From contig NZ_CP019724.1 in assembly GCF_002005225.1 (NCBI RefSeq), forward strand, positions 6,893,001 through 6,957,000: a stretch of 64,000 nt of DNA, given 5' to 3'. The first letter of the stretch is position 1, and every line of letters starts with the position of its first letter. The notes under the pieces were generated by a model, which made no database searches, was not told the DNA's origin, and was given only the letters and a program-made list of their open reading frames with translations. A program made the translations under genes and the position numbers. This document shows positions 1 to 64,000 of this stretch, piece after piece. Source of the stretch: Streptomyces pactum. GTDB taxonomy: Bacteria; Actinomycetota; Actinomycetes; Streptomycetales; Streptomycetaceae.

Positions 1-641
1 AGCACGAGGTCAAGGACCACGGCGTCGCGACGTTCGAACGGCAGCGCGCCGAGACCGACGCCCTGCTCGGCGACCGGCTCGACCTCTACCAGATCCACTC
101 CCTCACCCCCGACAGCCCGGCGCTCACCGACAAGGACCTGCACGCGAAACTGGCCGAGGCCGCCGCGCGGGGCGTCACCGTCGGCTTCTCCACCAGCGGA
201 CCCGCCCAGGCCGACGCCATCCGCGCCGCGCTCGCCGTGACCGTCGACGGCGAACCCCTCTTCCGCACGGTGCAGTCCACGTACAACGCGCTGGAGACCT
301 CCGCCGGGCCCGCGCTGGCCGAGGCGCACGAGGCCGGGCTCACCGTGATCGTCAAGGAGGGCATGGCCAACGGGCGCCTCGCGGAGCCGCATGCGCCGGA
401 AGCCCTGAAGGCCGTGGCGGAGGAAACCGCCCTGGGGTGCGACGCGGTCGCTCTCGCGCTGGTCCTGCGGCAGCCCTGGACCGGAGTCGTCCTCTCCGGC
501 GCCGCGACCGTGAACCAGCTCGGCTCGAACCTGCACGCCGCCGTGGTCGACTTCGACGAGGACCAGGTGGCGCGCCTGGGCGCCCTCGTCGAGGACCCGC
601 ACACCTACTGGGAGCGGCGCGCGCGGCTGCCCTGGCACTGA
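1..641 (+). CDS. Aldo/keto reductase, C-terminal part (5' end outside window)
   Basis: The reading frame is open from the window edge (first full codon at 3) to a TGA at 639-641, about 212 residues. The visible part reads like the second half of an aldo/keto reductase TIM barrel: a strand with DLYQIHS near the start, then VIVKEG, and a C-terminal segment with a VVLSGAATVNQLGSN phosphate-binding-like loop, typical of NAD(P)H-dependent carbonyl reductases of this family. The catalytic Tyr/Lys region would lie upstream and cannot be checked. The substrate is unknown. It is followed by about 200 bases without a gene before a divergent-looking regulatory region. Confidence 0.75.
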   Translation, partial: HEVKDHGVATFERQRAETDALLGDRLDLYQIHSLTPDSPALTDKDLHAKLAEAAARGVTVGFSTSGPAQADAIRAALAVTVDGEPLFRTVQSTYNALETSAGPALAEAHEAGLTVIVKEGMANGRLAEPHAPEALKAVAEETALGCDAVALALVLRQPWTGVVLSGAATVNQLGSNLHAAVVDFDEDQVARLGALVEDPHTYWERRARLPWH

Positions 642-813
642 CCCCGCCGAGGCGGGCGGCCGTCCCGGCACCGGCCCTCGTCCAATAAGCGGGCGGCCGT
701 CCGGACAGCGGCCCTCGTCCCGGCGCCGGCCCCCGTCGAAGCGGGCGGCCATCCCCGCCACCGACTCCGAGAAGCCGTGACCGCACCGTGAGCTGAGTCA
801 CGCATGCCCTGTG

Positions 814-853
814 TGAGACGAAGCTGTCTCATGTGGGTTACTGTTGTCTCATG
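814..853 (+). promoter_or_regulatory. Putative TetR operator and leaderless promoter
   Basis: A perfect inverted repeat TGAGAC-N6-GTCTCA lies at 814-831, and the right arm recurs in TGTCTCATG exactly 20 bases further on (825-833 versus 845-853). A -10-like TACTGT sits at 839-844, so transcription would begin at or next to the ATG at 851, giving a leaderless mRNA; there is no Shine-Dalgarno before that ATG. Inference: the downstream TetR protein binds here and represses itself and the pump gene. Confidence 0.5.
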
Positions 854-1402
854 GCTGTTGATCGTGACCAGGTACTGCGCAGCGCCGCGGCCCTGCTGAC
901 CCGCAGACCCACCGCGACCATGGACGAGGTCGCCAGGGCGGCCGGACTGAGCCGGGCCACGCTGCACCGGCACTTCGCCGGGCGTGACGCCCTCGTGCGG
1001 GCGCTGGAGTCGCTCGGCATCGCCGTGTGCGAGGCCGCCCTGGACGCGGCCCGCCTCGACGACGGACCGGCGGCCGGCGCGGTGCGCCGGCTCGTGCGCG
1101 AGATCGAACCCGCGGCCGGCCTGCTCGCCTTCCTCTACACCGAGAACCAGCTCTTCGAGGGCGAGGAGCAGAACGAGGGCTGGGCCCGCCTCGACGCCCG
1201 GATGGCCGCGGTGTTCCGCCGCGGCCAGGAGAACGGCGAGTTCCGCATCGACCTCACCCCGGCCTGGCTCACCGAGGCGCTCTACGGCCTGCTGGCCTCC
1301 GGCGCCTGGGCCGTGACCGAGGGCCGGGTGGCCCGCAATGACATGTCCCACATGGTCGTCGAGCTGCTGCTCGGCGGCGCCGTCCGAAGAGAGGAACCAT
1401 GA
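851..1402 (+). CDS. TetR/AcrR-family transcriptional regulator
   Basis: 183 residues. The N-terminal helix-turn-helix is clear: TRRPTATMDEVARAAGLSR followed by ATLHRHFAGRDALVRAL is the standard TetR signature of helices 1-4. The C-terminal ligand-binding domain has no recognisable ligand. I take the ATG at 851; a GTG at 833 is also in frame but would lie inside the inverted repeat. The stop codon overlaps the start of the efflux pump (ATGA at 1399-1402), so the two are co-translated. The inverted repeat directly upstream is the likely self-operator. By known TetR-pump pairs, it probably represses the transporter until a drug or metabolite binds. Confidence 0.88.
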   Translation: MAVDRDQVLRSAAALLTRRPTATMDEVARAAGLSRATLHRHFAGRDALVRALESLGIAVCEAALDAARLDDGPAAGAVRRLVREIEPAAGLLAFLYTENQLFEGEEQNEGWARLDARMAAVFRRGQENGEFRIDLTPAWLTEALYGLLASGAWAVTEGRVARNDMSHMVVELLLGGAVRREEP

Positions 1403-2931
1403 CCCGCACCCTGCAGTCGGCGCACACGACCGAGGCGGTGAAGCGCCCCGGCCGCTGGCTCGCGCTGTCCGTCCTCGTGCTGGCCGTGCTGCTGGTGGCC
1501 GTCGACGCGACCGTTCTCGGTCTCGCGACCCCCTACATCAGTGAGGATCTCGCGCCCTCCGGCACCCAGTTGCTCTGGATCGGCGACGTCTACTCCTTCG
1601 TCATCGCCGGTCTCCTCGTCTCCATGGGCAGCCTCGGCGACCGCATCGGCCGCAAGCGGATCCTGCTCATCGGCGCCACGGCGTTCGGCGCGATATCGGT
1701 CCTCAACGCCTACGCGTCCACGCCCGAGCTGATGATCGTCGCCCGGGCCCTGCTCGGCGTCGCGGGCGCCACCCTGATGCCCGCCACCCTCGCCCTGATC
1801 CGCAACCTCTTCCAGGACCCGCGCGAACGCAGCCTTGCCGTGGGCATCTGGGGCGCCGCCGCCTCGGCCGGTGCGGCGGTCGGTCCGGTGGTCGGCGGAT
1901 TCCTGCTGGAGCACTTCTGGTGGGGCTCCGTCTTCCTCATCAACCTGCCCGTGATGGTCGTCCTGGTCGTCGTCGGCAGCAAACTCCTGCCCGAGTCCCG
2001 CAACCCGGACCCGGGCCCCTGGGACCTGCTCAGCGTCACCCTCTCCCTGGTCGGCATGGTCGGTGTCGTGTACGCCGTCAAGGAGGCCGCCGCGCACGGG
2101 TTCGCCTGGGCCACGCTCGCCGCGGGCCTGCTGGGCGCCGCCGCGCTCTACGGATTCGTCCGCCGCCAGCTCACCATGCCGACCCCGCTGCTCGACATGC
2201 GGCTCTTCCGCAGCCGCGGCTTCAGCGGCGCGGTGCTGGCCGACCTGCTGACCATCCTGGGCCTGTCGGGGCTGGTGTTCTTCCTCTCCCAGTACCTGCA
2301 ACTGGTGCAGGGCAGGCGGCCGCTCGAGGCGGGTCTGGCCGAACTGCCCGCAGCCGTCGGAGCTGTGGCGGCAGGCCTGATCGCCGGTCGCGCGGCCCGG
2401 CGCTTCTCGGTCCGTGCCGTGGTCTGCGGCGGACTGGCCGCCATCGGTCTGGCGCTGGCCGCGCTGACCGTCGTCGGCCAGAACACCGGCTACCCGCTGC
2501 TCGGCGCGGTCCTGCTCGTCGTCGGTGTGGGCGCCGGATTCTCGTTCACCGTGACCGCCGACGTGATCCTGTCCAGCGTGCCGGGCGAACAGGCGGGAGC
2601 CGCCTCCGCGGTCTCCGAGACGGCGTACGAACTCGGCGCCGCCCTCGGCATCGCGGTGCTCGGCTCCATCGTGACCGGCGTCTACCGCGACTTCACCGGC
2701 CCGGCGGGCACCCCGGCCGCGGCTCACGAGTCGCTGGGCGGCGCGGTGGAGGCCGCCTCGGACCTCCCCGCGCACACGGCCGGAGCCCTGCTGGACGCCG
2801 CCCGCCAGGCCTTCGTCGACGGGCTGACCCTCGCGGCGGGCGTCGGCGCGGCCGTCCTGCTGGCCGCCGCCGCGGCTTCCTGGTTCCTGCTGCGGGGACA
2901 GCGCCTGGAAGACGGGGTGCAGCACCCCTAG
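1399..2931 (+). CDS. MFS drug efflux transporter, DHA2 (14-TM) family
   Basis: 510 residues with about 14 hydrophobic segments, the size and topology of EmrB/QacA-type proton antiporters. The DHA2 motif D1 is seen in LLVAVDATVLGLATPYI in the first membrane segment, motif A in GSLGDRIGRKR after the second, and a motif C-like stretch in GAAASAGAAVGPVVGGFLLE in the fifth. It exports a cationic drug or secondary metabolite in exchange for protons across the cytoplasmic membrane; the substrate cannot be read. It is translationally coupled to the TetR gene before it and ends in front of a strong hairpin shared with the convergent acyltransferase gene. Confidence 0.9.
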   Translation: MTRTLQSAHTTEAVKRPGRWLALSVLVLAVLLVAVDATVLGLATPYISEDLAPSGTQLLWIGDVYSFVIAGLLVSMGSLGDRIGRKRILLIGATAFGAISVLNAYASTPELMIVARALLGVAGATLMPATLALIRNLFQDPRERSLAVGIWGAAASAGAAVGPVVGGFLLEHFWWGSVFLINLPVMVVLVVVGSKLLPESRNPDPGPWDLLSVTLSLVGMVGVVYAVKEAAAHGFAWATLAAGLLGAAALYGFVRRQLTMPTPLLDMRLFRSRGFSGAVLADLLTILGLSGLVFFLSQYLQLVQGRRPLEAGLAELPAAVGAVAAGLIAGRAARRFSVRAVVCGGLAAIGLALAALTVVGQNTGYPLLGAVLLVVGVGAGFSFTVTADVILSSVPGEQAGAASAVSETAYELGAALGIAVLGSIVTGVYRDFTGPAGTPAAAHESLGGAVEAASDLPAHTAGALLDAARQAFVDGLTLAAGVGAAVLLAAAAASWFLLRGQRLEDGVQHP

Positions 2932-3072
2932 CCGCACGCGCACGTCGGGGGGCGGGCGCCGAAGGTGCCGTACGACGGTGACCGGCCGCGGAGGGCGGAC
3001 CTCCCCCGCACTCGCGGCCCACTCCGGCGGGCGGTCCCGCCCCGCGGCGGCGGCACCCGCCGGATGGGACGC

Positions 3073-3107
3073 GGACGGCGGGCCGCCCGGGAAGCGGCCC
3101 GCCGTCC
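3073..3107. terminator. Bidirectional terminator hairpin
   Basis: A perfect 14-bp stem (GGACGGCGGGCCGC / GCGGCCCGCCGTCC) with a 7-base loop lies between the convergent efflux-pump and plsC-like genes. It has no T-run, which is usual for Streptomyces hairpin terminators. Confidence 0.75.
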
Positions 3108-3122
3108 AGAAGTCCCGCGGCC

Positions 3123-3794
3123 CTACGCCGCCTTGGCCTTGCTCGCGTACATGTCCACGTACTCCTGCCCGGACAGCCGCATGACCTCGGTCATCACGGA
3201 GTCGGTCACCGCCCGCAGGACGTAGCGGTCGCGGTCCATGCCCTCGTAGCGGGAGAACTCCATCGCCTCGCCGAAGCGGACCGTGACCTTGCCCGGCCGG
3301 GGCAGACCCGCGCCCCCCGGCTGGAGCTTGTCGGTGCCGATCACGGCGAACGGCACGACGGGGGCGCCGGTCATCAGGGTGAGCCGGGCGATGCCGGTGC
3401 GGCCGCGGTAGAGACGGCCGTCGGGGGAGCGGGTGCCCTCCGGGTAGATGCCGAAGACCTTGCCCTCGTCCAGCACGCGGCGGCCGGTCATCAGGGCCGC
3501 GACCCCGCCCCGGCCGCCGTCCCGGTCGACCGGGATCATGCCGACGCCGGTGAAGAACCAGGCCATCAGCCGCCCCTTGAGGCCCTTGCCGGTGACGTAC
3601 TCGTCCTTGCCGATGAAGAAGACCTGCCGGTCGCAGCTCAGGGGCATGATGACCGAGTCGATGAAGGTGAGGTGGTTGCCGGCCAGGATCACCGGGCCGT
3701 CGCCCGGGATGTTCTCCACGCCTTCCACCTGTGGGCGGAACATCAGGCGCATGATCGGGCCGAGCACTGCCTTGATGAGCGCGAAGCGGGACAA
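3123..3794 (-). CDS. 1-acylglycerol-3-phosphate acyltransferase (PlsC/LPLAT family)
   Basis: Transfers an acyl group to lysophosphatidic acid or a similar lysolipid at the membrane. The four LPLAT blocks are visible: NHLTFIDS (the catalytic HX4D), FFIGKDEYV, IYPEGTRSPDG and VVPFAVIGTDKL. The start is uncertain: a TTG at 3794 has GGAGG five bases upstream and gives a 223-residue protein beginning MSRFALIKAVLGP; an in-frame ATG at 3845 would add 17 residues but has no ribosome-binding site. The gene is monocistronic, convergent with the efflux pump and divergent from the phosphodiesterase. The LPLAT family call is secure; the physiological acceptor is not. Confidence 0.88.
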   Translation of the reverse strand: MSRFALIKAVLGPIMRLMFRPQVEGVENIPGDGPVILAGNHLTFIDSVIMPLSCDRQVFFIGKDEYVTGKGLKGRLMAWFFTGVGMIPVDRDGGRGGVAALMTGRRVLDEGKVFGIYPEGTRSPDGRLYRGRTGIARLTLMTGAPVVPFAVIGTDKLQPGGAGLPRPGKVTVRFGEAMEFSRYEGMDRDRYVLRAVTDSVMTEVMRLSGQEYVDMYASKAKAA

Positions 3795-3845
3795 CGGGTC
3801 CTCCGGTGTCGGGGATGCGGTATGAGTCTGTGCAGGTGAGGACAT

Positions 3846-4541
3846 TACTCGCGGCCGGGGGTGTCACGCACGTCGGGTCACCCGGGTCTTACACGGTGTT
3901 GACGTGCGTTCACCTGCGGTGCGGGGGTGCCGCGCCGCCGTGACACCCACGCGAGGATGTGAGGCAGGTCGCGTCCCCGGGGTGGGAACCGCGTGCCGAT
4001 CCTCGCCGCACTCGCCGTGCTCCGTGTCGTCATGGCCGCCGCCGTCACCGTCCTGGTCCGCAGGGACCGGCGTCGTTGGTCCGGGAGCCCGGACACGGCC
4101 CGGATCGAAGCACACGCGACGCGCGGACCGCGCGAGGCGCGCCGCTGGAGCCGTGCCGCCGCCCCCTTCTCCGTGGCCACGGGCCTCGTCGAGCACCGCC
4201 GCGACGACGCCCGTGGTCACTGTCCGCGTACCCCGCCCGGCGGTCGTGAAGCCGACACTCCGTCAGCGGCCGCCACGCCGACGCCCCGTCAGGCGTCGTC
4301 GCCCGTTCGCCGCCTCACTGTCCTGCCTGCTCCGTCACCGGCCCGCCCGTCACCGCCTTGCCTGTTCCGCCACAGCACAGCCACAGCCACCGCCCCGCGC
4401 CACCGTCCCGCCCGCCCCACCGGCGCCTCCGCGCCCATACGACATCCCCAGGCACCCGCGTGTTCCGGCCGTGGTCTCCCGCTCGCCATGTACGCGCCCC
4501 TACGATCGGCCCGCACCGACGGTCAACGACAGGAGGCCCTG
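3846..4541. other. ~700-base intergenic region, no convincing gene
   Basis: The divergent region between the acyltransferase and the glycerophosphodiesterase. An open frame runs in phase with the phosphodiesterase from a GTG at 3993 and begins with a hydrophobic stretch (PILAALAVLRVVMAAAV), but it degenerates into Arg/Pro/Ala-rich sequence without coding character, and the phosphodiesterase has its own ribosome-binding site and signal peptide. It may be the decayed remains of a small membrane protein. No riboswitch or repeat was recognised. Confidence 0.4.
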
Positions 4542-5717
4542 ATGGGAACGCAGGAGTCGGACGAGCAGGTGGGTGGCGGCACCGGACGGCGGGCGCTCCT
4601 CGGAGCGGCGGTGCTCGGCGCGGGCGGAGCCGTACTCGGCCTGTCCGGCACGGCGAGAGCCGCCGACAGCCGGCACGGCGGCGGACGCGGCGGCGTGCGG
4701 AGCCTGCCCGTGCCGACGGTCATCGGCCACCGCGGAGCCAGCGGTTACCGCCCCGAGCACACCTTCGGCTCCTACGAGCTGGCCCTCGACATGGGCGCCG
4801 ACATCGTCGAGGCCGGTGACCTGGTCCCCACCAGGGACGGCCACCTGGTCTGCCGGCACGAGCCGGAGATCGGCGGCACCACGGACGTCGCCGACCACCC
4901 CGAGTTCGCCGACCGCAGGCGCACCAAGTCGCTCGACGGCGTCTCCGTCACCGGCTGGTTCACGGAGGACTTCACACTCGCCGAGCTCAAGACGCTCCGC
5001 GCGACCGAGCGCATCCCGGCCAACCGGCCGCACAACACCCTCTACGACGGCCGCTGGGAGATCCCCACCTTCGAGGAGGTGCTGCGCTGGCAGAACGAGC
5101 AGACCCGCAGGCGCGGCAAGCAGGTCTGGATCTACCCGGAGCTCAAGCACCCCACCTACTTCCGCCAACTGGGCCTGGGGACGGAGGAGCGCCTCGCGCG
5201 GCTGCTGCGCAAGTACGGCAAGGACCGGAAGAACTCGCCCGTCATCATCCAGTCCTTCGAGCCCACCAGCATCCAGCGGATGAACAGGCTCGTCGGCAAC
5301 CCCCTCGCCGTCCTGCTGTCCGGCGCGAACAGCCGCCCCTGGGACTTCGTCGAGACCGGCGACCCGCGCACCACGGCCGACCTCATCACGCCCGAGGGCC
5401 TCAAGGAGATCGCCTCCTACGCGCAGGGCATCGGTCCCACCTTGGACCTGATCATCCCGAAGGACTCCGCCGGCCGGCTCACCGAGCCGACCACGCTCGT
5501 CCGCGACGCGCACCGCGCGGGCCTGATCCTGCACCCGTACACGATGCGCAACGAGAATCCCTTCCTCCCCGCGGACTTCCGTGAGGGCGGCGGCCCGGAC
5601 GCCTACGGCGACGTCTTCGGCGCGTTCCGGACCTACTTCGCCACCGGCATCGACGGTGTCTTCACCGACCACCCGGACACGGGCGTGCTGGCACGCGAGG
5701 ACTTCGTCAACAACTGA
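4542..5717 (+). CDS. Exported glycerophosphodiester phosphodiesterase (GDPD/GlpQ family)
   Basis: 391 residues. Hydrolyses glycerophosphodiesters to glycerol-3-phosphate and an alcohol, outside the membrane. AGGAGG at 4531-4536 fixes the ATG. A twin-arginine signal is seen at residues 16-17 (GRRALLGAAVLGAGG) with an ARA-type cleavage site near residue 41. The catalytic domain starts with IGHRGASGYRPEHTFGSY, the family's HRG...PE(N/H)T motif, and continues with a metal-site region ending TRDGHLVCRHEPEI. The length and the large mid-domain insertion fit secreted GlpQ-type enzymes. Likely role: scavenging phosphate and glycerol from phospholipid head groups or teichoic acid. No Pho box was identified upstream. 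Confidence 0.9.
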   Translation: MGTQESDEQVGGGTGRRALLGAAVLGAGGAVLGLSGTARAADSRHGGGRGGVRSLPVPTVIGHRGASGYRPEHTFGSYELALDMGADIVEAGDLVPTRDGHLVCRHEPEIGGTTDVADHPEFADRRRTKSLDGVSVTGWFTEDFTLAELKTLRATERIPANRPHNTLYDGRWEIPTFEEVLRWQNEQTRRRGKQVWIYPELKHPTYFRQLGLGTEERLARLLRKYGKDRKNSPVIIQSFEPTSIQRMNRLVGNPLAVLLSGANSRPWDFVETGDPRTTADLITPEGLKEIASYAQGIGPTLDLIIPKDSAGRLTEPTTLVRDAHRAGLILHPYTMRNENPFLPADFREGGGPDAYGDVFGAFRTYFATGIDGVFTDHPDTGVLAREDFVNN

Positions 5718-5791
5718 GGGGCCGACCCCGGTTGGGGTGAGCTTCGGCCGTCCGGGCAACCGCCCGCCCGGGCGGCCGCGTCAGCCCGCAT

Positions 5792-6286
5792 ATGACGCAC
5801 GACCTGGTCACCTCCCTGCGCCCGCTGCTCACCGCCGAGGCATCGGCCGAGGCATATGCATCCGGGGCGGAGCCCGGCGATCTCGAACAGGCGGTCTGGC
5901 TGCGCCTGCTGGAACGCCTGGAGGCCGACGGCCCGCCGCACGACCCGCACCGCTGGCTGCGCAGCGCCGTGCGCACCGAGGCCCGCCGCACCCGGCGCAC
6001 GGCGCGCAACGAGCGGTCGTACGAGACCGAACCCGCCGGCGCCGCCGAACACGAGCCCGAGGAGCTGGCCCTCACCGCGGCCCGGCACCGCGCCCTGCGC
6101 GACGCCGTGCGCCGGCTGCCCGGCCGCTGCCCCCGGCTGCTGGAGGCCCTGCTGTCACCACAGGACCTCACATACCGGGAAATCGCGGGGGAGTTGGGTA
6201 TCTCACAAGGCAGTCTTGGCCCGGAACGCTCCCGATGTCTGGGATGTCTGCGGCGATTGCTGACGCCGGAGGTTGCGGCACGCTGA
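5792..6286 (+). CDS. Small sigma-70 family (ECF-like) RNA polymerase sigma factor
   Basis: 164 residues. The N-terminal part looks like a short region 2 (EPGDLEQAVWLRLLERL then DPHRWLRSAVRTEARR), and the C-terminal part is a clear region 4 helix-turn-helix with LTYREIAGELGISQGSLG followed by RSRCLGCLRRLL. It is shorter than a usual ECF sigma factor and no anti-sigma gene lies next to it. The ATG at 5792 has no good Shine-Dalgarno. Family membership is supported by region 4; the regulon is unknown, and the neighbours (phosphodiesterase, acetyltransferase) give no clear hint. Confidence 0.75.
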   Translation: MTHDLVTSLRPLLTAEASAEAYASGAEPGDLEQAVWLRLLERLEADGPPHDPHRWLRSAVRTEARRTRRTARNERSYETEPAGAAEHEPEELALTAARHRALRDAVRRLPGRCPRLLEALLSPQDLTYREIAGELGISQGSLGPERSRCLGCLRRLLTPEVAAR

Positions 6287-6343
6287 GGGCGGGGATAGGA
6301 GTGGGGGACCACAGCGGATCAGGTGAGCGGGAGGCATGCACAC

Positions 6344-6841
6344 ATGGGCATGAGTGTGACCATCTCGGCGGCGACCGACCAGGATGCCGAGCAGATCTTC
6401 CGGCTGCAGTACCTCTGCTTCCAGAGCGAGGCGGCGCTGTACGGCAACTACCGCATCGACCCGCTCGTCCAGACCCTCGACTCGGTGCGCGAGGAGGTCC
6501 GTGCCGACTGCGTCTTCGTGGCGCGCCTCGGCGACGAGGTCGTCGGCTCGGTGCACGGCCGGGCCACCGAGGACGGGGCGGCGTCCATCGGCAAGCTGTG
6601 CGTCCATCCGCGGCTCCAGGGACACGGCATCGGGGCCCGCCTGCTGCGGGCCGCCGAGTCGGCGCTCGTCGAGGAGCGCGGCGCCAAGCGCTTCCGCCTG
6701 CACACCGGGCACCGCAGCGAGAGCCACCTGCGGCTGTACCGGCGGGTCGGCTACGAGACGGTGGGCACCGCGCAGGGCGCGGACGGCGTCCCCATGATCG
6801 TCCTGGAGAAGCCGGCCGGGGCGTACGCGACCACGGCCTGA
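6344..6841 (+). CDS. GNAT-family N-acetyltransferase
   Basis: 165 residues from the ATG at 6344, which has GGGAGG at 6328-6333; a GTG at 6323 is an in-frame alternative. The acetyl-CoA binding motif A of GNAT enzymes is seen as IGKLCVHPRLQGHGIGARLL (about residues 85-104, the R/Q-x-x-G-x-G/A signature), followed by motif B-like LRLYRRVGYETVG. It transfers an acetyl group from acetyl-CoA to an unknown amine. The gene stands between a sigma factor and a convergent membrane-protein pair and is probably transcribed alone or with the sigma gene. Confidence 0.82.
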   Translation: MGMSVTISAATDQDAEQIFRLQYLCFQSEAALYGNYRIDPLVQTLDSVREEVRADCVFVARLGDEVVGSVHGRATEDGAASIGKLCVHPRLQGHGIGARLLRAAESALVEERGAKRFRLHTGHRSESHLRLYRRVGYETVGTAQGADGVPMIVLEKPAGAYATTA

Positions 6842-6871
6842 GGCTCCGGCGGGAGCCGGGCCCGGCCGCCG

Positions 6872-7285
6872 CTACGCGGTGCGGGCCCGGCGCAGCCAGT
6901 ACACGGCCGACAACGGCAGCAGCACGGGGATGAAGAGGTACCCCATCCCGTAGTCCGACCACACGGTGGCGTCGGGGAAGGCGGACGGCTCCACCAGCGT
7001 CCAGGTGCCGACCGTCAGGACGCCCACGAGCTCGGCGGCGCAGCACACCAGCGCGGCCTTGCGGGCCGTCTCGCCGCCGCGCACCAGGGTGTAGGTGATG
7101 AACCCGTAGACGACGCCCGCGACGGCCGACAGCGTATAGGGGAGCGGCGCCCGGTCGAACTCGGTGGCGATCTGGTACGCGGACCGCGACACGGCGCCGA
7201 CGACCATCACCCCGTACAGCCACACCAGCAGGATGCCGGGGCCGCCGATCAGTCGCTTCCGGCCCGTCTTCGCCTCCGTGGCCAC
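6872..7285 (-). CDS. Small four-TM membrane protein, unknown function
   Basis: 137 residues with about four hydrophobic segments: ILLVWLYGVMVVGAVSRSAY, a segment ending VVYGFITYTLV, ALVCCAAELVGVLTVGTW and a last one ending in LPLSAVYWLRR. I place the start at a GTG (7285, or the adjacent 7288), nine bases after GGAGG, just four bases downstream of the stop of the preceding membrane-protein gene. The two are therefore coupled. Such integral-membrane pairs occur widely in Streptomyces without known function. I do not recognise a catalytic motif. Confidence 0.75.
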   Translation of the reverse strand: MATEAKTGRKRLIGGPGILLVWLYGVMVVGAVSRSAYQIATEFDRAPLPYTLSAVAGVVYGFITYTLVRGGETARKAALVCCAAELVGVLTVGTWTLVEPSAFPDATVWSDYGMGYLFIPVLLPLSAVYWLRRARTA

Positions 7286-7289
7286 CACC

Positions 7290-7649
7290 TCAGCCTCCCC
7301 AGATGTCATACAGCCGCACCTCGAGGACGGCGAGGACGACACCGCCGGCGGCGGCCGTCACCGAGCCCCAGCGGGTGCGCTCGGCCAGCGACATGAACCC
7401 GGCCGCCGGGACACAGGCGAAGGCGCCCAGCAGATACGCCACGAAGATCGTCGTGCCCTGGCCCGGTTCCTCGCCCCGCGCGAGCTGCACGATCCCGACC
7501 ACGAGCTGGATCAGCGCCAGCACCGAGACCACGGCCATGCCGATGAAGTGCCAGTCCTTCGTGGGCTGGTCACGGTAGGCCGCCCAGCCGCACCAGGCGG
7601 CGAGCAGCAGCGCGGCGACCCCGGTCACCAGCGTCAGGACGTCAAGCAT
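7290..7649 (-). CDS. Small integral membrane protein, unknown function
   Basis: 119 residues from the ATG at 7649. About four hydrophobic stretches: VLTLVTGVAALLLAAWCGW, FIGMAVVSVLALIQLVVGIV, IFVAYLLGAFACVPAAGFM and VTAAAGGVVLAVLEV. It is the first gene of a two-gene minus-strand unit with the 137-aa membrane protein that follows four bases later, so the products may form one complex. It is divergent from the HAD phosphatase gene. No functional motif was recognised. Confidence 0.75.
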   Translation of the reverse strand: MLDVLTLVTGVAALLLAAWCGWAAYRDQPTKDWHFIGMAVVSVLALIQLVVGIVQLARGEEPGQGTTIFVAYLLGAFACVPAAGFMSLAERTRWGSVTAAAGGVVLAVLEVRLYDIWGG

Positions 7650-7732
7650 GGCAGTGACCCTATTACGGCCCAAAAGGCCCGCCGCCCCCGGCCCCGTCCG
7701 GTGACGACCGGGCGCGCCGTAGGGTCGGGGAC

Positions 7733-8383
7733 ATGAAGATCCACGCCCAGGCCCTCCTGTTCGACAACGACGGAACCCTCGTCTCCTCCCTCGAGTCCGT
7801 GCGCCGCTGCTGGACGCGGTGGGCCGGTGAGTACGGGATCACGGCTCAGGAGTTCGCGCGGGTCGAGCTGCACGGACGGCCGGCCGCGGAGATAGCCGCC
7901 GACCTGCTGCCGGCGGGCGTGGTGCCCGAGGCCGTCGCGCGGATCGAGCAGCTCGAGGTCGAGGACGTACCGGGCGGGGGCGTGCACCTGCTGCCCGGCA
8001 CCAGGGAGCTCCTCGACGCGCTGCCGGCCGACCGCTGGGCCGTCGTCACCTCGGCGACCCGCCGGCTCGCCGAGGCCCGGCTCGGCGCCGTCGGCATCCT
8101 GCCCAAGACGCTCGTCGCCGCCGACGACATCACCCGCGGCAAGCCCGACCCCGAGCCCTACCTGCTCGGCGCCCGCGCCCTGGGCGTCGACCCGGCCGCC
8201 TGCGTCGTCTTCGAGGACGCCCCCGCCGGACTCCAGTCCGGCCGAGCCGCCGGCATGACCACCGTGGCGTTGGCCACAACCCACCGGCCCGACGAACTCG
8301 ACGCCGACCTGGTGGTCACCGACCTGTCGGCCTTGTCGGCACTGGTCACCGGTGCCGGAGTGGAGCTCTCCGTCCGGGGCTGA
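7733..8383 (+). CDS. HAD-superfamily phosphatase (subfamily IA)
   Basis: 216 residues. HAD motif I is LLFDNDGTLVSS near the N-terminus (the two Asp are nucleophile and general acid), motif II is the Ser/Thr in AVVTSATRRLA, motif III the Lys of RGKPDPEPYLLGA, and motif IV the acidic pair in VVFEDAPAG. The helical cap between motifs I and II marks subfamily IA, like phosphoglycolate and small sugar-phosphate phosphatases. Note DNDGT rather than the commoner DxDGV/T with Met. It is a cytoplasmic enzyme; the substrate (a sugar phosphate by analogy) is not determined by the sequence. Confidence 0.87.
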   Translation: MKIHAQALLFDNDGTLVSSLESVRRCWTRWAGEYGITAQEFARVELHGRPAAEIAADLLPAGVVPEAVARIEQLEVEDVPGGGVHLLPGTRELLDALPADRWAVVTSATRRLAEARLGAVGILPKTLVAADDITRGKPDPEPYLLGARALGVDPAACVVFEDAPAGLQSGRAAGMTTVALATTHRPDELDADLVVTDLSALSALVTGAGVELSVRG

Positions 8384-8425
8384 CCCGCGCCCCCGCGACC
8401 GGTCACCGGCCGGCCACCGTCCATC

Positions 8426-8453
8426 GCTGTCCAGCATGCGGACAGCGGTGTCC
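8426..8453. promoter_or_regulatory. Overlapping inverted repeats upstream of the metN leader
   Basis: GCTGTCC (8426-8432) pairs with GGACAGC (8440-8446), and GGACA (8440-8444) also pairs with TGTCC (8449-8453). The shared middle arm could serve as an operator for a regulator of the methionine importer, or as mutually exclusive RNA stems. It lies about 75 bases before the leader ORF. Function is inferred from symmetry and position only. Confidence 0.3.
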
Positions 8454-8527
8454 GGTCAGGAGCACGCGTCTGCTTTACTGCTCGCATGAGCACGACGAGC
8501 GACCGCACCCCTGCGACCGAGGCGACG

Positions 8528-8572
8528 ATGACGCCCGGTGCTCGTTGTATGTGCCGAATGTGCGCCTTCTAG
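8528..8572 (+). CDS. Cys/Met-rich leader peptide upstream of metNIQ
   Basis: A 14-codon ORF (MTPGARCMCRMCAF) with GAGG five bases before its ATG; an in-frame ATG at 8486 would extend it to 28 residues. Three Cys and two internal Met codons fall in the last eight positions, a layout expected of a translation-dependent attenuator that senses charged tRNA-Cys or tRNA-Met. It precedes the methionine importer by about 230 untranslated bases. Cysteine-rich upstream ORFs before sulfur genes are known in actinobacteria; that this one controls metN is inference. Confidence 0.55.
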   Translation: MTPGARCMCRMCAF

Positions 8573-8815
8573 AGGGCCCCTGCACCACCTGAGTCTCGCG
8601 CCCCGAAGCGAGCGCCGCTCGTATCCGCCACAGCGCCCCGCGCGCGCGGCCGAGCCACGCCCCGCGCACACGTTTCTCCCCGGTTCCACCGCCACCGCGC
8701 ATCGCCACCGCGAGAACCGTGCCGCGTTCCGAAGGACCCCCAAGACCCCGAAGAACAACGCCCCGTGCCCGGCGCACACCACCGCGCCGCGCACTCGACA
8801 GTGACGGAAACCCAC

Positions 8816-9868
8816 GTGATCACCACATCGGGCCTCACCAAGGTCTACCGCTCGGGCGGCCGCGAGGTCACCGCCCTGGACGGCGTCGATCTGCACGTCC
8901 GCGAGGGCGAGGTGTACGGCGTCATCGGCCAGTCCGGCGCCGGCAAGTCCTCGCTCATCCGCTGCGTCAACCTCCTGGAGCGCCCCACCGCCGGCACGGT
9001 CACCGTCGCCGGCCAGGACCTCACCGCGCTCGCCGGCCGCGGCCCCCGCGCCGGCAAGGAGCTGCGGCAGGCGCGCAGCCGTATCGGCATGGTGTTCCAG
9101 CACTTCAACCTGCTCTCCTCCCGGACCGTGCGGGAGAACGTCGAACTACCGCTGGAGATCCTCGGCAAATCCGGGAAGGAACGTTCCCGCAAGGCGCTGG
9201 AACTCCTCGACCTCGTCGGTCTCGCCGACAAGGCGGGGGCCTACCCGGCCCAGCTCTCCGGCGGCCAGAAGCAGCGCGTCGGCATCGCCCGCGCCCTGGC
9301 CGGCGACCCCCAGGTCCTGCTCTCCGACGAGGCGACCAGCGCCCTCGACCCGGAGACCACCCGCTCCATCCTCCAGTTGCTGCGCGACCTGAACCGGCAG
9401 CTCGGCCTGACCGTCCTGCTCATCACCCACGAGATGGACGTCGTCAAGAGCGTCTGTGACTCGGCCGCCCTCATGGACGAGGGCCGCATCGTCGAGTCCG
9501 GCACGGTCGGCGAACTGCTCGCCACCCCGGGCTCCGAGCTGGCCGCCGCCCTCTTCCCGGTCGGCGGCGACGCGTCCGGCGACGACCGCACCGTCCTCGA
9601 CGTCACCTTCCACGGCGAAGCCGCCACGCAGCCCGTCATCTCCCAGCTCTCCCGTACCTACAACATCGACATATCGATCCTCGGCGCCGCCATCGACACC
9701 GTCGGCGGCCTCCAGGTCGGCCGGATGCGCATCGAACTGCCCGGCCGCTACGAGGACAACGTGGTGCCCGTCGGCTTCCTGCGCGAACAGGGTCTGCAGA
9801 TCGACGTGCTGAACGGCGACACGGCGCACGAGGACCAGCCGCTGCTGGTGAAGGAAGGTGCCAAGTGA
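8816..9868 (+). CDS. metN: D-methionine ABC importer, ATP-binding subunit MetN
   Basis: 350 residues. The ATPase of the MetNIQ importer, driving uptake of L/D-methionine through MetI. The Walker A motif is GQSGAGKSS (residues 38-46), the Q-loop lies in MVFQHFNLL, the signature is LSGGQKQR (about 147), then the Walker B region LLSDEATSALD and H-loop LLITHEMD. About 85 residues at the C-terminus (from VLDVTFHGE) form the NIL domain that binds methionine and inhibits transport when cytoplasmic methionine is high. The GTG at 8816 begins VITTSGLTKVY; a GTG at 8801 is an alternative. A GTGA overlap couples it to metI. Confidence 0.95.
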   Translation: MITTSGLTKVYRSGGREVTALDGVDLHVREGEVYGVIGQSGAGKSSLIRCVNLLERPTAGTVTVAGQDLTALAGRGPRAGKELRQARSRIGMVFQHFNLLSSRTVRENVELPLEILGKSGKERSRKALELLDLVGLADKAGAYPAQLSGGQKQRVGIARALAGDPQVLLSDEATSALDPETTRSILQLLRDLNRQLGLTVLLITHEMDVVKSVCDSAALMDEGRIVESGTVGELLATPGSELAAALFPVGGDASGDDRTVLDVTFHGEAATQPVISQLSRTYNIDISILGAAIDTVGGLQVGRMRIELPGRYEDNVVPVGFLREQGLQIDVLNGDTAHEDQPLLVKEGAK

Positions 9869-10602
9869 CCTGGTCCGAGATGCAGCCCCTGCTGGAGCAG
9901 GCCTGTCAGGAGACCCTGATCATGGTCGGCTGGTCCACCCTGATCGCCGTGGTCGGCGGCCTCCCGCTCGGCATCCTGCTCGTGCTGACCGACAAGGGCG
10001 GCCTGCTGCAGAACACCGTGGTGAACAAGGTCATCGGCCAGGTCGTGAACATCGGCCGCTCGCTGCCGTTCATCATCCTCATGGTCGCGCTGATGAACTT
10101 CACCCGCTGGATCACCGGTACGACCATCGGCAGCGAGGCCGCGATCGTGCCGCTCGCCATCGGCGGCATCCCCTTCTTCGCGCGCCTGGTCGAGACGGCC
10201 GTCCGCGAGGTCGACGGCGGACTCGTCGAGGCCGTGCAGGCCATGGGCGGCAACACCTGGACCATCGTCCGCAAGGTCCTGGTACCCGAGGCGCTCCCGT
10301 CCCTGATCGCGAGCACCACGACCACGATCATCGCCCTCATCGGCTACTCCGCCATGGCCGGCACCGTCGGCGGCGGCGGCCTCGGCGACCTCGCCGTCCG
10401 CTACGGATACAACCGCTTCGAGTCCGGCCTGATGTGGGTGACCGTCGCGATCCTCGCCGTCGTCATCTCCCTCATCCAGTTCGCCGGCGACGCCACCGCC
10501 CGGGCCCTGCACCGCCGCGGCGGACGCTCGGGCGCCGCGCCCCGGCTGCGGCTGCTCAAGGCCGAGGAGCCGGCGGCGGCCGACGTGAGCAAGGTCGCGT
10601 AA
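9865..10602 (+). CDS. metI: D-methionine ABC importer, permease MetI
   Basis: 245 residues. The membrane-spanning subunit of the methionine importer, with about five to six hydrophobic segments. The binding-protein-dependent permease signature (EAA loop) is seen as VEAVQAMGGNTWTIVRKVLV followed by PEALPSL, and the region NIGRSLPFIILMVALM and IGYSAMAGTVGGGGLGDLA are typical of MetI. Its GTG start overlaps the metN stop by four bases. The lipoprotein MetQ gene follows after a 74-base gap, which agrees with a single metNIQ operon. The C-terminal tail is charged and cytoplasmic. Confidence 0.95.
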   Translation: MTWSEMQPLLEQACQETLIMVGWSTLIAVVGGLPLGILLVLTDKGGLLQNTVVNKVIGQVVNIGRSLPFIILMVALMNFTRWITGTTIGSEAAIVPLAIGGIPFFARLVETAVREVDGGLVEAVQAMGGNTWTIVRKVLVPEALPSLIASTTTTIIALIGYSAMAGTVGGGGLGDLAVRYGYNRFESGLMWVTVAILAVVISLIQFAGDATARALHRRGGRSGAAPRLRLLKAEEPAAADVSKVA

Positions 10603-10676
10603 GCCGCCGCTCACGCCCCCATACCCCCCGTAGCTACCCGAGACGGGGTCGCACCACCTCAGGAAAGGCACTTTTC

Positions 10677-11504
10677 GTGCGTAACACCGCCAAGATCACC
10701 ACCGCCGTCCTCGCCACCGGAGCCCTCACCCTCGGGCTCTCCGCCTGCGGCTCGGACAAGGACACCGCCTCCGACACCTCAGGTCCGCTGGTCGTCGCCG
10801 CCAGCCCCGTCCCGCACGCCGAGATCCTCAACTACGTCAAGGACAACCTGGCGAAGAAGGCGGGCCTCGACCTGGAGGTGAAGGAGGTCACCGACTACGT
10901 CACGCCGAACACGTCGACGGAGGACGGCTCGGTGGGCGCCAACTTCTTCCAGACCAAGCCGTACCTCGACGACTTCAACAAGAAGCGCGGCACGCACATC
11001 GTGTCCGTCGTCGACGTGCACCTGGAGCCGCTCGGCCTCTACTCCGACAAGGTCGACCAGGCCGATGACCTGAAGAACGGCGCGACCGTCGCGGTCCCGA
11101 ACGACACCGTCAACGAGGGCCGCGCCCTGCAGCTCCTGGCCGCGAACGGGCTCATCACCCTCAAGGACGGCGTCGGCACCACGGCGACCCCCGCGGACAT
11201 CACCGAGAACCCGAAGAACCTCGAGTTCAAGGAGCTGGAGGCGGCCACCACGCCGCGCTCCCTGAACGACGTCGACGCCGCGGTGGTCAACGGGAACTAC
11301 GCCATCGAGGCCGACCTGAAGCCGGCCGAGGACGCCCTCGTCCTGGAGTCCGCCAAGGGCAACCCGAACAGCAACCTCCTCGCCGTCAAGGAGGGCCAGG
11401 AGGACGACCCGCGCGTGCAGAAGCTCGCCGAGCTCCTCACCTCGCCCGAGGTGAAGAAGTTCATCGAGGACAAGTACGCCGGCGCCGTCCTGCCCTCCTT
11501 CTGA
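10677..11504 (+). CDS. metQ: Methionine-binding lipoprotein MetQ (NlpA family)
   Basis: 275 residues. The extracellular substrate-binding lipoprotein of the importer. A lipoprotein signal is seen in the first 24 residues: positively charged start (RNTAK), hydrophobic core, and lipobox LSAC with Cys at residue 24. The mature part shows the NlpA fold features VVAASPVPHAEILNYVK, TDYVTPNT, NFFQTKPYLDDFN and VAVPNDTVNEGRAL. AGGAAAGG at 10661-10668 supports the GTG. It is the last gene of the operon; a strong hairpin terminator follows at 11553. Confidence 0.95.
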   Translation: MRNTAKITTAVLATGALTLGLSACGSDKDTASDTSGPLVVAASPVPHAEILNYVKDNLAKKAGLDLEVKEVTDYVTPNTSTEDGSVGANFFQTKPYLDDFNKKRGTHIVSVVDVHLEPLGLYSDKVDQADDLKNGATVAVPNDTVNEGRALQLLAANGLITLKDGVGTTATPADITENPKNLEFKELEAATTPRSLNDVDAAVVNGNYAIEADLKPAEDALVLESAKGNPNSNLLAVKEGQEDDPRVQKLAELLTSPEVKKFIEDKYAGAVLPSF

Positions 11505-11552
11505 GCACACCGCCGGTCCCCGACGGGGTCCGCGCCACACGGGTCCGCTGCG

Positions 11553-11587
11553 CACGGGGTCCGCTCCGCACCGGGGCGGACCCCGTG
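11553..11587 (+). terminator. metNIQ terminator hairpin
   Basis: An 11-bp perfect stem (CACGGGGTCCG / CGGACCCCGTG) with a 13-base GC-rich loop 50 bases after the metQ stop. Confidence 0.7.
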
Positions 11588-11665
11588 GTGTGGTTGAGTG
11601 CTTTCATGCTGCATGCTGGGCAGTTCGAGCAGGCCCTGACGGTTACACAGGTTACGGAGCGGCGC

Positions 11666-12304
11666 ATGACGAGCACCTTCCCCAACATCTCCATCAGCAC
11701 GGAGCGGTTGGTGCTGCGCCCCCTCGACGAGGACGACGTCCCCGCCCTCACCGCCATGATGAACGACGAGCAGGTCGGCGCCTGGACCCACGTCCCGCAG
11801 CCCTTCACCGAGCGGGCCGCCCGCGCCTGGACCGACGAGTACGCCCCCGCCGAGCGCACGTCCGGCCGGGGACTCGACCTCGCGGTCACCGAGTTCCTCA
11901 CCCAGCGGCTGGTCGGCATCATCCAACTGACCAAGACGAACTGGCATGTACGGTCCACCGAACTGTCCTACATCGTGGCCCCCTGGGCCCGGGGCGAGGG
12001 CTACGCCTCCGAGGCGGCGCTCGCCACCGCCCAGTGGCTCTTCGGCGACCAGAAGTTCGAACGCGTCGAGCTGCGCACCGCCGCCGACAACACCGCCTCC
12101 CAGCAGGTCGCCCAGAAGATCGGCTGCATCAGCGAGGGCGTCCTGCGCAACGCCTGCATAGCCCGCGTCCGCACCGACGACGGTGTCTGGACGGACGTAC
12201 GCACCGACTTCATCGTGTGGAGCCTGCTGCCGGAGGACCTCGAGGGCGCGACCGGGCAGCTCGCCGACAGCGACGGTTTCACCAACTTCACCGACTGGAA
12301 CTGA
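11666..12304 (+). CDS. GNAT acetyltransferase, RimJ/RimL type
   Basis: 212 residues from the ATG at 11666, with GGAG six bases upstream. The start ISTERLVLRPLDEDDVPAL is typical of the RimJ/RimL (Acetyltransf_3) branch, followed by the acetyl-CoA site in LSYIVAPWARGEGYASEA and a last motif VELRTAADNTASQQVAQKIG. By family it acetylates an N-terminal or side-chain amine; the true target is unknown. The C-terminal tail (about 25 residues, acidic) is longer than the family core. It is transcribed towards cobL with a 118-base gap and probably has its own promoter. Confidence 0.82.
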   Translation: MTSTFPNISISTERLVLRPLDEDDVPALTAMMNDEQVGAWTHVPQPFTERAARAWTDEYAPAERTSGRGLDLAVTEFLTQRLVGIIQLTKTNWHVRSTELSYIVAPWARGEGYASEAALATAQWLFGDQKFERVELRTAADNTASQQVAQKIGCISEGVLRNACIARVRTDDGVWTDVRTDFIVWSLLPEDLEGATGQLADSDGFTNFTDWN

Positions 12305-12422
12305 TCCCCCCGGCCCCCGACCGCGCCACCGCCTCACTACGAGGCGGCACCAGGTACTCTCTCGGGGCACGCCGCGAACGGTTCCGCGACCACGACCTGC
12401 GAAACCCTGGAGACTGACGACG

Positions 12423-13643
12423 ATGGCCGACCGGGTCACGGTGATCGGCTGGGACGGTTCGCCGCTGACCGCCGCGGCACGCTCCGCTCTGGGCGCCGCC
12501 ACACTGGTGGCCGGCGCCGCCCACCACCTGGCACTTCCCGAGGTACCGCCCGCCGCCGAACGCATCCGCCTCGGCAGCGTCGCCCTCGCCGCCCGCCGCA
12601 TCGCCGCCCACCGCGGCACGGCGGTCGTCCTCGCCGACGGCGACCCCGGCTTCTTCGGCGTCGTACGCACGCTGCGCGCCCCCGAGTTCGGCCTGGAGGT
12701 CGAAGTCGTTCCGGCGGTCTCCTCCGTGGCCGCGGCCTTCGCCCGGGCCGGTATGCCCTGGGACGACGCCCATGTGGTCGTCGCCCACCCCCGCACCCTG
12801 CGACGCGCGGTGAACGTATGCCGGGCCCACACCAAGGTCGCCGTCCTCACCTCTCCCGGCGCCGGGCCCGCCGAACTCGGCCTGCTGATGGAGGGCATTC
12901 ACCGCACCTTCGTCATCTGTGAGGAACTCGGCACCGCCCGTGAACGGGTCACCGTCGTCACCTCCGACAAGGCCGCCGACCACACCTGGCGCGACCCGAA
13001 CGTCGTCATCGTCGCCGGCGGGACCGTCGGACCCGGCATCACGACCGACGGCACGGGCTGGATCGCCGGACGCGACCCCGCCGCCGGGCCGCGCGGCTGG
13101 GCCCTGTCCGCCGAGGCGTACGGCGGTGAACTCGGCGAGGGTGAGACCGACCTGCTCCGCACGGCCCAACTCGCCCGGCTCGGCCCGCGCCTCGGCGACC
13201 TGGTGTGGGACATCGGCTGCGGCAGCGGGGCCTTCTCCACCGAGGCCGCCCGCGCGGGCGCCGCGGTCATCGCCGTCGACCGCGACCCGGACGCCTGCGC
13301 CCGCACCGAGGCCACCGCACGTCACTTCGGCGCCCAGCTCCAGGTCGTGCACGGCACCGCTCCGTACATCCTGGAGAACCTCCCCGAACCCGACGTCGTC
13401 CGGGTCGGCGGCGGGGGAGCCGCCGTGGTCTCCGCGGTCGCCGACCGGCGGCCGCAGCGCATCGTCGCGCATGCCGCGACCCGCGACGCGGCCGAACTCG
13501 TGGGCAGGGATCTGTCGGAGCACGGATACCGGGTCGAATGTGCCCTGCTGCAGTCCGTCGGGCTCGATACCCGGGCCTGGACGGAGACCGAGCGGAGCGT
13601 CGCGTTCCTGCTCAGCGGGGCTCTCCCGGACCGCGCCCCGTGA
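12423..13643 (+). CDS. cobL: Precorrin-6Y C5,15-methyltransferase (decarboxylating), CbiE-CbiT fusion
   Basis: 406 residues. Methylates precorrin-6B at C5 and C15 with decarboxylation of the C12 acetate during corrin-ring synthesis. The N-terminal CbiE domain (about residues 1-205) is a tetrapyrrole methylase with VIGWDGSPLT, LADGDPGFFGV and VVPAVSSVAAAFARAG. The C-terminal CbiT domain (from about 230) is a SAM-dependent Rossmann methyltransferase with LVWDIGCGSGAFSTEAAR and an acidic VIAVDRDPDA strand. GGAG at 12409-12412 supports the ATG. It stands next to the bluB-cobT fusion and cobA, forming a split corrinoid cluster; no cobalamin riboswitch was found before it. Confidence 0.93.
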   Translation: MADRVTVIGWDGSPLTAAARSALGAATLVAGAAHHLALPEVPPAAERIRLGSVALAARRIAAHRGTAVVLADGDPGFFGVVRTLRAPEFGLEVEVVPAVSSVAAAFARAGMPWDDAHVVVAHPRTLRRAVNVCRAHTKVAVLTSPGAGPAELGLLMEGIHRTFVICEELGTARERVTVVTSDKAADHTWRDPNVVIVAGGTVGPGITTDGTGWIAGRDPAAGPRGWALSAEAYGGELGEGETDLLRTAQLARLGPRLGDLVWDIGCGSGAFSTEAARAGAAVIAVDRDPDACARTEATARHFGAQLQVVHGTAPYILENLPEPDVVRVGGGGAAVVSAVADRRPQRIVAHAATRDAAELVGRDLSEHGYRVECALLQSVGLDTRAWTETERSVAFLLSGALPDRAP

Positions 13644-13991
13644 TCGGGTTGTCGTACCGCGCGGGGTAGGCTGGCGGATTGTTGTACCGCACTCGGACAC
13701 CCGGCACTTCGTCGGCCAATGTCCATAAAAACCCGTCCGATCCGGGCTGGGTGTGGTACGGCAGAACCGGAGGACGCGCAACGTGGCGCAGTCCACAGCG
13801 GGCTGTCGCGGATCAAGCTGTCGTGACGGGGGAACGACCGCGACAATGCCACTCAATGGCTTTGTCGTCTTTTCCGGCGGGTCGTTCGTGCCGCTGGGCA
13901 CGCACGCTCGTTCTTCACTACGGGGCGGTCGGTGCGCCGTCCCGGGTGTAGCTGGTCGTAGAAGCACTAACCGATGGGCGAGGGGTTACGC
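13644..13991. other. 348-base region before the bluB-cobT fusion
   Basis: Holds a direct repeat TTGT(C/T)GTACCGC (13649 and 13679) and its inverted form GTGGTACGGC (about 13753), suggesting a protein-binding site. A 49-codon ORF at 13846-13995 would overlap the fusion start but has low third-position GC and is not called. No B12-box consensus of a cobalamin riboswitch is present. Confidence 0.35.
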
Positions 13992-17945
<3,954 letters not shown>

Positions 17946-18182
17946 CCCGGCGGCGGGGCAGGAGCGGCGCGGCGGAGATCGGAGACCGTCGCCGCCGCCC
18001 TGTCCTCGCCCCGCCATCGAGTCCCGCGCTCCGCCCCGCCGTACGCGTCCCGCACCCCGCCGTACGCTGGACCGACCTCGTGCCACCTCCGCACGTCTCC
18101 TAGAATCCGCACGTATCCCCACGTCAGGGCCGCTCCAGAGCCGCAGCGCCCACCGCACCGCCAGGACGAGGAGCCCTCCCTC

Positions 18183-19415
18183 ATGGCCGAACACCCCGCC
18201 TACCCCGTAGGCCTCCGCCTCACCGGCCGCCGCGTGGTCGTCCTCGGCGGCGGCCAGGTCGCCCAGCGCCGCCTGCCCGCCCTGATCGCGGCGGGCGCGG
18301 ACGTCCGCCTCGTCTCCCCCGAGGCGACCCCCTCGGTCGAGGCCATGGCGGACGCGGGCGAGATCGCCTGGGAGCGGCGGCCCTACGCGGAGGGCGACCT
18401 CGCCGACGCCTGGTACGCCCTGATCGCCACCAGCGACACCGACGCCAACGCCGCCGCCTCCGCCGAGGCCGAGCGGCACCGCGTGTGGTGCGTGCGCTCC
18501 GACGACGCCGACCAGGCCACGGCGTGGACCCCGGCGACCGGCCACAGCGAGGGCGTCACGGTCGCCGTGCTCACCACGGACGCGCGCGGCCGCGACCCCC
18601 GCCACACCGCCGCCATCCGCGACGCGGTCGTGGAGGGACTGCGCGACGGCACCCTCGTCGCCCCGCACCACCGCACCCGCACCGCCGGAGTCGCCCTGGT
18701 GGGCGGCGGACCCGGCGACCCGGACCTGATCACCGTCCGCGGCCGCCGCCTGCTCGCCGAGGCCGACGTCGTCATCGCCGACCGGCTGGGCCCGCGCGAC
18801 CTGCTCGCCGAGCTGCCGCCGCACGTCGAGGTCATCGACGCGGCCAAGATCCCGTACGGCCGTTTCATGGCCCAGGAGGCCATCAACAACGCGCTGATCG
18901 AGCACGCCAAGCAGGGCAAGGCGGTCGTACGGCTGAAGGGCGGCGACCCGTTCGTCTTCGGCCGGGGCATGGAGGAGGCGCGGGCACTGGCCGAGGCGGG
19001 CATCCCGTGCACCGTCGTCCCCGGCATCTCCAGCTCCATCTCGGTCCCCGGCGCGGCCGGCATCCCGGTCACCCACCGGGGCGTCGCCCACGAGTTCACC
19101 GTGGTCAGCGGGCACGTCGCCCCCGACGACGAGCGCTCCCTGGTCGACTGGTCGTCTCTGGCGAAGCTCACCGGCACGCTCGTGATCCTCATGGGCGTCG
19201 ACAAGATCGGCAAGATCGCCGAGACCCTCGTCGCACACGGCAGGTCGCCCGGGACCCCGGTCGCCCTCGTCCAGGAGGGCACGACGGCCGCGCAGCGCCG
19301 GGTGGACGCCACCCTCGCCACGGTCGCCGAGACGGTCGTCGCGCAGGAGGTCAGGCCGCCCGCCGTCATCGTCGTCGGCGAGGTCGTCGGCGTCGGCCCG
19401 CACGGGACGGCGTGA
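18183..19415 (+). CDS. cobA: Uroporphyrinogen-III C-methyltransferase with siroheme-synthase N-domain (CysG-like)
   Basis: 410 residues. The N-terminal domain (about 1-155) is an NAD-binding precorrin-2 dehydrogenase/ferrochelatase module with VVVLGGGQVAQRRLPAL. The C-terminal domain (about 160-405) is the SAM-dependent uroporphyrinogen-III methylase with VALVGGGPGDPDLITVRG, the PYGR loop, VVRLKGGDPFVFGRG and PGISSSISVPGAAGIPVTHR. It makes precorrin-2, the branch point to cobalamin and siroheme (sulfite and nitrite reductases). The name cysG would also fit. A GAGG-like site lies just before the ATG. The TrmH-type gene follows with a one-base gap. Confidence 0.93.
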   Translation: MAEHPAYPVGLRLTGRRVVVLGGGQVAQRRLPALIAAGADVRLVSPEATPSVEAMADAGEIAWERRPYAEGDLADAWYALIATSDTDANAAASAEAERHRVWCVRSDDADQATAWTPATGHSEGVTVAVLTTDARGRDPRHTAAIRDAVVEGLRDGTLVAPHHRTRTAGVALVGGGPGDPDLITVRGRRLLAEADVVIADRLGPRDLLAELPPHVEVIDAAKIPYGRFMAQEAINNALIEHAKQGKAVVRLKGGDPFVFGRGMEEARALAEAGIPCTVVPGISSSISVPGAAGIPVTHRGVAHEFTVVSGHVAPDDERSLVDWSSLAKLTGTLVILMGVDKIGKIAETLVAHGRSPGTPVALVQEGTTAAQRRVDATLATVAETVVAQEVRPPAVIVVGEVVGVGPHGTA

Positions 19416-19416
19416 C

Positions 19417-20235
19417 ATGGCCGGCCCCATCACCATCGACGATCCCGACGACCCCCGCCTGCACGACTACACCGGCCTGACCGACGTCGAACTGCGCCGC
19501 AGGCGCGAGCCCGCCGAGGGCCTGTTCATCGCCGAGGGCGAGAAGGTCATCCGGCGCGCCGGCGAGGCGGGCTACGCGATGCGGTCGATGCTGCTCTCCG
19601 CCAAGTGGGTCGACACGATGCGCGACATCATCGACGAGGCACCGGCCCCGGTGTACGTCGTCGACCCGGCGCTCGCCGAACGGGTCACCGGCTACCACGT
19701 CCACCGCGGCGCGCTCGCCTCCATGCGGCGCAAGCCGCTGCCGACGGCGGCCGGCCTCCTGGTGTCCGCCCGCCGCGTCGTCGTCATGGAGTCGGTCAAC
19801 GACCACACCAACATCGGCGCGATCTTCCGCTCCGCCGCCGCCCTCGGCATGGACGCGGTCCTGCTCTCCCCGGACTGCGCGGACCCCCTGTACCGGCGCA
19901 GCGTGAAAGTTTCCATGGGCGCCGTCTTCTCCGTCCCGTACGCCCGCCTCGACACCTGGCCGGCCGGCCTGGAGACGGTCCGCGAGGCGGGCTTCACGCT
20001 CCTCGCCCTCACCCCCGACGACCGGGCCAAGGCCCTCGACGAGGTCGCCCCGCACCGGATGCACCGGGTGGCCCTCATGCTGGGCGCCGAGGGGAACGGC
20101 CTGTCCCGGCGGGCCCTCGCGGCGTCCGACGACTGGGTCCGCATCCCGATGTCCCACGGCGTCGACTCCCTCAACGTGGGCGCGGCGGCAGCGGTCGCCT
20201 TCTACGCGGTGGCGACGGGCCGGCCTTCGGCGTAG
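19417..20235 (+). CDS. TrmH/SpoU-family RNA 2'-O-methyltransferase
   Basis: 272 residues. Methylates a ribose 2'-OH in rRNA or tRNA using SAM in a trefoil-knot (SPOUT) fold. The three SpoU motifs are present: NDHTNIGAIFRSA (motif 1, with the Asn and catalytic Arg), ALMLGAEGNGLS (motif 2) and IPMSHGVDSLNVGAAAAVAF (motif 3). An N-terminal domain of about 100 residues (GLFIAEGEKVIRRA) is the usual substrate-binding L30e-like part. It begins one base after the cobA stop, so the two are co-transcribed although functionally unrelated. The exact target nucleotide is unknown. Confidence 0.9.
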   Translation: MAGPITIDDPDDPRLHDYTGLTDVELRRRREPAEGLFIAEGEKVIRRAGEAGYAMRSMLLSAKWVDTMRDIIDEAPAPVYVVDPALAERVTGYHVHRGALASMRRKPLPTAAGLLVSARRVVVMESVNDHTNIGAIFRSAAALGMDAVLLSPDCADPLYRRSVKVSMGAVFSVPYARLDTWPAGLETVREAGFTLLALTPDDRAKALDEVAPHRMHRVALMLGAEGNGLSRRALAASDDWVRIPMSHGVDSLNVGAAAAVAFYAVATGRPSA

Positions 20236-20290
20236 GGCCCGTCCGCCGGGCCGGATTGCACGCGGGCGCGGGGCGCGGGCGCGGGGCTCG

Positions 20291-20570
20291 TCGGCGGGCC
20301 TTGTCCCGGTTGCGGCGGCGTGCTGGACGCGTCGGGGTTGTGCCCGTCCGGTCGCTGCCGTGACGGAAGGGTGTGTCGGCGGGCCTTCTCCCGGCGTGGG
20401 TGCGGTTGGACGGCCGAGGGTGTGCCCGTCCGGTCGTTGCCGTGACCGAGGGGTGTGCCGGCGGGCCGTTCCCTCGGCCGCGGAGGTGCCATCGAGCCGT
20501 TCCCTCAGCCCGGGGTGCGCCACCGCGCCGTACCCCGGCCGAGCGTGTGCCGACGAGCCGTTCCCCCATC
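20291..20570. repeat. Imperfect ~82-90 bp tandem repeat in an intergenic region
   Basis: The 410-base gap 20236-20645 has no gene. It contains staggered copies of a unit beginning (T/C)CGGCGGGCC at 20291, 20376 and 20458, with a degenerate fourth near 20550. The best-preserved core, TGCCCGTCCGGTCG(C/T)TGCCGTGAC, occurs at 20341 and 20423. The spacing is about 85, 82 and 92 bases. It lies between the convergent methyltransferase and kinase genes. Confidence 0.7.
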
Positions 20571-20645
20571 AGAGGAGCCCGCCCGCGTGGCCGACGTGCC
20601 TGGCGTCCGGCCGGTGGGCGGCCGTCGGCCACGTCCGCGACGCGC

Positions 20646-22091
20646 CTACAGCCCGGGCGCCCGGCGTCCGGGAGCGTCGCTCCGCACGTCCACCTGTAGC
20701 ACCCGCTCCTGCCCCTGCTGCGTCCGTACGCCGTCCCGGTCGTTGCCGCCGAGGCCCCGCGCCGGCCCCTGGCAGCCCTGCGCGGCGGCGATGCCCAGCG
20801 CGACCAGCAGCGTCACGACCACGAACACGAACAGACGCTGCCGCAACAGCCGGGGATTCGCGGGCCGTCGCCAACGGGTCCCCGTGGTCCTCGGCGCCGT
20901 ACGGCCGGCTCCGCTGCGCGGCGCGGGCCTGCCGCCGCTGTTGCGGGAGGTGTTCCGGCCGGTGGTGTCGCGGGACGCGGGCGTGGGCCGGGACCCGGAC
21001 CGCGCCCCACCGCCGCGCGAGGCGCTGTCGCCCCGGCCCGCGGATCCGTTGCGGGACGGCGTGCCACCGCGGGAGGGTGCGCCGCCGCGCGCGGACGCCG
21101 GGCCCCGGCCCCCCGACGTGCTCCGCGGCGCGGGGGTGCCCGGTGCGCCCGGCCGGCCCTGCGGACGCCGCTGAGTACGCTCCGGGTAGGTGTCGGCGAG
21201 CCGTCCCGTGGGCAGGTCCGCCTCCGCGCTGCGCGGCGCGGGCGGCCGTACGTCGGCCAGCCCCTGGGCCTCCCGCGCGGCGATCTCCTTCAGCCGCAGC
21301 GACAACTGCAGCGTGCTGGGGCGCTCCTCGGGGTCCTTGGCCAGGCATGCCCGCACCAGCGGCGCGAGGGCGTCGGGAACCCCGTGGAGCTGGGCCTCCT
21401 CGTGCACCACGCGGTACAGCATCACCTCGGAACTGCCGTGCCCGAAGGGCGAGTCGCCCATCGACGCGTACGCCAGAGTGGCCCCGAGCGAGAACACGTC
21501 CGTGGCCGGTGTGACCGCCGCCCCGCGCACCTGCTCCGGCGCGAGGAACCCGGGGGAGCCGACCGCGGTGCCGACGTGCGTGAGCGTCGAGGCCCCCGTG
21601 GCCCAGGCGATGCCGAAGTCGATGATGCGCGGCCCCTTCGGGGACAGCAGGATGTTGGACGGCTTCAGGTCCCGGTGCACCACCCCGGCCTCGTGCACCG
21701 CGACCAGTCCCTCGGAGAGGGCGGCGCCCACGGCGGCGACGTCAGCCGCGCCGAGCGGGCCCCCGTCGACGACCTTGTCGTGCAGGGAGGGGCCGGGCAC
21801 GTACTGCGTGGCGAACCAGGGCCGGTCCGCGTCCAGGTCCGCGGCGACCAGCCGCGCGGTGCAGCCACCGCGGATCCGCCGTGCCGCCGAGACCTCACGG
21901 GCGAACCGCGACCGGAACTCCTGGTCCTCGGCCAGGTCCGGCCGGATGACTTTCAGCGCGACCCGCTGCCCCTTCTTGTCGGAGCCCAGGTAGACCACGC
22001 CCATCCCACCCGCGCCGAGCCGCCTGTGAAGCCTGAACGAGCCGACGACGCGCGGGTCCTCGCGCCTCAGGCGCATCATCGCCATGTTCAT
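20646..22091 (-). CDS. Membrane-anchored Ser/Thr protein kinase (PknB-like, Hanks type)
   Basis: 481 residues. The N-terminal kinase domain (about 17-275) has the glycine loop LGAGGMGVVYLG, the ATP lysine in VALKVI (about 47), catalytic loop VVHRDLKPSNILL, DFG in RIIDFGIAWA and APEQVRG. A Gly/Ser/Arg/Pro-rich linker of about 140 residues precedes a single membrane helix (LFVFVVVTLLVALGIAAAQG, about 420-440) and a short external tail with no PASTA repeats. The start is ATG 22091 or 22085, after GGGG. It phosphorylates unknown proteins; the minimal sensor suggests control by a partner. Confidence 0.92.
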   Translation of the reverse strand: MNMAMMRLRREDPRVVGSFRLHRRLGAGGMGVVYLGSDKKGQRVALKVIRPDLAEDQEFRSRFAREVSAARRIRGGCTARLVAADLDADRPWFATQYVPGPSLHDKVVDGGPLGAADVAAVGAALSEGLVAVHEAGVVHRDLKPSNILLSPKGPRIIDFGIAWATGASTLTHVGTAVGSPGFLAPEQVRGAAVTPATDVFSLGATLAYASMGDSPFGHGSSEVMLYRVVHEEAQLHGVPDALAPLVRACLAKDPEERPSTLQLSLRLKEIAAREAQGLADVRPPAPRSAEADLPTGRLADTYPERTQRRPQGRPGAPGTPAPRSTSGGRGPASARGGAPSRGGTPSRNGSAGRGDSASRGGGARSGSRPTPASRDTTGRNTSRNSGGRPAPRSGAGRTAPRTTGTRWRRPANPRLLRQRLFVFVVVTLLVALGIAAAQGCQGPARGLGGNDRDGVRTQQGQERVLQVDVRSDAPGRRAPGL

Positions 22092-22680
22092 CCCCGCTGC
22101 CCGGTCCCTGTGACGAGCCACAGCTTACGTTTCCACAGCCGCCCGCGCGCAGAGGCCGCGCCCTCTCGCAACGACGGATTGTCAGTGCCGGGTGCGAGAG
22201 TTGAGGGGCGGTCAGGGAACGGAAGGGCGAGCTTGCCCCGACCCGCACGGTTCCCCAACCGCGCCCCATGGGGCGGCGATTGGACCGGGAGAGGAGAAGC
22301 TGGTGGCGGCGCCAAAGGACGCCGGGGAGGCGCCCCGTGCCTGCGGCGTGGTGGCCGACGAGGCCGTGCACAGGGCGGAGACGGGGGTGCGTACGGAACC
22401 GGCGGAAGTGAGCGAAGTCACCGGACGGCGCGGAGATACCGGGGCACGGCGGGCGCCCCCTCCGGGAAGACCCCGAGACCCAGGTCCCGGTCTCCACCCA
22501 GGGGAGTACACCGCTGGTCATGGCTCATCCTCCGGGAGGCCCGGCAATCGGTACGAGGGCATGACGTCCGGGGAGCGCCGGACGCCTAGATTTGAGGTCA
22601 AGCGGCGGGTGCAGCACTCGTCCCCCGAGGTCAGACGCCCGCCGCTGCCAAAGACAACGGAACCGGTCAGGAGAGGGACC
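22092..22680. other. 589-base intergenic region, no gene seen
   Basis: Between the divergent kinase and small membrane protein genes. A weak promoter-like pair TGACGT (22562) and TAGATT (22587) may serve the small gene. No RNA gene or repeat was recognised; the open frames here lack start signals and coding character. Confidence 0.4.
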
Positions 22681-22863
22681 ATGGCCCAGACGGCACCGCG
22701 GACGCTGGTCCGCACACGGCAAAGCCGCCGTCAGGGACGTCGCCACCCCGTGGTGGCGACGCTCATGGCCCTGCCCCTGGCGGCCCTGCTCCTCCTCGTC
22801 TTCGACGGGTGGGAGACAGTGGCCACACAGGCGTCGTCCGTGGGTGTGATGCTGGGGCGCTGA
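22681..22863 (+). CDS. Small single-TM membrane protein, 60 aa, unknown function
   Basis: AGGAGAGG a few bases before the ATG gives an excellent ribosome-binding site. The N-terminal 25 residues are strongly basic (RTLVRTRQSRRQGRRHP), followed by one membrane helix VVATLMALPLAALLLLVF and a short external tail ending SVGVMLGR. A longer in-frame reading upstream has no coding character. A textbook hairpin terminator with a T-run follows, so it is a separate transcription unit. I do not recognise a family; it resembles other small conserved Streptomyces membrane proteins of unknown role. Confidence 0.7.
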   Translation: MAQTAPRTLVRTRQSRRQGRRHPVVATLMALPLAALLLLVFDGWETVATQASSVGVMLGR

Positions 22864-22949
22864 GCGGCGACCCCAGGCCCGGAAGAGCGGTCCGGGCGGG
22901 GACATCCACCCATGAAACCCCGTGGGGACGGGGGTGCGGCGGACGGCAA

Positions 22950-22989
22950 AATGCCGGCGTAGCTGGGGAGCTGCGCCGGCATTGCTTTT
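22950..22989 (+). terminator. Rho-independent terminator with T-run
   Basis: AATGCCGGCG (22950-22959) pairs perfectly with CGCCGGCATT (22974-22983), with an inner AGCT/AGCT pairing, followed by GCTTTT. A rare T-tailed terminator for this GC-rich DNA, downstream of the 60-aa membrane protein gene. Confidence 0.8.
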
Positions 22990-23089
22990 CCCCGGACCGA
23001 GGACCTTCGGGCTCACGGCCTCCAGGGCTGACGGCCTCCCGGGCCCGCGGGGCGAGGGCGGGCGGACGACCCCTGCGTACCCTCACCCC

Positions 23090-24355
23090 GTGACAACGGA
23101 CCACCTCCTGCCCGCCCTGACAGCCCGCGTCAGGGCAACGGCGCACGCCCGCACCCCGGCCTGCCCCTGCGGCGCGGCCACGGCCGCGGACGGCGCTGCC
23201 TCCACCGCCGCGGACCGTCCCGTCTCCACCGCCGCGGACGGCGCTGCCTCCACCGCCGCGGACGGCGCTGCCTCCACCGTCGCGGATCGTCCCGTCTCCA
23301 CCTTCACGGACGGCGCCGCCTCCACCGTCGCGGACGGCGCTGCCTTCACCGTCGCGGACCGTCCCGTCTCCACCCTCACGGACGGCGCCGCCTCCACCGT
23401 CGCGGTCGGCGCTGCCTTCACCGTCGCGGACCGTCCCGTCTCCACCCTCACGGACGGCGCCGCATCCACCGCCGCGGACCGCACCGACGCCACCGCCGCG
23501 GATGGCCCCGACGCGACCCTTGCCGACCGCCCCGACTCCACCGTCGTCCGGCACGCGGGCACCGTCGCCAAGGCCCACGCGGCGGACGCCGACCCGGCCG
23601 AGCTGGCCCTCCGTGTCACCGTCGCCGCCCGGCTCCCCGGCATCCTCCTGCCCCCGCTCGGCCCGGCGCCCGTCACCGTGCACGGACGGCTCGTCACGTA
23701 CTGGCCGTACGGCACCCCCGTGGACCCGGAGAACCCGGACGCGGCGCCCTGGGAGTCAGCGGCCACCCTCCTCGCCCGCCTCCACCGGACGCCCGCCCCC
23801 GCCGCCGTACCCCCCATGCGCGGCCCCGCGAAGGCCGCGCAGGCCGTCGCCCGCCTCCGGACCGCCGCCCCGCACCACCCCGCCACCGCCCCCGTGCTGC
23901 ACGCCTGGGCCACCCTCCCCGCCTGGGCACGCGGCGAGGCGCCGATGCCGGACACGACCACCCTCTGCCACGGCGACCTCCACCTCGGCCAGCTCATACG
24001 CCACCCCGCGCCCGAAGGCCCCTGGCTGCTGATAGACGTCGACGACCTCGGCACCGGCGTCCCGGGCTGGGACCTGGCCCGCCCGGCTGCCTGGTACGCC
24101 TGCGGTCTGCTCCCGCCCGACGACTGGCACCGCTTCCTGACCGCCTACCGCGCGGCCGGCGGCCCGGCCGTCCCGTCGCACGGCGATCCCTGGCCCGCCC
24201 TCGACGCCCCGGCCCGCGCCCTCACCACGCAGACCGCCGCCCGGGCCGTCACCAAGGCGGTCGCGGCGGGCCGGCCCCTGGACGAGGTGGAACAGCCCCT
24301 GGTCGACGCCTGCGCCCGGATAGCCTCCGCCGGCCCCTCCGCCCCACGCGGCTGA
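23090..24355 (+). CDS. APH-family phosphotransferase with an internal repeat insertion
   Basis: 421 residues. The kinase features lie in the second half: VVRHAGTVAKAHA (ATP-site strand and Lys), TLCHGDLHLGQLI (catalytic HGD loop with Asp and downstream Gln), LLIDVDDLGTGVPGWDLARP (metal-binding Asp of the APH DFG-equivalent). It phosphorylates a small molecule with ATP; the substrate is unknown. Residues 32-151 are fifteen tandem 8-residue units (AADGAAST/VADRPVST types) inserted between an N-terminal CPCG segment and the ATP-site strand. The GTG at 23090 fits the first conserved segment but lacks a strong Shine-Dalgarno. Confidence 0.78.
   Translation: MTTDHLLPALTARVRATAHARTPACPCGAATAADGAASTAADRPVSTAADGAASTAADGAASTVADRPVSTFTDGAASTVADGAAFTVADRPVSTLTDGAASTVAVGAAFTVADRPVSTLTDGAASTAADRTDATAADGPDATLADRPDSTVVRHAGTVAKAHAADADPAELALRVTVAARLPGILLPPLGPAPVTVHGRLVTYWPYGTPVDPENPDAAPWESAATLLARLHRTPAPAAVPPMRGPAKAAQAVARLRTAAPHHPATAPVLHAWATLPAWARGEAPMPDTTTLCHGDLHLGQLIRHPAPEGPWLLIDVDDLGTGVPGWDLARPAAWYACGLLPPDDWHRFLTAYRAAGGPAVPSHGDPWPALDAPARALTTQTAARAVTKAVAAGRPLDEVEQPLVDACARIASAGPSAPRG
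23183..23542 (+). repeat. Fifteen-copy 24-bp minisatellite inside the APH-like gene
   Basis: Fifteen head-to-tail 24-base units encode 8-residue blocks of two main types, (A/V)ADGAA(S/F)T and VADRPVST, ending in a LADRPDST unit that probably represents the ancestral sequence. A higher-order 72-base unit (three blocks) repeats between about 23279 and 23470. The frame is kept throughout. Confidence 0.9.
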
Positions 24356-24456
24356 GCCGAAGTTTCCCGCAGTAGGGTGCAACCGACCCGCGGCCGGACA
24401 GAGTCTGTCCTGGCGATACGCGAAGCAGGACCGACCGGCGAGGAGTTGAGCCGAGC

Positions 24457-24744
24457 ATGCAGTGCCCCAAGTGTCACGCACCGATGCACACCTACAACCG
24501 CAACGGCGTTCAGATCGAGCAGTGCAGCGGCTGCCGCGGGATCTTTCTCGACTACGGCGAGCTCGAGTCGCTGACCCGTCTGGAGGCCCAGTGGTCCCAG
24601 TCCGCTCCGCCGCCGGCCCCGCCCGCCGCCCCGCAGGCCTACCCGGCCGCTCCGGCCCCCGCCTGGGGCGCCCCGCACGGCCACCACGGCCACCACGGCC
24701 ACCACCGTCAGAAGGGCTTCGGCCGCATGCTCTTCTCGAGCTGA
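24457..24744 (+). CDS. Zinc-ribbon (TFIIB-type) small protein
   Basis: 95 residues. The N-terminus is a four-cysteine zinc ribbon, MQCPKCHAPM and EQCSGCRGIFLDYGELESL, which matches the zf-TFIIB small-protein family where the second knuckle is followed by the (W/F)LDxGEL motif. A Pro/Ala linker and a His-rich stretch (HGHHGHHGHH, possible extra metal binding) lead to a short basic end (RQKGFGRMLFSS). Role unknown; zinc binding is inferred from the cysteines. A perfect hairpin separates it from the tRNA cluster on the other strand. Confidence 0.82.
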   Translation: MQCPKCHAPMHTYNRNGVQIEQCSGCRGIFLDYGELESLTRLEAQWSQSAPPPAPPAAPQAYPAAPAPAWGAPHGHHGHHGHHRQKGFGRMLFSS

Positions 24745-24784
24745 TCCAGCGGTTCCAGTAGCTCCTGCAGAGCGCAGACACGAC

Positions 24785-24819
24785 GGAGCCCCCGACCGTA
24801 CGAGACGGCCGGGGGCTCC
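24785..24819. terminator. Bidirectional terminator hairpin
   Basis: GGAGCCCCCG pairs with CGGGGGCTCC around a 15-base loop, placed between the zinc-ribbon gene (+) and the end of the tRNA operon (-). Confidence 0.75.
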
Positions 24820-24826
24820 GGTGATG

Positions 24827-24898
24827 TGGACGATACTGGGATTGAACCAGTGACCTCTTCCGTGTCAGGGAAGCGCTCTCCCGCTGAGCTAATCGTCC
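24827..24898 (-). tRNA. tRNA-Val (GAC)
   Basis: A 72-nt cloverleaf. The acceptor stem is GGACGAT/ATCGTCC, discriminator A, anticodon loop CTGACAC flanked by CTTCC/GGAAG. No encoded CCA. Last gene of the Gly-Cys-Val-Val-Val operon. Confidence 0.95.
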
Positions 24899-24920
24899 TG
24901 GGAGTGCTGCGAACACTGCG

Positions 24921-24992
24921 TGCGCGATACTGGGATTGAACCAGTGACCTCTTCCGTGTCAGGGAAGCGCTCTCCCGCTGAGCTAATCGCGC
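24921..24992 (-). tRNA. tRNA-Val (GAC), acceptor-stem variant
   Basis: Identical to its two neighbours except for the acceptor stem, GCGCGAT/ATCGCGC, where two pairs differ with full compensation. Anticodon GAC, discriminator A. Confidence 0.95.
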
Positions 24993-25011
24993 GGGGATCC
25001 TCGCGGATCAG

Positions 25012-25083
25012 TGGACGATACTGGGATTGAACCAGTGACCTCTTCCGTGTCAGGGAAGCGCTCTCCCGCTGAGCTAATCGTCC
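25012..25083 (-). tRNA. tRNA-Val (GAC)
   Basis: 72 nt, the same sequence as the copy at 24827-24898. Third gene of the tRNA operon as transcribed. Confidence 0.95.
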
Positions 25084-25087
25084 TTGG

Positions 25088-25158
25088 AGGTGGAGACGGG
25101 ATTTGAACCCGTGTAGACGGCTTTGCAGGCCGTTGCCTCGCCTCTCGGCCACTCCACC
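25088..25158 (-). tRNA. tRNA-Cys (GCA)
   Basis: 71 nt, followed by an encoded CCA (25085-25087). Acceptor GGTGGAG/CTCCACC, anticodon loop CTGCAAA, discriminator T, as expected for tRNA-Cys. Confidence 0.95.
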
Positions 25159-25195
25159 AGGAGTGCGGGGACCCGGGAGGCCCCCTCTTCCTGCG

Positions 25196-25268
25196 AGCGG
25201 ACGACGAGGTTCGAACTCGCGACCTCAACCTTGGCAAGGTTGCGCTCTACCAACTGAGCTACGTCCGC
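25196..25268 (-). tRNA. tRNA-Gly (GCC)
   Basis: 73 nt. Acceptor GCGGACG/CGTCCGC, anticodon loop TTGCCAA, discriminator T. First gene of the tRNA operon. Confidence 0.95.
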
Positions 25269-25309
25269 CTGTCGGTTCGGTCCGCTTCCGCGTCCCGGCG
25301 ACGTCATGA

Positions 25310-25337
25310 ACTCTAGCGGATTCCGGGGCCAGTACAA
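25310..25337 (-). promoter_or_regulatory. Promoter of the tRNA-Gly-Cys-Val3 operon
   Basis: On the minus strand, TTGTAC (25337-25332) and TAGAGT (25315-25310) are separated by 16 bases, close to the vegetative sigma-HrdB consensus, about 40 bases before tRNA-Gly. Confidence 0.6.
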
Positions 25338-25444
25338 AAACGCGTTTGTGCAGCGTGCTGCGGTGCGTCCGCTCGTGGACCTGGTCAGGGCACCGGAAGG
25401 ACAGGTCCGGGTCGCCTCCGGGACACCGGCCTAGACTCGACAGC

Positions 25445-26497
25445 GTGCCCGACCACCCTCCCCTCGCCCGCTTCGGCGACCGCCTCGCCACCGGTCTCCT
25501 CGACGTCACGAACGACCCCTCCGCTCTGGAATCAGAGGGCTTCTGGGCCGTCTGCGCGGACTTCGAGGGGCGCCTGACCTGCGCACGCTTCGCCGAGACC
25601 CGGACGCGGCCGGTGCCGGCGCCCGCCCCGGGCCGGTGGCGGGGGCCCGCCGTCGGTGACTGGACGTCCTCGCTCGACCGCGCCGCGTACACGGCGGCCG
25701 TACGCCGCATCCGCGAGCACATAGCCGCCGGGGAGGTCTACCAGGCCAACCTGTGCCGGGTGCTCTCGGCGCCCGTCGCGCCAGGGGCCGACGTGGACGC
25801 CCTCACCGCGCTGCTGGCCCGCGGCAACCCGGCGCCGTACGCCGGAACGATTCGGCTGCCCGGGCACGGCGTCGAGATCGCCACCGCGTCGCCCGAGCTC
25901 TTTCTGCGCCGGGACGGCAGGATCGTCGAGTCCGGGCCGATCAAGGGCACCGGGCGGACCGAGGCCGACCTGCTGGAGAAGGACTACGCCGAGAACGTGA
26001 TGATCGTGGACCTGGTCCGCAACGACATCGGCCGGGTCTGCGCCACGGGGACCGTCACGGTGCCCGACCTGTGCGCGGTCGAGAAACATCCGGGTCTCGT
26101 GCACCTCGTGTCGTCGGTACGGGGCGAGCTGCGCGCGGGCGCCGGCTGGCCGGAGCTGCTCGACGCGGCCTTTCCGCCCGGGTCCGTCACCGGAGCGCCC
26201 AAGTCGAGCGCCCTGCGGATCATCGACGCGCTGGAGACCGCGCCCCGGGGCCCGTACTGCGGGGGCATCGGCTGGGTCGACGCCGACCGGGGCACCGGCG
26301 AGCTGGCCGTCGGCATCCGCACCTTCTGGGCCGACCGTGCCGCGGGACTGCTGCGCTTCGGCACCGGCGCCGGCATCACCTGGGGCTCCGATCCCGAGGG
26401 GGAGTGGCGGGAGACCGAACTGAAGGCGTCCCGGCTGCTCGCGGTAGCGTCGGGCGCGTACGAGGCGAACGGAAGCGGAGAGGCGCTACTGACGTGA
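25445..26497 (+). CDS. pabB: Aminodeoxychorismate synthase component I (chorismate-binding)
   Basis: 350 residues. Converts chorismate and ammonia to 4-amino-4-deoxychorismate for p-aminobenzoate/folate. The chorismate-binding domain fills the protein: YTAAVRRIREHIAAGEVYQANLCR, ASPELFLRR, VESGPIKGTGRT (PIKGT with the lysine typical of PabB rather than the Ala of TrpE), VRNDIGRVC, and FPPGSVTGAPK followed by GPYCGGIGW. It is shorter than anthranilate/PabB proteins with a full N-terminal domain. The GTG at 25445 is chosen for length. GTGA overlap with pabC makes a two-gene operon. The glutamine amidotransferase partner is not in the window. Confidence 0.9.
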   Translation: MPDHPPLARFGDRLATGLLDVTNDPSALESEGFWAVCADFEGRLTCARFAETRTRPVPAPAPGRWRGPAVGDWTSSLDRAAYTAAVRRIREHIAAGEVYQANLCRVLSAPVAPGADVDALTALLARGNPAPYAGTIRLPGHGVEIATASPELFLRRDGRIVESGPIKGTGRTEADLLEKDYAENVMIVDLVRNDIGRVCATGTVTVPDLCAVEKHPGLVHLVSSVRGELRAGAGWPELLDAAFPPGSVTGAPKSSALRIIDALETAPRGPYCGGIGWVDADRGTGELAVGIRTFWADRAAGLLRFGTGAGITWGSDPEGEWRETELKASRLLAVASGAYEANGSGEALLT

Positions 26498-27315
26498 AGA
26501 TCTGGCTCGACGGCGGGCTGCAGGACATCGAGTCCGCCCGCGTCTCCGTCCTCGACCACGGGCTGACCGTGGGCGACGGCATCTTCGAGACGGTGAAGGC
26601 GGTGGACGGCAGGCCGTTCGCGCTGACCCGGCACCTCGACCGGCTGACCCGCTCGGCCCGCGGCCTGGGGCTGCCCGATCCCGACCTCGACGAGGTGCGC
26701 CGCGCCTGCGCCGCCGTCCTCGAGGTCAACCCCATGCCGCTGGGCCGGCTGCGCGTCACCTACACCGGCGGCCACGGCCCGCTCGGCTCCGACCGCGGCG
26801 AGCACGGCCCGACCCTCGTCGTCGCCCTGGGCGAGACCGGCCGCCGCCCCGACTCCACGGCCGTGATCACAGTGCCCTGGACCCGCAACGAGCGCGGCGC
26901 GCTCACCGGCCTGAAGACCACCTCCTACGCCGAGAACGTCGTCGCCCTCGCCCGCGCCCGCGAACGGGGCGCGTCGGAGGCGCTGTTCGGCAACACGGTG
27001 GGGCAGTTGTGCGAGGGCACCGGGTCGAACGTCTTCGTCGTCCTCGACGGCGAGATCCACACCCCGCCGGTCGCCTCCGGCTGCCTCGCCGGGATCACCC
27101 GGGCCCTGGCCGTCGAGTGGACCGGCGCCCGCGAGACCGACCTCCCGCTGGACGTCCTGGACCGCGCCGACGAGGTCTTCCTGACCTCCACGCTGCGGGA
27201 CGTGCAGGCCGTGCACCGCGTCGACGACCGCGAGCTGCCGGGCACTCCGGGGCCGGTGACCGCGAAGGCCATGCGGATCTTCGAGGAGCGGTCCGGGGAC
27301 GACCTGGATCCGTGA
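26494..27315 (+). CDS. pabC: Aminodeoxychorismate lyase (class IV PLP aminotransferase fold)
   Basis: 273 residues. Releases pyruvate from aminodeoxychorismate to give p-aminobenzoate. Class IV features: SVLDHGLTVGDGIFETVK near the start, the PLP lysine in ALTGLKTTSYAENVVAL, and the C-terminal EALFGNTVGQLCEGTGSNVF and PPVASGCLAGITR motifs. The overlap with pabB supports lyase over branched-chain or D-amino-acid aminotransferase, which share the fold. The start is the GTG inside the pabB stop (GTGA). Confidence 0.9.
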   Translation: MKIWLDGGLQDIESARVSVLDHGLTVGDGIFETVKAVDGRPFALTRHLDRLTRSARGLGLPDPDLDEVRRACAAVLEVNPMPLGRLRVTYTGGHGPLGSDRGEHGPTLVVALGETGRRPDSTAVITVPWTRNERGALTGLKTTSYAENVVALARARERGASEALFGNTVGQLCEGTGSNVFVVLDGEIHTPPVASGCLAGITRALAVEWTGARETDLPLDVLDRADEVFLTSTLRDVQAVHRVDDRELPGTPGPVTAKAMRIFEERSGDDLDP

Positions 27316-27409
27316 CCGGGGGCACGACCGGGGGCAACGGACCACCGTGGACGCACGGCTGCCGGATATTCGGCTGCCCTTCGCCTCCGCGGCGGGTAGA
27401 ACACCCGTG

Positions 27410-28234
27410 ATGACCACGACCCTGCGGCCGACCGAGCCGCTTCAGCGCGCCGCCGACGGGACGCGTTCACGCCGCTACCAGGTGTGCGTGAACAGCCGTC
27501 CCGTCGGCGCGATACACCTCGGCACCTCGCGAGCCTTCGGCGACTCGGTGGCCGTGATCCACGAGTTGCGCGTCGACGAACCCGACCGCCGGCGCGGCCG
27601 GGGCACGGTGGCCGCCCTCGCGGCCGAGGAGGTCGCTCGGGGCTGGGGCTGCCGGCAGATCGAGGCGAGCGTCGCCCCCGACGCCGAGGCGGGCCTGCGG
27701 CTCACCCAGGCGCTCGGCTACGTCCTGCGCACCCGCGGCATGACCAAGCCGCTCGGCGCCACCCCGCCCGCCCTGCCCGCGGGCAGCCGCGCGCGGTCCA
27801 TGACGCGACACGAGTTCGACCTGTGGCAGGAGTACGAGTCGGAGCAGTACGCCCGTACCTGGATCGAGCGGGGAGTGCCCGAGGCCGAGGCGTACGCGAA
27901 GGCGCGCAGCGATCACGAGGTGCTCCTGCCGCAAGGGCTGGACACCGAGAACATGCTGTTCAGCGTGGTGGAGCAGGAGGGGACGCGGGTCGGCGTCCTG
28001 TGGCTGGCGCTGCGCGAGGACCGGGCCTTCGTCTTCGACGTCGAGGTCGACGCCGCCCACCGGGGCCGTGGGCACGGCCGCACGCTGATGCTGCTGGCCG
28101 AGGCGCAGGCGATCGCCGCCGGCCGGCCGCTGATCGGGCTCAACGTCTTCGCGGGCAACACCGCGGCCGAGCGGCTCTACGAGTCGCTCGGCTACGCGAC
28201 CACGCGGTACAGCTTCTACAAACCGCTGCTCTGA
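27410..28234 (+). CDS. Tandem-domain GNAT acetyltransferase
   Basis: 274 residues with two GNAT-like halves. The first (about 20-120) has IHELRVDEPDRRRGRGTVAA and ALGYVLRTRGMTK; the second (about 135-272) has FVFDVEVDAAHRGRGHGRTL and NTAAERLYESLGYATTRYSF. Both carry an acetyl-CoA loop (RRRGRG, RGRGHG). The ATG at 27410 lacks a strong ribosome-binding site. Substrate unknown; tandem GNAT proteins in actinobacteria include mycothiol synthase, but this one stands next to pabC without mycothiol genes, so that identity is not claimed. Confidence 0.8.
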   Translation: MTTTLRPTEPLQRAADGTRSRRYQVCVNSRPVGAIHLGTSRAFGDSVAVIHELRVDEPDRRRGRGTVAALAAEEVARGWGCRQIEASVAPDAEAGLRLTQALGYVLRTRGMTKPLGATPPALPAGSRARSMTRHEFDLWQEYESEQYARTWIERGVPEAEAYAKARSDHEVLLPQGLDTENMLFSVVEQEGTRVGVLWLALREDRAFVFDVEVDAAHRGRGHGRTLMLLAEAQAIAAGRPLIGLNVFAGNTAAERLYESLGYATTRYSFYKPLL

Positions 28235-28280
28235 CCTTCTGCGCGAACCGCTGCTCTGACCCCCTGCGAACCGCTGCTCC
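28220..28280 (+). repeat. ~24-bp tandem triplication of the acetyltransferase 3' end
   Basis: AACCGCTGCTCTGACC, which contains the last codons and the stop of the acetyltransferase gene, recurs at 28246 and partly at 28269 (spacing 25 and 23 bases). Confidence 0.7.
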
Positions 28281-28326
28281 GGCAGCGGGCGGGACGGCAG
28301 CAGGGCCGGCCGGGGGTCCTCCCGGA

Positions 28327-28851
28327 TCAGTCCCGCTGCTCGGCGAGCAGCCGGTCCGCGATCTCCTCGACGCGCTCGCGCAGCCCCTCCTGGCTCTTGC
28401 CGCCGTCGAGGCGCTCGCCGCCGATCACATAGGTGGGGGTGCCGGTCACGCCGATGGCCTTGCCCTCGGCCTGATCGGCATCGACGATCAGGATGTGCCG
28501 GCCGTCGATCAGCGCGGTGTCGAACTCCTCCGCGTCCAGTCCCAGTTCCCGGGCCACCGACACCAGGAGGGGTTCTCCCGCACGGTCCAGCTCCGCGACC
28601 CGGTCCAGCACGGCCTCGGCGTACTGCCACCCCTGTCCCTGTGCCACCGCCTCCTCGGCGGCCTGGGCGGCGGCGAAGGAGTGCTTGTGCTTCTCCAGGG
28701 GGAAGTGCCGCAGCCGCAGCTCCAGACGGTCGCCGTAGCGGGCGCGCAGGGCGCGGATGTCGTCCAGGGCGGTGTGGCAGTCCGGGCACTGGAGCTCGCA
28801 CCAGACGTCGAGGACGGGCGCGGCGGGACGGACGGGGGAGGAGTCGCTCAT
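28327..28851 (-). CDS. DsbA-family thioredoxin-fold protein with CPDC site
   Basis: 174 residues. Thioredoxin-fold oxidoreductase with active-site CELQCPDCH near residue 22 and the cis-Pro loop VTGTPTYVIGGERLDG near residue 140, with the alpha-helical insertion typical of DsbA between them. There is no signal peptide, so it should act in the cytoplasm, unlike classical DsbA; related cytoplasmic members include FrnE-type proteins. The ATG at 28851 is preceded by GGGAG at good distance. Monocistronic and divergent from the small membrane protein that follows on the plus strand. Confidence 0.82.
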   Translation of the reverse strand: MSDSSPVRPAAPVLDVWCELQCPDCHTALDDIRALRARYGDRLELRLRHFPLEKHKHSFAAAQAAEEAVAQGQGWQYAEAVLDRVAELDRAGEPLLVSVARELGLDAEEFDTALIDGRHILIVDADQAEGKAIGVTGTPTYVIGGERLDGGKSQEGLRERVEEIADRLLAEQRD

Positions 28852-28896
28852 GGGGGCCATTCTCCCAGCCCGCGGGACGGCACCCGGACCACCGCC

Positions 28897-28969
28897 GTGA
28901 GACGGTCACCGGCACCTGTCGTGAGACGGTCACCCGCACCCGGTCGCAGGACGGTCACCGGCACCTGGG
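28897..28969. repeat. Three-copy ~24-bp intergenic tandem repeat
   Basis: Three units of the form GTGAGACGGTCACCGGCACC(TG)TC, the second and third with few changes, fill the gap between the DsbA-like gene and the following membrane-protein gene. Confidence 0.75.
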
Positions 28970-29091
28970 GAGGAGCCGACCCGGAGATCACCCTGATCTC
29001 GGGCCGGAGCATGGCCTCAAGGCGTCCGGACGGTGCAGGATGGAAGGGACAGAAGTACTCATGCCCGACCGAGCCCAGCCTGGAGGACCGG

Positions 29092-29541
29092 ATGATTGCC
29101 GAGACCGTCTGCTCCGCGGTGTCCGCGGCGGGCCTGGGCATCGCGGCGGTCACCGCGTACCGCAGGCGCTTCCTCACCGCGACCCGCATCGCCGCCTACT
29201 CCCTCGTCCCGGTCGGCCTGGTGATGACGGGGGTCGTCGAGTGGCTGGCCGACACGGCCTTCAGCCCCGTGGCCTGGGCCGGCTTCGCCGTGCTGGGCGT
29301 GTCCTGGGTGCTGTTCATGACCACGCGCACCGTGGAACGCCGCCGCGGCGGCACCCGCAAGGAGCGCAAGGAGGCCCGCGCCGCCGCACAGCGCGACGCG
29401 GTCGCCCCGGCGGCCTCGGACCCCTCACTGGGCTCCGGTACCCCTCCGGCCGCCCGGCCCGCCTCCCGGCCCGCGACGACCTCCCGTGGTGAGGACGACT
29501 TCAGCGACATCGAGGCGATCCTCAAGAAGCACGGGATCTGA
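29092..29541 (+). CDS. Small membrane protein with acidic C-terminal tail, unknown
   Basis: 149 residues. GGAGGA at 29082-29087 defines the ATG. Two to three hydrophobic segments (VCSAVSAAGLGIAAVTAY, IAAYSLVPVGLVMTGVVEWLA and VAWAGFAVLGVSWVLFM) are followed by a basic linker (RRRGGTRKERKEARAA) and an Ala/Pro-rich cytoplasmic tail ending DDFSDIEAILKKHGI. That last segment is a recurrent C-terminal motif of small Streptomyces membrane proteins, as far as I recall. Function unknown. Confidence 0.75.
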   Translation: MIAETVCSAVSAAGLGIAAVTAYRRRFLTATRIAAYSLVPVGLVMTGVVEWLADTAFSPVAWAGFAVLGVSWVLFMTTRTVERRRGGTRKERKEARAAAQRDAVAPAASDPSLGSGTPPAARPASRPATTSRGEDDFSDIEAILKKHGI

Positions 29542-29731
29542 CCTGACGCCGACGGACCGCCTGCTGTCCTCGGAGGGTCCCGCACTGAAACGACACAGCG
29601 GTCCGAGGGCGTCAGCGCGCGCTCCGGAGTGATCACGATCCGACCGGACATTGCGACATTCAACGAACTCCCGGTCCTTACGAGCGTGTTGATCGCGTAG
29701 GCCCCGCGTACTGCGTCATCATCGCGGCGAG
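29542..29731. other. 190-base gap, no gene
   Basis: Contains an inverted pair GGTCCG.../CGGACC around the stop of the membrane-protein gene region (ggaccgcc...gcggtccgag) that may act as a weak terminator. Nothing else recognised. Confidence 0.3.
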
Positions 29732-29911
29732 ATGCCGGACACCACTCGGCTGGATACCCAGCCGGACACGAGACAGAGCGAAACCGCGCGGGCGCAGTGC
29801 GAACCGCGTGGCTGCCTCTTCGCCCTTTCCCAGCCACCGCTCATGATCTTCCTTGCGGTGATCGGGTGTCTGCTGCTCATGGCTTCGTTGCACGATCTGC
29901 TGTTGCTGTGA
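29732..29911 (+). CDS. Small C-tail-anchored membrane protein, 59 aa
   Basis: A 59-codon ORF (ATG 29732, TGA 29909-29911) beginning MPDTTRLDTQPDTRQSETA and ending in one hydrophobic helix, PPLMIFLAVIGCLLLMASL followed by HDLLLL. Third codon positions are about 80% G/C, as in real genes here. The ribosome-binding site is weak (GGCGAG). The soluble half is polar with two Cys. It stands convergent to the CGNR gene. No family recognised. Confidence 0.5.
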   Translation: MPDTTRLDTQPDTRQSETARAQCEPRGCLFALSQPPLMIFLAVIGCLLLMASLHDLLLL

Positions 29912-29995
29912 GCCGTACCCGCGTTCCCCGGCGCCACCCGCCGGGGGCCGCGTCACCCCAGGACACAGGTGGCGCGCCCGCGGGAGAGGACGGCG

Positions 29996-30556
29996 TCAGC
30001 GAGCCGCCTCTTTGCGTCGTGCCCGGTACGCGGCCACGTGCAAGCGGTTTCCGCACGTGCGGCTGTCGCAGTACCGCCGCGACCGGTTCCGGGAGAGGTC
30101 GACGAAGGCGCGGCGGCAGTCGGGTGCCTCGCACCGGCGTAGCCGCTCCTGCTCCCCGGCGACCACGAAGAACGCGAGGGCCATTCCGCAGTCGGCGGCC
30201 AGGTGGTCGGCGACGGAGGCACCGGGCGCGAAGTAGTGGATGTGCCAGTCGTAGCCGTCGTGGTCGGTGAGCCGGGGCGTGGTCCCGGCAGCGGCGACCA
30301 GGTCGTTGATCAGTCCCGCCGCGGCCCGCGCCTCGGGGGCCGCGAAGACCGCCGCGAACCGGCCACGGATCTTGCGCACCGCCGAGAGATCGAGCTCGGA
30401 GAGCACACCGACGTCGCTGATTTCGTGCGTTCCCACGAATTCCTGGAGGCCCGCGACATCCGGCAGCCCGTCCGGCGCCGATTCGTCCTCCGGCATGGTG
30501 TTCACCAGATCCACCACGGTGTCGAGGGCGCACCGGGTGTCGTGGGTGATCAGCAC
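29996..30556 (-). CDS. CGNR zinc-finger / ABATE-domain protein (putative regulator)
   Basis: 186 residues. The N-terminal ~130 residues match the ABATE (putative stress-responsive) layout that precedes CGNR fingers, with an LVNTMPEDE-type start and FFVVAGEQERL end. The C-terminal zinc finger has CEAPDCRRAFVD then RRYCDSRTCGNRLHVAAYR, containing the defining CGNR motif and four Cys ligands, followed by a basic tail likely to touch DNA. This family is thought to be transcriptional regulators. It lies downstream of ssgB on the same strand with a 335-base gap and so has its own promoter. Confidence 0.87.
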   Translation of the reverse strand: MLITHDTRCALDTVVDLVNTMPEDESAPDGLPDVAGLQEFVGTHEISDVGVLSELDLSAVRKIRGRFAAVFAAPEARAAAGLINDLVAAAGTTPRLTDHDGYDWHIHYFAPGASVADHLAADCGMALAFFVVAGEQERLRRCEAPDCRRAFVDLSRNRSRRYCDSRTCGNRLHVAAYRARRKEAAR

Positions 30557-30891
30557 ATTTCGCTCCCTGGCCTGGGGTCGGGCGGGCGCCCGCCGATGCT
30601 GGCCGATGGTAGTGGCTTCCGCGCCGGGCCAACCGGCTCCGAGCGCGGTCCCGGCCGTCGGTTGCCGGTAACAACGGAGACCGGCCGGCCTTGGTTCCCT
30701 GGCGGGAGGCGGCGGGAGGCGGCGGGAGGCGCCAGGGACGTCGGCCGTGAGGGGCTCCGCCGCCGCACACGCACCGGCGCCGCCGGCGCGGAGATCCGCG
30801 GCGGCGACGCCGGTGTGTGCCGTATGCGGTTGTCCGGGCCCGTGCCGTCACCCCGAGTCGACGGCGACGGGCGGCTTCACGGGGCTTCGCC
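30557..30891. other. 335-base gap between ssgB and the CGNR gene
   Basis: Contains three perfect GGCGGGAGGC repeats (30701-30730) held in the loop of an inverted repeat TCCCTGGCG (30696-30704) / CGCCAGGGA (30730-30738). The stem-loop could terminate ssgB. No gene seen. Confidence 0.5.
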
Positions 30892-31305
30892 CTAGCTCTC
30901 CGCCAGGATGTGCGAGAGCTCCTGATCGAGATCGAAGTGCCGGTGTTCCGTGCCGGGCGGCACGGCGGCGTCTGTGCGCTTCAGGAAGGACTCCAGGGCC
31001 CGTGCCGGGGCCTCGAGCAGCGCTTCGCCCTCCGGAGAGCTCAGGGCGATGCACACGACGCCCTGGCCGTGACTGCGGGACGGCCAGACGCGGACGTCGC
31101 CGGTGCCGGTGGGGCGGTGGAGACCTTCGGCGAGGAGGTCGCGGGCGAACACCCACTCGACGGTCTCCTCGGCTCCGGTGTGGAAGGTGGCGTGCACGGC
31201 GTAGGGGTCGGCCGTGTCGTACCGCAGGCCTGCGGGGACAGGCAGGGAGGACTCGCTCGACACAACGAGGCGCAGGTGCAGCTCGCAGCTGACCGTGGTG
31301 TTCAT
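30892..31305 (-). CDS. ssgB: Sporulation-specific cell division regulator SsgB
   Basis: 137 residues, beginning MNTTVSCELHLRLVVSSESS, which I recognise as SsgB, with the SALP-family body (LPVPAGLRYDTADPYAVHAT, VEWVFARDLLAEGL) and the end LDQELSHILAES. SsgB is recruited by SsgA to future septum sites in aerial hyphae, binds FtsZ and tethers the Z-ring there, so it is essential for sporulation septation. The length equals the S. coelicolor protein as I recall it. In S. coelicolor the gene is under the stress sigma factor SigH. Its presence alone argues for a morphologically complex actinomycete. Confidence 0.96.
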   Translation of the reverse strand: MNTTVSCELHLRLVVSSESSLPVPAGLRYDTADPYAVHATFHTGAEETVEWVFARDLLAEGLHRPTGTGDVRVWPSRSHGQGVVCIALSSPEGEALLEAPARALESFLKRTDAAVPPGTEHRHFDLDQELSHILAES

Positions 31306-31366
31306 AAGCGCCAGGGCCTTTCGCTCAGTGTGCGCTCGGGGATTCGCACGTCGGCGAAATCGACAT

Positions 31367-31390
31367 GCCACCTACGGTGCCGTTGTAAAC
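31367..31390 (-). promoter_or_regulatory. Candidate SigH-type promoter of ssgB
   Basis: On the minus strand a GTTT (31390-31387) is followed after 14 bases by GGTGGC (31372-31367), a partial match to GTTT-N14-16-GGGTAY. Known SigH control of ssgB in S. coelicolor supports it; the -10 match is weak. Confidence 0.3.
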
Positions 31391-31496
31391 CCCTCTGAGT
31401 GTTTTGCGTGTGTTTACGTAACTCTTCCGGCCGAGAGATCGCTCGGGCCGTGCGTCCATTCCGGTGACAGGTTTCGCTCCGGTAGTGTTTGGCCGT

Positions 31497-31949
31497 ATGA
31501 ACACGGGGAGTAACAAGCCCGGCGAGGCGGCCGTGGCGGAAGACCGTTCGGGGACGGACGAGGCCGCGGCCGGGCGTGCGCTCGGTTCGCGGGCACCGGA
31601 CTTCGTCAAGGCGCGCCGTGCCCTGCACCTGAGCTGGCAGGTCGGCGTCTTCATCGTCGGCCTCGCGGTCGTGGTGGCCGGCGCCGCCATGCTGGTGCTG
31701 CCCGGACCGGGCTGGGTGGTGATCTTCGGTGGCATGGCGATCTGGGCGACCGAGTTCGTCTGGGCCCAGATCGTCCTGCGCTGGACCAAGCGCAAGGTCA
31801 CCGAGGCGGCGCAGCGTGCCCTCGATCCCAAGGTGCGGCGCCGGAACCTCACCCTCACCGCGATCGGCGTGGTGATCGTGGCCGTGCTGGCCGGGGTCTA
31901 CCTGTACAAGTTCGGGCTGGAGATGCCCTGGAAGATCGAGGACCAGTGA
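31497..31949 (+). CDS. Small membrane protein with PGPGW motif (TIGR02611-like)
   Basis: 150 residues. An acidic N-terminus of about 40 residues, then a hydrophobic hairpin VFIVGLAVVVAGAAMLVLPGPGWVVIF in which the LPGPGW turn defines the PGPGW/TIGR02611 family, a basic amphipathic region (LRWTKRKVTEAAQRALDPKVRRR) and a final helix AIGVVIVAVLAGVYLYKFG. The ATG at 31497 has no Shine-Dalgarno; a -10-like TAGTGT at 31482 may make the transcript nearly leaderless. Function unknown. Divergent from ssgB. Confidence 0.8.
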   Translation: MNTGSNKPGEAAVAEDRSGTDEAAAGRALGSRAPDFVKARRALHLSWQVGVFIVGLAVVVAGAAMLVLPGPGWVVIFGGMAIWATEFVWAQIVLRWTKRKVTEAAQRALDPKVRRRNLTLTAIGVVIVAVLAGVYLYKFGLEMPWKIEDQ

Positions 31950-32009
31950 TCCGACGCGGGGGTGCGGCGACCCGGCCCCCGCTGGTCACGGGCACCCCCT
32001 GACATGGGG

Positions 32010-32015
32010 TAATGT
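32010..32015 (+). promoter_or_regulatory. -10 element of tRNA-Val(CAC) copy 1
   Basis: TAATGT lies 13 bases before the tRNA, in the same place as TATTGT before the second copy. The -35 is not clear. Confidence 0.4.
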
Positions 32016-32028
32016 TCTTCCTGCGTCC

Positions 32029-32100
32029 GGGCGATTAGCTCAGTGGGAGAGCGCTTCGTTCACACCGAAGAGGTCACTGGTTCGAACCCAGTATCGCCCA
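32029..32100 (+). tRNA. tRNA-Val (CAC), copy 1
   Basis: 72 nt, acceptor GGGCGAT/ATCGCCC, anticodon loop TTCACAC flanked by CTTCG/CGAAG, discriminator A, no encoded CCA. Identical to the copy at 39911-39982. Confidence 0.96.
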
Positions 32101-32110
32101 CCGGATCATC

Positions 32111-32146
32111 AGGCGGCCCGGCTCACCATCGTGAGCCGGGCCGCCT
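32111..32146 (+). terminator. Terminator of tRNA-Val(CAC) copy 1
   Basis: A perfect 15-bp stem (GGCGGCCCGGCTCAC / GTGAGCCGGGCCGCC, extended by an A-T pair) with a CATC tetraloop, 11 bases after the tRNA. Confidence 0.85.
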
Positions 32147-32310
32147 TGTCGTGGCTGCGCCAGGGCGGTCCCGAGCGCCTGCCGGGGTCCCCGCGCGGTC
32201 GCCTCGAGGTCGTGCGGCGGCTTCGGGTCAAGGGCTGTGCGGCGGCTTCAGTGGCGGCTTCACGGGCCCGTGCGACGCGCTCGGAGCCCGCCGTGCCACC
32301 CGTTCCGGCC

Positions 32311-32398
32311 GTCCGTGCCGCCTGTCCGGGTCGACTGCGCCACCCGCCCCGGCCGTCCGTGCCGCCTGTCCGGGTCGACTGCGCCACCCGCCCCGGCC
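32311..32398. repeat. Perfect 44-bp tandem duplication
   Basis: Two identical adjacent 44-base units starting GTCCGTGCCGCCTGTCCGGG, with a third partial copy upstream (about 32291-32310). The rest of the gap 32147-32596 holds no gene. Confidence 0.9.
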
Positions 32399-32596
32399 GA
32401 CCGCGCGGCCCTTCCGTTTGAGCGTCTCTTCACCCAACCGTGACCTTCCGTGCCGCCCGCCCCGCCGGGCTCGCCGGTGTTCGGTCCGTCGGCCACACCG
32501 CGCCGACCTGTGGATTTTCCCTCGTGGCGGGCGGCGTGTCCGCAGCGGCCGGCTCTGTCGTCCGCGCCCGGCGCCCATCAATTCCTGTCCGAATCA

Positions 32597-32656
32597 TTGA
32601 CGCGCCCCTGGGCCCTCCGTAACTTGTGCCAGCAAGCGCTTACTTGAAACGATTCA
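32597..32656 (+). promoter_or_regulatory. Promoter and LacI-type operators of the carbohydrate locus
   Basis: TTGACG (32597-32602) and TAACTT (32620-32625) are separated by 17 bases, a good vegetative promoter. At the expected start point lies AAGCGCTT (32634-32641), and just after it TGAAACGATTCA (32645-32656), both symmetric sequences of the kind bound by LacI-family repressors of sugar genes. No LacI gene lies in the window, so the regulator is encoded elsewhere or is different. Confidence 0.55.
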
Positions 32657-32688
32657 CGAAGCGGACGCAACGTCGCGGGGAGGCTCAT

Positions 32689-33978
32689 ATGCAGCAGGGC
32701 GGGAATGTGGAGAGGCGGACGATCCTCAAAGCGGCGGGAGCCTCGCTGGCCGTCGCGGGGCTGGGGGCGACGGCCACCGCGTGCGGCGGCGGCAGCGGCT
32801 CGGGGGACGGAACGGTGACGATCCGTTACTCCTGGTGGGGTGCCGAGGATCGGGCCGAACGCATCAACAAGACCATTGCGCTCTTCGAGAAGAAGTACCC
32901 GAAGATCAAGGTCAAGACCGACTTCCAGCCGTACACCGACTTCTGGAAGAAGTTCAACACCCAGGCCTCCGGAGGGAATCCGCCGGACGTCTTCCAGAAT
33001 GCCATCGGATTTCTCCGCAAATACGACGCGAAGAACGTCCTGCTCGATCTGAGCGCGCAGGTCGAGGCCGGTAACCTCTCCATGGAGGGCTTCCGGGCCG
33101 GACTGGAGAAGTTCGGTGAGATCGACGGCAAACTCCTCGGCGTTCCCGTCGGTTCGAACTCGATGGCCCTGGTCATCGACAAGCCCGTCTTCACCCGCGC
33201 CGGTGTCAAGCCCGAACAGGGCTGGACCTGGGACGACTTCGACGAGGCGATGACGAAGATCCGTGACAGGACGGGCCGGGCCGGTGACAGCGGCATGTAC
33301 GGCGTCATGTACCTCTACGACCTGTACCTGCGTCAGAACGGCAAGGCCTTCTTCACGAAGGACGGACTCGGCTTCTCCGAGGCCGATCTGACCCAGTGGT
33401 GGACGAAGGCGGAGAAGGGCGTGAAGTCCGGACTGTTCGCCGACCCCAAGAAGGTCGCCCAGATCAAGCCCAAGTCGGCGCTCTCCGCCGAACTCGCCGG
33501 CAGCGAGTTCACCTGGGACAACTTCACCGTCCGCTACACCTCCGAGGGCAAGAGCGAGTACGGTCTCGCGCCGATCCCCACCACGGACGGCGAGAAGACC
33601 GGCCAGTACCTCGGCTCCCTGATGCTCAGTGGGTACAAGCGCACCGAGCACCCCAAGGAAGTCGCCCAGTTCATCGACTTCATGGTCCACGACCCCGAGG
33701 TCGCCAAGATCATGGGTTACGACCGCGGCGTCCCGACGACGCAGGCCCAGTACGACGCGTACCGGCCGACCGACCCGGTCAACAAGGCGATCGCCGCCTA
33801 CGAGGAGTCCCTCGTCGAGGCGGGCGTCCTGGAGACGATCACCCCGCACCCGAACGGTGCCGACATCTGCGAGGCCGCCTTCCTGCGCATCGCCGAGGAG
33901 ATGGCGCTCGGCGAGCGGTCCGTCGGGGACGCCGTGAAGCAGTTCTTCTCCGAGTCGAAGACGGCTCTCGCCGGCTGA
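32689..33978 (+). CDS. Carbohydrate ABC transporter substrate-binding lipoprotein (Tat-dependent)
   Basis: 429 residues. A family 1 extracellular solute-binding protein. The signal carries twin arginines (ERRTILKAAG, R9-R10) and a lipobox ending ATAC with Cys32, so it is probably a Tat-exported lipoprotein. Mature features: TIRYSWWGAEDRAERINKTI, FEKKYPKIKV, NPPDVFQNAIGFLRKYD, LGVPVGSNSMALVIDK and QGWTWDDFDEAM, all typical of sugar/oligosaccharide-binding proteins. GGGGAGG precedes the ATG at 32689. The stop overlaps the first permease gene. With the YesL-like and exolyase-like neighbours, the ligand may be a rhamnogalacturonan oligosaccharide. Confidence 0.92.
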   Translation: MQQGGNVERRTILKAAGASLAVAGLGATATACGGGSGSGDGTVTIRYSWWGAEDRAERINKTIALFEKKYPKIKVKTDFQPYTDFWKKFNTQASGGNPPDVFQNAIGFLRKYDAKNVLLDLSAQVEAGNLSMEGFRAGLEKFGEIDGKLLGVPVGSNSMALVIDKPVFTRAGVKPEQGWTWDDFDEAMTKIRDRTGRAGDSGMYGVMYLYDLYLRQNGKAFFTKDGLGFSEADLTQWWTKAEKGVKSGLFADPKKVAQIKPKSALSAELAGSEFTWDNFTVRYTSEGKSEYGLAPIPTTDGEKTGQYLGSLMLSGYKRTEHPKEVAQFIDFMVHDPEVAKIMGYDRGVPTTQAQYDAYRPTDPVNKAIAAYEESLVEAGVLETITPHPNGADICEAAFLRIAEEMALGERSVGDAVKQFFSESKTALAG

Positions 33979-34979
33979 TGGGGACCGCCGTGACACACGC
34001 CCCTGCGATGGAGGACCTGGCCAAGGGCTCCGAGCCGCGGCACGGGCCGGTGAAGCCCGCGCGCCCCGCCGAACTGAAGCGGCGGGGCCGCCGGGAGAAC
34101 CTGGCCGGGTATCTCTTCATGTCCCCCTGGATCGCCGGATTCCTGCTGCTGACGGCGGGGCCGATGGCCGCATCGCTCTACTTCGCGTTCACCGACTACA
34201 ACCTGTTCGACGCGCCCCGGTGGATCGGCCTGGACAACTTCTCCGAGATGTTCGGCGACCCGCGCTGGCGCCACTCGGTCCAGGTCACCCTGTGGTACGT
34301 CGTCGTCGGCACCCCGATCAAGCTGATCGCGGCGCTCGGCGTCGCCCTGCTGCTGGCGCAGAAGCGGCGCGGACAGGCCTTCTACCGGGCCGCCTTCTAC
34401 GCGCCGTCGCTGATCGGCGCGAGCGTGTCCGTCGCCATCGTGTGGAAGGCGATCTTCTCCGACGACGCGGTCGTCGACCGTACGCAACAGCTCTTCGGGA
34501 TCGACGCCGGCGGCTGGACCGGCGACCCGGACCTGATCATCTACAGCCTGGTGGCCCTGACCGTCTGGCAGTTCGGCGCCCCGATGGTCATCTTCCTGGC
34601 CGGTCTCAAGCAGGTGCCGCGCGAGCTGTACGAGGCGGCGGACGTCGACGGGGCGGGCAAGCTGCGGCAGTTCTGGAACATCACGCTGCCGATGATCTCG
34701 CCGGTCCTCTTCTTCAACGTCCTGCTGGAGACCATCCACTCCTTCCAGATCTTCAGCTCGGCCTACATCGTCGGCGGCGGCGCCGGAGGCAATGCCTGCG
34801 GTCCCGCGGACGGCACGATGGTCTACACCTGTTATCTGTACGTCCAGGGTTTCGAGAACAGCCGCATGGGCCTGGCCTCCGCCATGGCCTGGATGCTGCT
34901 GGTCGCGGTCGCCCTGGTCACCGCGGTGCTGTTCTGGTCCCAGAAGCGCTGGGTGCACTACGAGGAGGGCGGCCGATGA
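33978..34979 (+). CDS. Carbohydrate ABC transporter permease 1 (MalF/LplB-like)
   Basis: 333 residues. A charged cytoplasmic N-terminus of about 40 residues, then six hydrophobic segments starting GYLFMSPWIAGFLLLTAGPM. The EAA loop that docks the ATPase is YEAADVDGAGKLRQFWNITL followed by P. The protein contains FRAAFYAPSLIG-like and FGAPMVIFLAGLKQVP segments typical of sugar permeases (CUT1). The ATG overlaps the lipoprotein stop (TGATG) and its end overlaps permease 2 (ATGA). No ATPase gene is present; like other CUT1 systems in Streptomyces, it probably uses the shared ATPase MsiK. Confidence 0.93.
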   Translation: MGTAVTHAPAMEDLAKGSEPRHGPVKPARPAELKRRGRRENLAGYLFMSPWIAGFLLLTAGPMAASLYFAFTDYNLFDAPRWIGLDNFSEMFGDPRWRHSVQVTLWYVVVGTPIKLIAALGVALLLAQKRRGQAFYRAAFYAPSLIGASVSVAIVWKAIFSDDAVVDRTQQLFGIDAGGWTGDPDLIIYSLVALTVWQFGAPMVIFLAGLKQVPRELYEAADVDGAGKLRQFWNITLPMISPVLFFNVLLETIHSFQIFSSAYIVGGGAGGNACGPADGTMVYTCYLYVQGFENSRMGLASAMAWMLLVAVALVTAVLFWSQKRWVHYEEGGR

Positions 34980-35869
34980 GCGCGCAGGCCACCGACGTCA
35001 CGCCGGCCCCGTCCACCAGGACGGCCGCGCTCCGGCGCAAGCTGCCCGGGTCGCTCGCCTGGCACCTCGGGTCGCTGGCGATCCTCGCGGTGATCCTCTA
35101 CCCGGTGCTCTGGGTGATCGGCGGCTCCTTCAAGGAGAGCGGCGACATCGTCGGCAGCCTGGACCTCTTCCCGGGCGACCCGATCGTCTCCAACTACACG
35201 AGCCTCGCCGACGGCATCGCGGACATCTCGATCTCCACGTTCTTCTTCAACTCGCTCTTCCTCGCCGTCGGTTCGGTGATCGGGATCGTGGTGTCCTGCT
35301 CACTGACCGCCTACGCCTTCGCGAAGATCAGGTTCGCGGGCCGCGACCTGCTGTTCACGCTGATGATCGGCACCCTGCTGCTGCCCTACCACGTGCTGCT
35401 GATCCCGCAGTACGTGCTGTTCCGCAACATGGACATGATCAACACGTACACCCCGCTGCTGCTGGGGAAGTACCTGGCCACGGAGGCGTTCTTCGTCTTC
35501 CTGATGGTGCAGTTCATGCGCAACCTGCCCAGGGAACTCGACGAGGCGGCGCGTCTGGACGGCTGCGGGCACTTCCGCATCTACTGGTCGATCGTGCTCC
35601 CGCTGTGCCGGCCCGCCCTGATCACCAGCGCTATCTTCACCTTCATCAACTCCTGGAACGACTTCATGGGCCCGCTGATCTACCTCAACGAGCCCGGCAA
35701 GTACACCGTTTCCCTCGGCCTGAAGATGTTCGTGGACCAGGAAGGGCTGGCGAACTACGGCGGCATGATCGCCATGTCGCTCGTCGCCCTGCTGCCCGTC
35801 CTCGCCTTCTTCCTGGCCTTCCAGCGCTATCTGATCGACGGCATGGCGACGTCCGGCCTGAAGGGCTGA
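34976..35869 (+). CDS. Carbohydrate ABC transporter permease 2 (MalG/LplC-like)
   Basis: 297 residues with six hydrophobic segments; opens LAWHLGSLAILAVILYPVLW and has the EAA loop DEAARLDGCGHFRIYWSIVL, then SWNDFMGPLIYLN, the characteristic MalG-type C-terminal motif. It pairs with permease 1 to form the transmembrane channel of a CUT1 importer. Overlap of four bases with the preceding gene and a 12-base gap to the DUF624 gene support one operon. Confidence 0.93.
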   Translation: MSAQATDVTPAPSTRTAALRRKLPGSLAWHLGSLAILAVILYPVLWVIGGSFKESGDIVGSLDLFPGDPIVSNYTSLADGIADISISTFFFNSLFLAVGSVIGIVVSCSLTAYAFAKIRFAGRDLLFTLMIGTLLLPYHVLLIPQYVLFRNMDMINTYTPLLLGKYLATEAFFVFLMVQFMRNLPRELDEAARLDGCGHFRIYWSIVLPLCRPALITSAIFTFINSWNDFMGPLIYLNEPGKYTVSLGLKMFVDQEGLANYGGMIAMSLVALLPVLAFFLAFQRYLIDGMATSGLKG

Positions 35870-35881
35870 GGTGAACCGAAC

Positions 35882-36493
35882 ATGACCGAGGCGCGTGCGA
35901 AGGCCCGTACGGAGCGGGCGGGGGAGCGGGGCGAGTCACGGTTCGCCGCGGGGTTCGCCCTGTTCGCCGAGTGCCTGCTCACCGGGGTGTGGATCGCGGT
36001 GGCCTCGCTGCCGCTGGTCACCTACCCCGCCGCGTTCGCGGCCGGTGCGCGCCACCTCGGGCGCCGGCTCGGCCACGAGCACGGCGGCTGGCGGGAGTTC
36101 GTCGCCGACTTCCGGGCGGCGGTGCGCCGCGGTTGGCTCGTCGGTCTCGCCGGGTGGGCCGCGGTGGCCGCGGTCTGGGTGGACGTACAGGCCGTACGCG
36201 ACGGTCTGCCGGGGGGCCCGCTCGTGGGCGCCGTCGGGGTGTTCGCCCTGATCGGCGCCGCCGTGGCCGGGCTGCGGGCGACCGCGCTCTGGCGGCCGGG
36301 CGCCTCCTGGCGGACGCTGCTCGCGCAGGCCGGCCGCCGCACCGTGCTCGACCCCGCGGGCTCCTTCCTGATCGTCGGCGGACTGGCCGTGGTGGTCTGC
36401 TCCGCCTGGTTCAGCACGCCGCTGGCGGTCGCCGTCCTGGGCGCCGTCGCGGCGGCGGCGGTAGCCGTGGAGGAGCGCTACCGGCGCCGCTGA
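35882..36493 (+). CDS. YesL-like DUF624 membrane protein
   Basis: 203 residues. Hydrophobic helices: FALFAECLLTGVWIAVASLP with LVTYPAAFAA, GWLVGLAGWAAVAAVWVDV, LVGAVGVFALIGAAVAGL, FLIVGGLAVVVCSAWF and LAVAVLGAVAAAAVAVE. The pattern of a first helix followed by P-x-x-T-x-P-A/Y, then an RxFWREF-like GGWREFVADFRAAVRRGW loop, matches the DUF624/YesL family, which is found next to sugar ABC systems for pectin oligomers. Its role is unknown, perhaps aiding the transporter. It is the last gene of the operon; a GC-rich hairpin follows. Confidence 0.82.
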   Translation: MTEARAKARTERAGERGESRFAAGFALFAECLLTGVWIAVASLPLVTYPAAFAAGARHLGRRLGHEHGGWREFVADFRAAVRRGWLVGLAGWAAVAAVWVDVQAVRDGLPGGPLVGAVGVFALIGAAVAGLRATALWRPGASWRTLLAQAGRRTVLDPAGSFLIVGGLAVVVCSAWFSTPLAVAVLGAVAAAAVAVEERYRRR

Positions 36494-36515
36494 CGGCCCC
36501 ACCCGCGCACCAGGG

Positions 36516-36533
36516 CCGGCGCCCCGGCGCCGG
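36516..36533 (+). terminator. Possible terminator after the DUF624 gene
   Basis: CCGGCGCC-CC-GGCGCCGG forms a compact GC stem, 22 bases after the stop codon. Short loop, no T-run, so only moderately convincing. Confidence 0.4.
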
Positions 36534-36553
36534 ACCCGTGTCCGCCTGCGCCC

Positions 36554-36602
36554 TGTCATGCCCGTGACATCCGAGGCGCGTATCAGAGCCATGCCCTTGA
36601 CA
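36554..36602 (+). promoter_or_regulatory. Possible control region of the exolyase-like gene
   Basis: An inverted repeat TGTCA-N6-TGACA (36554-36569) and a TTGACA (36597-36602) precede the gene. No -10 at proper spacing follows the TTGACA, and the LacI-type sites of the transporter operon are not repeated here. Confidence 0.25.
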
Positions 36603-36637
36603 CCCCCCGCATCCGCACGGAACGGAAAGGAAAGGCC

Positions 36638-39373
36638 ATGTCCCCCATCCCCCGCAGGTCCCTCCTCAAGGCGGCCGCCGTCGCCGGAGCCGCCGCCCAG
36701 ATGAGCTGGGCACTGGGCGCCAAGAACGCCCAGGCCGCGCCCGCCGCCAAGGACGCCGACGCCGATCCCGTCACCCTGACCTGGCTGGAGGACGGCGGCC
36801 TGGGCGCCGCCCCCGGCTCCACCGTCGGCGTCCCCTGGCCCAAGGGCACGTACCGGGAGGACCAGTCGTTCGCCATCACGGACGCGGACGGCAAGGCCGT
36901 ACCCGTGCAGTCCTGGCCCCTCGCCTACTGGCCGGACGGCTCCCTGAAGTGGACCGCGCACGCCGTCGGCTCGGGCAACGGCAAACTCACCCTGGCCGCC
37001 GGCACCCCCGCCGCACCCGCGAAGAAGGTGACCGTCGATCAGCGCGGCGGCACCATCGACATATCGACCGGCGTCATCACCGCGAGAATCGGCAAGTCCG
37101 GCTCGACGCTGATCAAGTCGGTCACCCGGGGCTCCACCGAGATCGCGAAGAACGGCCGCCTCGTCCTGCTGCGCCAGCCCGAGATCGAGGACGGCGACCA
37201 GGGCACGGTGAAGTACGAACGCTTCGACGGCGCGATCGACGAGGTGAAGGTCGAGCAGGACGGCCCGGTCCGCGCCGTCGTGCGCATCGACGGCAAGCAC
37301 CGCAAGGGCCACCGCGGCTGGCTGCCCTTCTCCATCCGCCTCTACTTCCACGCGGGGGCCGACTCCTTCCGGATGGTCCACACCGTCACGTTCGACGGGA
37401 AGCAGGAGCCCGGCAAGGCGAGCGGCGACTTCATCCGCGGCCTCGGCGTCCGCTTCACCGTGCCGATGCGCGACGAGTCCTACGACCGGCACATCCGCAT
37501 CGGCGGTGAGGGCACCGGCATGCTGCGCGAGGCCGTCAAGGGCATCACCGGGCTGCGCCGCGACCCGGGCGCTGCCGTGCAGGCGGCGCAGTTCGCGGGG
37601 GAGAAGCTGCCCGACCCGTCCACCTGGGACCAGCGGGTCACCACCCGCCTGCGGTACATCCCGGAATGGGGCGACTACACCCTCTCCCAGCTCTCCGCCG
37701 ACGGCTTCTCCCTGCGCAAGCGCACCAAGAAGGGCCACGGCTGGATCGGCGCCGGCGGCGGCCGGCGCGCCTCCGGCTTCGGCTACGTCGGCGGGGCGGG
37801 CGGCGGACTCTCCTTCGGACTGCGCGACTTCTGGGAGAAGTACCCCGCCCAGCTCGACATCCGCGACGCCCAGACCGACGAGGCCGAGGTCACCCTCTGG
37901 CTCTGGTCGCCCGAGGCCCAGCCCATGGACCTGCGCTTCTACCACGACGGCATGGGCCAGGACACCTACACCGAGCAGCTCGAGGGCCTCAACATCACCT
38001 ACGAGGACTACGAGCCCGGCTTCGGCACCCCCTACGGCATCGCCCGCACCTCGGAACTGCTGTTCTGGGCCAACGCCGCCACCCCGAGCGCCGAGAGGCT
38101 CGCCGAACAGGTCCAGGCCGTACGCGTACTGCCGCAGCTCGCCGCACCTCCGGCGCAGCTCATCAAGTCCAAGGTCTTCGGCCCCGGCCTCTACTCCGAG
38201 CCCGACCGCTCCACGCCCGCCAAGGCGAGGATCGAGGACCACCTCGACTTCCTCTTCACCTACTACAAGGACCAGGTGGAGCAGCGCCGCTGGTACGGCT
38301 TCTGGGACTACGGCGACGTCATGCACTCCTACGACACCGCCCGCCACCAGTGGCGCTACGACGTCGGCGGCTACGCCTGGGACAACTCCGAGCTGTCGCC
38401 CGACCTCTGGCTCTGGTACGCCTACCTGCGCTCCGGCCGCGCCGACATCTTCCGCTTCGCCGAGGCCATGACCCGGCACACCGGCGAGGTCGACGTCTAC
38501 CACCTCGGCGAATGGGCCGGCCTCGGCACCCGGCACGGCGTCCAGCACTACGCGGACAGCGCCAAGCAGCAGCGCATCGCCAACACCACCTACCGGCGCT
38601 TCTACTACTTCCTCACCGCCGACGAACGCGTCGGCGACCTCATGCACGCCAACGTCGACTCCGACGAGACCTTCCTCGCCCTGGACCCGCTCCGCAAGAT
38701 TCGTACCGAGCCCTACACCCCCGACCGCAACGCACTGTCGGTCGGCTTCGGCACCGACTGGAGCGGCCTGGTCTCGGCGTGGCTGACCGAGTGGGAACGC
38801 AAGGGCCCCAAGTGGGAGAAGGCCAAGGCCCGCGTCCTGTCCACCATGGAGACCATCGCCGCCCAGCCCAACGGCTTCGTCCAGGGCAGCGGCCTGTACG
38901 ACCTGGACACCGGGAGGTTCGCCGTCGCCGACACCCCGAAGGTCGAGGTCTCGCACCTCTCGGCCGTCTTCGGCCTGAACGAACTGTGCGCGGAGCTGAT
39001 CGACCTGGTCGACATGCCGGAGTTCAACGAGGCGTACTACGACTACTGCCGCTACTTCAACGCCTCCAAGACGGAACAGGCGGCCCGGTACGGCAGCAAC
39101 TTCGGCAGCCTCATCCTCTTCCAGGGCCACTCGCGCCTCGACGCCTACGCGGCCGTACAGACCGGCGACGAGAAGCTCGCCGCGCGCGCGTGGCGGAAGT
39201 TCTACGACTCCGACGGCTACCAGGAGTCCGCACCCTGGAGGACGGAGAAGCTGAGCGGTCCGGCCACGCTGGTCCCGGGCAGCGAGGCGACCTGGGTCTC
39301 CACCAACGACACCGCCCTCTACGGCCTCGCCGCCATCGAGAACCTGGCACTTCTGGGGGACAGGATGCCGTAG
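36638..39373 (+). CDS. Tat-exported exo-rhamnogalacturonan-lyase-like protein (PcRGLX/YetA family)
   Basis: 911 residues. A Tat signal (PRRSLLKAAAVAGAAAQ) with an AQA-type cleavage near residue 34. The mature protein opens VTLTWLEDGG and TVGVPWPKGTYREDQSF, the N-terminal domain of the PcRGLX/YetA family, followed by a large beta-rich middle and an alpha-helical (alpha/alpha-barrel-like) part with YGFWDYGDVMHSYD, YAWDNSELSPDLWLWYAYL and GEWAGLGTRHGVQHYAD. In this family the fungal enzyme is a rhamnogalacturonan exolyase (PL26). B. subtilis yetA lies beside the lplABC sugar transporter, as here. So it probably degrades pectin side-region polymers outside the cell; activity itself is inferred. 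Confidence 0.78.
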   Translation: MSPIPRRSLLKAAAVAGAAAQMSWALGAKNAQAAPAAKDADADPVTLTWLEDGGLGAAPGSTVGVPWPKGTYREDQSFAITDADGKAVPVQSWPLAYWPDGSLKWTAHAVGSGNGKLTLAAGTPAAPAKKVTVDQRGGTIDISTGVITARIGKSGSTLIKSVTRGSTEIAKNGRLVLLRQPEIEDGDQGTVKYERFDGAIDEVKVEQDGPVRAVVRIDGKHRKGHRGWLPFSIRLYFHAGADSFRMVHTVTFDGKQEPGKASGDFIRGLGVRFTVPMRDESYDRHIRIGGEGTGMLREAVKGITGLRRDPGAAVQAAQFAGEKLPDPSTWDQRVTTRLRYIPEWGDYTLSQLSADGFSLRKRTKKGHGWIGAGGGRRASGFGYVGGAGGGLSFGLRDFWEKYPAQLDIRDAQTDEAEVTLWLWSPEAQPMDLRFYHDGMGQDTYTEQLEGLNITYEDYEPGFGTPYGIARTSELLFWANAATPSAERLAEQVQAVRVLPQLAAPPAQLIKSKVFGPGLYSEPDRSTPAKARIEDHLDFLFTYYKDQVEQRRWYGFWDYGDVMHSYDTARHQWRYDVGGYAWDNSELSPDLWLWYAYLRSGRADIFRFAEAMTRHTGEVDVYHLGEWAGLGTRHGVQHYADSAKQQRIANTTYRRFYYFLTADERVGDLMHANVDSDETFLALDPLRKIRTEPYTPDRNALSVGFGTDWSGLVSAWLTEWERKGPKWEKAKARVLSTMETIAAQPNGFVQGSGLYDLDTGRFAVADTPKVEVSHLSAVFGLNELCAELIDLVDMPEFNEAYYDYCRYFNASKTEQAARYGSNFGSLILFQGHSRLDAYAAVQTGDEKLAARAWRKFYDSDGYQESAPWRTEKLSGPATLVPGSEATWVSTNDTALYGLAAIENLALLGDRMP

Positions 39374-39412
39374 CCGGCACGTGACGGACGCGGGTGCGGG
39401 CACACTCCACAG

Positions 39413-39871
39413 GTGGACTGGAACCATTACCGATTCCGCAGCCTGTGGGCCCTGCCCGCGCCCGCCCCGGCGGTCTACCGGGAACTGGAACGGATCGAGG
39501 ACTACCCCCGCTGGTGGCCCCAGGTGCGCGAGGTCACCCGGCTCGACGACACCAGCGGAGTCCTCCGGTTCCGCTCGCTCCTCCCCTACGACCTGACCGC
39601 GACCCTGCGCGAGGGACGGCGCGATCCGGCGGCCGGGGTGCTGGAGGTCGCCATGACCGGCGACATGGAGGGCTGGGCGCGCTGGACGGTCACCCCCTGC
39701 GGCACGGGCGCCCTCGCCCGCTACGACCAGGAGGTCGACGTACGCAAGCCGCTGCTGCGCCTGCTCGCCGTCCCGGGGCGGCCGCTGTTCCGGGCCAACC
39801 ACCGGCTGATGATGCGGATGGGGCGACGCGGACTGGCGGCCCGCCTGGAAGACGGTCGGCAAGCGGTTTGA
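39413..39871 (+). CDS. SRPBCC-fold (polyketide cyclase/START-like) protein
   Basis: 152 residues. The SRPBCC lipid-binding fold is suggested by the start HYRFRSLWALPAPAPAVYRE, the motif EDYPRWWPQVREVTRLDD and a C-terminal helix LLRLLAVPGRPLFRANHRLMM. Such proteins bind hydrophobic ligands or act as cyclases/dehydratases in aromatic polyketide synthesis, but no polyketide genes are near, so the ligand is unknown. The GTG at 39413 gives the normal family length. The -35 of the next tRNA promoter lies inside its last codons. Confidence 0.78.
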   Translation: MDWNHYRFRSLWALPAPAPAVYRELERIEDYPRWWPQVREVTRLDDTSGVLRFRSLLPYDLTATLREGRRDPAAGVLEVAMTGDMEGWARWTVTPCGTGALARYDQEVDVRKPLLRLLAVPGRPLFRANHRLMMRMGRRGLAARLEDGRQAV

Positions 39872-39897
39872 ACGAAACGTGCCGGTCCCTGTATTGT
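39868..39897 (+). promoter_or_regulatory. Promoter of tRNA-Val(CAC) copy 2
   Basis: TTGAAC (39868-39873) and TATTGT (39892-39897) with an 18-base spacer, ending 13 bases before the tRNA. Confidence 0.6.
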
Positions 39898-39910
39898 TCA
39901 GTGCGTTCCC

Positions 39911-39982
39911 GGGCGATTAGCTCAGTGGGAGAGCGCTTCGTTCACACCGAAGAGGTCACTGGTTCGAACCCAGTATCGCCCA
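39911..39982 (+). tRNA. tRNA-Val (CAC), copy 2
   Basis: Base-for-base identical to copy 1 at 32029-32100 over 72 nt. It lies downstream of the carbohydrate locus, so the two tRNA genes bracket that locus as direct repeats. Confidence 0.96.
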
Positions 39983-39989
39983 CGTTCGC

Positions 39990-40033
39990 GAGAGCGACGT
40001 GTGTCCGCAGACAACGCGGACCGCGTCGCTCTC
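39990..40033 (+). terminator. Stem-loop after tRNA-Val copy 2
   Basis: GAGAGCGACG pairs with CGTCGCTCTC around an inner GTCCGC/GCGGAC stem, 8 bases after the tRNA. It probably ends the tRNA transcript. Confidence 0.7.
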
Positions 40034-40121
40034 TGCGTTTCTGCGCGGCTTCGCCGCGCGAAGCGGGGGCTTCGCCACCCGCACCCCCTTGCCCGGCGTT
40101 GCCCTGGCCGCAGTGGTGTGC

Positions 40122-40847
40122 TCACGCCGCAGCCGGCAGGTCCGGTCGCAGCGGCCAGGCCGGGTCCACCGCTTCCTCGGTGCCGTTGAGTGCGAACCAC
40201 GCCTGCAGTCCCCGCGCCTGCCCGGCGTGCCACACCGCCTGGAGTGTGTGCAGCTCGGCCGGGGAAAGGCGTTCCAGCCGTGCCGGGAAGCGGCGCCCCA
40301 CCGCCCGTACGACCTCCAGCGCGGCCTGCGCGTCGGCCGCCGCGTCGTGCGCGCCCTCCAGTTCGACGCCGTAGTGCGCGCACAGGTCGGTGAGGGTGCG
40401 CCGGCCCTTGCGGTACCGGTCCAGGTGCTTGTCGAGCACGCGCGGGTCGAGGACGTGCAGTGACGTCCGCTCCACCCAGCGGCTGAGGGAGGAAGCGCGG
40501 TGCCGGCGCAACTCCCGGTCCAGCAGCGTGAGGTCGAACGGCGCGTTCATCACCACGAGCGGACGCCCCGCGCGGGTCTGCTCGGCCAGCGCTTCCGCTA
40601 TCTCGTACATCACCGGCGCCGGCCAGCGGCCGTGGTGCCGCACATGCTCCTGCGTCAGCCCGTGCACGGCGGTGGCCGCCTCCGGCACCGGCACGCCCGG
40701 GTTCACCAGCCACCTGGTCACGCGCGGCCCCAGTCCCGGCGCGTCCTGGACGACGAGGGCCGCCGACACGATCCGGTCGGTCTCGACGTCCACACCCGTC
40801 GTCTCCGTGTCGAAGGCGGCCAGCGGCCCTTCGAACCAGCTCGTCAT
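40122..40847 (-). CDS. DEDDh 3'-5' exonuclease (DNA polymerase III epsilon-like)
   Basis: 241 residues. Exo I is AAFDTETTGVDVETDRI (catalytic D-x-E), Exo II lies in VVMNAPFDLTLLDREL, and Exo III epsilon is GAHDAAADAQAALEVV (H and D of DEDDh). The C-terminal ~55 residues (LSPAELHTLQAVWHAGQARG) are an extension often present in actinobacterial members. It degrades single-stranded DNA or RNA 3'-5', probably in repair rather than as replicative proofreader. The ATG at 40847 is divergent from the DUF4365 pair. Confidence 0.9.
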   Translation of the reverse strand: MTSWFEGPLAAFDTETTGVDVETDRIVSAALVVQDAPGLGPRVTRWLVNPGVPVPEAATAVHGLTQEHVRHHGRWPAPVMYEIAEALAEQTRAGRPLVVMNAPFDLTLLDRELRRHRASSLSRWVERTSLHVLDPRVLDKHLDRYRKGRRTLTDLCAHYGVELEGAHDAAADAQAALEVVRAVGRRFPARLERLSPAELHTLQAVWHAGQARGLQAWFALNGTEEAVDPAWPLRPDLPAAA

Positions 40848-41018
40848 AGCGCACTCAACTCCTCGTGGGTATAAGGCGGCTGAGGCGCCGTCTTCTGTCC
40901 CGGTTCGGTGATACCCGGGCTGTTTGCGGCGTACGCCGGAAGGACACAACAGGAGTACGGGTCTTTGCAGTTCAGCGACCCGAAGTGAGGATTCACCGGT
41001 TCTGGAAGGCTGTTGGCC

Positions 41019-41585
41019 ATGGCCATAGCGCAGCCCGAACGGGGCGGGCTGCTGCCCGAGCGCACGGCGCCCTCTCGCGGCTCTCTCGCCACCACCGCCT
41101 GCATGGAGACCTTGCAGGTCGGCTACCTCCACGCGGTCGCCGCGGCGGCGGGCTGCTCGCTCTCCCAGCCGTTCCCGGACAACGGCATCGACTGGCACGT
41201 CAGCCACAGCGCCCCCGGGCACACGGTCGACGACGAGGTCACCATCAAGGTGCAGCTCAAGGCGACGTACCAGATCCCGCCGGGCCCGCCCGGCCGCTTC
41301 TTCTCCTTCACGCTCGACAACGACCACCTGGCGAAGCTCGCCCGCACCCCGGTCTCGGTGCACAAGATCCTCGTCGTGATGATCGTCCCCCGCTCCCGGG
41401 ACCAGTGGCTGCGCGCGGGCCACGACCGGCTCGACCTCAGGCACTGCTGCTACTGGACCAACCTCGCCGGGCACCCGGTCACCGGCCGGCGGCGCACCAC
41501 CGTGCGGATACCGACCGCGCGGGTCTTCGACGACCGGGCGCTGTGCGAGATCATGACGCGGGTCGGGACGGGAGGGAAACCATGA
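41019..41585 (+). CDS. DUF4365 protein, PD-(D/E)XK nuclease-like fold
   Basis: 188 residues from the ATG at 41019 (GGAAGG nine bases before; a TTG at 41013 is possible). The N-terminus MAMAIAQPERGGLLPER is disordered, then a helix (METLQVGYLHAVAAAAGCSL), PFPDNGIDWHVSH with a conserved D-x-x-x-D, and VTIKVQLKATYQIP, where Q-x-K replaces E-x-K, as in DUF4365 proteins. These pieces fit the core alpha-beta-beta-beta-alpha of restriction-nuclease-like enzymes with the active-site D and QxK. The stop overlaps the next gene (ATGA). A role in nucleic acid cleavage or defence is possible but not shown. Confidence 0.72.
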   Translation: MAIAQPERGGLLPERTAPSRGSLATTACMETLQVGYLHAVAAAAGCSLSQPFPDNGIDWHVSHSAPGHTVDDEVTIKVQLKATYQIPPGPPGRFFSFTLDNDHLAKLARTPVSVHKILVVMIVPRSRDQWLRAGHDRLDLRHCCYWTNLAGHPVTGRRRTTVRIPTARVFDDRALCEIMTRVGTGGKP

Positions 41586-42853
41586 CGCACCGCCCGACCG
41601 GTGAGCCCCTGCGCGCCGTGCGGCCGCACCCCGCCCACACCGCCGGCGACAGCGCCTGGGACGACGGCCGCACGCCCGAGTCCGGCGCCGTCGACCCGGC
41701 CGTGCTGACCGCTCTGCTCCACCGGCACGGCTGGCGGCGGCGCGGCGGCGCCCCCGGCCGCTACGGCCGCTGGACCCCGCCCGGCCCGGCCGCCGGCGCC
41801 ACCAGCCTCCTGGTGCCCGTCAGCCGCGCCTTCCCGGACAGCGACGACCTGCTCGGCGAGGCGCTGCTCGCCCTGTCCCGCAGCGGCACGCCGACCGCCC
41901 GCGAGATCCTCGTCTCCCTCGCCGTGCCCAGCGACGAGATCCGCTGGGGGCGCGACGTGCCGGCCGGACCCGGCGGCACCGCGTCCTGGACCGTGGAGGA
42001 GCAACTGCGCTCCGCCGCCCGCCGGATGCTGCTCGCCGGAGCACTCGCCACGCGCGCGCGAGCGGGCTACTACGGAGCCCGGCACCGGCGCGCCGCCGCC
42101 GAGGCCCTGGAGAACGTCCTGGTCGGACCCGCCCCCGGCGGCCGTCGACTCACGGCATTCGTGCCCGTCGCCACCGGCCGCCCCCTCGCCGTACGCCTCC
42201 ACCACGCGCTCTACGCCGCCCGCGAGGCCGTCGACTACCGGCGGGCCACCGGCGGCATGGAGGCCTTCGACACGGCCGTCGCCGCGGGCGTGAGCCATGA
42301 GCTCACCGAGGCGCTCGTCGCCCTGGTCCGCGGCACGGAGGGTGCGCGGATCGCCGTCGACTGGGCGCCGGCCGCCGGCGTCCCCGAGGGCTGCGCCGCC
42401 CTCGCCGAACCCGTCGAGTTCTCGCCCGGCGACCTGCCCGCGCTGCGCGAGGCCGCCGCCCGCTACCTGCACGCCGAGCCTTCCGTGCCGGTGCGGATCA
42501 CCGGCACCGTCGTCCGCATGCGCCGCCCCGGGCCACGCGGCGCGGGGACCGTACGGCTGCGCGTACTGGCCGGCGCGGAGGTGCCGCACGTACGGGTCAC
42601 CCTGGACGAGGAGGCCTACCGGATCGCCGGGCACGCCCATCTCGTCGGGCTGCCGGTGCGGGTGCTCGGCCGGCTGGAGAGCCGGGGCGGGTTCCGCCGG
42701 CTCACCGGCGCCTGCGAGATCGCTCCCGTGCAGGTCGACGACGCGGAGCGGGACCGGCTGCTGAAGGCGGTCCAGGAACATGTCGAGGTGGCGGCCTTCT
42801 TCGAGGAGACCTGCGGAGGGGAGGGCGGGGACGACGGCGACTGCGGGGACTGA
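41582..42853 (+). CDS. Unknown 423-aa protein coupled to the DUF4365 gene
   Basis: 423 residues, not recognised. It starts inside the stop of the DUF4365 gene, so the two products are made together. It appears to have a helical N-terminal half ([56 protein letters not shown]) and a C-terminal beta-rich part of about 90 residues, from [19 protein letters not shown] to [18 protein letters not shown], that resembles an OB-like barrel. It ends with an acidic tail ([13 protein letters not shown]). No catalytic motif seen. It could be a nucleic-acid-binding or target-sensing partner of the nuclease-like protein; this is inference. Confidence 0.7.
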
Positions 42854-42945
42854 TTTCGCGGTGGGCGGGCCGGGGTCGGTACGATCGCCCTCACGCGTGC
42901 GCTCCGGTATGGCGCCGCGGCCCCACCTTCAGTCAGGAGAGACCG

Positions 42946-44922
42946 GTGTCAGACGTCCGTGTGATCATCCAACGCGATTCCGAGCGGGAAGAACGCGTGG
43001 TGACGACGGGCACCACGGCCGCCGAGCTCTTCGCCGGCCAGCGCTCGATCATCGCGGCGCGCGTGGCCGGTGAGCTCAAGGACCTCGCCTACGAGGTCGG
43101 GGACGGCGAGACCGTCGAGGGCGTCGAGATCTCCTCCGAGGACGGCCTGAACATCCTGCGCCACTCCACCGCGCACGTCATGGCCCAGGCCGTGCAGGAG
43201 CTCTTCCCCGAGGCGAAGCTGGGCATCGGCCCGCCGGTCAAGGACGGCTTCTACTACGACTTCGACGTGGAGAAGCCCTTCCACCCCGATGACCTCAAGG
43301 CCATCGAGAAGAAGATGCAGGAGATCCAGAAGCGCGGCCAGCGCTTCTCGCGCCGCGTCGTCACCGACGACGCCGCCCGCGAGGAGCTCGCCGACGAGCC
43401 GTACAAGCTGGAGCTGATCGGCCTCAAGGGCTCCGCCTCGCACGACGACGGCGCGGACGTCGAGGTCGGCGCCGGCGAGCTGACGATCTACGACAACCTG
43501 GACGCCAAGACCGGTGAGCTGTGCTGGAAGGACCTCTGCCGCGGTCCCCACCTGCCCACCACCCGGAACATCCCGGCGTTCAAGCTGATGCGCAACGCCG
43601 CCGCCTACTGGCGCGGCAGCGAGAAGAACCCGATGCTCCAGCGCATCTACGGCACCGCCTGGCCGTCCAAGGACGAGCTGAAGGCGCACCTGGAGTTCCT
43701 CGCCGAGGCCGAGAAGCGCGACCACCGCAAGCTCGGCAGCGAGCTGGACCTGTTCTCCATCCCGGAGCAGATCGGCTCCGGCCTCGCGGTCTTCCACCCC
43801 AAGGGCGGCGTGATCCGCCGGGTCATGGAGGACTACTCGCGGCGCCGCCACGAGGAGGAGGGGTACGAGTTCGTCTATAGCCCGCACGCGACCAAGGCGA
43901 AGCTCTTCGAGACCTCGGGCCACCTGGACTGGTACGCGGACGGCATGTACCCGCCCATGCAGCTCGACGAGGGCGTGGACTACTACCTCAAGCCCATGAA
44001 CTGCCCGATGCACAACCTGATCTTCGACGCGCGCGGCCGCTCGTACCGCGAACTGCCGCTGCGCCTGTTCGAGTTCGGGACCGTGTACCGGTACGAGAAG
44101 TCGGGCGTCGTGCACGGCCTGACCCGGGCCCGCGGCTTCACCCAGGACGACGCGCACATCTACTGCACCCGCGAGCAGATGTCGGAGGAGCTCGACAAGA
44201 CGCTCACCTTCGTCCTGAACCTGCTGCGCGACTACGGCCTGACCGACTTCTACCTGGAGCTGTCCACCAAGGACCCGGAGAAGTTCGTCGGCTCCGACGA
44301 GGCCTGGGAAGAGGCCACCGAGACGCTGCGCCAGGTCGCCGAGAAGCAGGGTCTGCCCCTGGTCCCGGACCCGGGCGGCGCCGCCTTCTACGGCCCGAAG
44401 ATCTCCGTCCAGACCAAGGACGCCATCGGCCGGACCTGGCAGATGTCGACCATCCAGCTCGATTTCAACCTGCCGGAGCGCTTCGACCTGGAGTACACCG
44501 GCGCGGACGGTGCCAAGCAGCGCCCGGTCATGATCCACCGCGCGCTGTTCGGCTCCATCGAGCGCTTCTTCGCGGTGCTCCTCGAGCACTACGCGGGCGC
44601 CTTCCCGGCGTGGCTGGCGCCGGTGCAGGCGGTGGGAATCCCGGTGGGTGACGCTCACGTGCAGTACCTGGAGGAGTTCGCGGCGGAGGCGCGGCGGAAG
44701 GGGCTGCGCGTCGACGTGGACTCCTCCTCGGACCGGATGCAGAAGAAGATCCGCACCCAGCAGAAGCAGAAGGTCCCGTTCATGATCATCGTCGGTGACG
44801 AGGACATGCACGGGGGCACGGTGTCGTTCCGCTACCGCGACGGTTCGCAGGAGAACGGCATTCCGCGTGACCAGGCGCTGGCGAAGCTCGTTGATGTGGT
44901 GGAGCGCCGTATTCAGGTGTGA
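42946..44922 (+). CDS. thrS: Threonyl-tRNA synthetase
   Basis: 658 residues. Charges tRNA-Thr with threonine. In order: an N-terminal TGS domain (about 1-65), the editing domain ([20 protein letters not shown] and its second metal-like motif), the class II catalytic core with motif 2 in [20 protein letters not shown], zinc Cys in MNCPMHNL and a His in DDAHIYC, motif 3 in [12 protein letters not shown], and the anticodon-binding domain from [25 protein letters not shown] precedes the GTG. No T-box leader was seen. Length is usual. Head of the conserved thrS-HIT-...-pgsA-patA-pimA block. Confidence 0.97.
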
Positions 44923-44925
44923 CAC

Positions 44926-45013
44926 GCTCCCCGCCCGTACGGGGACGGTCCGTTCACGCCGCTTGTCGGACACACGAAGGTGCTGTTGCTCCCCGCAAAC
45001 GCGGGGATCGGCC
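44926..45013 (+). repeat. Two degenerate hairpin repeats, 62 bases apart (type I-E CRISPR-like)
   Basis: GCTCCCCGC-N6-CGGGGA occurs at 44926 and again exactly 62 bases later at 44988 (GCTCCCCGCAAACGCGGGGA). Both resemble the stem of type I-E CRISPR repeats common in actinobacteria, and a 61-62 base period fits repeat plus spacer. There are only two copies, the loops differ, and no cas genes are present; they could equally be unrelated terminator hairpins after thrS. Confidence 0.3.
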
Positions 45014-45036
45014 CCCGGGAGGAGCTCCCGGGGGCC
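45010..45036 (+). terminator. thrS terminator hairpin
   Basis: A perfect 12-bp stem GGCCCCCGGGAG / CTCCCGGGGGCC with a GAG loop, followed by CTTTC. Confidence 0.8.
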
Positions 45037-45074
45037 CTTTCAGGTTCCAAGCGCCGACGCCATATGCTGCACAC

Positions 45075-45620
45075 ATGACGAGCGAGCCGGAGCAGCAGCT
45101 GGGAGTGGGCACGCCGGACGCGTTCCAGCGCCTGTGGACGCCCCACCGGATGGCCTACATTCAGGGCGAGAACAAGCCGAGCGGCCCCGGTGCCGACGAC
45201 GGCTGCCCCTTCTGCTCGATCCCGGCCAAGTCCGACGAGGACGGTCTGATCGTCCGGCGCGGCGAGCACGTTTACGCGGTGCTCAACTTGTACCCCTACA
45301 ACGGCGGCCACCTGATGGTCGTGCCGTACCGCCACGTCGCCGACTACACCGAGCTGAACGCCGTGGAGACCGCGGAGCTGGCCGAGCTCACCAAGCAGGC
45401 GATGACGGCCCTGCGCACCGCGTCCGGCGCCCACGGTTTCAACATCGGCATGAACCAGGGCACGGTGGCGGGCGCGGGCATCGCCGCTCACCTGCACCAG
45501 CATGTGGTGCCCCGCTGGGGCGGCGACACCAATTTCCTTCCCGTGATTGGCCACACCAAGGTCCTGCCCCAGCTCCTGGGCGACACCCGCAAGATGCTGG
45601 CGGAGGCGTGGCCGGCGTAG
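45075..45620 (+). CDS. HIT-family nucleotide hydrolase/phosphorylase (Ap4A phosphorylase-like)
   Basis: 181 residues. The histidine triad is AAHLHQHVVPRWGGDTNF (HxHxHxx), with the nucleotide-binding AVLNLYPYNGGHLMVVPYRH upstream and an N-terminal CPFCSIP pair of Cys that may bind zinc. The mycobacterial neighbour of thrS in the same arrangement is a diadenosine-tetraphosphate phosphorylase, so removal of Ap4A made by aminoacyl-tRNA synthetases is likely. The ATG at 45075 is chosen for family length. Confidence 0.9.
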   Translation: MTSEPEQQLGVGTPDAFQRLWTPHRMAYIQGENKPSGPGADDGCPFCSIPAKSDEDGLIVRRGEHVYAVLNLYPYNGGHLMVVPYRHVADYTELNAVETAELAELTKQAMTALRTASGAHGFNIGMNQGTVAGAGIAAHLHQHVVPRWGGDTNFLPVIGHTKVLPQLLGDTRKMLAEAWPA

Positions 45621-45652
45621 CGGGGCGCGCCCCGCGCCGGCAGGGCGCCCCG
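45621..45652. terminator. Terminator between convergent genes
   Basis: CGGGGCGC (45621-45628) pairs with GCGCCCCG (45645-45652) right after the HIT stop, before the end of the minus-strand membrane-protein gene. Confidence 0.55.
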
Positions 45653-45662
45653 GACGTGAGGC

Positions 45663-47324
45663 CTACGCGTTGTACAGGTCCGCCTTGCCCGGCGTCGGAT
45701 CCTGCACAGCCGTACTGAGGAACGCCGACCGCGTCCCGAACTTCTCCGTGTCCACGCCGTTCTCCTCCAGCACCTTGATCGCCGACGAGTGCACCACCCG
45801 CAGCACCGGCGCCGCCGCCCGCAACGCGTCGTCGGCCATGAAGCGGTGGCGCCACGGCTGGTCCGCCCACGCGTGCCGCAGCCCGAACGGCTCCGGCAGA
45901 CCGATCGTGCCGCCGAGCCAGTTCAGCAGCGGCGGATACCAGGTGAGCGGAGCGCGGACGGCCAGCCGGACCACCTCGTTCGCGGTGACCAGCGGGAGCA
46001 TCACCTTGCGCGTCTCCCACGGCTTGAACGACTTGGCGACCTCCTTGGAGGGAGCCTCCGGCTTGGTGGTGAACAGTGAGTTCACCGGGCCGAGGGCGTG
46101 ACCGGTGACCTCGATGCGCAGGGTCTCGTGCAGCACGGTCACCGTGATCAGCATGGTGATGACGAGCTGGCCGTCCCACAGGGTCCACTGGACGCCCAGG
46201 TAGTGCCGGTCACCGGCGCCGAACTGCTGCTTGTTGCAGATGTCCTGTATCGCGTGCGGCTTGACCTGGTACGCCTCGACGTCCGTGCCCTCCGGGCGGG
46301 ACACCGCCTTGGCGTTCTCCCCGATGGGCGTCACGACCCAGTGCCGTATGGACGGCTTGGTGAAGCCGCCGGTGTTCAGCGGGCCCCGCTCCAGCATGCG
46401 CAGTTGGTCGTGGATGGCCCGGACGACGTCCCAGCTACGGAAGGGGTGGATCTCCCGGGTCGGGTCGGCCGGCACCAGGTTCTCGGCGAGCTGCCAACTG
46501 CCCCAGCGGGTGCCCATGCCGAGTATGCCCTTGGGGCCGGCGTAGAAGACCGAGTTGGACCGCTGCTCGGCGCCGAGCTTGGCCAGTGACTGGCGGAGCC
46601 GTTCGGCCGCGGTCTCGCCCGGGTTGCTGGGCACCGCCTCGGGGACCTTGGCGCCGACCCCGCTGCCCGACAGAAGGCCGTCCCAGCGCTCCCGCAGGTC
46701 CTTCGCGGTGCCCTCGCAGATCCGCTTGGCCCAGAACCAGCCGATGACGGGCATCACGACAGCGGCGCGCGCGTACCAGGCCCAGAAGCCCGAGAAGGGC
46801 ATCTTGACCAGGAACAGCACGGCCAGCGCGGCGATCGCCACGAGCACCGCGGTGCCCAGCGCTCCGGCCTGCTTGTTCTCCGCCTTGGCGACGGTGGTGC
46901 GGATCTGGAAGCCGAGCAGCCAGATCAGCATGCCGGGCAGGAACAGCAGGCCGCACAGCACGATCACCGTGGACAGCCGGGCGTCGCGCGCCTTGCGGAT
47001 GCCGTTGGCCGCCAAGCAGTGCTCGACGACCACCTGGGGTTCGGCGCCGAAGGACTGGATGAGGGGCTTGCGGCCGCTGCCCAGCATCCGGTCGGCCACC
47101 GCGCGGGAGAAGGCCTCGCCGAGGTTGGGACGGAAGATCGTGGCCCAGGACCGGCCCGCGTTGAGGGTGGTCTGGTGCCACTCGTTGTCGGCCTTCTTGA
47201 TCTCCTCCAACTCGCTGTCCCGGTAGGCGGCCGAGGCCAGCGCGAAGGTGGCCGTCTGGCCCCCGTCGTCCGTACGCGGCACCTGCGGTCCGAAGAAGTC
47301 CGCGTAACCGCCGTCAACGGTCAT
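45663..47324 (-). CDS. Large membrane protein, unknown function (553 aa)
   Basis: 553 residues, not recognised. A soluble N-terminus of about 100 residues precedes three to four membrane helices: LSTVIVLCGLLFLPGMLIWL, LGTAVLVAIAALAVLFLV and a tryptophan-rich pair FWAWYARAAVVMPVIGWFW. A long soluble region follows with YAGPKGILGMGTRWGSWQLA, IRHWVVTPIGENAKAVSR and LVITMLITVTVLHETLRIEV, the last weakly hydrophobic. The ATG at 47324 follows GGGCGGG. With the EF-G-like gene it interrupts the HIT-to-pgsA part of the otherwise conserved gene order. Confidence 0.75.
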   Translation of the reverse strand: MTVDGGYADFFGPQVPRTDDGGQTATFALASAAYRDSELEEIKKADNEWHQTTLNAGRSWATIFRPNLGEAFSRAVADRMLGSGRKPLIQSFGAEPQVVVEHCLAANGIRKARDARLSTVIVLCGLLFLPGMLIWLLGFQIRTTVAKAENKQAGALGTAVLVAIAALAVLFLVKMPFSGFWAWYARAAVVMPVIGWFWAKRICEGTAKDLRERWDGLLSGSGVGAKVPEAVPSNPGETAAERLRQSLAKLGAEQRSNSVFYAGPKGILGMGTRWGSWQLAENLVPADPTREIHPFRSWDVVRAIHDQLRMLERGPLNTGGFTKPSIRHWVVTPIGENAKAVSRPEGTDVEAYQVKPHAIQDICNKQQFGAGDRHYLGVQWTLWDGQLVITMLITVTVLHETLRIEVTGHALGPVNSLFTTKPEAPSKEVAKSFKPWETRKVMLPLVTANEVVRLAVRAPLTWYPPLLNWLGGTIGLPEPFGLRHAWADQPWRHRFMADDALRAAAPVLRVVHSSAIKVLEENGVDTEKFGTRSAFLSTAVQDPTPGKADLYNA

Positions 47325-47588
47325 TCCCGCCCCCGATCGCCACCACTGTCGCTCCTGCGGCCTTCCCGACTTCCCTGCCCCGCACACCTGTTGATCAGGT
47401 CATCAGCGTATCCGCCACCGGCGACATGCGGCACCGGACGGCCAAAGGCGCCCCCGCGTGCGCGGGCTGCCCCCGGTGCCGCGCCGTCGTGCGCCGGGGA
47501 CCCTGGCCCGGCAACAGGCTTATGTTGCAGGGAAGTTGGTGCGCGGTCGGCGCGGAGGAAGCCCGCGCCGGCCACCTGCCGCGGGCCC

Positions 47589-49796
47589 TCAGGACGCCGC
47601 CCGCAGATCCTGACGGAGACGTTCCGCGATCTGCGGCGGCATCGGTTCGTGCCGCGCGTAACGGCGGCCGAAGCGCGCGGTGCCGTGCGTCAGGGAGCGC
47701 AGATCCACCGCGTACCGGCCGATCTCGATCTCCGGCACCTCGGCCCTGACCAGGGTCCGCCCGCCGCTCGTCTGCTCGGTGCCGAGGACCCTGCCGCGCC
47801 GCCCGGACAGATCGCTCATCACCGCGCCCACGTACTCGTCGCCGATCAGCACGCTCACCTCCGCCACCGGCTCCAGCAGATGGATCCTCGCCTGTGCCGC
47901 GGCCTCCCGCAGCGCCAGCGCGCCGGCCGTCTGGAAGGCGGCGTCGGAGGAGTCCACCGAGTGCGCCTTGCCGTCCCGCAAGGTCACCCGCACGTCGATC
48001 AGCGGATGACCCGCGGCGACGCCCTTGGCGGCCTGCGCGCGGACCCCCTTCTCGACGGACGGGATGAACTGCCGGGGCACCGCGCCGCCGACCACCTCGT
48101 CCACGAACTCGATGCCCGAACCGCCGGGCAGCGGCTCCACCTCGATCTCGCAGATGGCGTACTGCCCGTGCCCGCCGGACTGCTTCACGTGCCGCCCGCG
48201 CCCGGCCGCCCGGTCCCCGAACGTCTCGCGCAGGGACACCCGGTGGGGCACGACGTCGACCTGGACGCCGTAGCGGCTGCGCAGCCGTTCGAGCGCCACG
48301 TCGGCGTGCGCCTCGCCCAAACACCACAGGACCACCTGGTGGGTGTCCTGGTTCTGCTCCAGGCGCATCGTCGGGTCCTCGGCGACCAGCCGCGCGAGCC
48401 CCTGGGAGAGCTTGTCCTCGTCGGGTTTGCTGTGCGCCTCGATGGCGAGCGGCAGCAGCGGGTCGGGCATCTCCCACGGGGCCATCAGCAGCGGGTCGTC
48501 CGTGGCCGACAGCGTGTCCCCGGTCTCCGCGCGGCTCAGCTTGGCCACGCACGCCAGGTCGCCCGCGATCACGTGCGGGACCGGCCGCTGCTGCTTGCCG
48601 AACGGCGTCGACAGGGCGCCGATCCGCTCGTCCGCCTCGTGGAGGGCGCGGCTCTCGTGGCCGCGGTCGGCCAGCCCGTGCCCGCAGACGTGCACCGTCT
48701 GGTCGGCGCGCAGGGTGCCGGAGAACACGCGGACCAGCGAGATCCGGCCGACGTACGGGTCGGAGGACGTCTTGACGACCTCCGCGACCAGCGACTCCCC
48801 GGGGTCGCACGTCCGCAGCTCGCGCGGGGTGCCGTCGAGTTTGGTGACCTGGGGCGCCGCGCGCTCCGAGGGGGTCGGGAAGCCGCGCGTGATCAGCTCC
48901 AGCAGCTCGACCGTGCCCAACCCCTGCCGGGCCCCCTCGGCCGCCGGGGCGGCGGCCAGGACGGGGAAGAACACCCCGCGCGCCACGGCCCGCTCGAGAT
49001 CCTCGATGAGCGTCTTGACGTCGACCTGCTCGCCGCCGAGATAGCGCTCCATGAGGGTCTCGTCCTCGCTCTCCGAGATGATCCCCTCGATGAGCATGCT
49101 GCGCGCCTCGTCGAGCACCGGCAGTTGTGCCTCGCCCGGCTCGGACTCCACGCGCTCGCCGGACGCGTAGTCGAACAGCTTCCGCGAGAGCAGCCCGACG
49201 AGCCCCGTCACGGGCGCGTGCCCGTCGGGCGCCCGCGGTCCGCGCAGCGGCAGGTACAGCGGCAGCACCGCGTCGGGATCGTCCCCGCCGAAGGCCTCCG
49301 CGCAGATCCGCGTCATCTCCTCGAAGTCCGCGCGGGCGGCCTCCAGGTGTGTGATCACGATGGCGCGGGGCATGCCGACGGCGGCGCACTCCTCCCACAC
49401 CATCCGGGTCGAGCCGTCCACGCCGTCGGAGGCCGAGACGACGAAGAGGGCCGCGTCCGCCGCCCGCAGACCGGCCCTGAGCTCCCCGACGAAGTCGGCG
49501 TATCCGGGAGTGTCCAAGAGGTTGATCTTGATGCCGTCCCATTCGACCGGCACCAGGGAGAGCTGTACGGAGCGCTGCTGCCGGTGCTCCATCTCGTCGT
49601 AGTCCGAGACGCAGCCGCCGTCCTCCACGCGGCCCGCCCGGTTCAGTGCTCCCGCGGTCAGTGCGAGAGCTTCCACCAGAGTCGTCTTGCCCGAGCCGGA
49701 GTGGCCGACCAGCACCACATTCCGTACGGACGTGGGGTGGTCGGCCGCCGTTGCCCTTCCGGCGGCTCCGGGGTGGGTGTGTGCCTTGTCGCCCAT
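47589..49796 (-). CDS. EF-G-like GTPase (EF-G paralogue)
   Basis: 735 residues, all five EF-G domains by length and motifs. G1 is GHSGSGKTT (31-39), G3 is DTPGYAD (95-101). The G4 position expected to be NKxD reads THLE (149-152), so guanine recognition is altered. Domain IV-V features remain: VKQSGGHGQYAICEIEVEPL, FVDEVVGGAVPRQFIPSVEK and the end HEPMPPQIAERLRQDL. GGGAGG ten bases before the ATG at 49796 sets the start. The family includes EF-G2-type proteins of uncertain role rather than the main translocase. Divergent from pgsA. Confidence 0.88.
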   Translation of the reverse strand: MGDKAHTHPGAAGRATAADHPTSVRNVVLVGHSGSGKTTLVEALALTAGALNRAGRVEDGGCVSDYDEMEHRQQRSVQLSLVPVEWDGIKINLLDTPGYADFVGELRAGLRAADAALFVVSASDGVDGSTRMVWEECAAVGMPRAIVITHLEAARADFEEMTRICAEAFGGDDPDAVLPLYLPLRGPRAPDGHAPVTGLVGLLSRKLFDYASGERVESEPGEAQLPVLDEARSMLIEGIISESEDETLMERYLGGEQVDVKTLIEDLERAVARGVFFPVLAAAPAAEGARQGLGTVELLELITRGFPTPSERAAPQVTKLDGTPRELRTCDPGESLVAEVVKTSSDPYVGRISLVRVFSGTLRADQTVHVCGHGLADRGHESRALHEADERIGALSTPFGKQQRPVPHVIAGDLACVAKLSRAETGDTLSATDDPLLMAPWEMPDPLLPLAIEAHSKPDEDKLSQGLARLVAEDPTMRLEQNQDTHQVVLWCLGEAHADVALERLRSRYGVQVDVVPHRVSLRETFGDRAAGRGRHVKQSGGHGQYAICEIEVEPLPGGSGIEFVDEVVGGAVPRQFIPSVEKGVRAQAAKGVAAGHPLIDVRVTLRDGKAHSVDSSDAAFQTAGALALREAAAQARIHLLEPVAEVSVLIGDEYVGAVMSDLSGRRGRVLGTEQTSGGRTLVRAEVPEIEIGRYAVDLRSLTHGTARFGRRYARHEPMPPQIAERLRQDLRAAS

Positions 49797-50051
49797 GTCC
49801 TTGCCTCCCGTGCACGGTGAGGTCACTGTGGGCGCGGACACGCGGGACCGCGTGCACTGGCGGCTCCGGCGACGCCCGCGGTCCTTCGAGCTTTCCACTC
49901 CCGTCACGCCGCGTCCATACGACGGGCCCGATCCCGACGCCCGCCCACCGGGCGGTCAGGGTGCCCGTCCGTCGCCCACACGCGCGCGTGGCTACGATGG
50001 GCCAGCCGGTGGCCAGCAAGGGCCGCGGCCACACCGACCGTCGGGAAGGCC

Positions 50052-50720
50052 ATGCTGAACAAGTACGCGCGTGCATTTTTTACGCGTGTCCTCACACCGT
50101 TCGCCGCGTTTCTCATCCGCCGGGGCGTCAGCCCGGACATGGTCACGCTGATCGGCACCGCCGGTGTGGTCGCGGGTGCGCTGGTCTTCTACCCCGTGGG
50201 TGAGTTCTTCTGGGGCACGGTCGTGATCACACTCTTCGTCTTCTCCGACCTCGTCGACGGCAACATGGCCCGCCAGCTCGGCCGCTCCAGCCGCTGGGGC
50301 GCCTTCCTGGACTCCACGCTGGACCGGGTCGCCGACGGCGCGATCTTCGGGGGCTTCGCGCTCTGGTACGCGGGCGGCGGTGACGACATCGTGCTGTGCG
50401 CCGTGTCGATCTTCTGCCTGGCCAGCGGCCAGGTGGTGTCCTACACCAAGGCGCGCGGCGAGTCGATCGGCCTGCCGGTCGCCGTCAACGGGCTCGTCGA
50501 ACGCGCCGAGCGCCTCGTCGTCTCGCTGGTCGCGGCCGGACTCGCGGGGCTGCACGCCTTCGGCGTGCCGGGCATCCAGTACCTGCTGCCGATCGCCCTG
50601 TGGATCGTCGCCGTCGGCAGCCTCGTCACGCTGATCCAGCGTGTCGTCACGGTCCGCCGGGAGGCCGCCGAGGCGGACGCCGCCGCGCAGGAGAGCCAGG
50701 GCACCGAGGCGGCGAAGTGA
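50052..50720 (+). CDS. pgsA: Phosphatidylinositol phosphate synthase (CDP-alcohol phosphatidyltransferase)
   Basis: 222 residues. Joins CDP-diacylglycerol and inositol-1-phosphate in the membrane. The CDP-alcohol phosphotransferase signature D-x2-D-G-x2-A-R-x8-G-x3-D-x3-D is complete: SDLVDGNMARQLGRSS with WGAFLDSTLD. About six hydrophobic segments surround it. Position before an acyltransferase and a PimA-type mannosyltransferase, as in mycobacteria, identifies inositol as the alcohol rather than glycerol phosphate. A GTGA overlap leads to the next gene. Confidence 0.93.
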   Translation: MLNKYARAFFTRVLTPFAAFLIRRGVSPDMVTLIGTAGVVAGALVFYPVGEFFWGTVVITLFVFSDLVDGNMARQLGRSSRWGAFLDSTLDRVADGAIFGGFALWYAGGGDDIVLCAVSIFCLASGQVVSYTKARGESIGLPVAVNGLVERAERLVVSLVAAGLAGLHAFGVPGIQYLLPIALWIVAVGSLVTLIQRVVTVRREAAEADAAAQESQGTEAAK

Positions 50721-51649
50721 GCGCTCGGGAGCGGCTGGCCGACGGCCTGTACGGGGCCGGCTGGAGCACCGTGAAGAAGCTCCCCGAGCCGGCCGCGGTG
50801 CGCCTCGGCCGCACTGTCGCGGACCTGGCCTGGAAGCGGCGCGGCACCGGTGTACGGCGCCTGGAGGGCAACTACGCGCGCGTGCTGCCCGACGCGGGCC
50901 CCGAGCGGCTCGCCGCGCTCTCACGCGCGGGCATGCGCTCGTACCTGCGCTACTGGATGGAGTCCTTCCGGCTTCCGGCGTGGAGCACCGAGCGGATCAG
51001 GTCCGGCTTCGTCCCCGAGGGCCTGCGGCACCTCACCGACGGCATGGACGCGGGCAAGGGCGTGGTCCTCGCCCTCCCGCACCTGGCCAACTGGGACCTC
51101 GCGGGCGCCTGGGTCACCACCGAACTGGGTATCCCCTTCACCACGGTCGCCGAACGCCTCAAGCCGGAGACCCTGTACGACCGCTTCGTCGCCTACCGCG
51201 AGGGCCTCGGCATGGAGGTCCTGCCGCACAGCGGCGGCACGGCCTTCGGCACGCTGGCCCGGCGGCTGCGCGACGGAGGTCTGGTCTGCCTGGTCGCCGA
51301 CCGCGACCTGTCCGCCTCCGGCGTGGAGGTCGACTTCTTCGGCGAGACCGCGCGAATGCCCGCCGGACCGGCCCTGCTGGCGCTGCAGACCGGCGCGCGG
51401 CTCCTGCCGGCGACGCTCTGGTACGACGAGTCGCCCGTCATGAAAGGCCGGGTACATCCACCGGTCGAGGTTCCCGGGTCAGGTACACGGGCCGAGAAGA
51501 CGTCTGTCATGACACAGGCGCTGGCCGATGCCTTCGCCACGGGGATCGCCGACCACCCGGAGGACTGGCACATGCTCCAGCGCTTGTGGCTGAAGGACCT
51601 CGACCCCGCCAAGGCCCCCGCGGCGGCCGACGGGCAGGGCGCCCCGTGA
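50717..51649 (+). CDS. Phosphatidylinositol mannoside acyltransferase (PatA-like)
   Basis: 310 residues. A lysophospholipid-acyltransferase-type (HtrB/LpxL) enzyme. HX4D is ALPHLANWDLAGAW, and the second conserved block is CLVADRDLSASGVEVDFFGE (Asp/Glu region). By position and family it acylates the mannose of phosphatidylinositol mannoside at the inner membrane. GTG and stop overlap on both sides (pgsA and pimA), so the three are one translational unit. The symbol patA fits but acyl specificity is not visible. Confidence 0.9.
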   Translation: MSARERLADGLYGAGWSTVKKLPEPAAVRLGRTVADLAWKRRGTGVRRLEGNYARVLPDAGPERLAALSRAGMRSYLRYWMESFRLPAWSTERIRSGFVPEGLRHLTDGMDAGKGVVLALPHLANWDLAGAWVTTELGIPFTTVAERLKPETLYDRFVAYREGLGMEVLPHSGGTAFGTLARRLRDGGLVCLVADRDLSASGVEVDFFGETARMPAGPALLALQTGARLLPATLWYDESPVMKGRVHPPVEVPGSGTRAEKTSVMTQALADAFATGIADHPEDWHMLQRLWLKDLDPAKAPAAADGQGAP

Positions 51650-52809
51650 GGATCGGCATCGTCTGCCCGTACTCCTGGGACGTGCCGGGCGGCGTCCAGT
51701 TCCACATCCGGGACCTGGCCGAGTACTTCATCAGTCTCGGCCACGAGGTCTCCGTCCTCGCCCCCGCCGACGACGACACCCCGCTGCCGCCGTACGTCGT
51801 CTCGGCCGGCCGCGCGGTGCCGGTGCCGTACAACGGCTCGGTGGCGCGGCTCAACTTCGGTTTCCTGTCGGCCGCCCGGGTACGGCGCTGGCTGCACGAC
51901 GGCGCCTTCGACGTCGTCCACATCCACGAGCCGACCTCACCCTCACTCGGCCTGCTGACCTGCTGGGCCGCGCAGGGACCGATCGTGGCCACCTTCCACA
52001 CGTCCAACCCGCGCTCCCGCGCGATGATCGCCGCGTACTCGATCCTCCAGGCCGCCCTGGAGAAGATCAGCGCCCGGATCGCGGTGAGCGAGTACGCCCG
52101 CCGCACCCTCGTCGAGCACCTCGGCGGGGACGCGGTCGTCATCCCCAACGGCGTCGACGTCGACTTCTTCGCGGACGCCGAGCCGAAGCCTCAGTGGCAG
52201 GGGGACACGATCGGCTTCATAGGGCGCATCGACGAGCCCCGCAAGGGCCTGCCGGTGCTGATGGGCGCGCTGCCGAAGATCCTCGCCGCGCGTCCGGGTA
52301 CCCGGCTGCTGGTGGCCGGGCGCGGCGACGAGAAGGAGGCGGTGGCCTCGCTGCCCGCCGAGCTGCGCTCCCGGGTGGAGTTCCTCGGCATGGTCAGCGA
52401 CGAGGACAAGGCGCGCTTCCTGCGCAGCGTCGACCTGTACGTGGCGCCCAACACCGGCGGCGAGAGCTTCGGGATCGTCCTGGTCGAGGCCATGTCGGCC
52501 GGCGCCCCCGTGCTCGCCTCCGACCTGGACGCCTTCGCCCAGGTCCTCGACCAGGGCGCGGCCGGCGAACTGTTCCCCAACGAGGACGCCGACGCGCTGG
52601 CCGACGCGGCGGTACGGCTGCTCGCGGATCCGGAGCGCCGCACCGCGCTGCGGAGGCGGGGCAGCGCCCACGTACGGCGCTTCGACTGGTCCACGGTCGG
52701 CGCGGACATCCTGTCGGTCTACGAGACGGTCACGGCGGGCGCGGCGGCGGTGGCGACGGACGACCGGGCGACCGGGCTGCGGGCACGACTCGGACTGGCG
52801 AGGGACTGA
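51646..52809 (+). CDS. pimA: Phosphatidylinositol alpha-mannosyltransferase (PimA), GT4 family
   Basis: 387 residues. Transfers mannose from GDP-mannose to phosphatidylinositol. The N-terminal Rossmann domain starts VCPYSWDVPGGVQFHIRDLA with the glycine-rich PGGVQ(F/S)H loop; the second domain has TIGFIGRIDEPRKGLPVLM and the GT4 E-x7-E motif in GGESFGIVLVEAMSAGAPVL. VVHIHEPTSPSL and ATFHTSN are also PimA-like. GTGA overlap with the acyltransferase. Product: PIM1, the first step of phosphatidylinositol mannoside synthesis. Confidence 0.95.
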   Translation: MRIGIVCPYSWDVPGGVQFHIRDLAEYFISLGHEVSVLAPADDDTPLPPYVVSAGRAVPVPYNGSVARLNFGFLSAARVRRWLHDGAFDVVHIHEPTSPSLGLLTCWAAQGPIVATFHTSNPRSRAMIAAYSILQAALEKISARIAVSEYARRTLVEHLGGDAVVIPNGVDVDFFADAEPKPQWQGDTIGFIGRIDEPRKGLPVLMGALPKILAARPGTRLLVAGRGDEKEAVASLPAELRSRVEFLGMVSDEDKARFLRSVDLYVAPNTGGESFGIVLVEAMSAGAPVLASDLDAFAQVLDQGAAGELFPNEDADALADAAVRLLADPERRTALRRRGSAHVRRFDWSTVGADILSVYETVTAGAAAVATDDRATGLRARLGLARD

Positions 52810-52842
52810 GAAGCGGGGCGGCTTCCCAGCCACCCCAGCCGC

Positions 52843-52880
52843 CCCGGCGGCCCCGGCGGCCCCGGCGGCCCCGGCCGTCT
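52843..52880. repeat. 9-bp CCCCGGCGG repeats
   Basis: Several tandem CCCCGGCGG units in the 224-base gap after pimA. Low-complexity GC sequence; no gene is seen in the gap. Confidence 0.6.
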
Positions 52881-53033
52881 CAGCGCCCCGGTCGCCCCGG
52901 CCGTCTCAGCCCGTCCGGGGTCCGGCGACGAGGCCGTCCGGGCCGCGGCGAAGGCCTGGGGACGGCAGCCCGGCGACGCCCGCCACCAGGGGACCCGCCG
53001 ACCCGGTGGTGCGCTCCCGTAGGGTTTCGCCCC

Positions 53034-53576
53034 GTGACCGCAACCCTCATCTGGATCCTGGTCGTCCTCGTGGCGATCGGCCTGTACCTGAGCTGGACGG
53101 CGGGGCGGCTGGACCGGCTGCACGCCCGGATCGACGCCGCCCGTGCCGCACTCGACGCGCAGTTGCTGCGCAGGGCGTCCGTGGCCCAGGAACTGGCCAC
53201 CTCGGGCGTGCTCGACCCGGCCGCCTCCATCGTCCTGTACGAGGCCGCGCACGCCGCCCGGCAGGCCGAGGAGGAACAGCGGGAGGTCGCCGAGAGCGAG
53301 CTGAGCCAGGCGCTGCGGGCCGTGTTCGCCGAGCCGCAGCAGGTGGACGTCCTGCGCGAGGCGCCCGGGGGAGAGGAAGCGGCGCACGAGCTGGCCGAGG
53401 CCGTGCGGCGCGTCCCGATGGCCCGGCGCTTCCACAACGACGCGGTGGGAGCCGTGCGCAGGCTGCGCGAGCACCGCAAGGTCCGCTGGTTCCGCCTCGC
53501 CGGACACGCGCCCTTCCCGCTGGCCTTCGAGATGGACGACGAGTCGCCCGCCGCCCTGGTGGACAGGGCGGCGTAG
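53034..53576 (+). CDS. Membrane-anchored coiled-coil protein, LemA-like
   Basis: 180 residues from the GTG at 53034. One N-terminal membrane helix (TLIWILVVLVAIGLYLSW), then a helical region GRLDRLHARIDAARAALDAQ with LLRRASVAQELATS, whose heptad spacing resembles LemA-family proteins, and further long helices with YEAAHAARQAEEEQREVAES. The final segment (RFHNDAVGAVRRLREHRKV) is typical of the LemA fold end. The family role is unknown. The gene stands between the pim operon and pdxS, as in related actinobacteria. Confidence 0.75.
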   Translation: MTATLIWILVVLVAIGLYLSWTAGRLDRLHARIDAARAALDAQLLRRASVAQELATSGVLDPAASIVLYEAAHAARQAEEEQREVAESELSQALRAVFAEPQQVDVLREAPGGEEAAHELAEAVRRVPMARRFHNDAVGAVRRLREHRKVRWFRLAGHAPFPLAFEMDDESPAALVDRAA

Positions 53577-53699
53577 CGGCCCCAGTCGGACCCCGCGAGC
53601 GAAAAGGATCCACTGGCTCCCCATTGGCCCTTGCTGTGGCCTGCTCCGTTCGCGTTTCCTCGGAGCTGCACAAACCCCCTTCCCTTCAGCGAGGTACCC

Positions 53700-54611
53700 G
53701 TGTCCAGCACGCTCTCCGAGAACCAGACCCCCGAGACCGGCACCGCCCGCGTCAAGCGCGGCATGGCCGAGCAGCTCAAGGGCGGCGTGATCATGGACGT
53801 CGTCACGCCGGAGCAGGCGAAGATCGCCGAGGACGCGGGCGCCGTCGCCGTCATGGCCCTGGAGCGGGTCCCGGCCGACATCCGCAAGGACGGCGGCGTG
53901 GCCCGGATGTCCGACCCGGACATGATCGAGGGCATCATCGGCGCGGTGTCCATCCCCGTGATGGCCAAGTCCCGCATCGGCCACTTCGTCGAGGCCCAGG
54001 TCCTGCAGTCCCTCGGCGTCGACTACATCGACGAGTCCGAGGTCCTCACCCCGGCCGACGAGGTCAACCACAGCGACAAGTTCGCCTTCACCACCCCCTT
54101 CGTCTGCGGCGCCACCAACCTGGGCGAGGCCCTGCGCCGCATCGCCGAGGGCGCCGCGATGATCCGCTCCAAGGGCGAGGCCGGCACCGGCAACGTCGTC
54201 GAGGCCGTCCGCCACCTGCGCCAGATCAAGAACGAGATCGCCCGGCTGCGCGGCTACGACAACAACGAGCTGTACGCCGCCGCAAAGGAGCTGCGCGCCC
54301 CCTACGAGCTGGTCCGGGAGGCCGCCGAGCTGGGCAAGCTCCCGGTGGTCCTCTTCTCCGCCGGCGGCGTCGCCACCCCGGCCGACGCCGCGCTGATGCG
54401 CCAGCTCGGCGCCGAGGGCGTCTTCGTCGGCTCCGGCATCTTCAAGTCCGGCGACCCGGCCAAGCGCGCCGCCGCCATCGTGAAGGCGACCACCTTCTAC
54501 GACGACCCGAAGATCATCGCGGACGCGTCCCGCAACCTCGGCGAGGCCATGGTCGGCATCAACTGCGACACCCTCCCCGAGACCGAGCGCTACGCGAACC
54601 GCGGCTGGTAA
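53700..54611 (+). CDS. pdxS: Pyridoxal 5'-phosphate synthase subunit PdxS
   Basis: 303 residues. Makes PLP from ribose 5-phosphate, glyceraldehyde 3-phosphate and ammonia (from PdxT). Typical TIM-barrel sequence: [60 protein letters not shown] (catalytic Lys), [16 protein letters not shown] (second Lys), [16 protein letters not shown]. The GTG at 53700 is chosen after GAGG; an in-frame TTG/ATG start upstream lacks conservation. Followed by pdxT after 12 bases. Confidence 0.97.
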
Positions 54612-54623
54612 GGCACCGGAACC

Positions 54624-55232
54624 ATGAGTGACACCCCCGTCATCGGCGTCCTGGCCCTCCAGGGCGACGTACGGGAGCACCTCGTCGCCCTGGCCGCGGC
54701 CGACGCCGTGGCCAGGCCGGTCAGGCGCCCCGAAGAACTCGCCGAGGTGGACGGCCTGGTCCTGCCCGGCGGCGAGTCCACCACCATCTCCAAACTGGCC
54801 GTCCTCTTCGGGGTGATGGACCCCCTGCGCGCCCGCGTGCGGGACGGCCTGCCCGTCTACGGCACCTGCGCCGGCATGATCATGCTGGCCGACAAGATCC
54901 TCGACCCGCGCTCCGGGCAGGAGACGGTCGGCGGCATCGACATGATCGTGCGCCGCAACGCCTTCGGACGGCAGAACGAGTCCTTCGAGGCGGCCGTCGA
55001 CCTCAAGGGCGTCGAGGGCGATCCTGTGGAGGGCGTTTTCATCCGCGCCCCCTGGGTGGAGTCCGTGGGCGCCGCCGCCGAGGTGCTCGCCGAGCACGAA
55101 GGCCACATCGTCGCGGTCCGCCAGGGCAACGCGCTGGCCACGTCGTTCCACCCGGAGCTGACGGGCGACCACCGCGTGCACCGCCTCTTCGCCGACATGG
55201 TGCGCGCGAAGGGGGCGGCGGAGTCCTTGTAG
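54624..55232 (+). CDS. pdxT: Pyridoxal 5'-phosphate synthase glutaminase subunit PdxT
   Basis: 202 residues. A class I glutamine amidotransferase that gives ammonia to PdxS. Catalytic Cys is in [13 protein letters not shown], the His-Glu pair in [14 protein letters not shown]; oxyanion and substrate features [13 protein letters not shown] and [11 protein letters not shown] are typical. Length and the 12-base spacing to pdxS support the PdxS/PdxT complex. No vitamin B6 riboswitch or MocR site was seen upstream. Confidence 0.97.
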
Positions 55233-55279
55233 GATTCCTGCGTTCGTTCAAAGACGGGTTACGCGAAGGAGACAGGCAG

Positions 55280-56032
55280 ATGTCCGGCCACTCTAAATGG
55301 GCCACGACGAAGCACAAGAAGGCCGTCATCGACGCCAAGCGCGGCAAGCTCTTCGCGAAGCTGATCAAGAACATCGAGGTCGCGGCCCGCATGGGCGGCG
55401 TCGACATCGAGGGCAACCCGACGCTGTACGACGCCATCCAGAAGGCGAAGAAGCAGTCGGTCCCGAACAAGAACATCGACTCCGCGGTCAAGCGGGGCGG
55501 TGGCCTCGAGGCCGGCGGCGCCGACTACGAGACGATCATGTACGAGGGTTACGGCCCGAACGGTGTCGCGGTCCTCATCGAGTGCCTCACCGACAACCGC
55601 AACCGCGCCGCCTCCGACGTCCGTGTCGCCATGACCCGCAACGGCGGCTCCATGGCCGACCCGGGCTCGGTGTCGTACCTGTTCAACCGCAAGGGCGTCG
55701 TGATCGTGCCCAAGGGCGAGCTGGGCGAGGACGACGTCCTGGCCGCCGTCCTGGACGCGGGCGCCGAGGAGGTCAACGACCTCGGCGAGAACTTCGAGGT
55801 CCTCAGCGAGGCCACCGACCTGGTCGCGGTCCGCACCGCCCTCCAGGACGCCGGCATCGACTACGAGTCCGCCGACGCGAACTTCGTCCCGACCATGCAG
55901 GTCGAGCTGGACGAGGAGGGCGCCCGGAAGATCTTCAAGCTGATCGACGCCCTCGAGGACAGCGACGACGTGCAGAACGTCTTCGCCAACTTCGACGTGA
56001 GCGACGAGGTCATGGAGAAGGTCGACGCGTAG
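55280..56032 (+). CDS. yebC: YebC/PmpR-family probable transcriptional regulator
   Basis: 250 residues. Begins [20 protein letters not shown], the invariant YebC start, and continues [33 protein letters not shown] and [13 protein letters not shown]. Proteins of this family bind DNA as regulators and some act on stalled ribosomes; target unknown here. AGGAGA-type site before the ATG. A long hairpin after it separates it from ruvC. Confidence 0.96.
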
Positions 56033-56053
56033 CGCCGCCGCGCGCGACGATCC

Positions 56054-56088
56054 CGGCGGGCCGGAGGGACACGTCCCCCGGTCCGCCG
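56054..56088 (+). terminator. Terminator between yebC and ruvC
   Basis: CGGCGGGCCGG pairs (one G-T wobble) with CCGGTCCGCCG, and GGGAC with GTCCC inside, an almost continuous 16-bp stem ending four bases before the ruvC promoter. Confidence 0.75.
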
Positions 56089-56091
56089 TCG

Positions 56092-56114
56092 TTGTCGGTG
56101 GCACCCGATAGCCT
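56092..56114 (+). promoter_or_regulatory. RecA-NDp (PafBC-type) DNA-damage promoter of ruvCAB
   Basis: TTGTCGGTG-N8-TAGCCT matches the actinobacterial RecA-NDp consensus TTGTCRGTG-N8-TAnnnT without mismatch. Such promoters are activated by PafBC after DNA damage independently of LexA. It lies 36 bases before the ruvC start. Confidence 0.75.
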
Positions 56115-56149
56115 GCACAAACAGGTGATCGATGTGAGGGGGCCGTGCG

Positions 56150-56725
56150 TTGCGCGTACTGGGGGTGGACCCGGGACTGACCCGTTGCGGGATCGGGGTC
56201 GTCGAAGGCGTCGCCGGCCGGCCGCTCACCATGATCGGCGTCGGTGTCGTCCGCACGTCCGCGGACGCCGATCTCGGCCACCGCCTGGTCGCCGTCGAGC
56301 AGGGCATCGAGCGGTGGCTGGACGAGCACCGGCCGGAGTACGTCGCCGTGGAGCGGGTCTTCAGCCAGCACAACGTCCGTACGGTCATGGGCACCGCCCA
56401 GGCCAGCGCCGTCGCCATCCTGTGCGCCTCCCGCCGCGGCATCCCCGTGGCCCTGCACACCCCCAGCGAGGTCAAGGCCGCCGTCACCGGCAGCGGACGC
56501 GCCGACAAGGCGCAGGTCGGTGCCATGGTCACCCGCCTGCTGCGGCTCGCCGCGCCCCCCAAGCCCGCCGATGCCGCCGACGCCCTCGCGCTCGCCATCT
56601 GCCACATCTGGCGCGCCCCCGCGCAGAACCGGCTCCAGCAGGCCGTGGCCCTGCACGCCTCGAAAGCGCCGAAGACCCCGAAGACCCCGGCATCCCCGCC
56701 CGCAACGAAAGGCCGTACGGCATGA
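56150..56725 (+). CDS. ruvC: Holliday junction resolvase RuvC
   Basis: 191 residues. Cuts Holliday junctions during recombination repair as a dimer. Catalytic acids: Asp in [14 protein letters not shown], Glu in [12 protein letters not shown], and the DxxDAxAxA-like [15 protein letters not shown] near residue 143. The start is a TTG at 56150 after GAGGGGG; no in-frame ATG or GTG gives a RuvC-like N-terminus. ATGA overlap with ruvA. A longer C-terminal tail (about 20 residues, Ala/Pro/Lys) is species-specific. Confidence 0.95.
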
Positions 56726-57327
56726 TCGCCTTCGTCAGCGGCACGGTCGCCGCCCTCGCCCCCGACACCGCGGTGGTCGAGGTCGGCGGCGTCGGCATGG
56801 CCGTCCAGTGCACGCCGAACACGCTGTCGACGCTCCGCCTCGGCAAGCCCGCCAAGCTCGCCACCTCCCTCGTCGTCCGTGAGGACTCCCTCACCCTGTA
56901 CGGCTTCGCCGACGCCGACGAGCGCCAGGTCTTCGAGCTGCTCCAGACGGCCAGCGGCGTCGGCCCGCGCCTGGCCCAGGCGATGCTCGCCGTGCACAGC
57001 CCCGACGCCCTGCGCAGAGCCGTATCCACCGGCGACGAGAAGGCGCTCACCGCCGTCCCCGGCATCGGCAAGAAGGGCGCGCAGAAGCTGCTCCTGGAAC
57101 TGAAGGACCGCCTCGGCGAGCCGATCGGGGCCCCCGCCGTCGGCGCGCCGGTCAGCACCGGCTGGCGCGACCAGCTCCACGCGGCCCTGATCGGCCTCGG
57201 GTACGCGACCCGCGAGGCCGACGAGGCCGTCTCCGCCGTGGCGCCCCAGGCGGAAGCCGCCCAGGGCACGCCCCAGGTGGGGCAACTGCTGAAGGCGGCC
57301 CTGCAGACCCTGAACCGCGCCCGTTGA
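56722..57327 (+). CDS. ruvA: Holliday junction branch-migration protein RuvA
   Basis: 201 residues. The N-terminal OB domain ([20 protein letters not shown]), two helix-hairpin-helix motifs ([16 protein letters not shown] and [19 protein letters not shown]) that hold the junction, and the C-terminal domain III ([19 protein letters not shown]) that activates RuvB. Overlaps the ruvC stop by four bases. Normal length. Confidence 0.96.
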
Positions 57328-57361
57328 ACCGCCATCCCCGACCCCTGAGGCACACACCGAC

Positions 57362-58435
57362 ATGAACTGGGACGACACGACCGACGCCGACGCCCCCGCC
57401 GAGCGGCTCGTCGGTGCGTCCGCCGACGGCGAGGACCAGGCCGTGGAGGCCGCCCTGCGCCCCAAGGACCTGGGCGAGTTCATCGGCCAGGAAAAGGTCC
57501 GCGAGCAGCTCGACCTCGTGCTGCGCGCCGCACGCGCGCGGGGGGCGACCGCCGACCACGTACTGCTCTCCGGCGCTCCCGGCCTCGGCAAGACCACCCT
57601 CTCGATGATCATCGCGGCCGAGATGGAAGCCCCCATCCGCATCACCTCCGGCCCCGCCATCCAGCACGCCGGCGACCTCGCGGCGATCCTCTCCTCCCTC
57701 CAGGAGGGCGAGGTCCTCTTCCTCGACGAGATCCACCGCATGTCGCGGCCCGCCGAGGAGATGCTCTACATGGCGATGGAGGACTTCCGCGTCGACGTCA
57801 TCGTCGGCAAGGGCCCGGGCGCCACCGCCATCCCCCTGGAACTGCCGCCCTTCACCCTGGTCGGCGCCACCACGCGCGCGGGACTGCTGCCGCCCCCGCT
57901 GCGCGACCGCTTCGGCTTCACCGCGCACATGGAGTTCTACGGACCGGCCGAACTGGAACGCGTCATCCACCGCTCGGCGGGCCTGCTCGACGTCGAGATC
58001 GACACCGCCGGCGCCGCCGAGATCGCCGGCCGCTCCCGCGGCACCCCCCGCATCGCCAACCGGCTGCTGCGCCGGGTCCGGGACTACGCGCAGGTCAAGG
58101 CCGACGGCCTGGTCACCCAGGAGATCGCCGCGGCCGCCCTCGCGGTCTACGAGGTCGACGCCCGCGGCCTGGACCGGCTGGACCGTGGCGTGCTGGAGGC
58201 CCTGCTCAAGCTGTTCGGCGGCGGTCCCGTCGGCCTGTCCACGCTCGCCGTCGCCGTGGGGGAGGAGCGTGAGACAGTGGAAGAGGTCGCCGAACCCTTC
58301 CTGGTAAGGGAGGGGCTGCTCGCCCGCACCCCGCGCGGACGCGTGGCGACCCCGGCCGCATGGGCGCATCTCGGCCTCACCCCGCCGCGTTCGCAAGGTT
58401 CCGGAAACGGACAACAGGACTTGTTCGGGGCGTGA
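57362..58435 (+). CDS. ruvB: Holliday junction branch-migration ATPase RuvB
   Basis: 357 residues. Hexameric AAA+ motor pulling DNA through the RuvA-bound junction. Walker [17 protein letters not shown], Walker [17 protein letters not shown], sensor 1 [11 protein letters not shown] and the arginine finger in PLRDRFGF, then the winged-helix domain ending [12 protein letters not shown]. The acidic N-terminus and the FGA end are typical. 34 bases after ruvA, so co-transcribed with it. Confidence 0.97.
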
Positions 58436-58493
58436 CGGCACCGTCACGAAGAGGACATTCGCCGGAGCAGGAACCCCGGTGCCATGCTGAGCG

Positions 58494-58523
58494 TTGTTCC
58501 ATGCGCGCGGACTCGCTTAGACT
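58494..58523 (+). promoter_or_regulatory. Candidate promoter of yajC
   Basis: TTGTTC (58494-58499) and TAGACT (58518-58523) with an 18-base spacer, about 87 bases before the yajC GTG, in the 175-base gap after ruvB. Confidence 0.45.
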
Positions 58524-58610
58524 CCGCCGATGCCGCCCTTGTCGGCGGCGCACACACCCCCAACCATCAGGCCGCTCACCATCGCGGTCGTGTGAAGGAA
58601 GTACCGACCC

Positions 58611-59126
58611 GTGAGTCTCGTGACCCTCCTCCCGTTCATCGTGCTCATCGGGGCCATGTTCCTGATGACCCGGTCGGCGAAGAAGAAGCAGCAGCAGGCC
58701 GCCGACATGCGGAACCAGATGCAGCCCGGTTCCGGAGTCCGCACCATCGGGGGCATGTACGCCACGGTCAAGGAGGTCAGCGAGGACACGGTCCTCCTCG
58801 ACGCCGGTCCGGGCGTCGAGCTGCTCTTCGCCAAGAGCTCCATCGGTGCCGTCCTGACCGACGACGAGTACAACCGCATCGTCCACGGCATCGAGCACGA
58901 CCTGAAGTCCGACGCCGACGTCGTCCCGGACGACGCCTCCTCCCTCACCGAGACCGACGCCTCCGCCGACGACGCTGCCGCCGCCTCCGACGGCAAGTCC
59001 GTCGACCTCGGCAAGAAGGACGCGACCGACGAGCCGGCCGACGAGCCGACCGCCGGGGCCGCGTCCGCCGAGGCGAAGACGGACGAGCAGCCCAAGAAGT
59101 CCGACGGCGGTTCCGAGGCGAAGTAG
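58611..59126 (+). CDS. yajC: Preprotein translocase accessory subunit YajC
   Basis: 171 residues. Single N-terminal membrane helix (LVTLLPFIVLIGAMFLMTRS) followed by KKKQQQAADMRNQMQPG, the YajC signature MRPQ/KKKQ...G(D/S)xV(R/V)TIGG with GSGVRTIGGMYATVKEV. It binds SecDF and the SecYEG translocon. The acidic, Ala-rich C-terminal half (from about residue 100) is an actinobacterial extension. The GTG at 58611 is six codons before the helix. Confidence 0.93.
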   Translation: MSLVTLLPFIVLIGAMFLMTRSAKKKQQQAADMRNQMQPGSGVRTIGGMYATVKEVSEDTVLLDAGPGVELLFAKSSIGAVLTDDEYNRIVHGIEHDLKSDADVVPDDASSLTETDASADDAAAASDGKSVDLGKKDATDEPADEPTAGAASAEAKTDEQPKKSDGGSEAK

Positions 59127-59135
59127 CCGTGCTCC

Positions 59136-59166
59136 GGGGTGCGCGGGTCGTTCCCGCGCGCCCCGT
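59136..59166 (+). terminator. Hairpin between yajC and secD
   Basis: CGGGGTGCGCGGG pairs (one wobble) with CCCGCGCGCCCCG around TCGTT, ten bases after the yajC stop; it may attenuate or end yajC transcripts. Confidence 0.6.
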
Positions 59167-59258
59167 GTGATGCGCGGCTCGCACGGATCCGGACACCATG
59201 TGATGGCCGCCGGTGACGCCTACCCGGCGCGAAGCGGCCCGAGAGGGAGTACGCAAAG

Positions 59259-61037
59259 GTGGTAGCACCTAAAAAGGGAAAGAATGCGAGCGCTCAGAGT
59301 AAGCCCGGGCGCTCGCTGGCCCTGATTCTGATCGCCATCGTGGCGCTCACCGGAGGCATGTTCGCCTCCGGACACACGACTCCGCGTCTCGGGATCGACC
59401 TGGCCGGCGGCACGAGCATCACGCTCCGGGCGGTTCCGGAGGCCGGCCAGGAGTCGGCGATCAACAAGACCAACATGGACACGGCCGTCGAGATCATGGA
59501 GCGCCGTGTCAACGGCCTCGGTGTGCAGGAGGCCGAGGTCCAGACCCAGGGCGACCGGAACATCATCGTCAACATCCCCAAGGGGACGGACTCCAAGGAA
59601 GCCCGGGAGCAGGTCGGCACCACCGCGAAGCTCTACTTCCGCCCGGTCCTCGCCACCGAGCTCTCCGGTGCCGCCGCGACGGGCAGCCCCTCGCCGAGCG
59701 CCACCGGCGGCGCCTCGGACAAGGCGACCGACAAGGCGACGGACAAGGCCACCGACGGGGACGAGGCGAGCAGCTCGCCGTCCGGCTCCCCGTCGGCGAG
59801 CGCCACCACCCAGGGCCGTGCCGCCACCGACGCCCTGAAGGCCGACCCCAGCCCGTCCGCCACCGCCTCCGACGGCGCCTCCCCGTCCCCGAGCGCCAGT
59901 GCTGGCGGCGACGACGCCGCCGCCAAGCTCCAGGCCCAGTACGCCGCGCTCGACTGCACCGTCGAGGCCGACCGCGCCAAGGCCGGCGACGGCGCCAAGC
60001 CGGGCGACTCCATGGTGGCCTGCGGCCAGAACTCGCAGGGTCAGTGGCAGAAGTACATCCTCGGCCCGGCCGCGGTCGACGGCACGGACGTCGACAAGGC
60101 CGAGGCGGTCTTCAACACCCAGACCGCGGCCGGCTGGACCGTCACGATGAAGTTCACGGACGACGGCGCCAAGAAGTTCGCCGACATCACCGGCAAGCTG
60201 GCGCAGAACCAGTCCCCGCAGAACCAGTTCGCCATCGTCCTGGACAACGAGGTCGTCTCCGACCCCTACGTCAGCCAGGCACTGACCGGCGGCAGCGCGG
60301 AGATCTCCGGCAGCTTCACGCAGGAGGAGGCCCAGGGCCTCGCCAACATGCTGTCCTACGGCGCTCTGCCGCTGACCTTCAAGGAGGACAGCGTCACCAC
60401 CGTCACCGCCGCGCTCGGTGGTGACCAGCTCCGGGCCGGTCTGATCGCCGGTGCGATCGGCCTCGCCCTGGTCGTCCTCTACCTGCTGTTCTACTACCGC
60501 GGGCTGTCGTTCATCGCCGTGGCCTCGCTGCTGGTCTCCGCCGCCCTCACGTACGTGATCATGTCGCTGCTGGGCCCGGCCATCGGCTTCGCCCTGAACC
60601 TGCCGGCCGTCTGCGGCGCCATCGTCGCCATCGGTATCACGGCGGACTCGTTCATCGTGTACTTCGAACGCGTCCGCGACGAGATCCGCGAAGGCCGCTC
60701 GCTGCGCCCCGCGGTCGAACGCGGCTGGCCGCGCGCCCGGCGCACCATCCTGGTCTCCGACTTCGTGTCGTTCCTCGCCGCCGCGGTGCTCTTCGTCGTC
60801 ACCGTCGGCAAGGTCCAGGGCTTCGCGTTCACCCTGGGACTGACCACGCTGCTCGACGTGGTGGTGGTGTTCCTCTTCACCAAGCCGCTGCTGACGCTGA
60901 TGGCCCGCCGGAAGTTCTTCGCGAACGGGCACAAGTGGTCCGGCCTCGACCCGAAGAGCCTGGGCGCCAAGCCGCCGCTGCGCCGCACGCGCCGTCCCGC
61001 CCGTCCCGCCGGCCATGTCGACCCGAAGGAGGCGTGA
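59259..61037 (+). CDS. secD: Protein translocase subunit SecD
   Basis: 592 residues. Proton-driven accessory subunit of Sec export. First membrane helix SLALILIAIVALTGGMFASG, then the D1-like TPRLGIDLAGGTSITLRAV signature, periplasmic P1 domain, and five C-terminal helices including GLIAGAIGLALVVLYLLFYY and ITADSFIVYFERVRDE. Between about residues 135 and 220 the P1 domain carries a Ser/Pro/Ala/Thr/Asp-rich low-complexity insertion with TDKATDKATDK repeats. GAGGGAG precedes the GTG. secF starts two bases after the stop. Confidence 0.95.
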   Translation: MVAPKKGKNASAQSKPGRSLALILIAIVALTGGMFASGHTTPRLGIDLAGGTSITLRAVPEAGQESAINKTNMDTAVEIMERRVNGLGVQEAEVQTQGDRNIIVNIPKGTDSKEAREQVGTTAKLYFRPVLATELSGAAATGSPSPSATGGASDKATDKATDKATDGDEASSSPSGSPSASATTQGRAATDALKADPSPSATASDGASPSPSASAGGDDAAAKLQAQYAALDCTVEADRAKAGDGAKPGDSMVACGQNSQGQWQKYILGPAAVDGTDVDKAEAVFNTQTAAGWTVTMKFTDDGAKKFADITGKLAQNQSPQNQFAIVLDNEVVSDPYVSQALTGGSAEISGSFTQEEAQGLANMLSYGALPLTFKEDSVTTVTAALGGDQLRAGLIAGAIGLALVVLYLLFYYRGLSFIAVASLLVSAALTYVIMSLLGPAIGFALNLPAVCGAIVAIGITADSFIVYFERVRDEIREGRSLRPAVERGWPRARRTILVSDFVSFLAAAVLFVVTVGKVQGFAFTLGLTTLLDVVVVFLFTKPLLTLMARRKFFANGHKWSGLDPKSLGAKPPLRRTRRPARPAGHVDPKEA

Positions 61038-61038
61038 G

Positions 61039-62169
61039 ATGGGAAAGCTCGGCAACCTCGGCGCCCGACTGCACCATGGTGAGATCGGTTACGACTTCGT
61101 CAAGAACCGCAAGCTCTGGTACGGCATCTCCATCCTGATCACCATCACGGCCATCGTCGGCCTGGCGGTGCGCGGTCTGCACATGGGCATCGAGTTCCAG
61201 GGCGGCGCGGTCTTCACCACCCCCAAGAACATGAGCGCCTCGGTGGCTCAGGCGGAGGACTACGCGGAAGAGGCCTCCGGCCACGAAGCGATCGTCCAGA
61301 AGCTGGGCGACGGCAGCCTGCGCATCCAGATCGGCGGCACCGACACCGCGCAGTCGGACCGGATCAAGGAAGATCTCGCCGACGATCTGAACGTGGACGC
61401 CGAGAAGATCAACGCCGACCTGGTCGGCCCCAGTTGGGGTGACCAGATCGCGAACAAGGCCTGGCAGGGCCTCGGGATCTTCATGGTGCTGGTGGTGATC
61501 TATCTGGCGATCGCGTTCGAGTGGCGCATGGCACTCGCCGCCTTCGTCGCGCTGATCCACGACATCACCATCACGGTCGGCATCTACGCCCTCGTCGGTT
61601 TCGAGGTCACTCCCGGCACGGTGATCGGTCTGCTCACGATCCTCGGTTACTCGCTGTACGACACGGTCGTCGTCTTCGACAGCCTCAAGGAACAGACGAG
61701 AGACATCACCAAGCAGACCCGCTGGACCTACGGCGAGATCGCCAACCGTTCGATCAACAGCACCCTGGTCCGCTCCATCAACACCACGGTGGTCGCCCTG
61801 CTGCCGGTGGCCGGTCTGCTCTTCATCGGCGGCGGTGTCCTCGGCGCCGGCATGCTCAACGACATCTCGCTGTCGCTGTTCGTCGGTCTCGCCGCGGGCG
61901 CGTACTCGTCGATCTTCATCGCCACGCCGCTCGTCGCCGACCTCAAGGAGGCCGAGCCGGAGATGAAGGCGCTGAAGAAGCGCGTCCTCGCCAAGCGCGC
62001 CCAGGCCGCGGCCAAGGGCGAGCCGGCGGAGAACGCCGTCGACGAGGAGCGGTACGCCGACGACGAGGACGACGAGGCCGAGGACGCGGCGCCCGCGGTG
62101 GTCGGCCCCCGCAGCCGGCCCGCGTCCCGCAACAGGGGCCGCGGCCGACCCTCGGGGAAGCGCCGATGA
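61039..62169 (+). CDS. secF: Protein translocase subunit SecF
   Basis: 376 residues. Partner of SecD. N-terminal helix ILITITAIVGLAVRGLHMGI, then GIEFQGGAVFTT (SecF signature), periplasmic domain, and C-terminal helices with FEWRMALAAFVALIHDITIT, VIGLLTILGYSLYDTVVVFD and NRSINSTLVRSINTTVVALL. The ATG at 61039 follows GGAGGCG of the secD end. A charged tail (AEDAAP... to GRGRPSGKRR) of about 70 residues is cytoplasmic. ATGA overlap with apt. Confidence 0.95.
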   Translation: MGKLGNLGARLHHGEIGYDFVKNRKLWYGISILITITAIVGLAVRGLHMGIEFQGGAVFTTPKNMSASVAQAEDYAEEASGHEAIVQKLGDGSLRIQIGGTDTAQSDRIKEDLADDLNVDAEKINADLVGPSWGDQIANKAWQGLGIFMVLVVIYLAIAFEWRMALAAFVALIHDITITVGIYALVGFEVTPGTVIGLLTILGYSLYDTVVVFDSLKEQTRDITKQTRWTYGEIANRSINSTLVRSINTTVVALLPVAGLLFIGGGVLGAGMLNDISLSLFVGLAAGAYSSIFIATPLVADLKEAEPEMKALKKRVLAKRAQAAAKGEPAENAVDEERYADDEDDEAEDAAPAVVGPRSRPASRNRGRGRPSGKRR

Positions 62170-62714
62170 CCGAGACGACCGACATCACGGAGCTGCTGCT
62201 CAGCCGCATCCGGGATGTGGCCGACTACCCGGAGCCGGGCGTGGTGTTCAAGGACATCACCCCGCTCCTGGCCGACCCGGCCGCGTTCACCGCCCTGACC
62301 GGCGCGCTCGCCGAGGTCGCCGAGCACACCGGCGCCACCAAGGTCGTCGGTCTGGAGGCCCGCGGCTTCATCCTCGGCGCCCCGGTGGCCCTGAGCGCCG
62401 GCCTCGGCTTCATCCCCGTGCGCAAGGCGGGCAAGCTCCCCGGAGCCACCCTCAGCCAGGCGTACGACCTGGAGTACGGCTCGGCCGAGATCGAGGTGCA
62501 CGCCGAGGACCTCACCGCCGGGGACCGCGTGCTGGTCGTCGACGACGTCCTGGCCACGGGCGGCACCGCCGAGGCCTCGCTGGAGCTCATCAGGCGGGCC
62601 GGCGCGCAGGTGGCCGGCCTCGCCGTCCTGATGGAGCTGGGCTTCCTCGGCGGGCGGGCCCGTCTGGAGCCGGCCCTGGCCGGGGCACCGCTGCGGGCGC
62701 TGCTCACGGTCTGA
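62166..62714 (+). CDS. apt: Adenine phosphoribosyltransferase
   Basis: 182 residues. Salvages adenine with PRPP to AMP. PRPP motif RVLVVDDVLATGGTAEASL, the flexible-loop/base site VVGLEARGFILGAPVA and the start IRDVADYPEPGVVFKDITPL are typical Apt. The four-base overlap with secF and position before relA match the conserved actinobacterial order. Length normal. Confidence 0.95.
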   Translation: MTETTDITELLLSRIRDVADYPEPGVVFKDITPLLADPAAFTALTGALAEVAEHTGATKVVGLEARGFILGAPVALSAGLGFIPVRKAGKLPGATLSQAYDLEYGSAEIEVHAEDLTAGDRVLVVDDVLATGGTAEASLELIRRAGAQVAGLAVLMELGFLGGRARLEPALAGAPLRALLTV

Positions 62715-62733
62715 CGGCTCTCGTCGCACAGCG

Positions 62734-62766
62734 GAGGCGGGCCCGGAGGAATCCGGCGCCCGCCTC
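62734..62766 (+). terminator. Terminator after apt
   Basis: GAGGCGGGC (62734-62742) pairs with GCCCGCCTC (62758-62766), with CCGG/CCGG inside; between apt and relA. Confidence 0.65.
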
Positions 62767-62886
62767 AGGCGTATCCCGGGTTGACGGCCCTCACAGTGGC
62801 CGGAAGGCAATCCCCGGGTGCAGGATCGCTACCATGGGGTTTCCGGAGCCTGACCGGGGGACCCGGATCGCGCACGAGGAGTCCTC

Positions 62887-64000
62887 TTGCCAGACGAGGC
62901 CCAGCCACTGACCGCCGCAAAGCCCGAGTCCGCCTCGGCGCCCGCGGCGAAGCCCGCGCCCAGTTCGCCGCAGGCGAAGAACGACACCCGCGGGCCGATT
63001 CAGCACGCCCCGTCCGCGCCCGTCGACAAGCCGGCCGACCAGCAGCCGCTTCCCAAGCCCATCCCGCCCGAGCGCGACCGGAACGCGCCCGTGGTCCGCA
63101 CGCCGTCCGGACAGCCCGCGCGCTCCGGCTCCTCCAACCGCGTCCGCGCCCGCCTCGCCCGCCTCGGCGTGCAGCGCGCGAACCCGTACAACCCGGTCCT
63201 GGAGCCGCTGCTGCGGATAGTCCGCAGCAACGACCCCAAGATCGAGACGGCCACCCTGCGCCAGATCGAACGCGCCTACCAGGTCGCCGAACGCTGGCAC
63301 CGCGGGCAGAAGCGCAAGAGCGGCGACCCGTACATCACGCATCCGCTCGCCGTCACCACCATCCTCGCCGAGCTGGGCATGGACCCGGCCACGCTGATGG
63401 CCGGCCTGCTGCACGACACCGTCGAGGACACCGAGTACGGCCTGGAGGACCTGCGCCGCGACTTCGGCGACGTGGTCACCCTCCTCGTCGACGGCGTCAC
63501 CAAGCTCGACAAGGTCAAGTTCGGCGAGGCCGCCCAGGCCGAGACCGTGCGCAAGATGGTCGTCGCCATGGCCAAGGACCCCCGAGTCCTGGTCATCAAG
63601 CTCGCCGACCGCCTGCACAACATGCGCACCATGCGCTACCTCAAGCGCGAGAAGCAGGAGAAGAAGGCGCGCGAGACCCTGGAGATCTACGCGCCGCTCG
63701 CCCACCGGCTGGGCATGAACACCATCAAGTGGGAGCTGGAGGACCTCGCCTTCGCGATCCTCTACCCCAAGATGTACGACGAGATCGTCCGCCTGGTCGC
63801 CGAGCGCGCACCCAAGCGCGACGAGTACCTCGCGATCGTGACCGACGAGGTCCAACAGGACCTGCGCGCCGCCCGCATCAAGGCGACCGTCACCGGCCGC
63901 CCGAAGCACTACTACAGCGTCTACCAGAAGATGATCGTCCGCGGCCGCGACTTCGCGGAGATCTACGACCTGGTGGGCATCCGCGTCCTCGTGGACACCG
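62887..64000 (+). CDS. relA: (p)ppGpp synthetase/hydrolase RelA (RSH), 5' part
   Basis: Open to the window end (371 codons seen). The start is a TTG at 62887 with GAGGAG five bases upstream; the first ~85 residues are Pro/Ala-rich and disordered. The HD hydrolase domain has its metal sites intact: ITHPLAV (His152), [12 protein letters not shown] (H176-D177, E-D), and [14 protein letters not shown]. The synthetase domain begins [20 protein letters not shown] and reads on to [13 protein letters not shown] at the edge. It makes and degrades (p)ppGpp for the stringent response, morphology and antibiotic control. The TGS and ACT domains would lie beyond 64000. Confidence 0.96.

Follow-up and report, generated by a model that had tools for sequence, protein, structure and literature searches.

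The methionine importer operon metNIQ lies on the forward strand of the window analysed here, a 64,000-nt stretch of the Streptomyces pactum chromosome. The gene metN starts with GTG (8816–9868) and is followed by metI (9865–10602), both identified from the ORF list and by matches to NCBIfam models, and by a metQ-type gene for a substrate-binding lipoprotein (10677–11504), identified by its NCBIfam match. The scores amount to 383 bits against a curated cut-off of 500 for MetN, 213 against 212 for MetI and 190 against 374 for MetQ, of which only that of MetI passes.

Upstream of metN, a single short ORF (8486–8572, + strand) displays the features that an earlier note on this DNA had claimed, namely 28 codons with three Cys and two Met codons near the end. 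It encodes the peptide MSTTSDRTPATEATMTPGARCMCRMCAF, with the C-terminal end RCMCRMCAF, for which NCBIfam holds no family. Its stop is separated from metN by 243 nt (previously estimated at about 230), and it is the only ORF evident between metN and the ORF ending at 8383, presumably HAD-like, as expected from the gene-free region described before.

The Shine-Dalgarno sequence formerly attributed to this ORF did not survive comparison: none of GGAG, GAGG, AGGA and AAGG occurs at positions −15 to −4 in any of the 141 loci assembled below (0/141), and an SD-led start was rejected. What the 141-locus comparison reveals is TTTACT (8474–8479, + strand), a −10-like box 6 nt 5′ of the ATG, which 136 of the 141 loci have at a spacing of 6 or 7 nt; the remaining five carry a near variant. 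Judged from this −10 spacing, the ORF looks leaderless and not SD-led, with a start of the mycobacterial type; RNA-seq of Streptomyces lividans also classes the same leader as leaderless (PMC8079986).

Distribution of the leader

Within the genus, MetN is present in 192 of 199 genomes, and the regions upstream of metN were fetched for 80 of these 192, hand-picked from the matches listed. A short, conserved upstream ORF, as is typical of leader-peptide attenuators, precedes metN in 80/80 of them. A covariance model built from 81 leaders was then run on 150 genomes of the family and matched 135 of them at E ≤ 1, many weakly; the S. pactum genome has one strong copy (158 bits), the next match scoring 17.9. 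From these hits we took a wider sample of 60 divergent ones with E up to 0.006, 55 from other genera and five from divergent members of the same genus, which covers 13 of the 17 family genera. This sample excludes second hits, weaker hits and genera g3, g5 and g10 (g17 had no hits), and is not a family-wide share. The leader ORF stands at its modelled place in 60/60 wider loci, a figure that is favoured by the selection of these loci with the leader model itself, and metN was located after 57 of them. Three of the 141 leaders (L102, L115, L121) have no metN located in frame, leaving 138 for the counts of leader composition. In L102, the frame of the metN N-terminus seems broken 3′ of the leader, perhaps through an assembly error or because the gene is a pseudogene.

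A pattern composed of the last codons, the stop and the adjacent GGGCC was also scanned against a collection of species genomes and returned at least 117 stretches. Among the 80 matches listed, 69 belong to Streptomyces, eight to Actinomadura, two to Kitasatospora and one to Wenjunlia; metN follows on the same strand in 74, and in the other six the stretch ends within 262 nt. The Actinomadura loci among the matches listed all share the last codons, the stop and GGGCC (8/8), each with metN next (8/8). Their uORF was recovered by the start filter in 7/8, with an unrelated N-terminus and the same end (e.g. CRMCDR).

Beyond the family, 36 metN loci were considered (35 from family f17 and one from f3, with two duplicates dropped; L176–L178 and the duplicate L167 are not given). 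The best Met/Cys uORF outscored dinucleotide shuffles in 14 of the 36 at p ≤ 0.05 (11 at p ≤ 0.01), several of these 14 being close relatives, and 22/36 had no Met/Cys uORF beyond shuffles. One example ends in RMCAMGGMPSMR. Met codons dominate in these uORFs, which argues that Met is sensed as well as Cys.

Selection on the last codons and the reading frame

The proposed stalling zone of the window's leader (8546–8569, + strand) reads TGT ATG TGC CGA ATG TGC GCC TTC in the codon alignment. The earlier note had named freely varying Cys and Met codons as evidence against its proposal; what we found is that every peptide (141/141) retains both Cys and Met, one or more of each, within its last 12 codons, the codon placement that is expected of an attenuator. 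Two or more Cys are present there in 134/141 and two or more Met in 115/141. Among distinct peptides, Cys makes up 23–24% of the last 12 residues versus 1.6–4.3% of the earlier ones. Single codons do change, as illustrated by the last Cys, which is replaced by Arg in 17 of 65 distinct genus peptides, and for this reason the two amino acids have to be weighed jointly instead of Cys by itself.

The Arg-Met pair near the stop is invariant. All 117 distinct peptides obtained from the 141 leaders contain RM followed by C or R in their last eight residues, and the Arg that precedes the last Met is encoded by CGA in 137/141 loci and by CGC in the other four. CGA is rare here: of the 60 Arg codons that metNIQ and the ORF at 7733 contain together, a single one is CGA (pseudocounts removed). 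A search for CGAATG in any frame located it in 137 leaders, and in all of them (137/137), those with insertions included, it shares the frame of the ATG. The alignment gaps upstream of it measure 3–12 nt and come in threes; peptide length ranges from 26 to 38 residues, and most insertions fall in the stretch from the second Cys codon to CGA. Of the 28 uORF codons, 17 have an invariant third position across the 62 genus loci that carry the 28-codon form, compared with 4 of 25 metN codons in 60 of these loci. The alignment that had been called for before returns an ORF end conserved in frame with constrained silent sites, and we regard it as well supported by these comparisons that the leader ORF is translated, with selected Cys, Met and CGA codons.

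These patterns bear on two alternatives in which the peptide itself would be the active product. In the first, the nascent chain would act as an arrest peptide, its invariant Arg-Met-(Cys) near the stop stalling the ribosome in response to a metabolite (Met or SAM) and not to an empty tRNA. The constancy of RM[CR] in 117/117 distinct peptides, the recurrence of the same end before metN in Actinomadura despite an unrelated N-terminus, and a nearly fixed distance to the stop all speak for it. However, a peptide has no need of the Arg codon itself, CGA, which is conserved in 137/141 loci; some loci have Arg in place of the last Cys, and RMC is absent from most of the best uORFs in the 36 other-family loci. 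On balance, an arrest peptide appears improbable. In the second alternative, the ORF would produce a functional small Cys-rich peptide, for instance a metal-binding one, instead of acting as a cis regulator. The CxC..C pattern of the window's peptide and the conserved peptide end are what such a product would display, but the N-terminus is unrelated in Actinomadura and g14, the last 12 residues contain anything from 1 to 5 Cys and silent sites are conserved, making this the least credible of the readings that we considered.

A predicted three-way junction encoded within the ORF

RNAalifold predicts a three-way junction over codons 3–21 of the leader, whose variable columns fall in loops. In the window (+ strand), the 5′ strand of P1 (8492–8500) pairs with its 3′ strand GCUCGUUGU (8540–8548) and encloses two hairpins, P2 (8504–8515, with 8504–8506 pairing with 8513–8515) and P3 (8516–8539, with 8516–8519 and 8521–8524 pairing with 8532–8539 and a bulged A at 8520). 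All three stems come from the predicted fold and from pair statistics, together with recoding energies for the 5′ strand of P1. Of 102 distinct 5′ parts, 75 have G-C and 24 have A-U at pair 14:56; isolated compensations are seen in P2 (in L110) and in P3 (in L110 and L128).

Covariation was examined in 27 sequences chosen to favour divergent rows, with 500 shuffles. In this set, 96.3% of the cells are paired versus 93.9% after shuffling, and 24–45% in slid-partner controls. Double changes affect four pairs versus 1.8 in shuffles (4/500 as high) and 15 cells versus 4.6 (0/500), many of them representing one inherited event, and further pair types are at chance (10 versus 9.6, with 288/500 shuffles as high). 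Folding energies add to this. The minimum free energy of the first 66 nt falls under the 5% quantile of synonymous recodings in 82/86 genus loci, 13/21 loci of genus g7 and 9/15 other loci; for the window it is −28.9 versus −18.3 ± 3.6 for the recodings. The large genus g14 has no such junction, with 0/19 loci under the 5% quantile; g14 and a few near genera possess their own hairpin, in which one pair is C-G in 13, G-C in five and unpaired in four of 22 rows. Compensatory changes and energies below those of synonymous recodings together support the view that codons 3–21 also encode a three-way-junction RNA in most lineages.

Could the junction be a ligand-binding riboswitch aptamer (for Met, Cys or SAM), the ORF being incidental? 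Its fold is well defined, its stems are nearly invariant and genes for sulfur amino-acid transport lie downstream, as such an aptamer would have it. Yet the reading frame is maintained, as seen from CGAATG, few unpaired junction bases are conserved, and g14 has lost the fold while retaining the ORF end. Rfam offers no counterpart either: its covariance models matched neither the window's leader nor those of 20 more loci of the genus, nor anything in sets of 13 and 20 loci from other families. A SAM riboswitch or another known RNA family was accordingly rejected, in line with the earlier note, which had recognised no SAM riboswitch, and we judge the aptamer reading very unlikely.

Ribosome position and the predicted fold

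The junction ends at a nearly constant distance from the stop codon. Counted from the G of GCUCGUUG, which is the penultimate base of P1, this distance amounts to 22 nt in 63 of the 81 genus loci measured and to 19 nt in 13 of the 20 g7 loci; in all 108 loci measured, out of the 141, it is at least 19 nt. The ribosome was modelled as a 31-nt mask on the leader RNA. In 85 genus loci, the modelled probability of P1 is 0.85 in the free RNA, 0.90 with the ribosome at the stop and 0.13 once it occupies the last Met codon; the value of 0.00 for the first Cys codon is a consequence of the mask itself. When positions are set for each locus, P1 goes from 0.88 in the free RNA to 0.94 with the ribosome at the stop in 81 genus loci, and from 0.72 to 0.82 in 20 of the 21 g7 loci. 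In this model, the junction can form when the ribosome stands at the stop, and cannot when it is stalled on the Cys/Met codons. The stop-codon spacing and the P1 model together provide the clearest mechanistic hint of this work, and the former suggestion that stalling changes RNA folding gains a concrete candidate fold in the three-way junction inside the ORF.

A convincing mutually exclusive partner fold was not found among the modelled structures, in which the downstream hairpin drops just from 0.86 to 0.74 on stalling. One candidate, the pairing of CGAGGC with the hairpin strand GCCUCG, was weakened by its modelled probability on stalling of 0.17 in genus loci; it reaches 0.80 in three g13 loci.

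The region between the stop codon and metN

Just 3′ of the stop codon stands GGGCC (8574–8578, + strand), found within 11 nt of the stop in 120/141 loci. It is followed by a hairpin, CUCGC-GCCCCGAA-GCGAG (8595–8612, + strand), which has no T-run and was delineated from the leader alignment and RNAalifold. Exact copies of its 16-nt core are absent from the rest of the genome, which contains one copy with a single mismatch. The loop string GCCCCGAAG occurs in 85/86 genus, 15/19 g14 and 9/21 g7 leaders. In part of g7 (L116, L117, L118, L120 and L122), the conserved hairpin is gone and a short local one is present instead, GGGC-UCA-GCCC or, in L118, GGCC-CAA-GGCC, hinting that elsewhere GGGC pairs with GCCC of the hairpin loop.

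No intrinsic terminator was detected on the + strand of 8380–8830, as the earlier note had found by eye. A classical attenuator with an intrinsic terminator was rejected, that strand containing no GC-rich stem with a U-tract; one weak match lies on the − strand. Further 3′, the leader becomes C-rich and G-poor, with a rut-like composition (8635–8785, + strand; C 0.50, G 0.26). C exceeds G 3′ of the post-stop hairpin in 137/138 loci, with means of 0.45 and 0.28, compared with 75/141 stretches upstream of the uORF. In a second control of 22 upstream regions of the window, metN's included and all resting on a rough ORF choice, C exceeds G in 12 with a mean difference of 0.03, and three of the 22, metN's among them, reach 0.17. 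By its composition, the leader has the C-rich, G-poor RNA before the gene that characterises Rho attenuators, which suits Rho without proving it. A similar stretch is found elsewhere in the window at about 18003–18162 (+ strand; C 0.51, G 0.23), before the ORF at 18183, and is possibly a further rut-like leader.

Directly before metN, alignment and duplex energies define a conserved block (8789–8815, + strand) that is partly complementary to the uORF end. It is central to the alternative of pure translation control, in which the uORF end (UGUCGA-AU-GUGCGC) would pair with the pre-metN block (GCGCACUCGACA) and mask the metN start, which ribosome stalling would release; the same has been proposed for the Cys uORFs of mycobacteria. 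The two conserved blocks are complementary in the genus set, with a mean duplex energy of −27.2 versus −22.9 ± 4.6 for shuffled sequences (about one standard deviation), and of −29.6 versus −22.2 ± 4.4 in g7. Masking the uORF end also gives the largest mean easing of metN opening of all positions (−1.06 kcal/mol in 26 genus loci). This easing is nevertheless small and does not appear in the window itself, co-variation was not seen between the two blocks, and in g14 both shuffled (−24.5) and swapped (−25.7) pairs bind more strongly than the natural ones (−23.1). The duplex modelling thus lends weak support to pairing with the metN start region as an alternative, and regulation by translation alone is possible, if doubtful; of the rivals it is the most probable.

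A probable ribosome-mediated Cys/Met attenuator of metNIQ

The reading that we prefer is that the leader works as a ribosome-mediated Cys/Met attenuator of metNIQ, a statement to which, with its junction and output steps included, we give a probability of roughly 70%. Sequence comparison supports the first part of this model: a leaderless uORF has been kept as a reading frame, selection acts on the Cys, Met and Arg(CGA) codons at its end, and the first two thirds of the uORF encode, in most lineages, the junction RNA just 5′ of these codons. A ribosome at the stop is predicted to leave space for the junction, and one stalled on the Cys/Met codons to cover the 3′ strands of P1 and P3 and hold the junction open. 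Low charging of Cys-tRNA or Met-tRNA would then stall the ribosome, keep the junction open and raise metNIQ expression. In the replete state, the junction would refold and expose the C-rich, ribosome-free leader, most likely to Rho-dependent termination; alternatively, metN translation could be held low by leader pairing. Between these outputs, Rho-dependent termination seems a little more likely than a purely translational effect, and it is somewhat likely that Cys and Met jointly constitute the signal.

The leader itself is already in print and hence not new. It corresponds to metL of S. lividans TK24 (SLIV_29928), published as a methionine attenuator leader with the peptide MSTTSDRTPATEATTTPGARCMCRRMCAF (PMC8079986). 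Both are the same leaderless leader at the same place before metNIQ, metL having 29 aa and the end RCMCRRMCAF; its published peptide is identical to those of L004, L005 and L007, and the window's differs from it by one substitution and one Arg fewer (PMC8079986). In its passages on metL, this source concerns one strain, describes a methionine-dependent leader (with 'several methionines and threonines') and calls the termination unclear, without a clear terminator; its three uses of 'cysteine' refer to other genes or belong to a reference, and other species, the junction, CGA and the C-rich leader were not found in these passages (PMC8079986). Full-text literature searches brought up no obvious description of the leader besides this one. 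Relative to the print found, what is new is how widely the leader is distributed, together with the embedded junction, the CGA-Met-Cys signature and the distance kept from the stop.

Several known systems invite comparison, here as far as the sources cited describe them. Mycobacterial polycysteine short ORFs (Canestrari et al. 2020, as cited in PMC9031893, PMC9094748 and PMC13236596) are likewise leaderless uORFs with Cys codons, have sulfur genes 3′ and bring about attenuation through ribosome speed. The present leader differs from them by its mixture of Cys and Met split by Arg(CGA), by the structured RNA inside the ORF and by the Met importer gene that it precedes (PMC9031893, PMC9094748, PMC13236596). 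In particular, their contiguous Cys codons have no equivalent in the window, where Met and Arg separate the Cys codons. Cys leader peptides have also been predicted in Mycobacterium, Propionibacterium and Bifidobacterium, with Rho suggested as a weak prediction (PMC1262725). They share with our leader the Cys codons near the stop and the lack of a conserved terminator hairpin, but consist of Cys-only runs and precede a cys operon or cbs, not metN (PMC1262725). As in the terminator attenuators ilvB1 (PMC13236596), trpL and ilvL (PMC8079986), ribosome position would select the RNA fold, here in the model only. In contrast to those systems (PMC13236596, PMC8079986), no U-tract stem is present on the + strand and a conserved fold lies inside the ORF.

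If true, the proposed mechanism shows how sulfur amino-acid supply is sensed at metNIQ in streptomycetes, where a SAM riboswitch was not found, makes Cys and Met supply readable by one leader, and brings a Met importer under the leaderless Cys-type attenuation known from mycobacteria. It would also illustrate clearly how a structured RNA and a reading frame can evolve within one set of codons, at a distance from the stop that fits the ribosome footprint. The 141 leaders offer direct targets for mutation, namely CGA, P1 and GGGCC. A wider proposal is that they belong to a widespread actinobacterial class of attenuators, in which a fixed Arg(CGA)-Met-Cys signature near the stop, and not a run of a single residue, is the sensor. 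This signature would be read jointly as codons, as slow decoding and perhaps as a nascent chain, so that the leader would integrate Cys and Met (or SAM) supply and report it via the junction in its own codons. We advance this generalisation tentatively, as a rather unlikely outcome in its full extent.

tRNA genes in the window

The window also carries a tRNA-Cys(GCA) gene at 25085–25158 (− strand), about 16 kb from metN, in a cluster that holds in addition three tRNA-Val(GAC) genes and one tRNA-Gly(GCC) gene. Two tRNA-Val(CAC) genes (32029–32102 and 39911–39983, + strand) lie 7.9 kb apart and have identical 72-nt Rfam cores, the identity extending just 2 nt to the left and 1 nt to the right of these. 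This pair could bound a duplication or an inserted segment.
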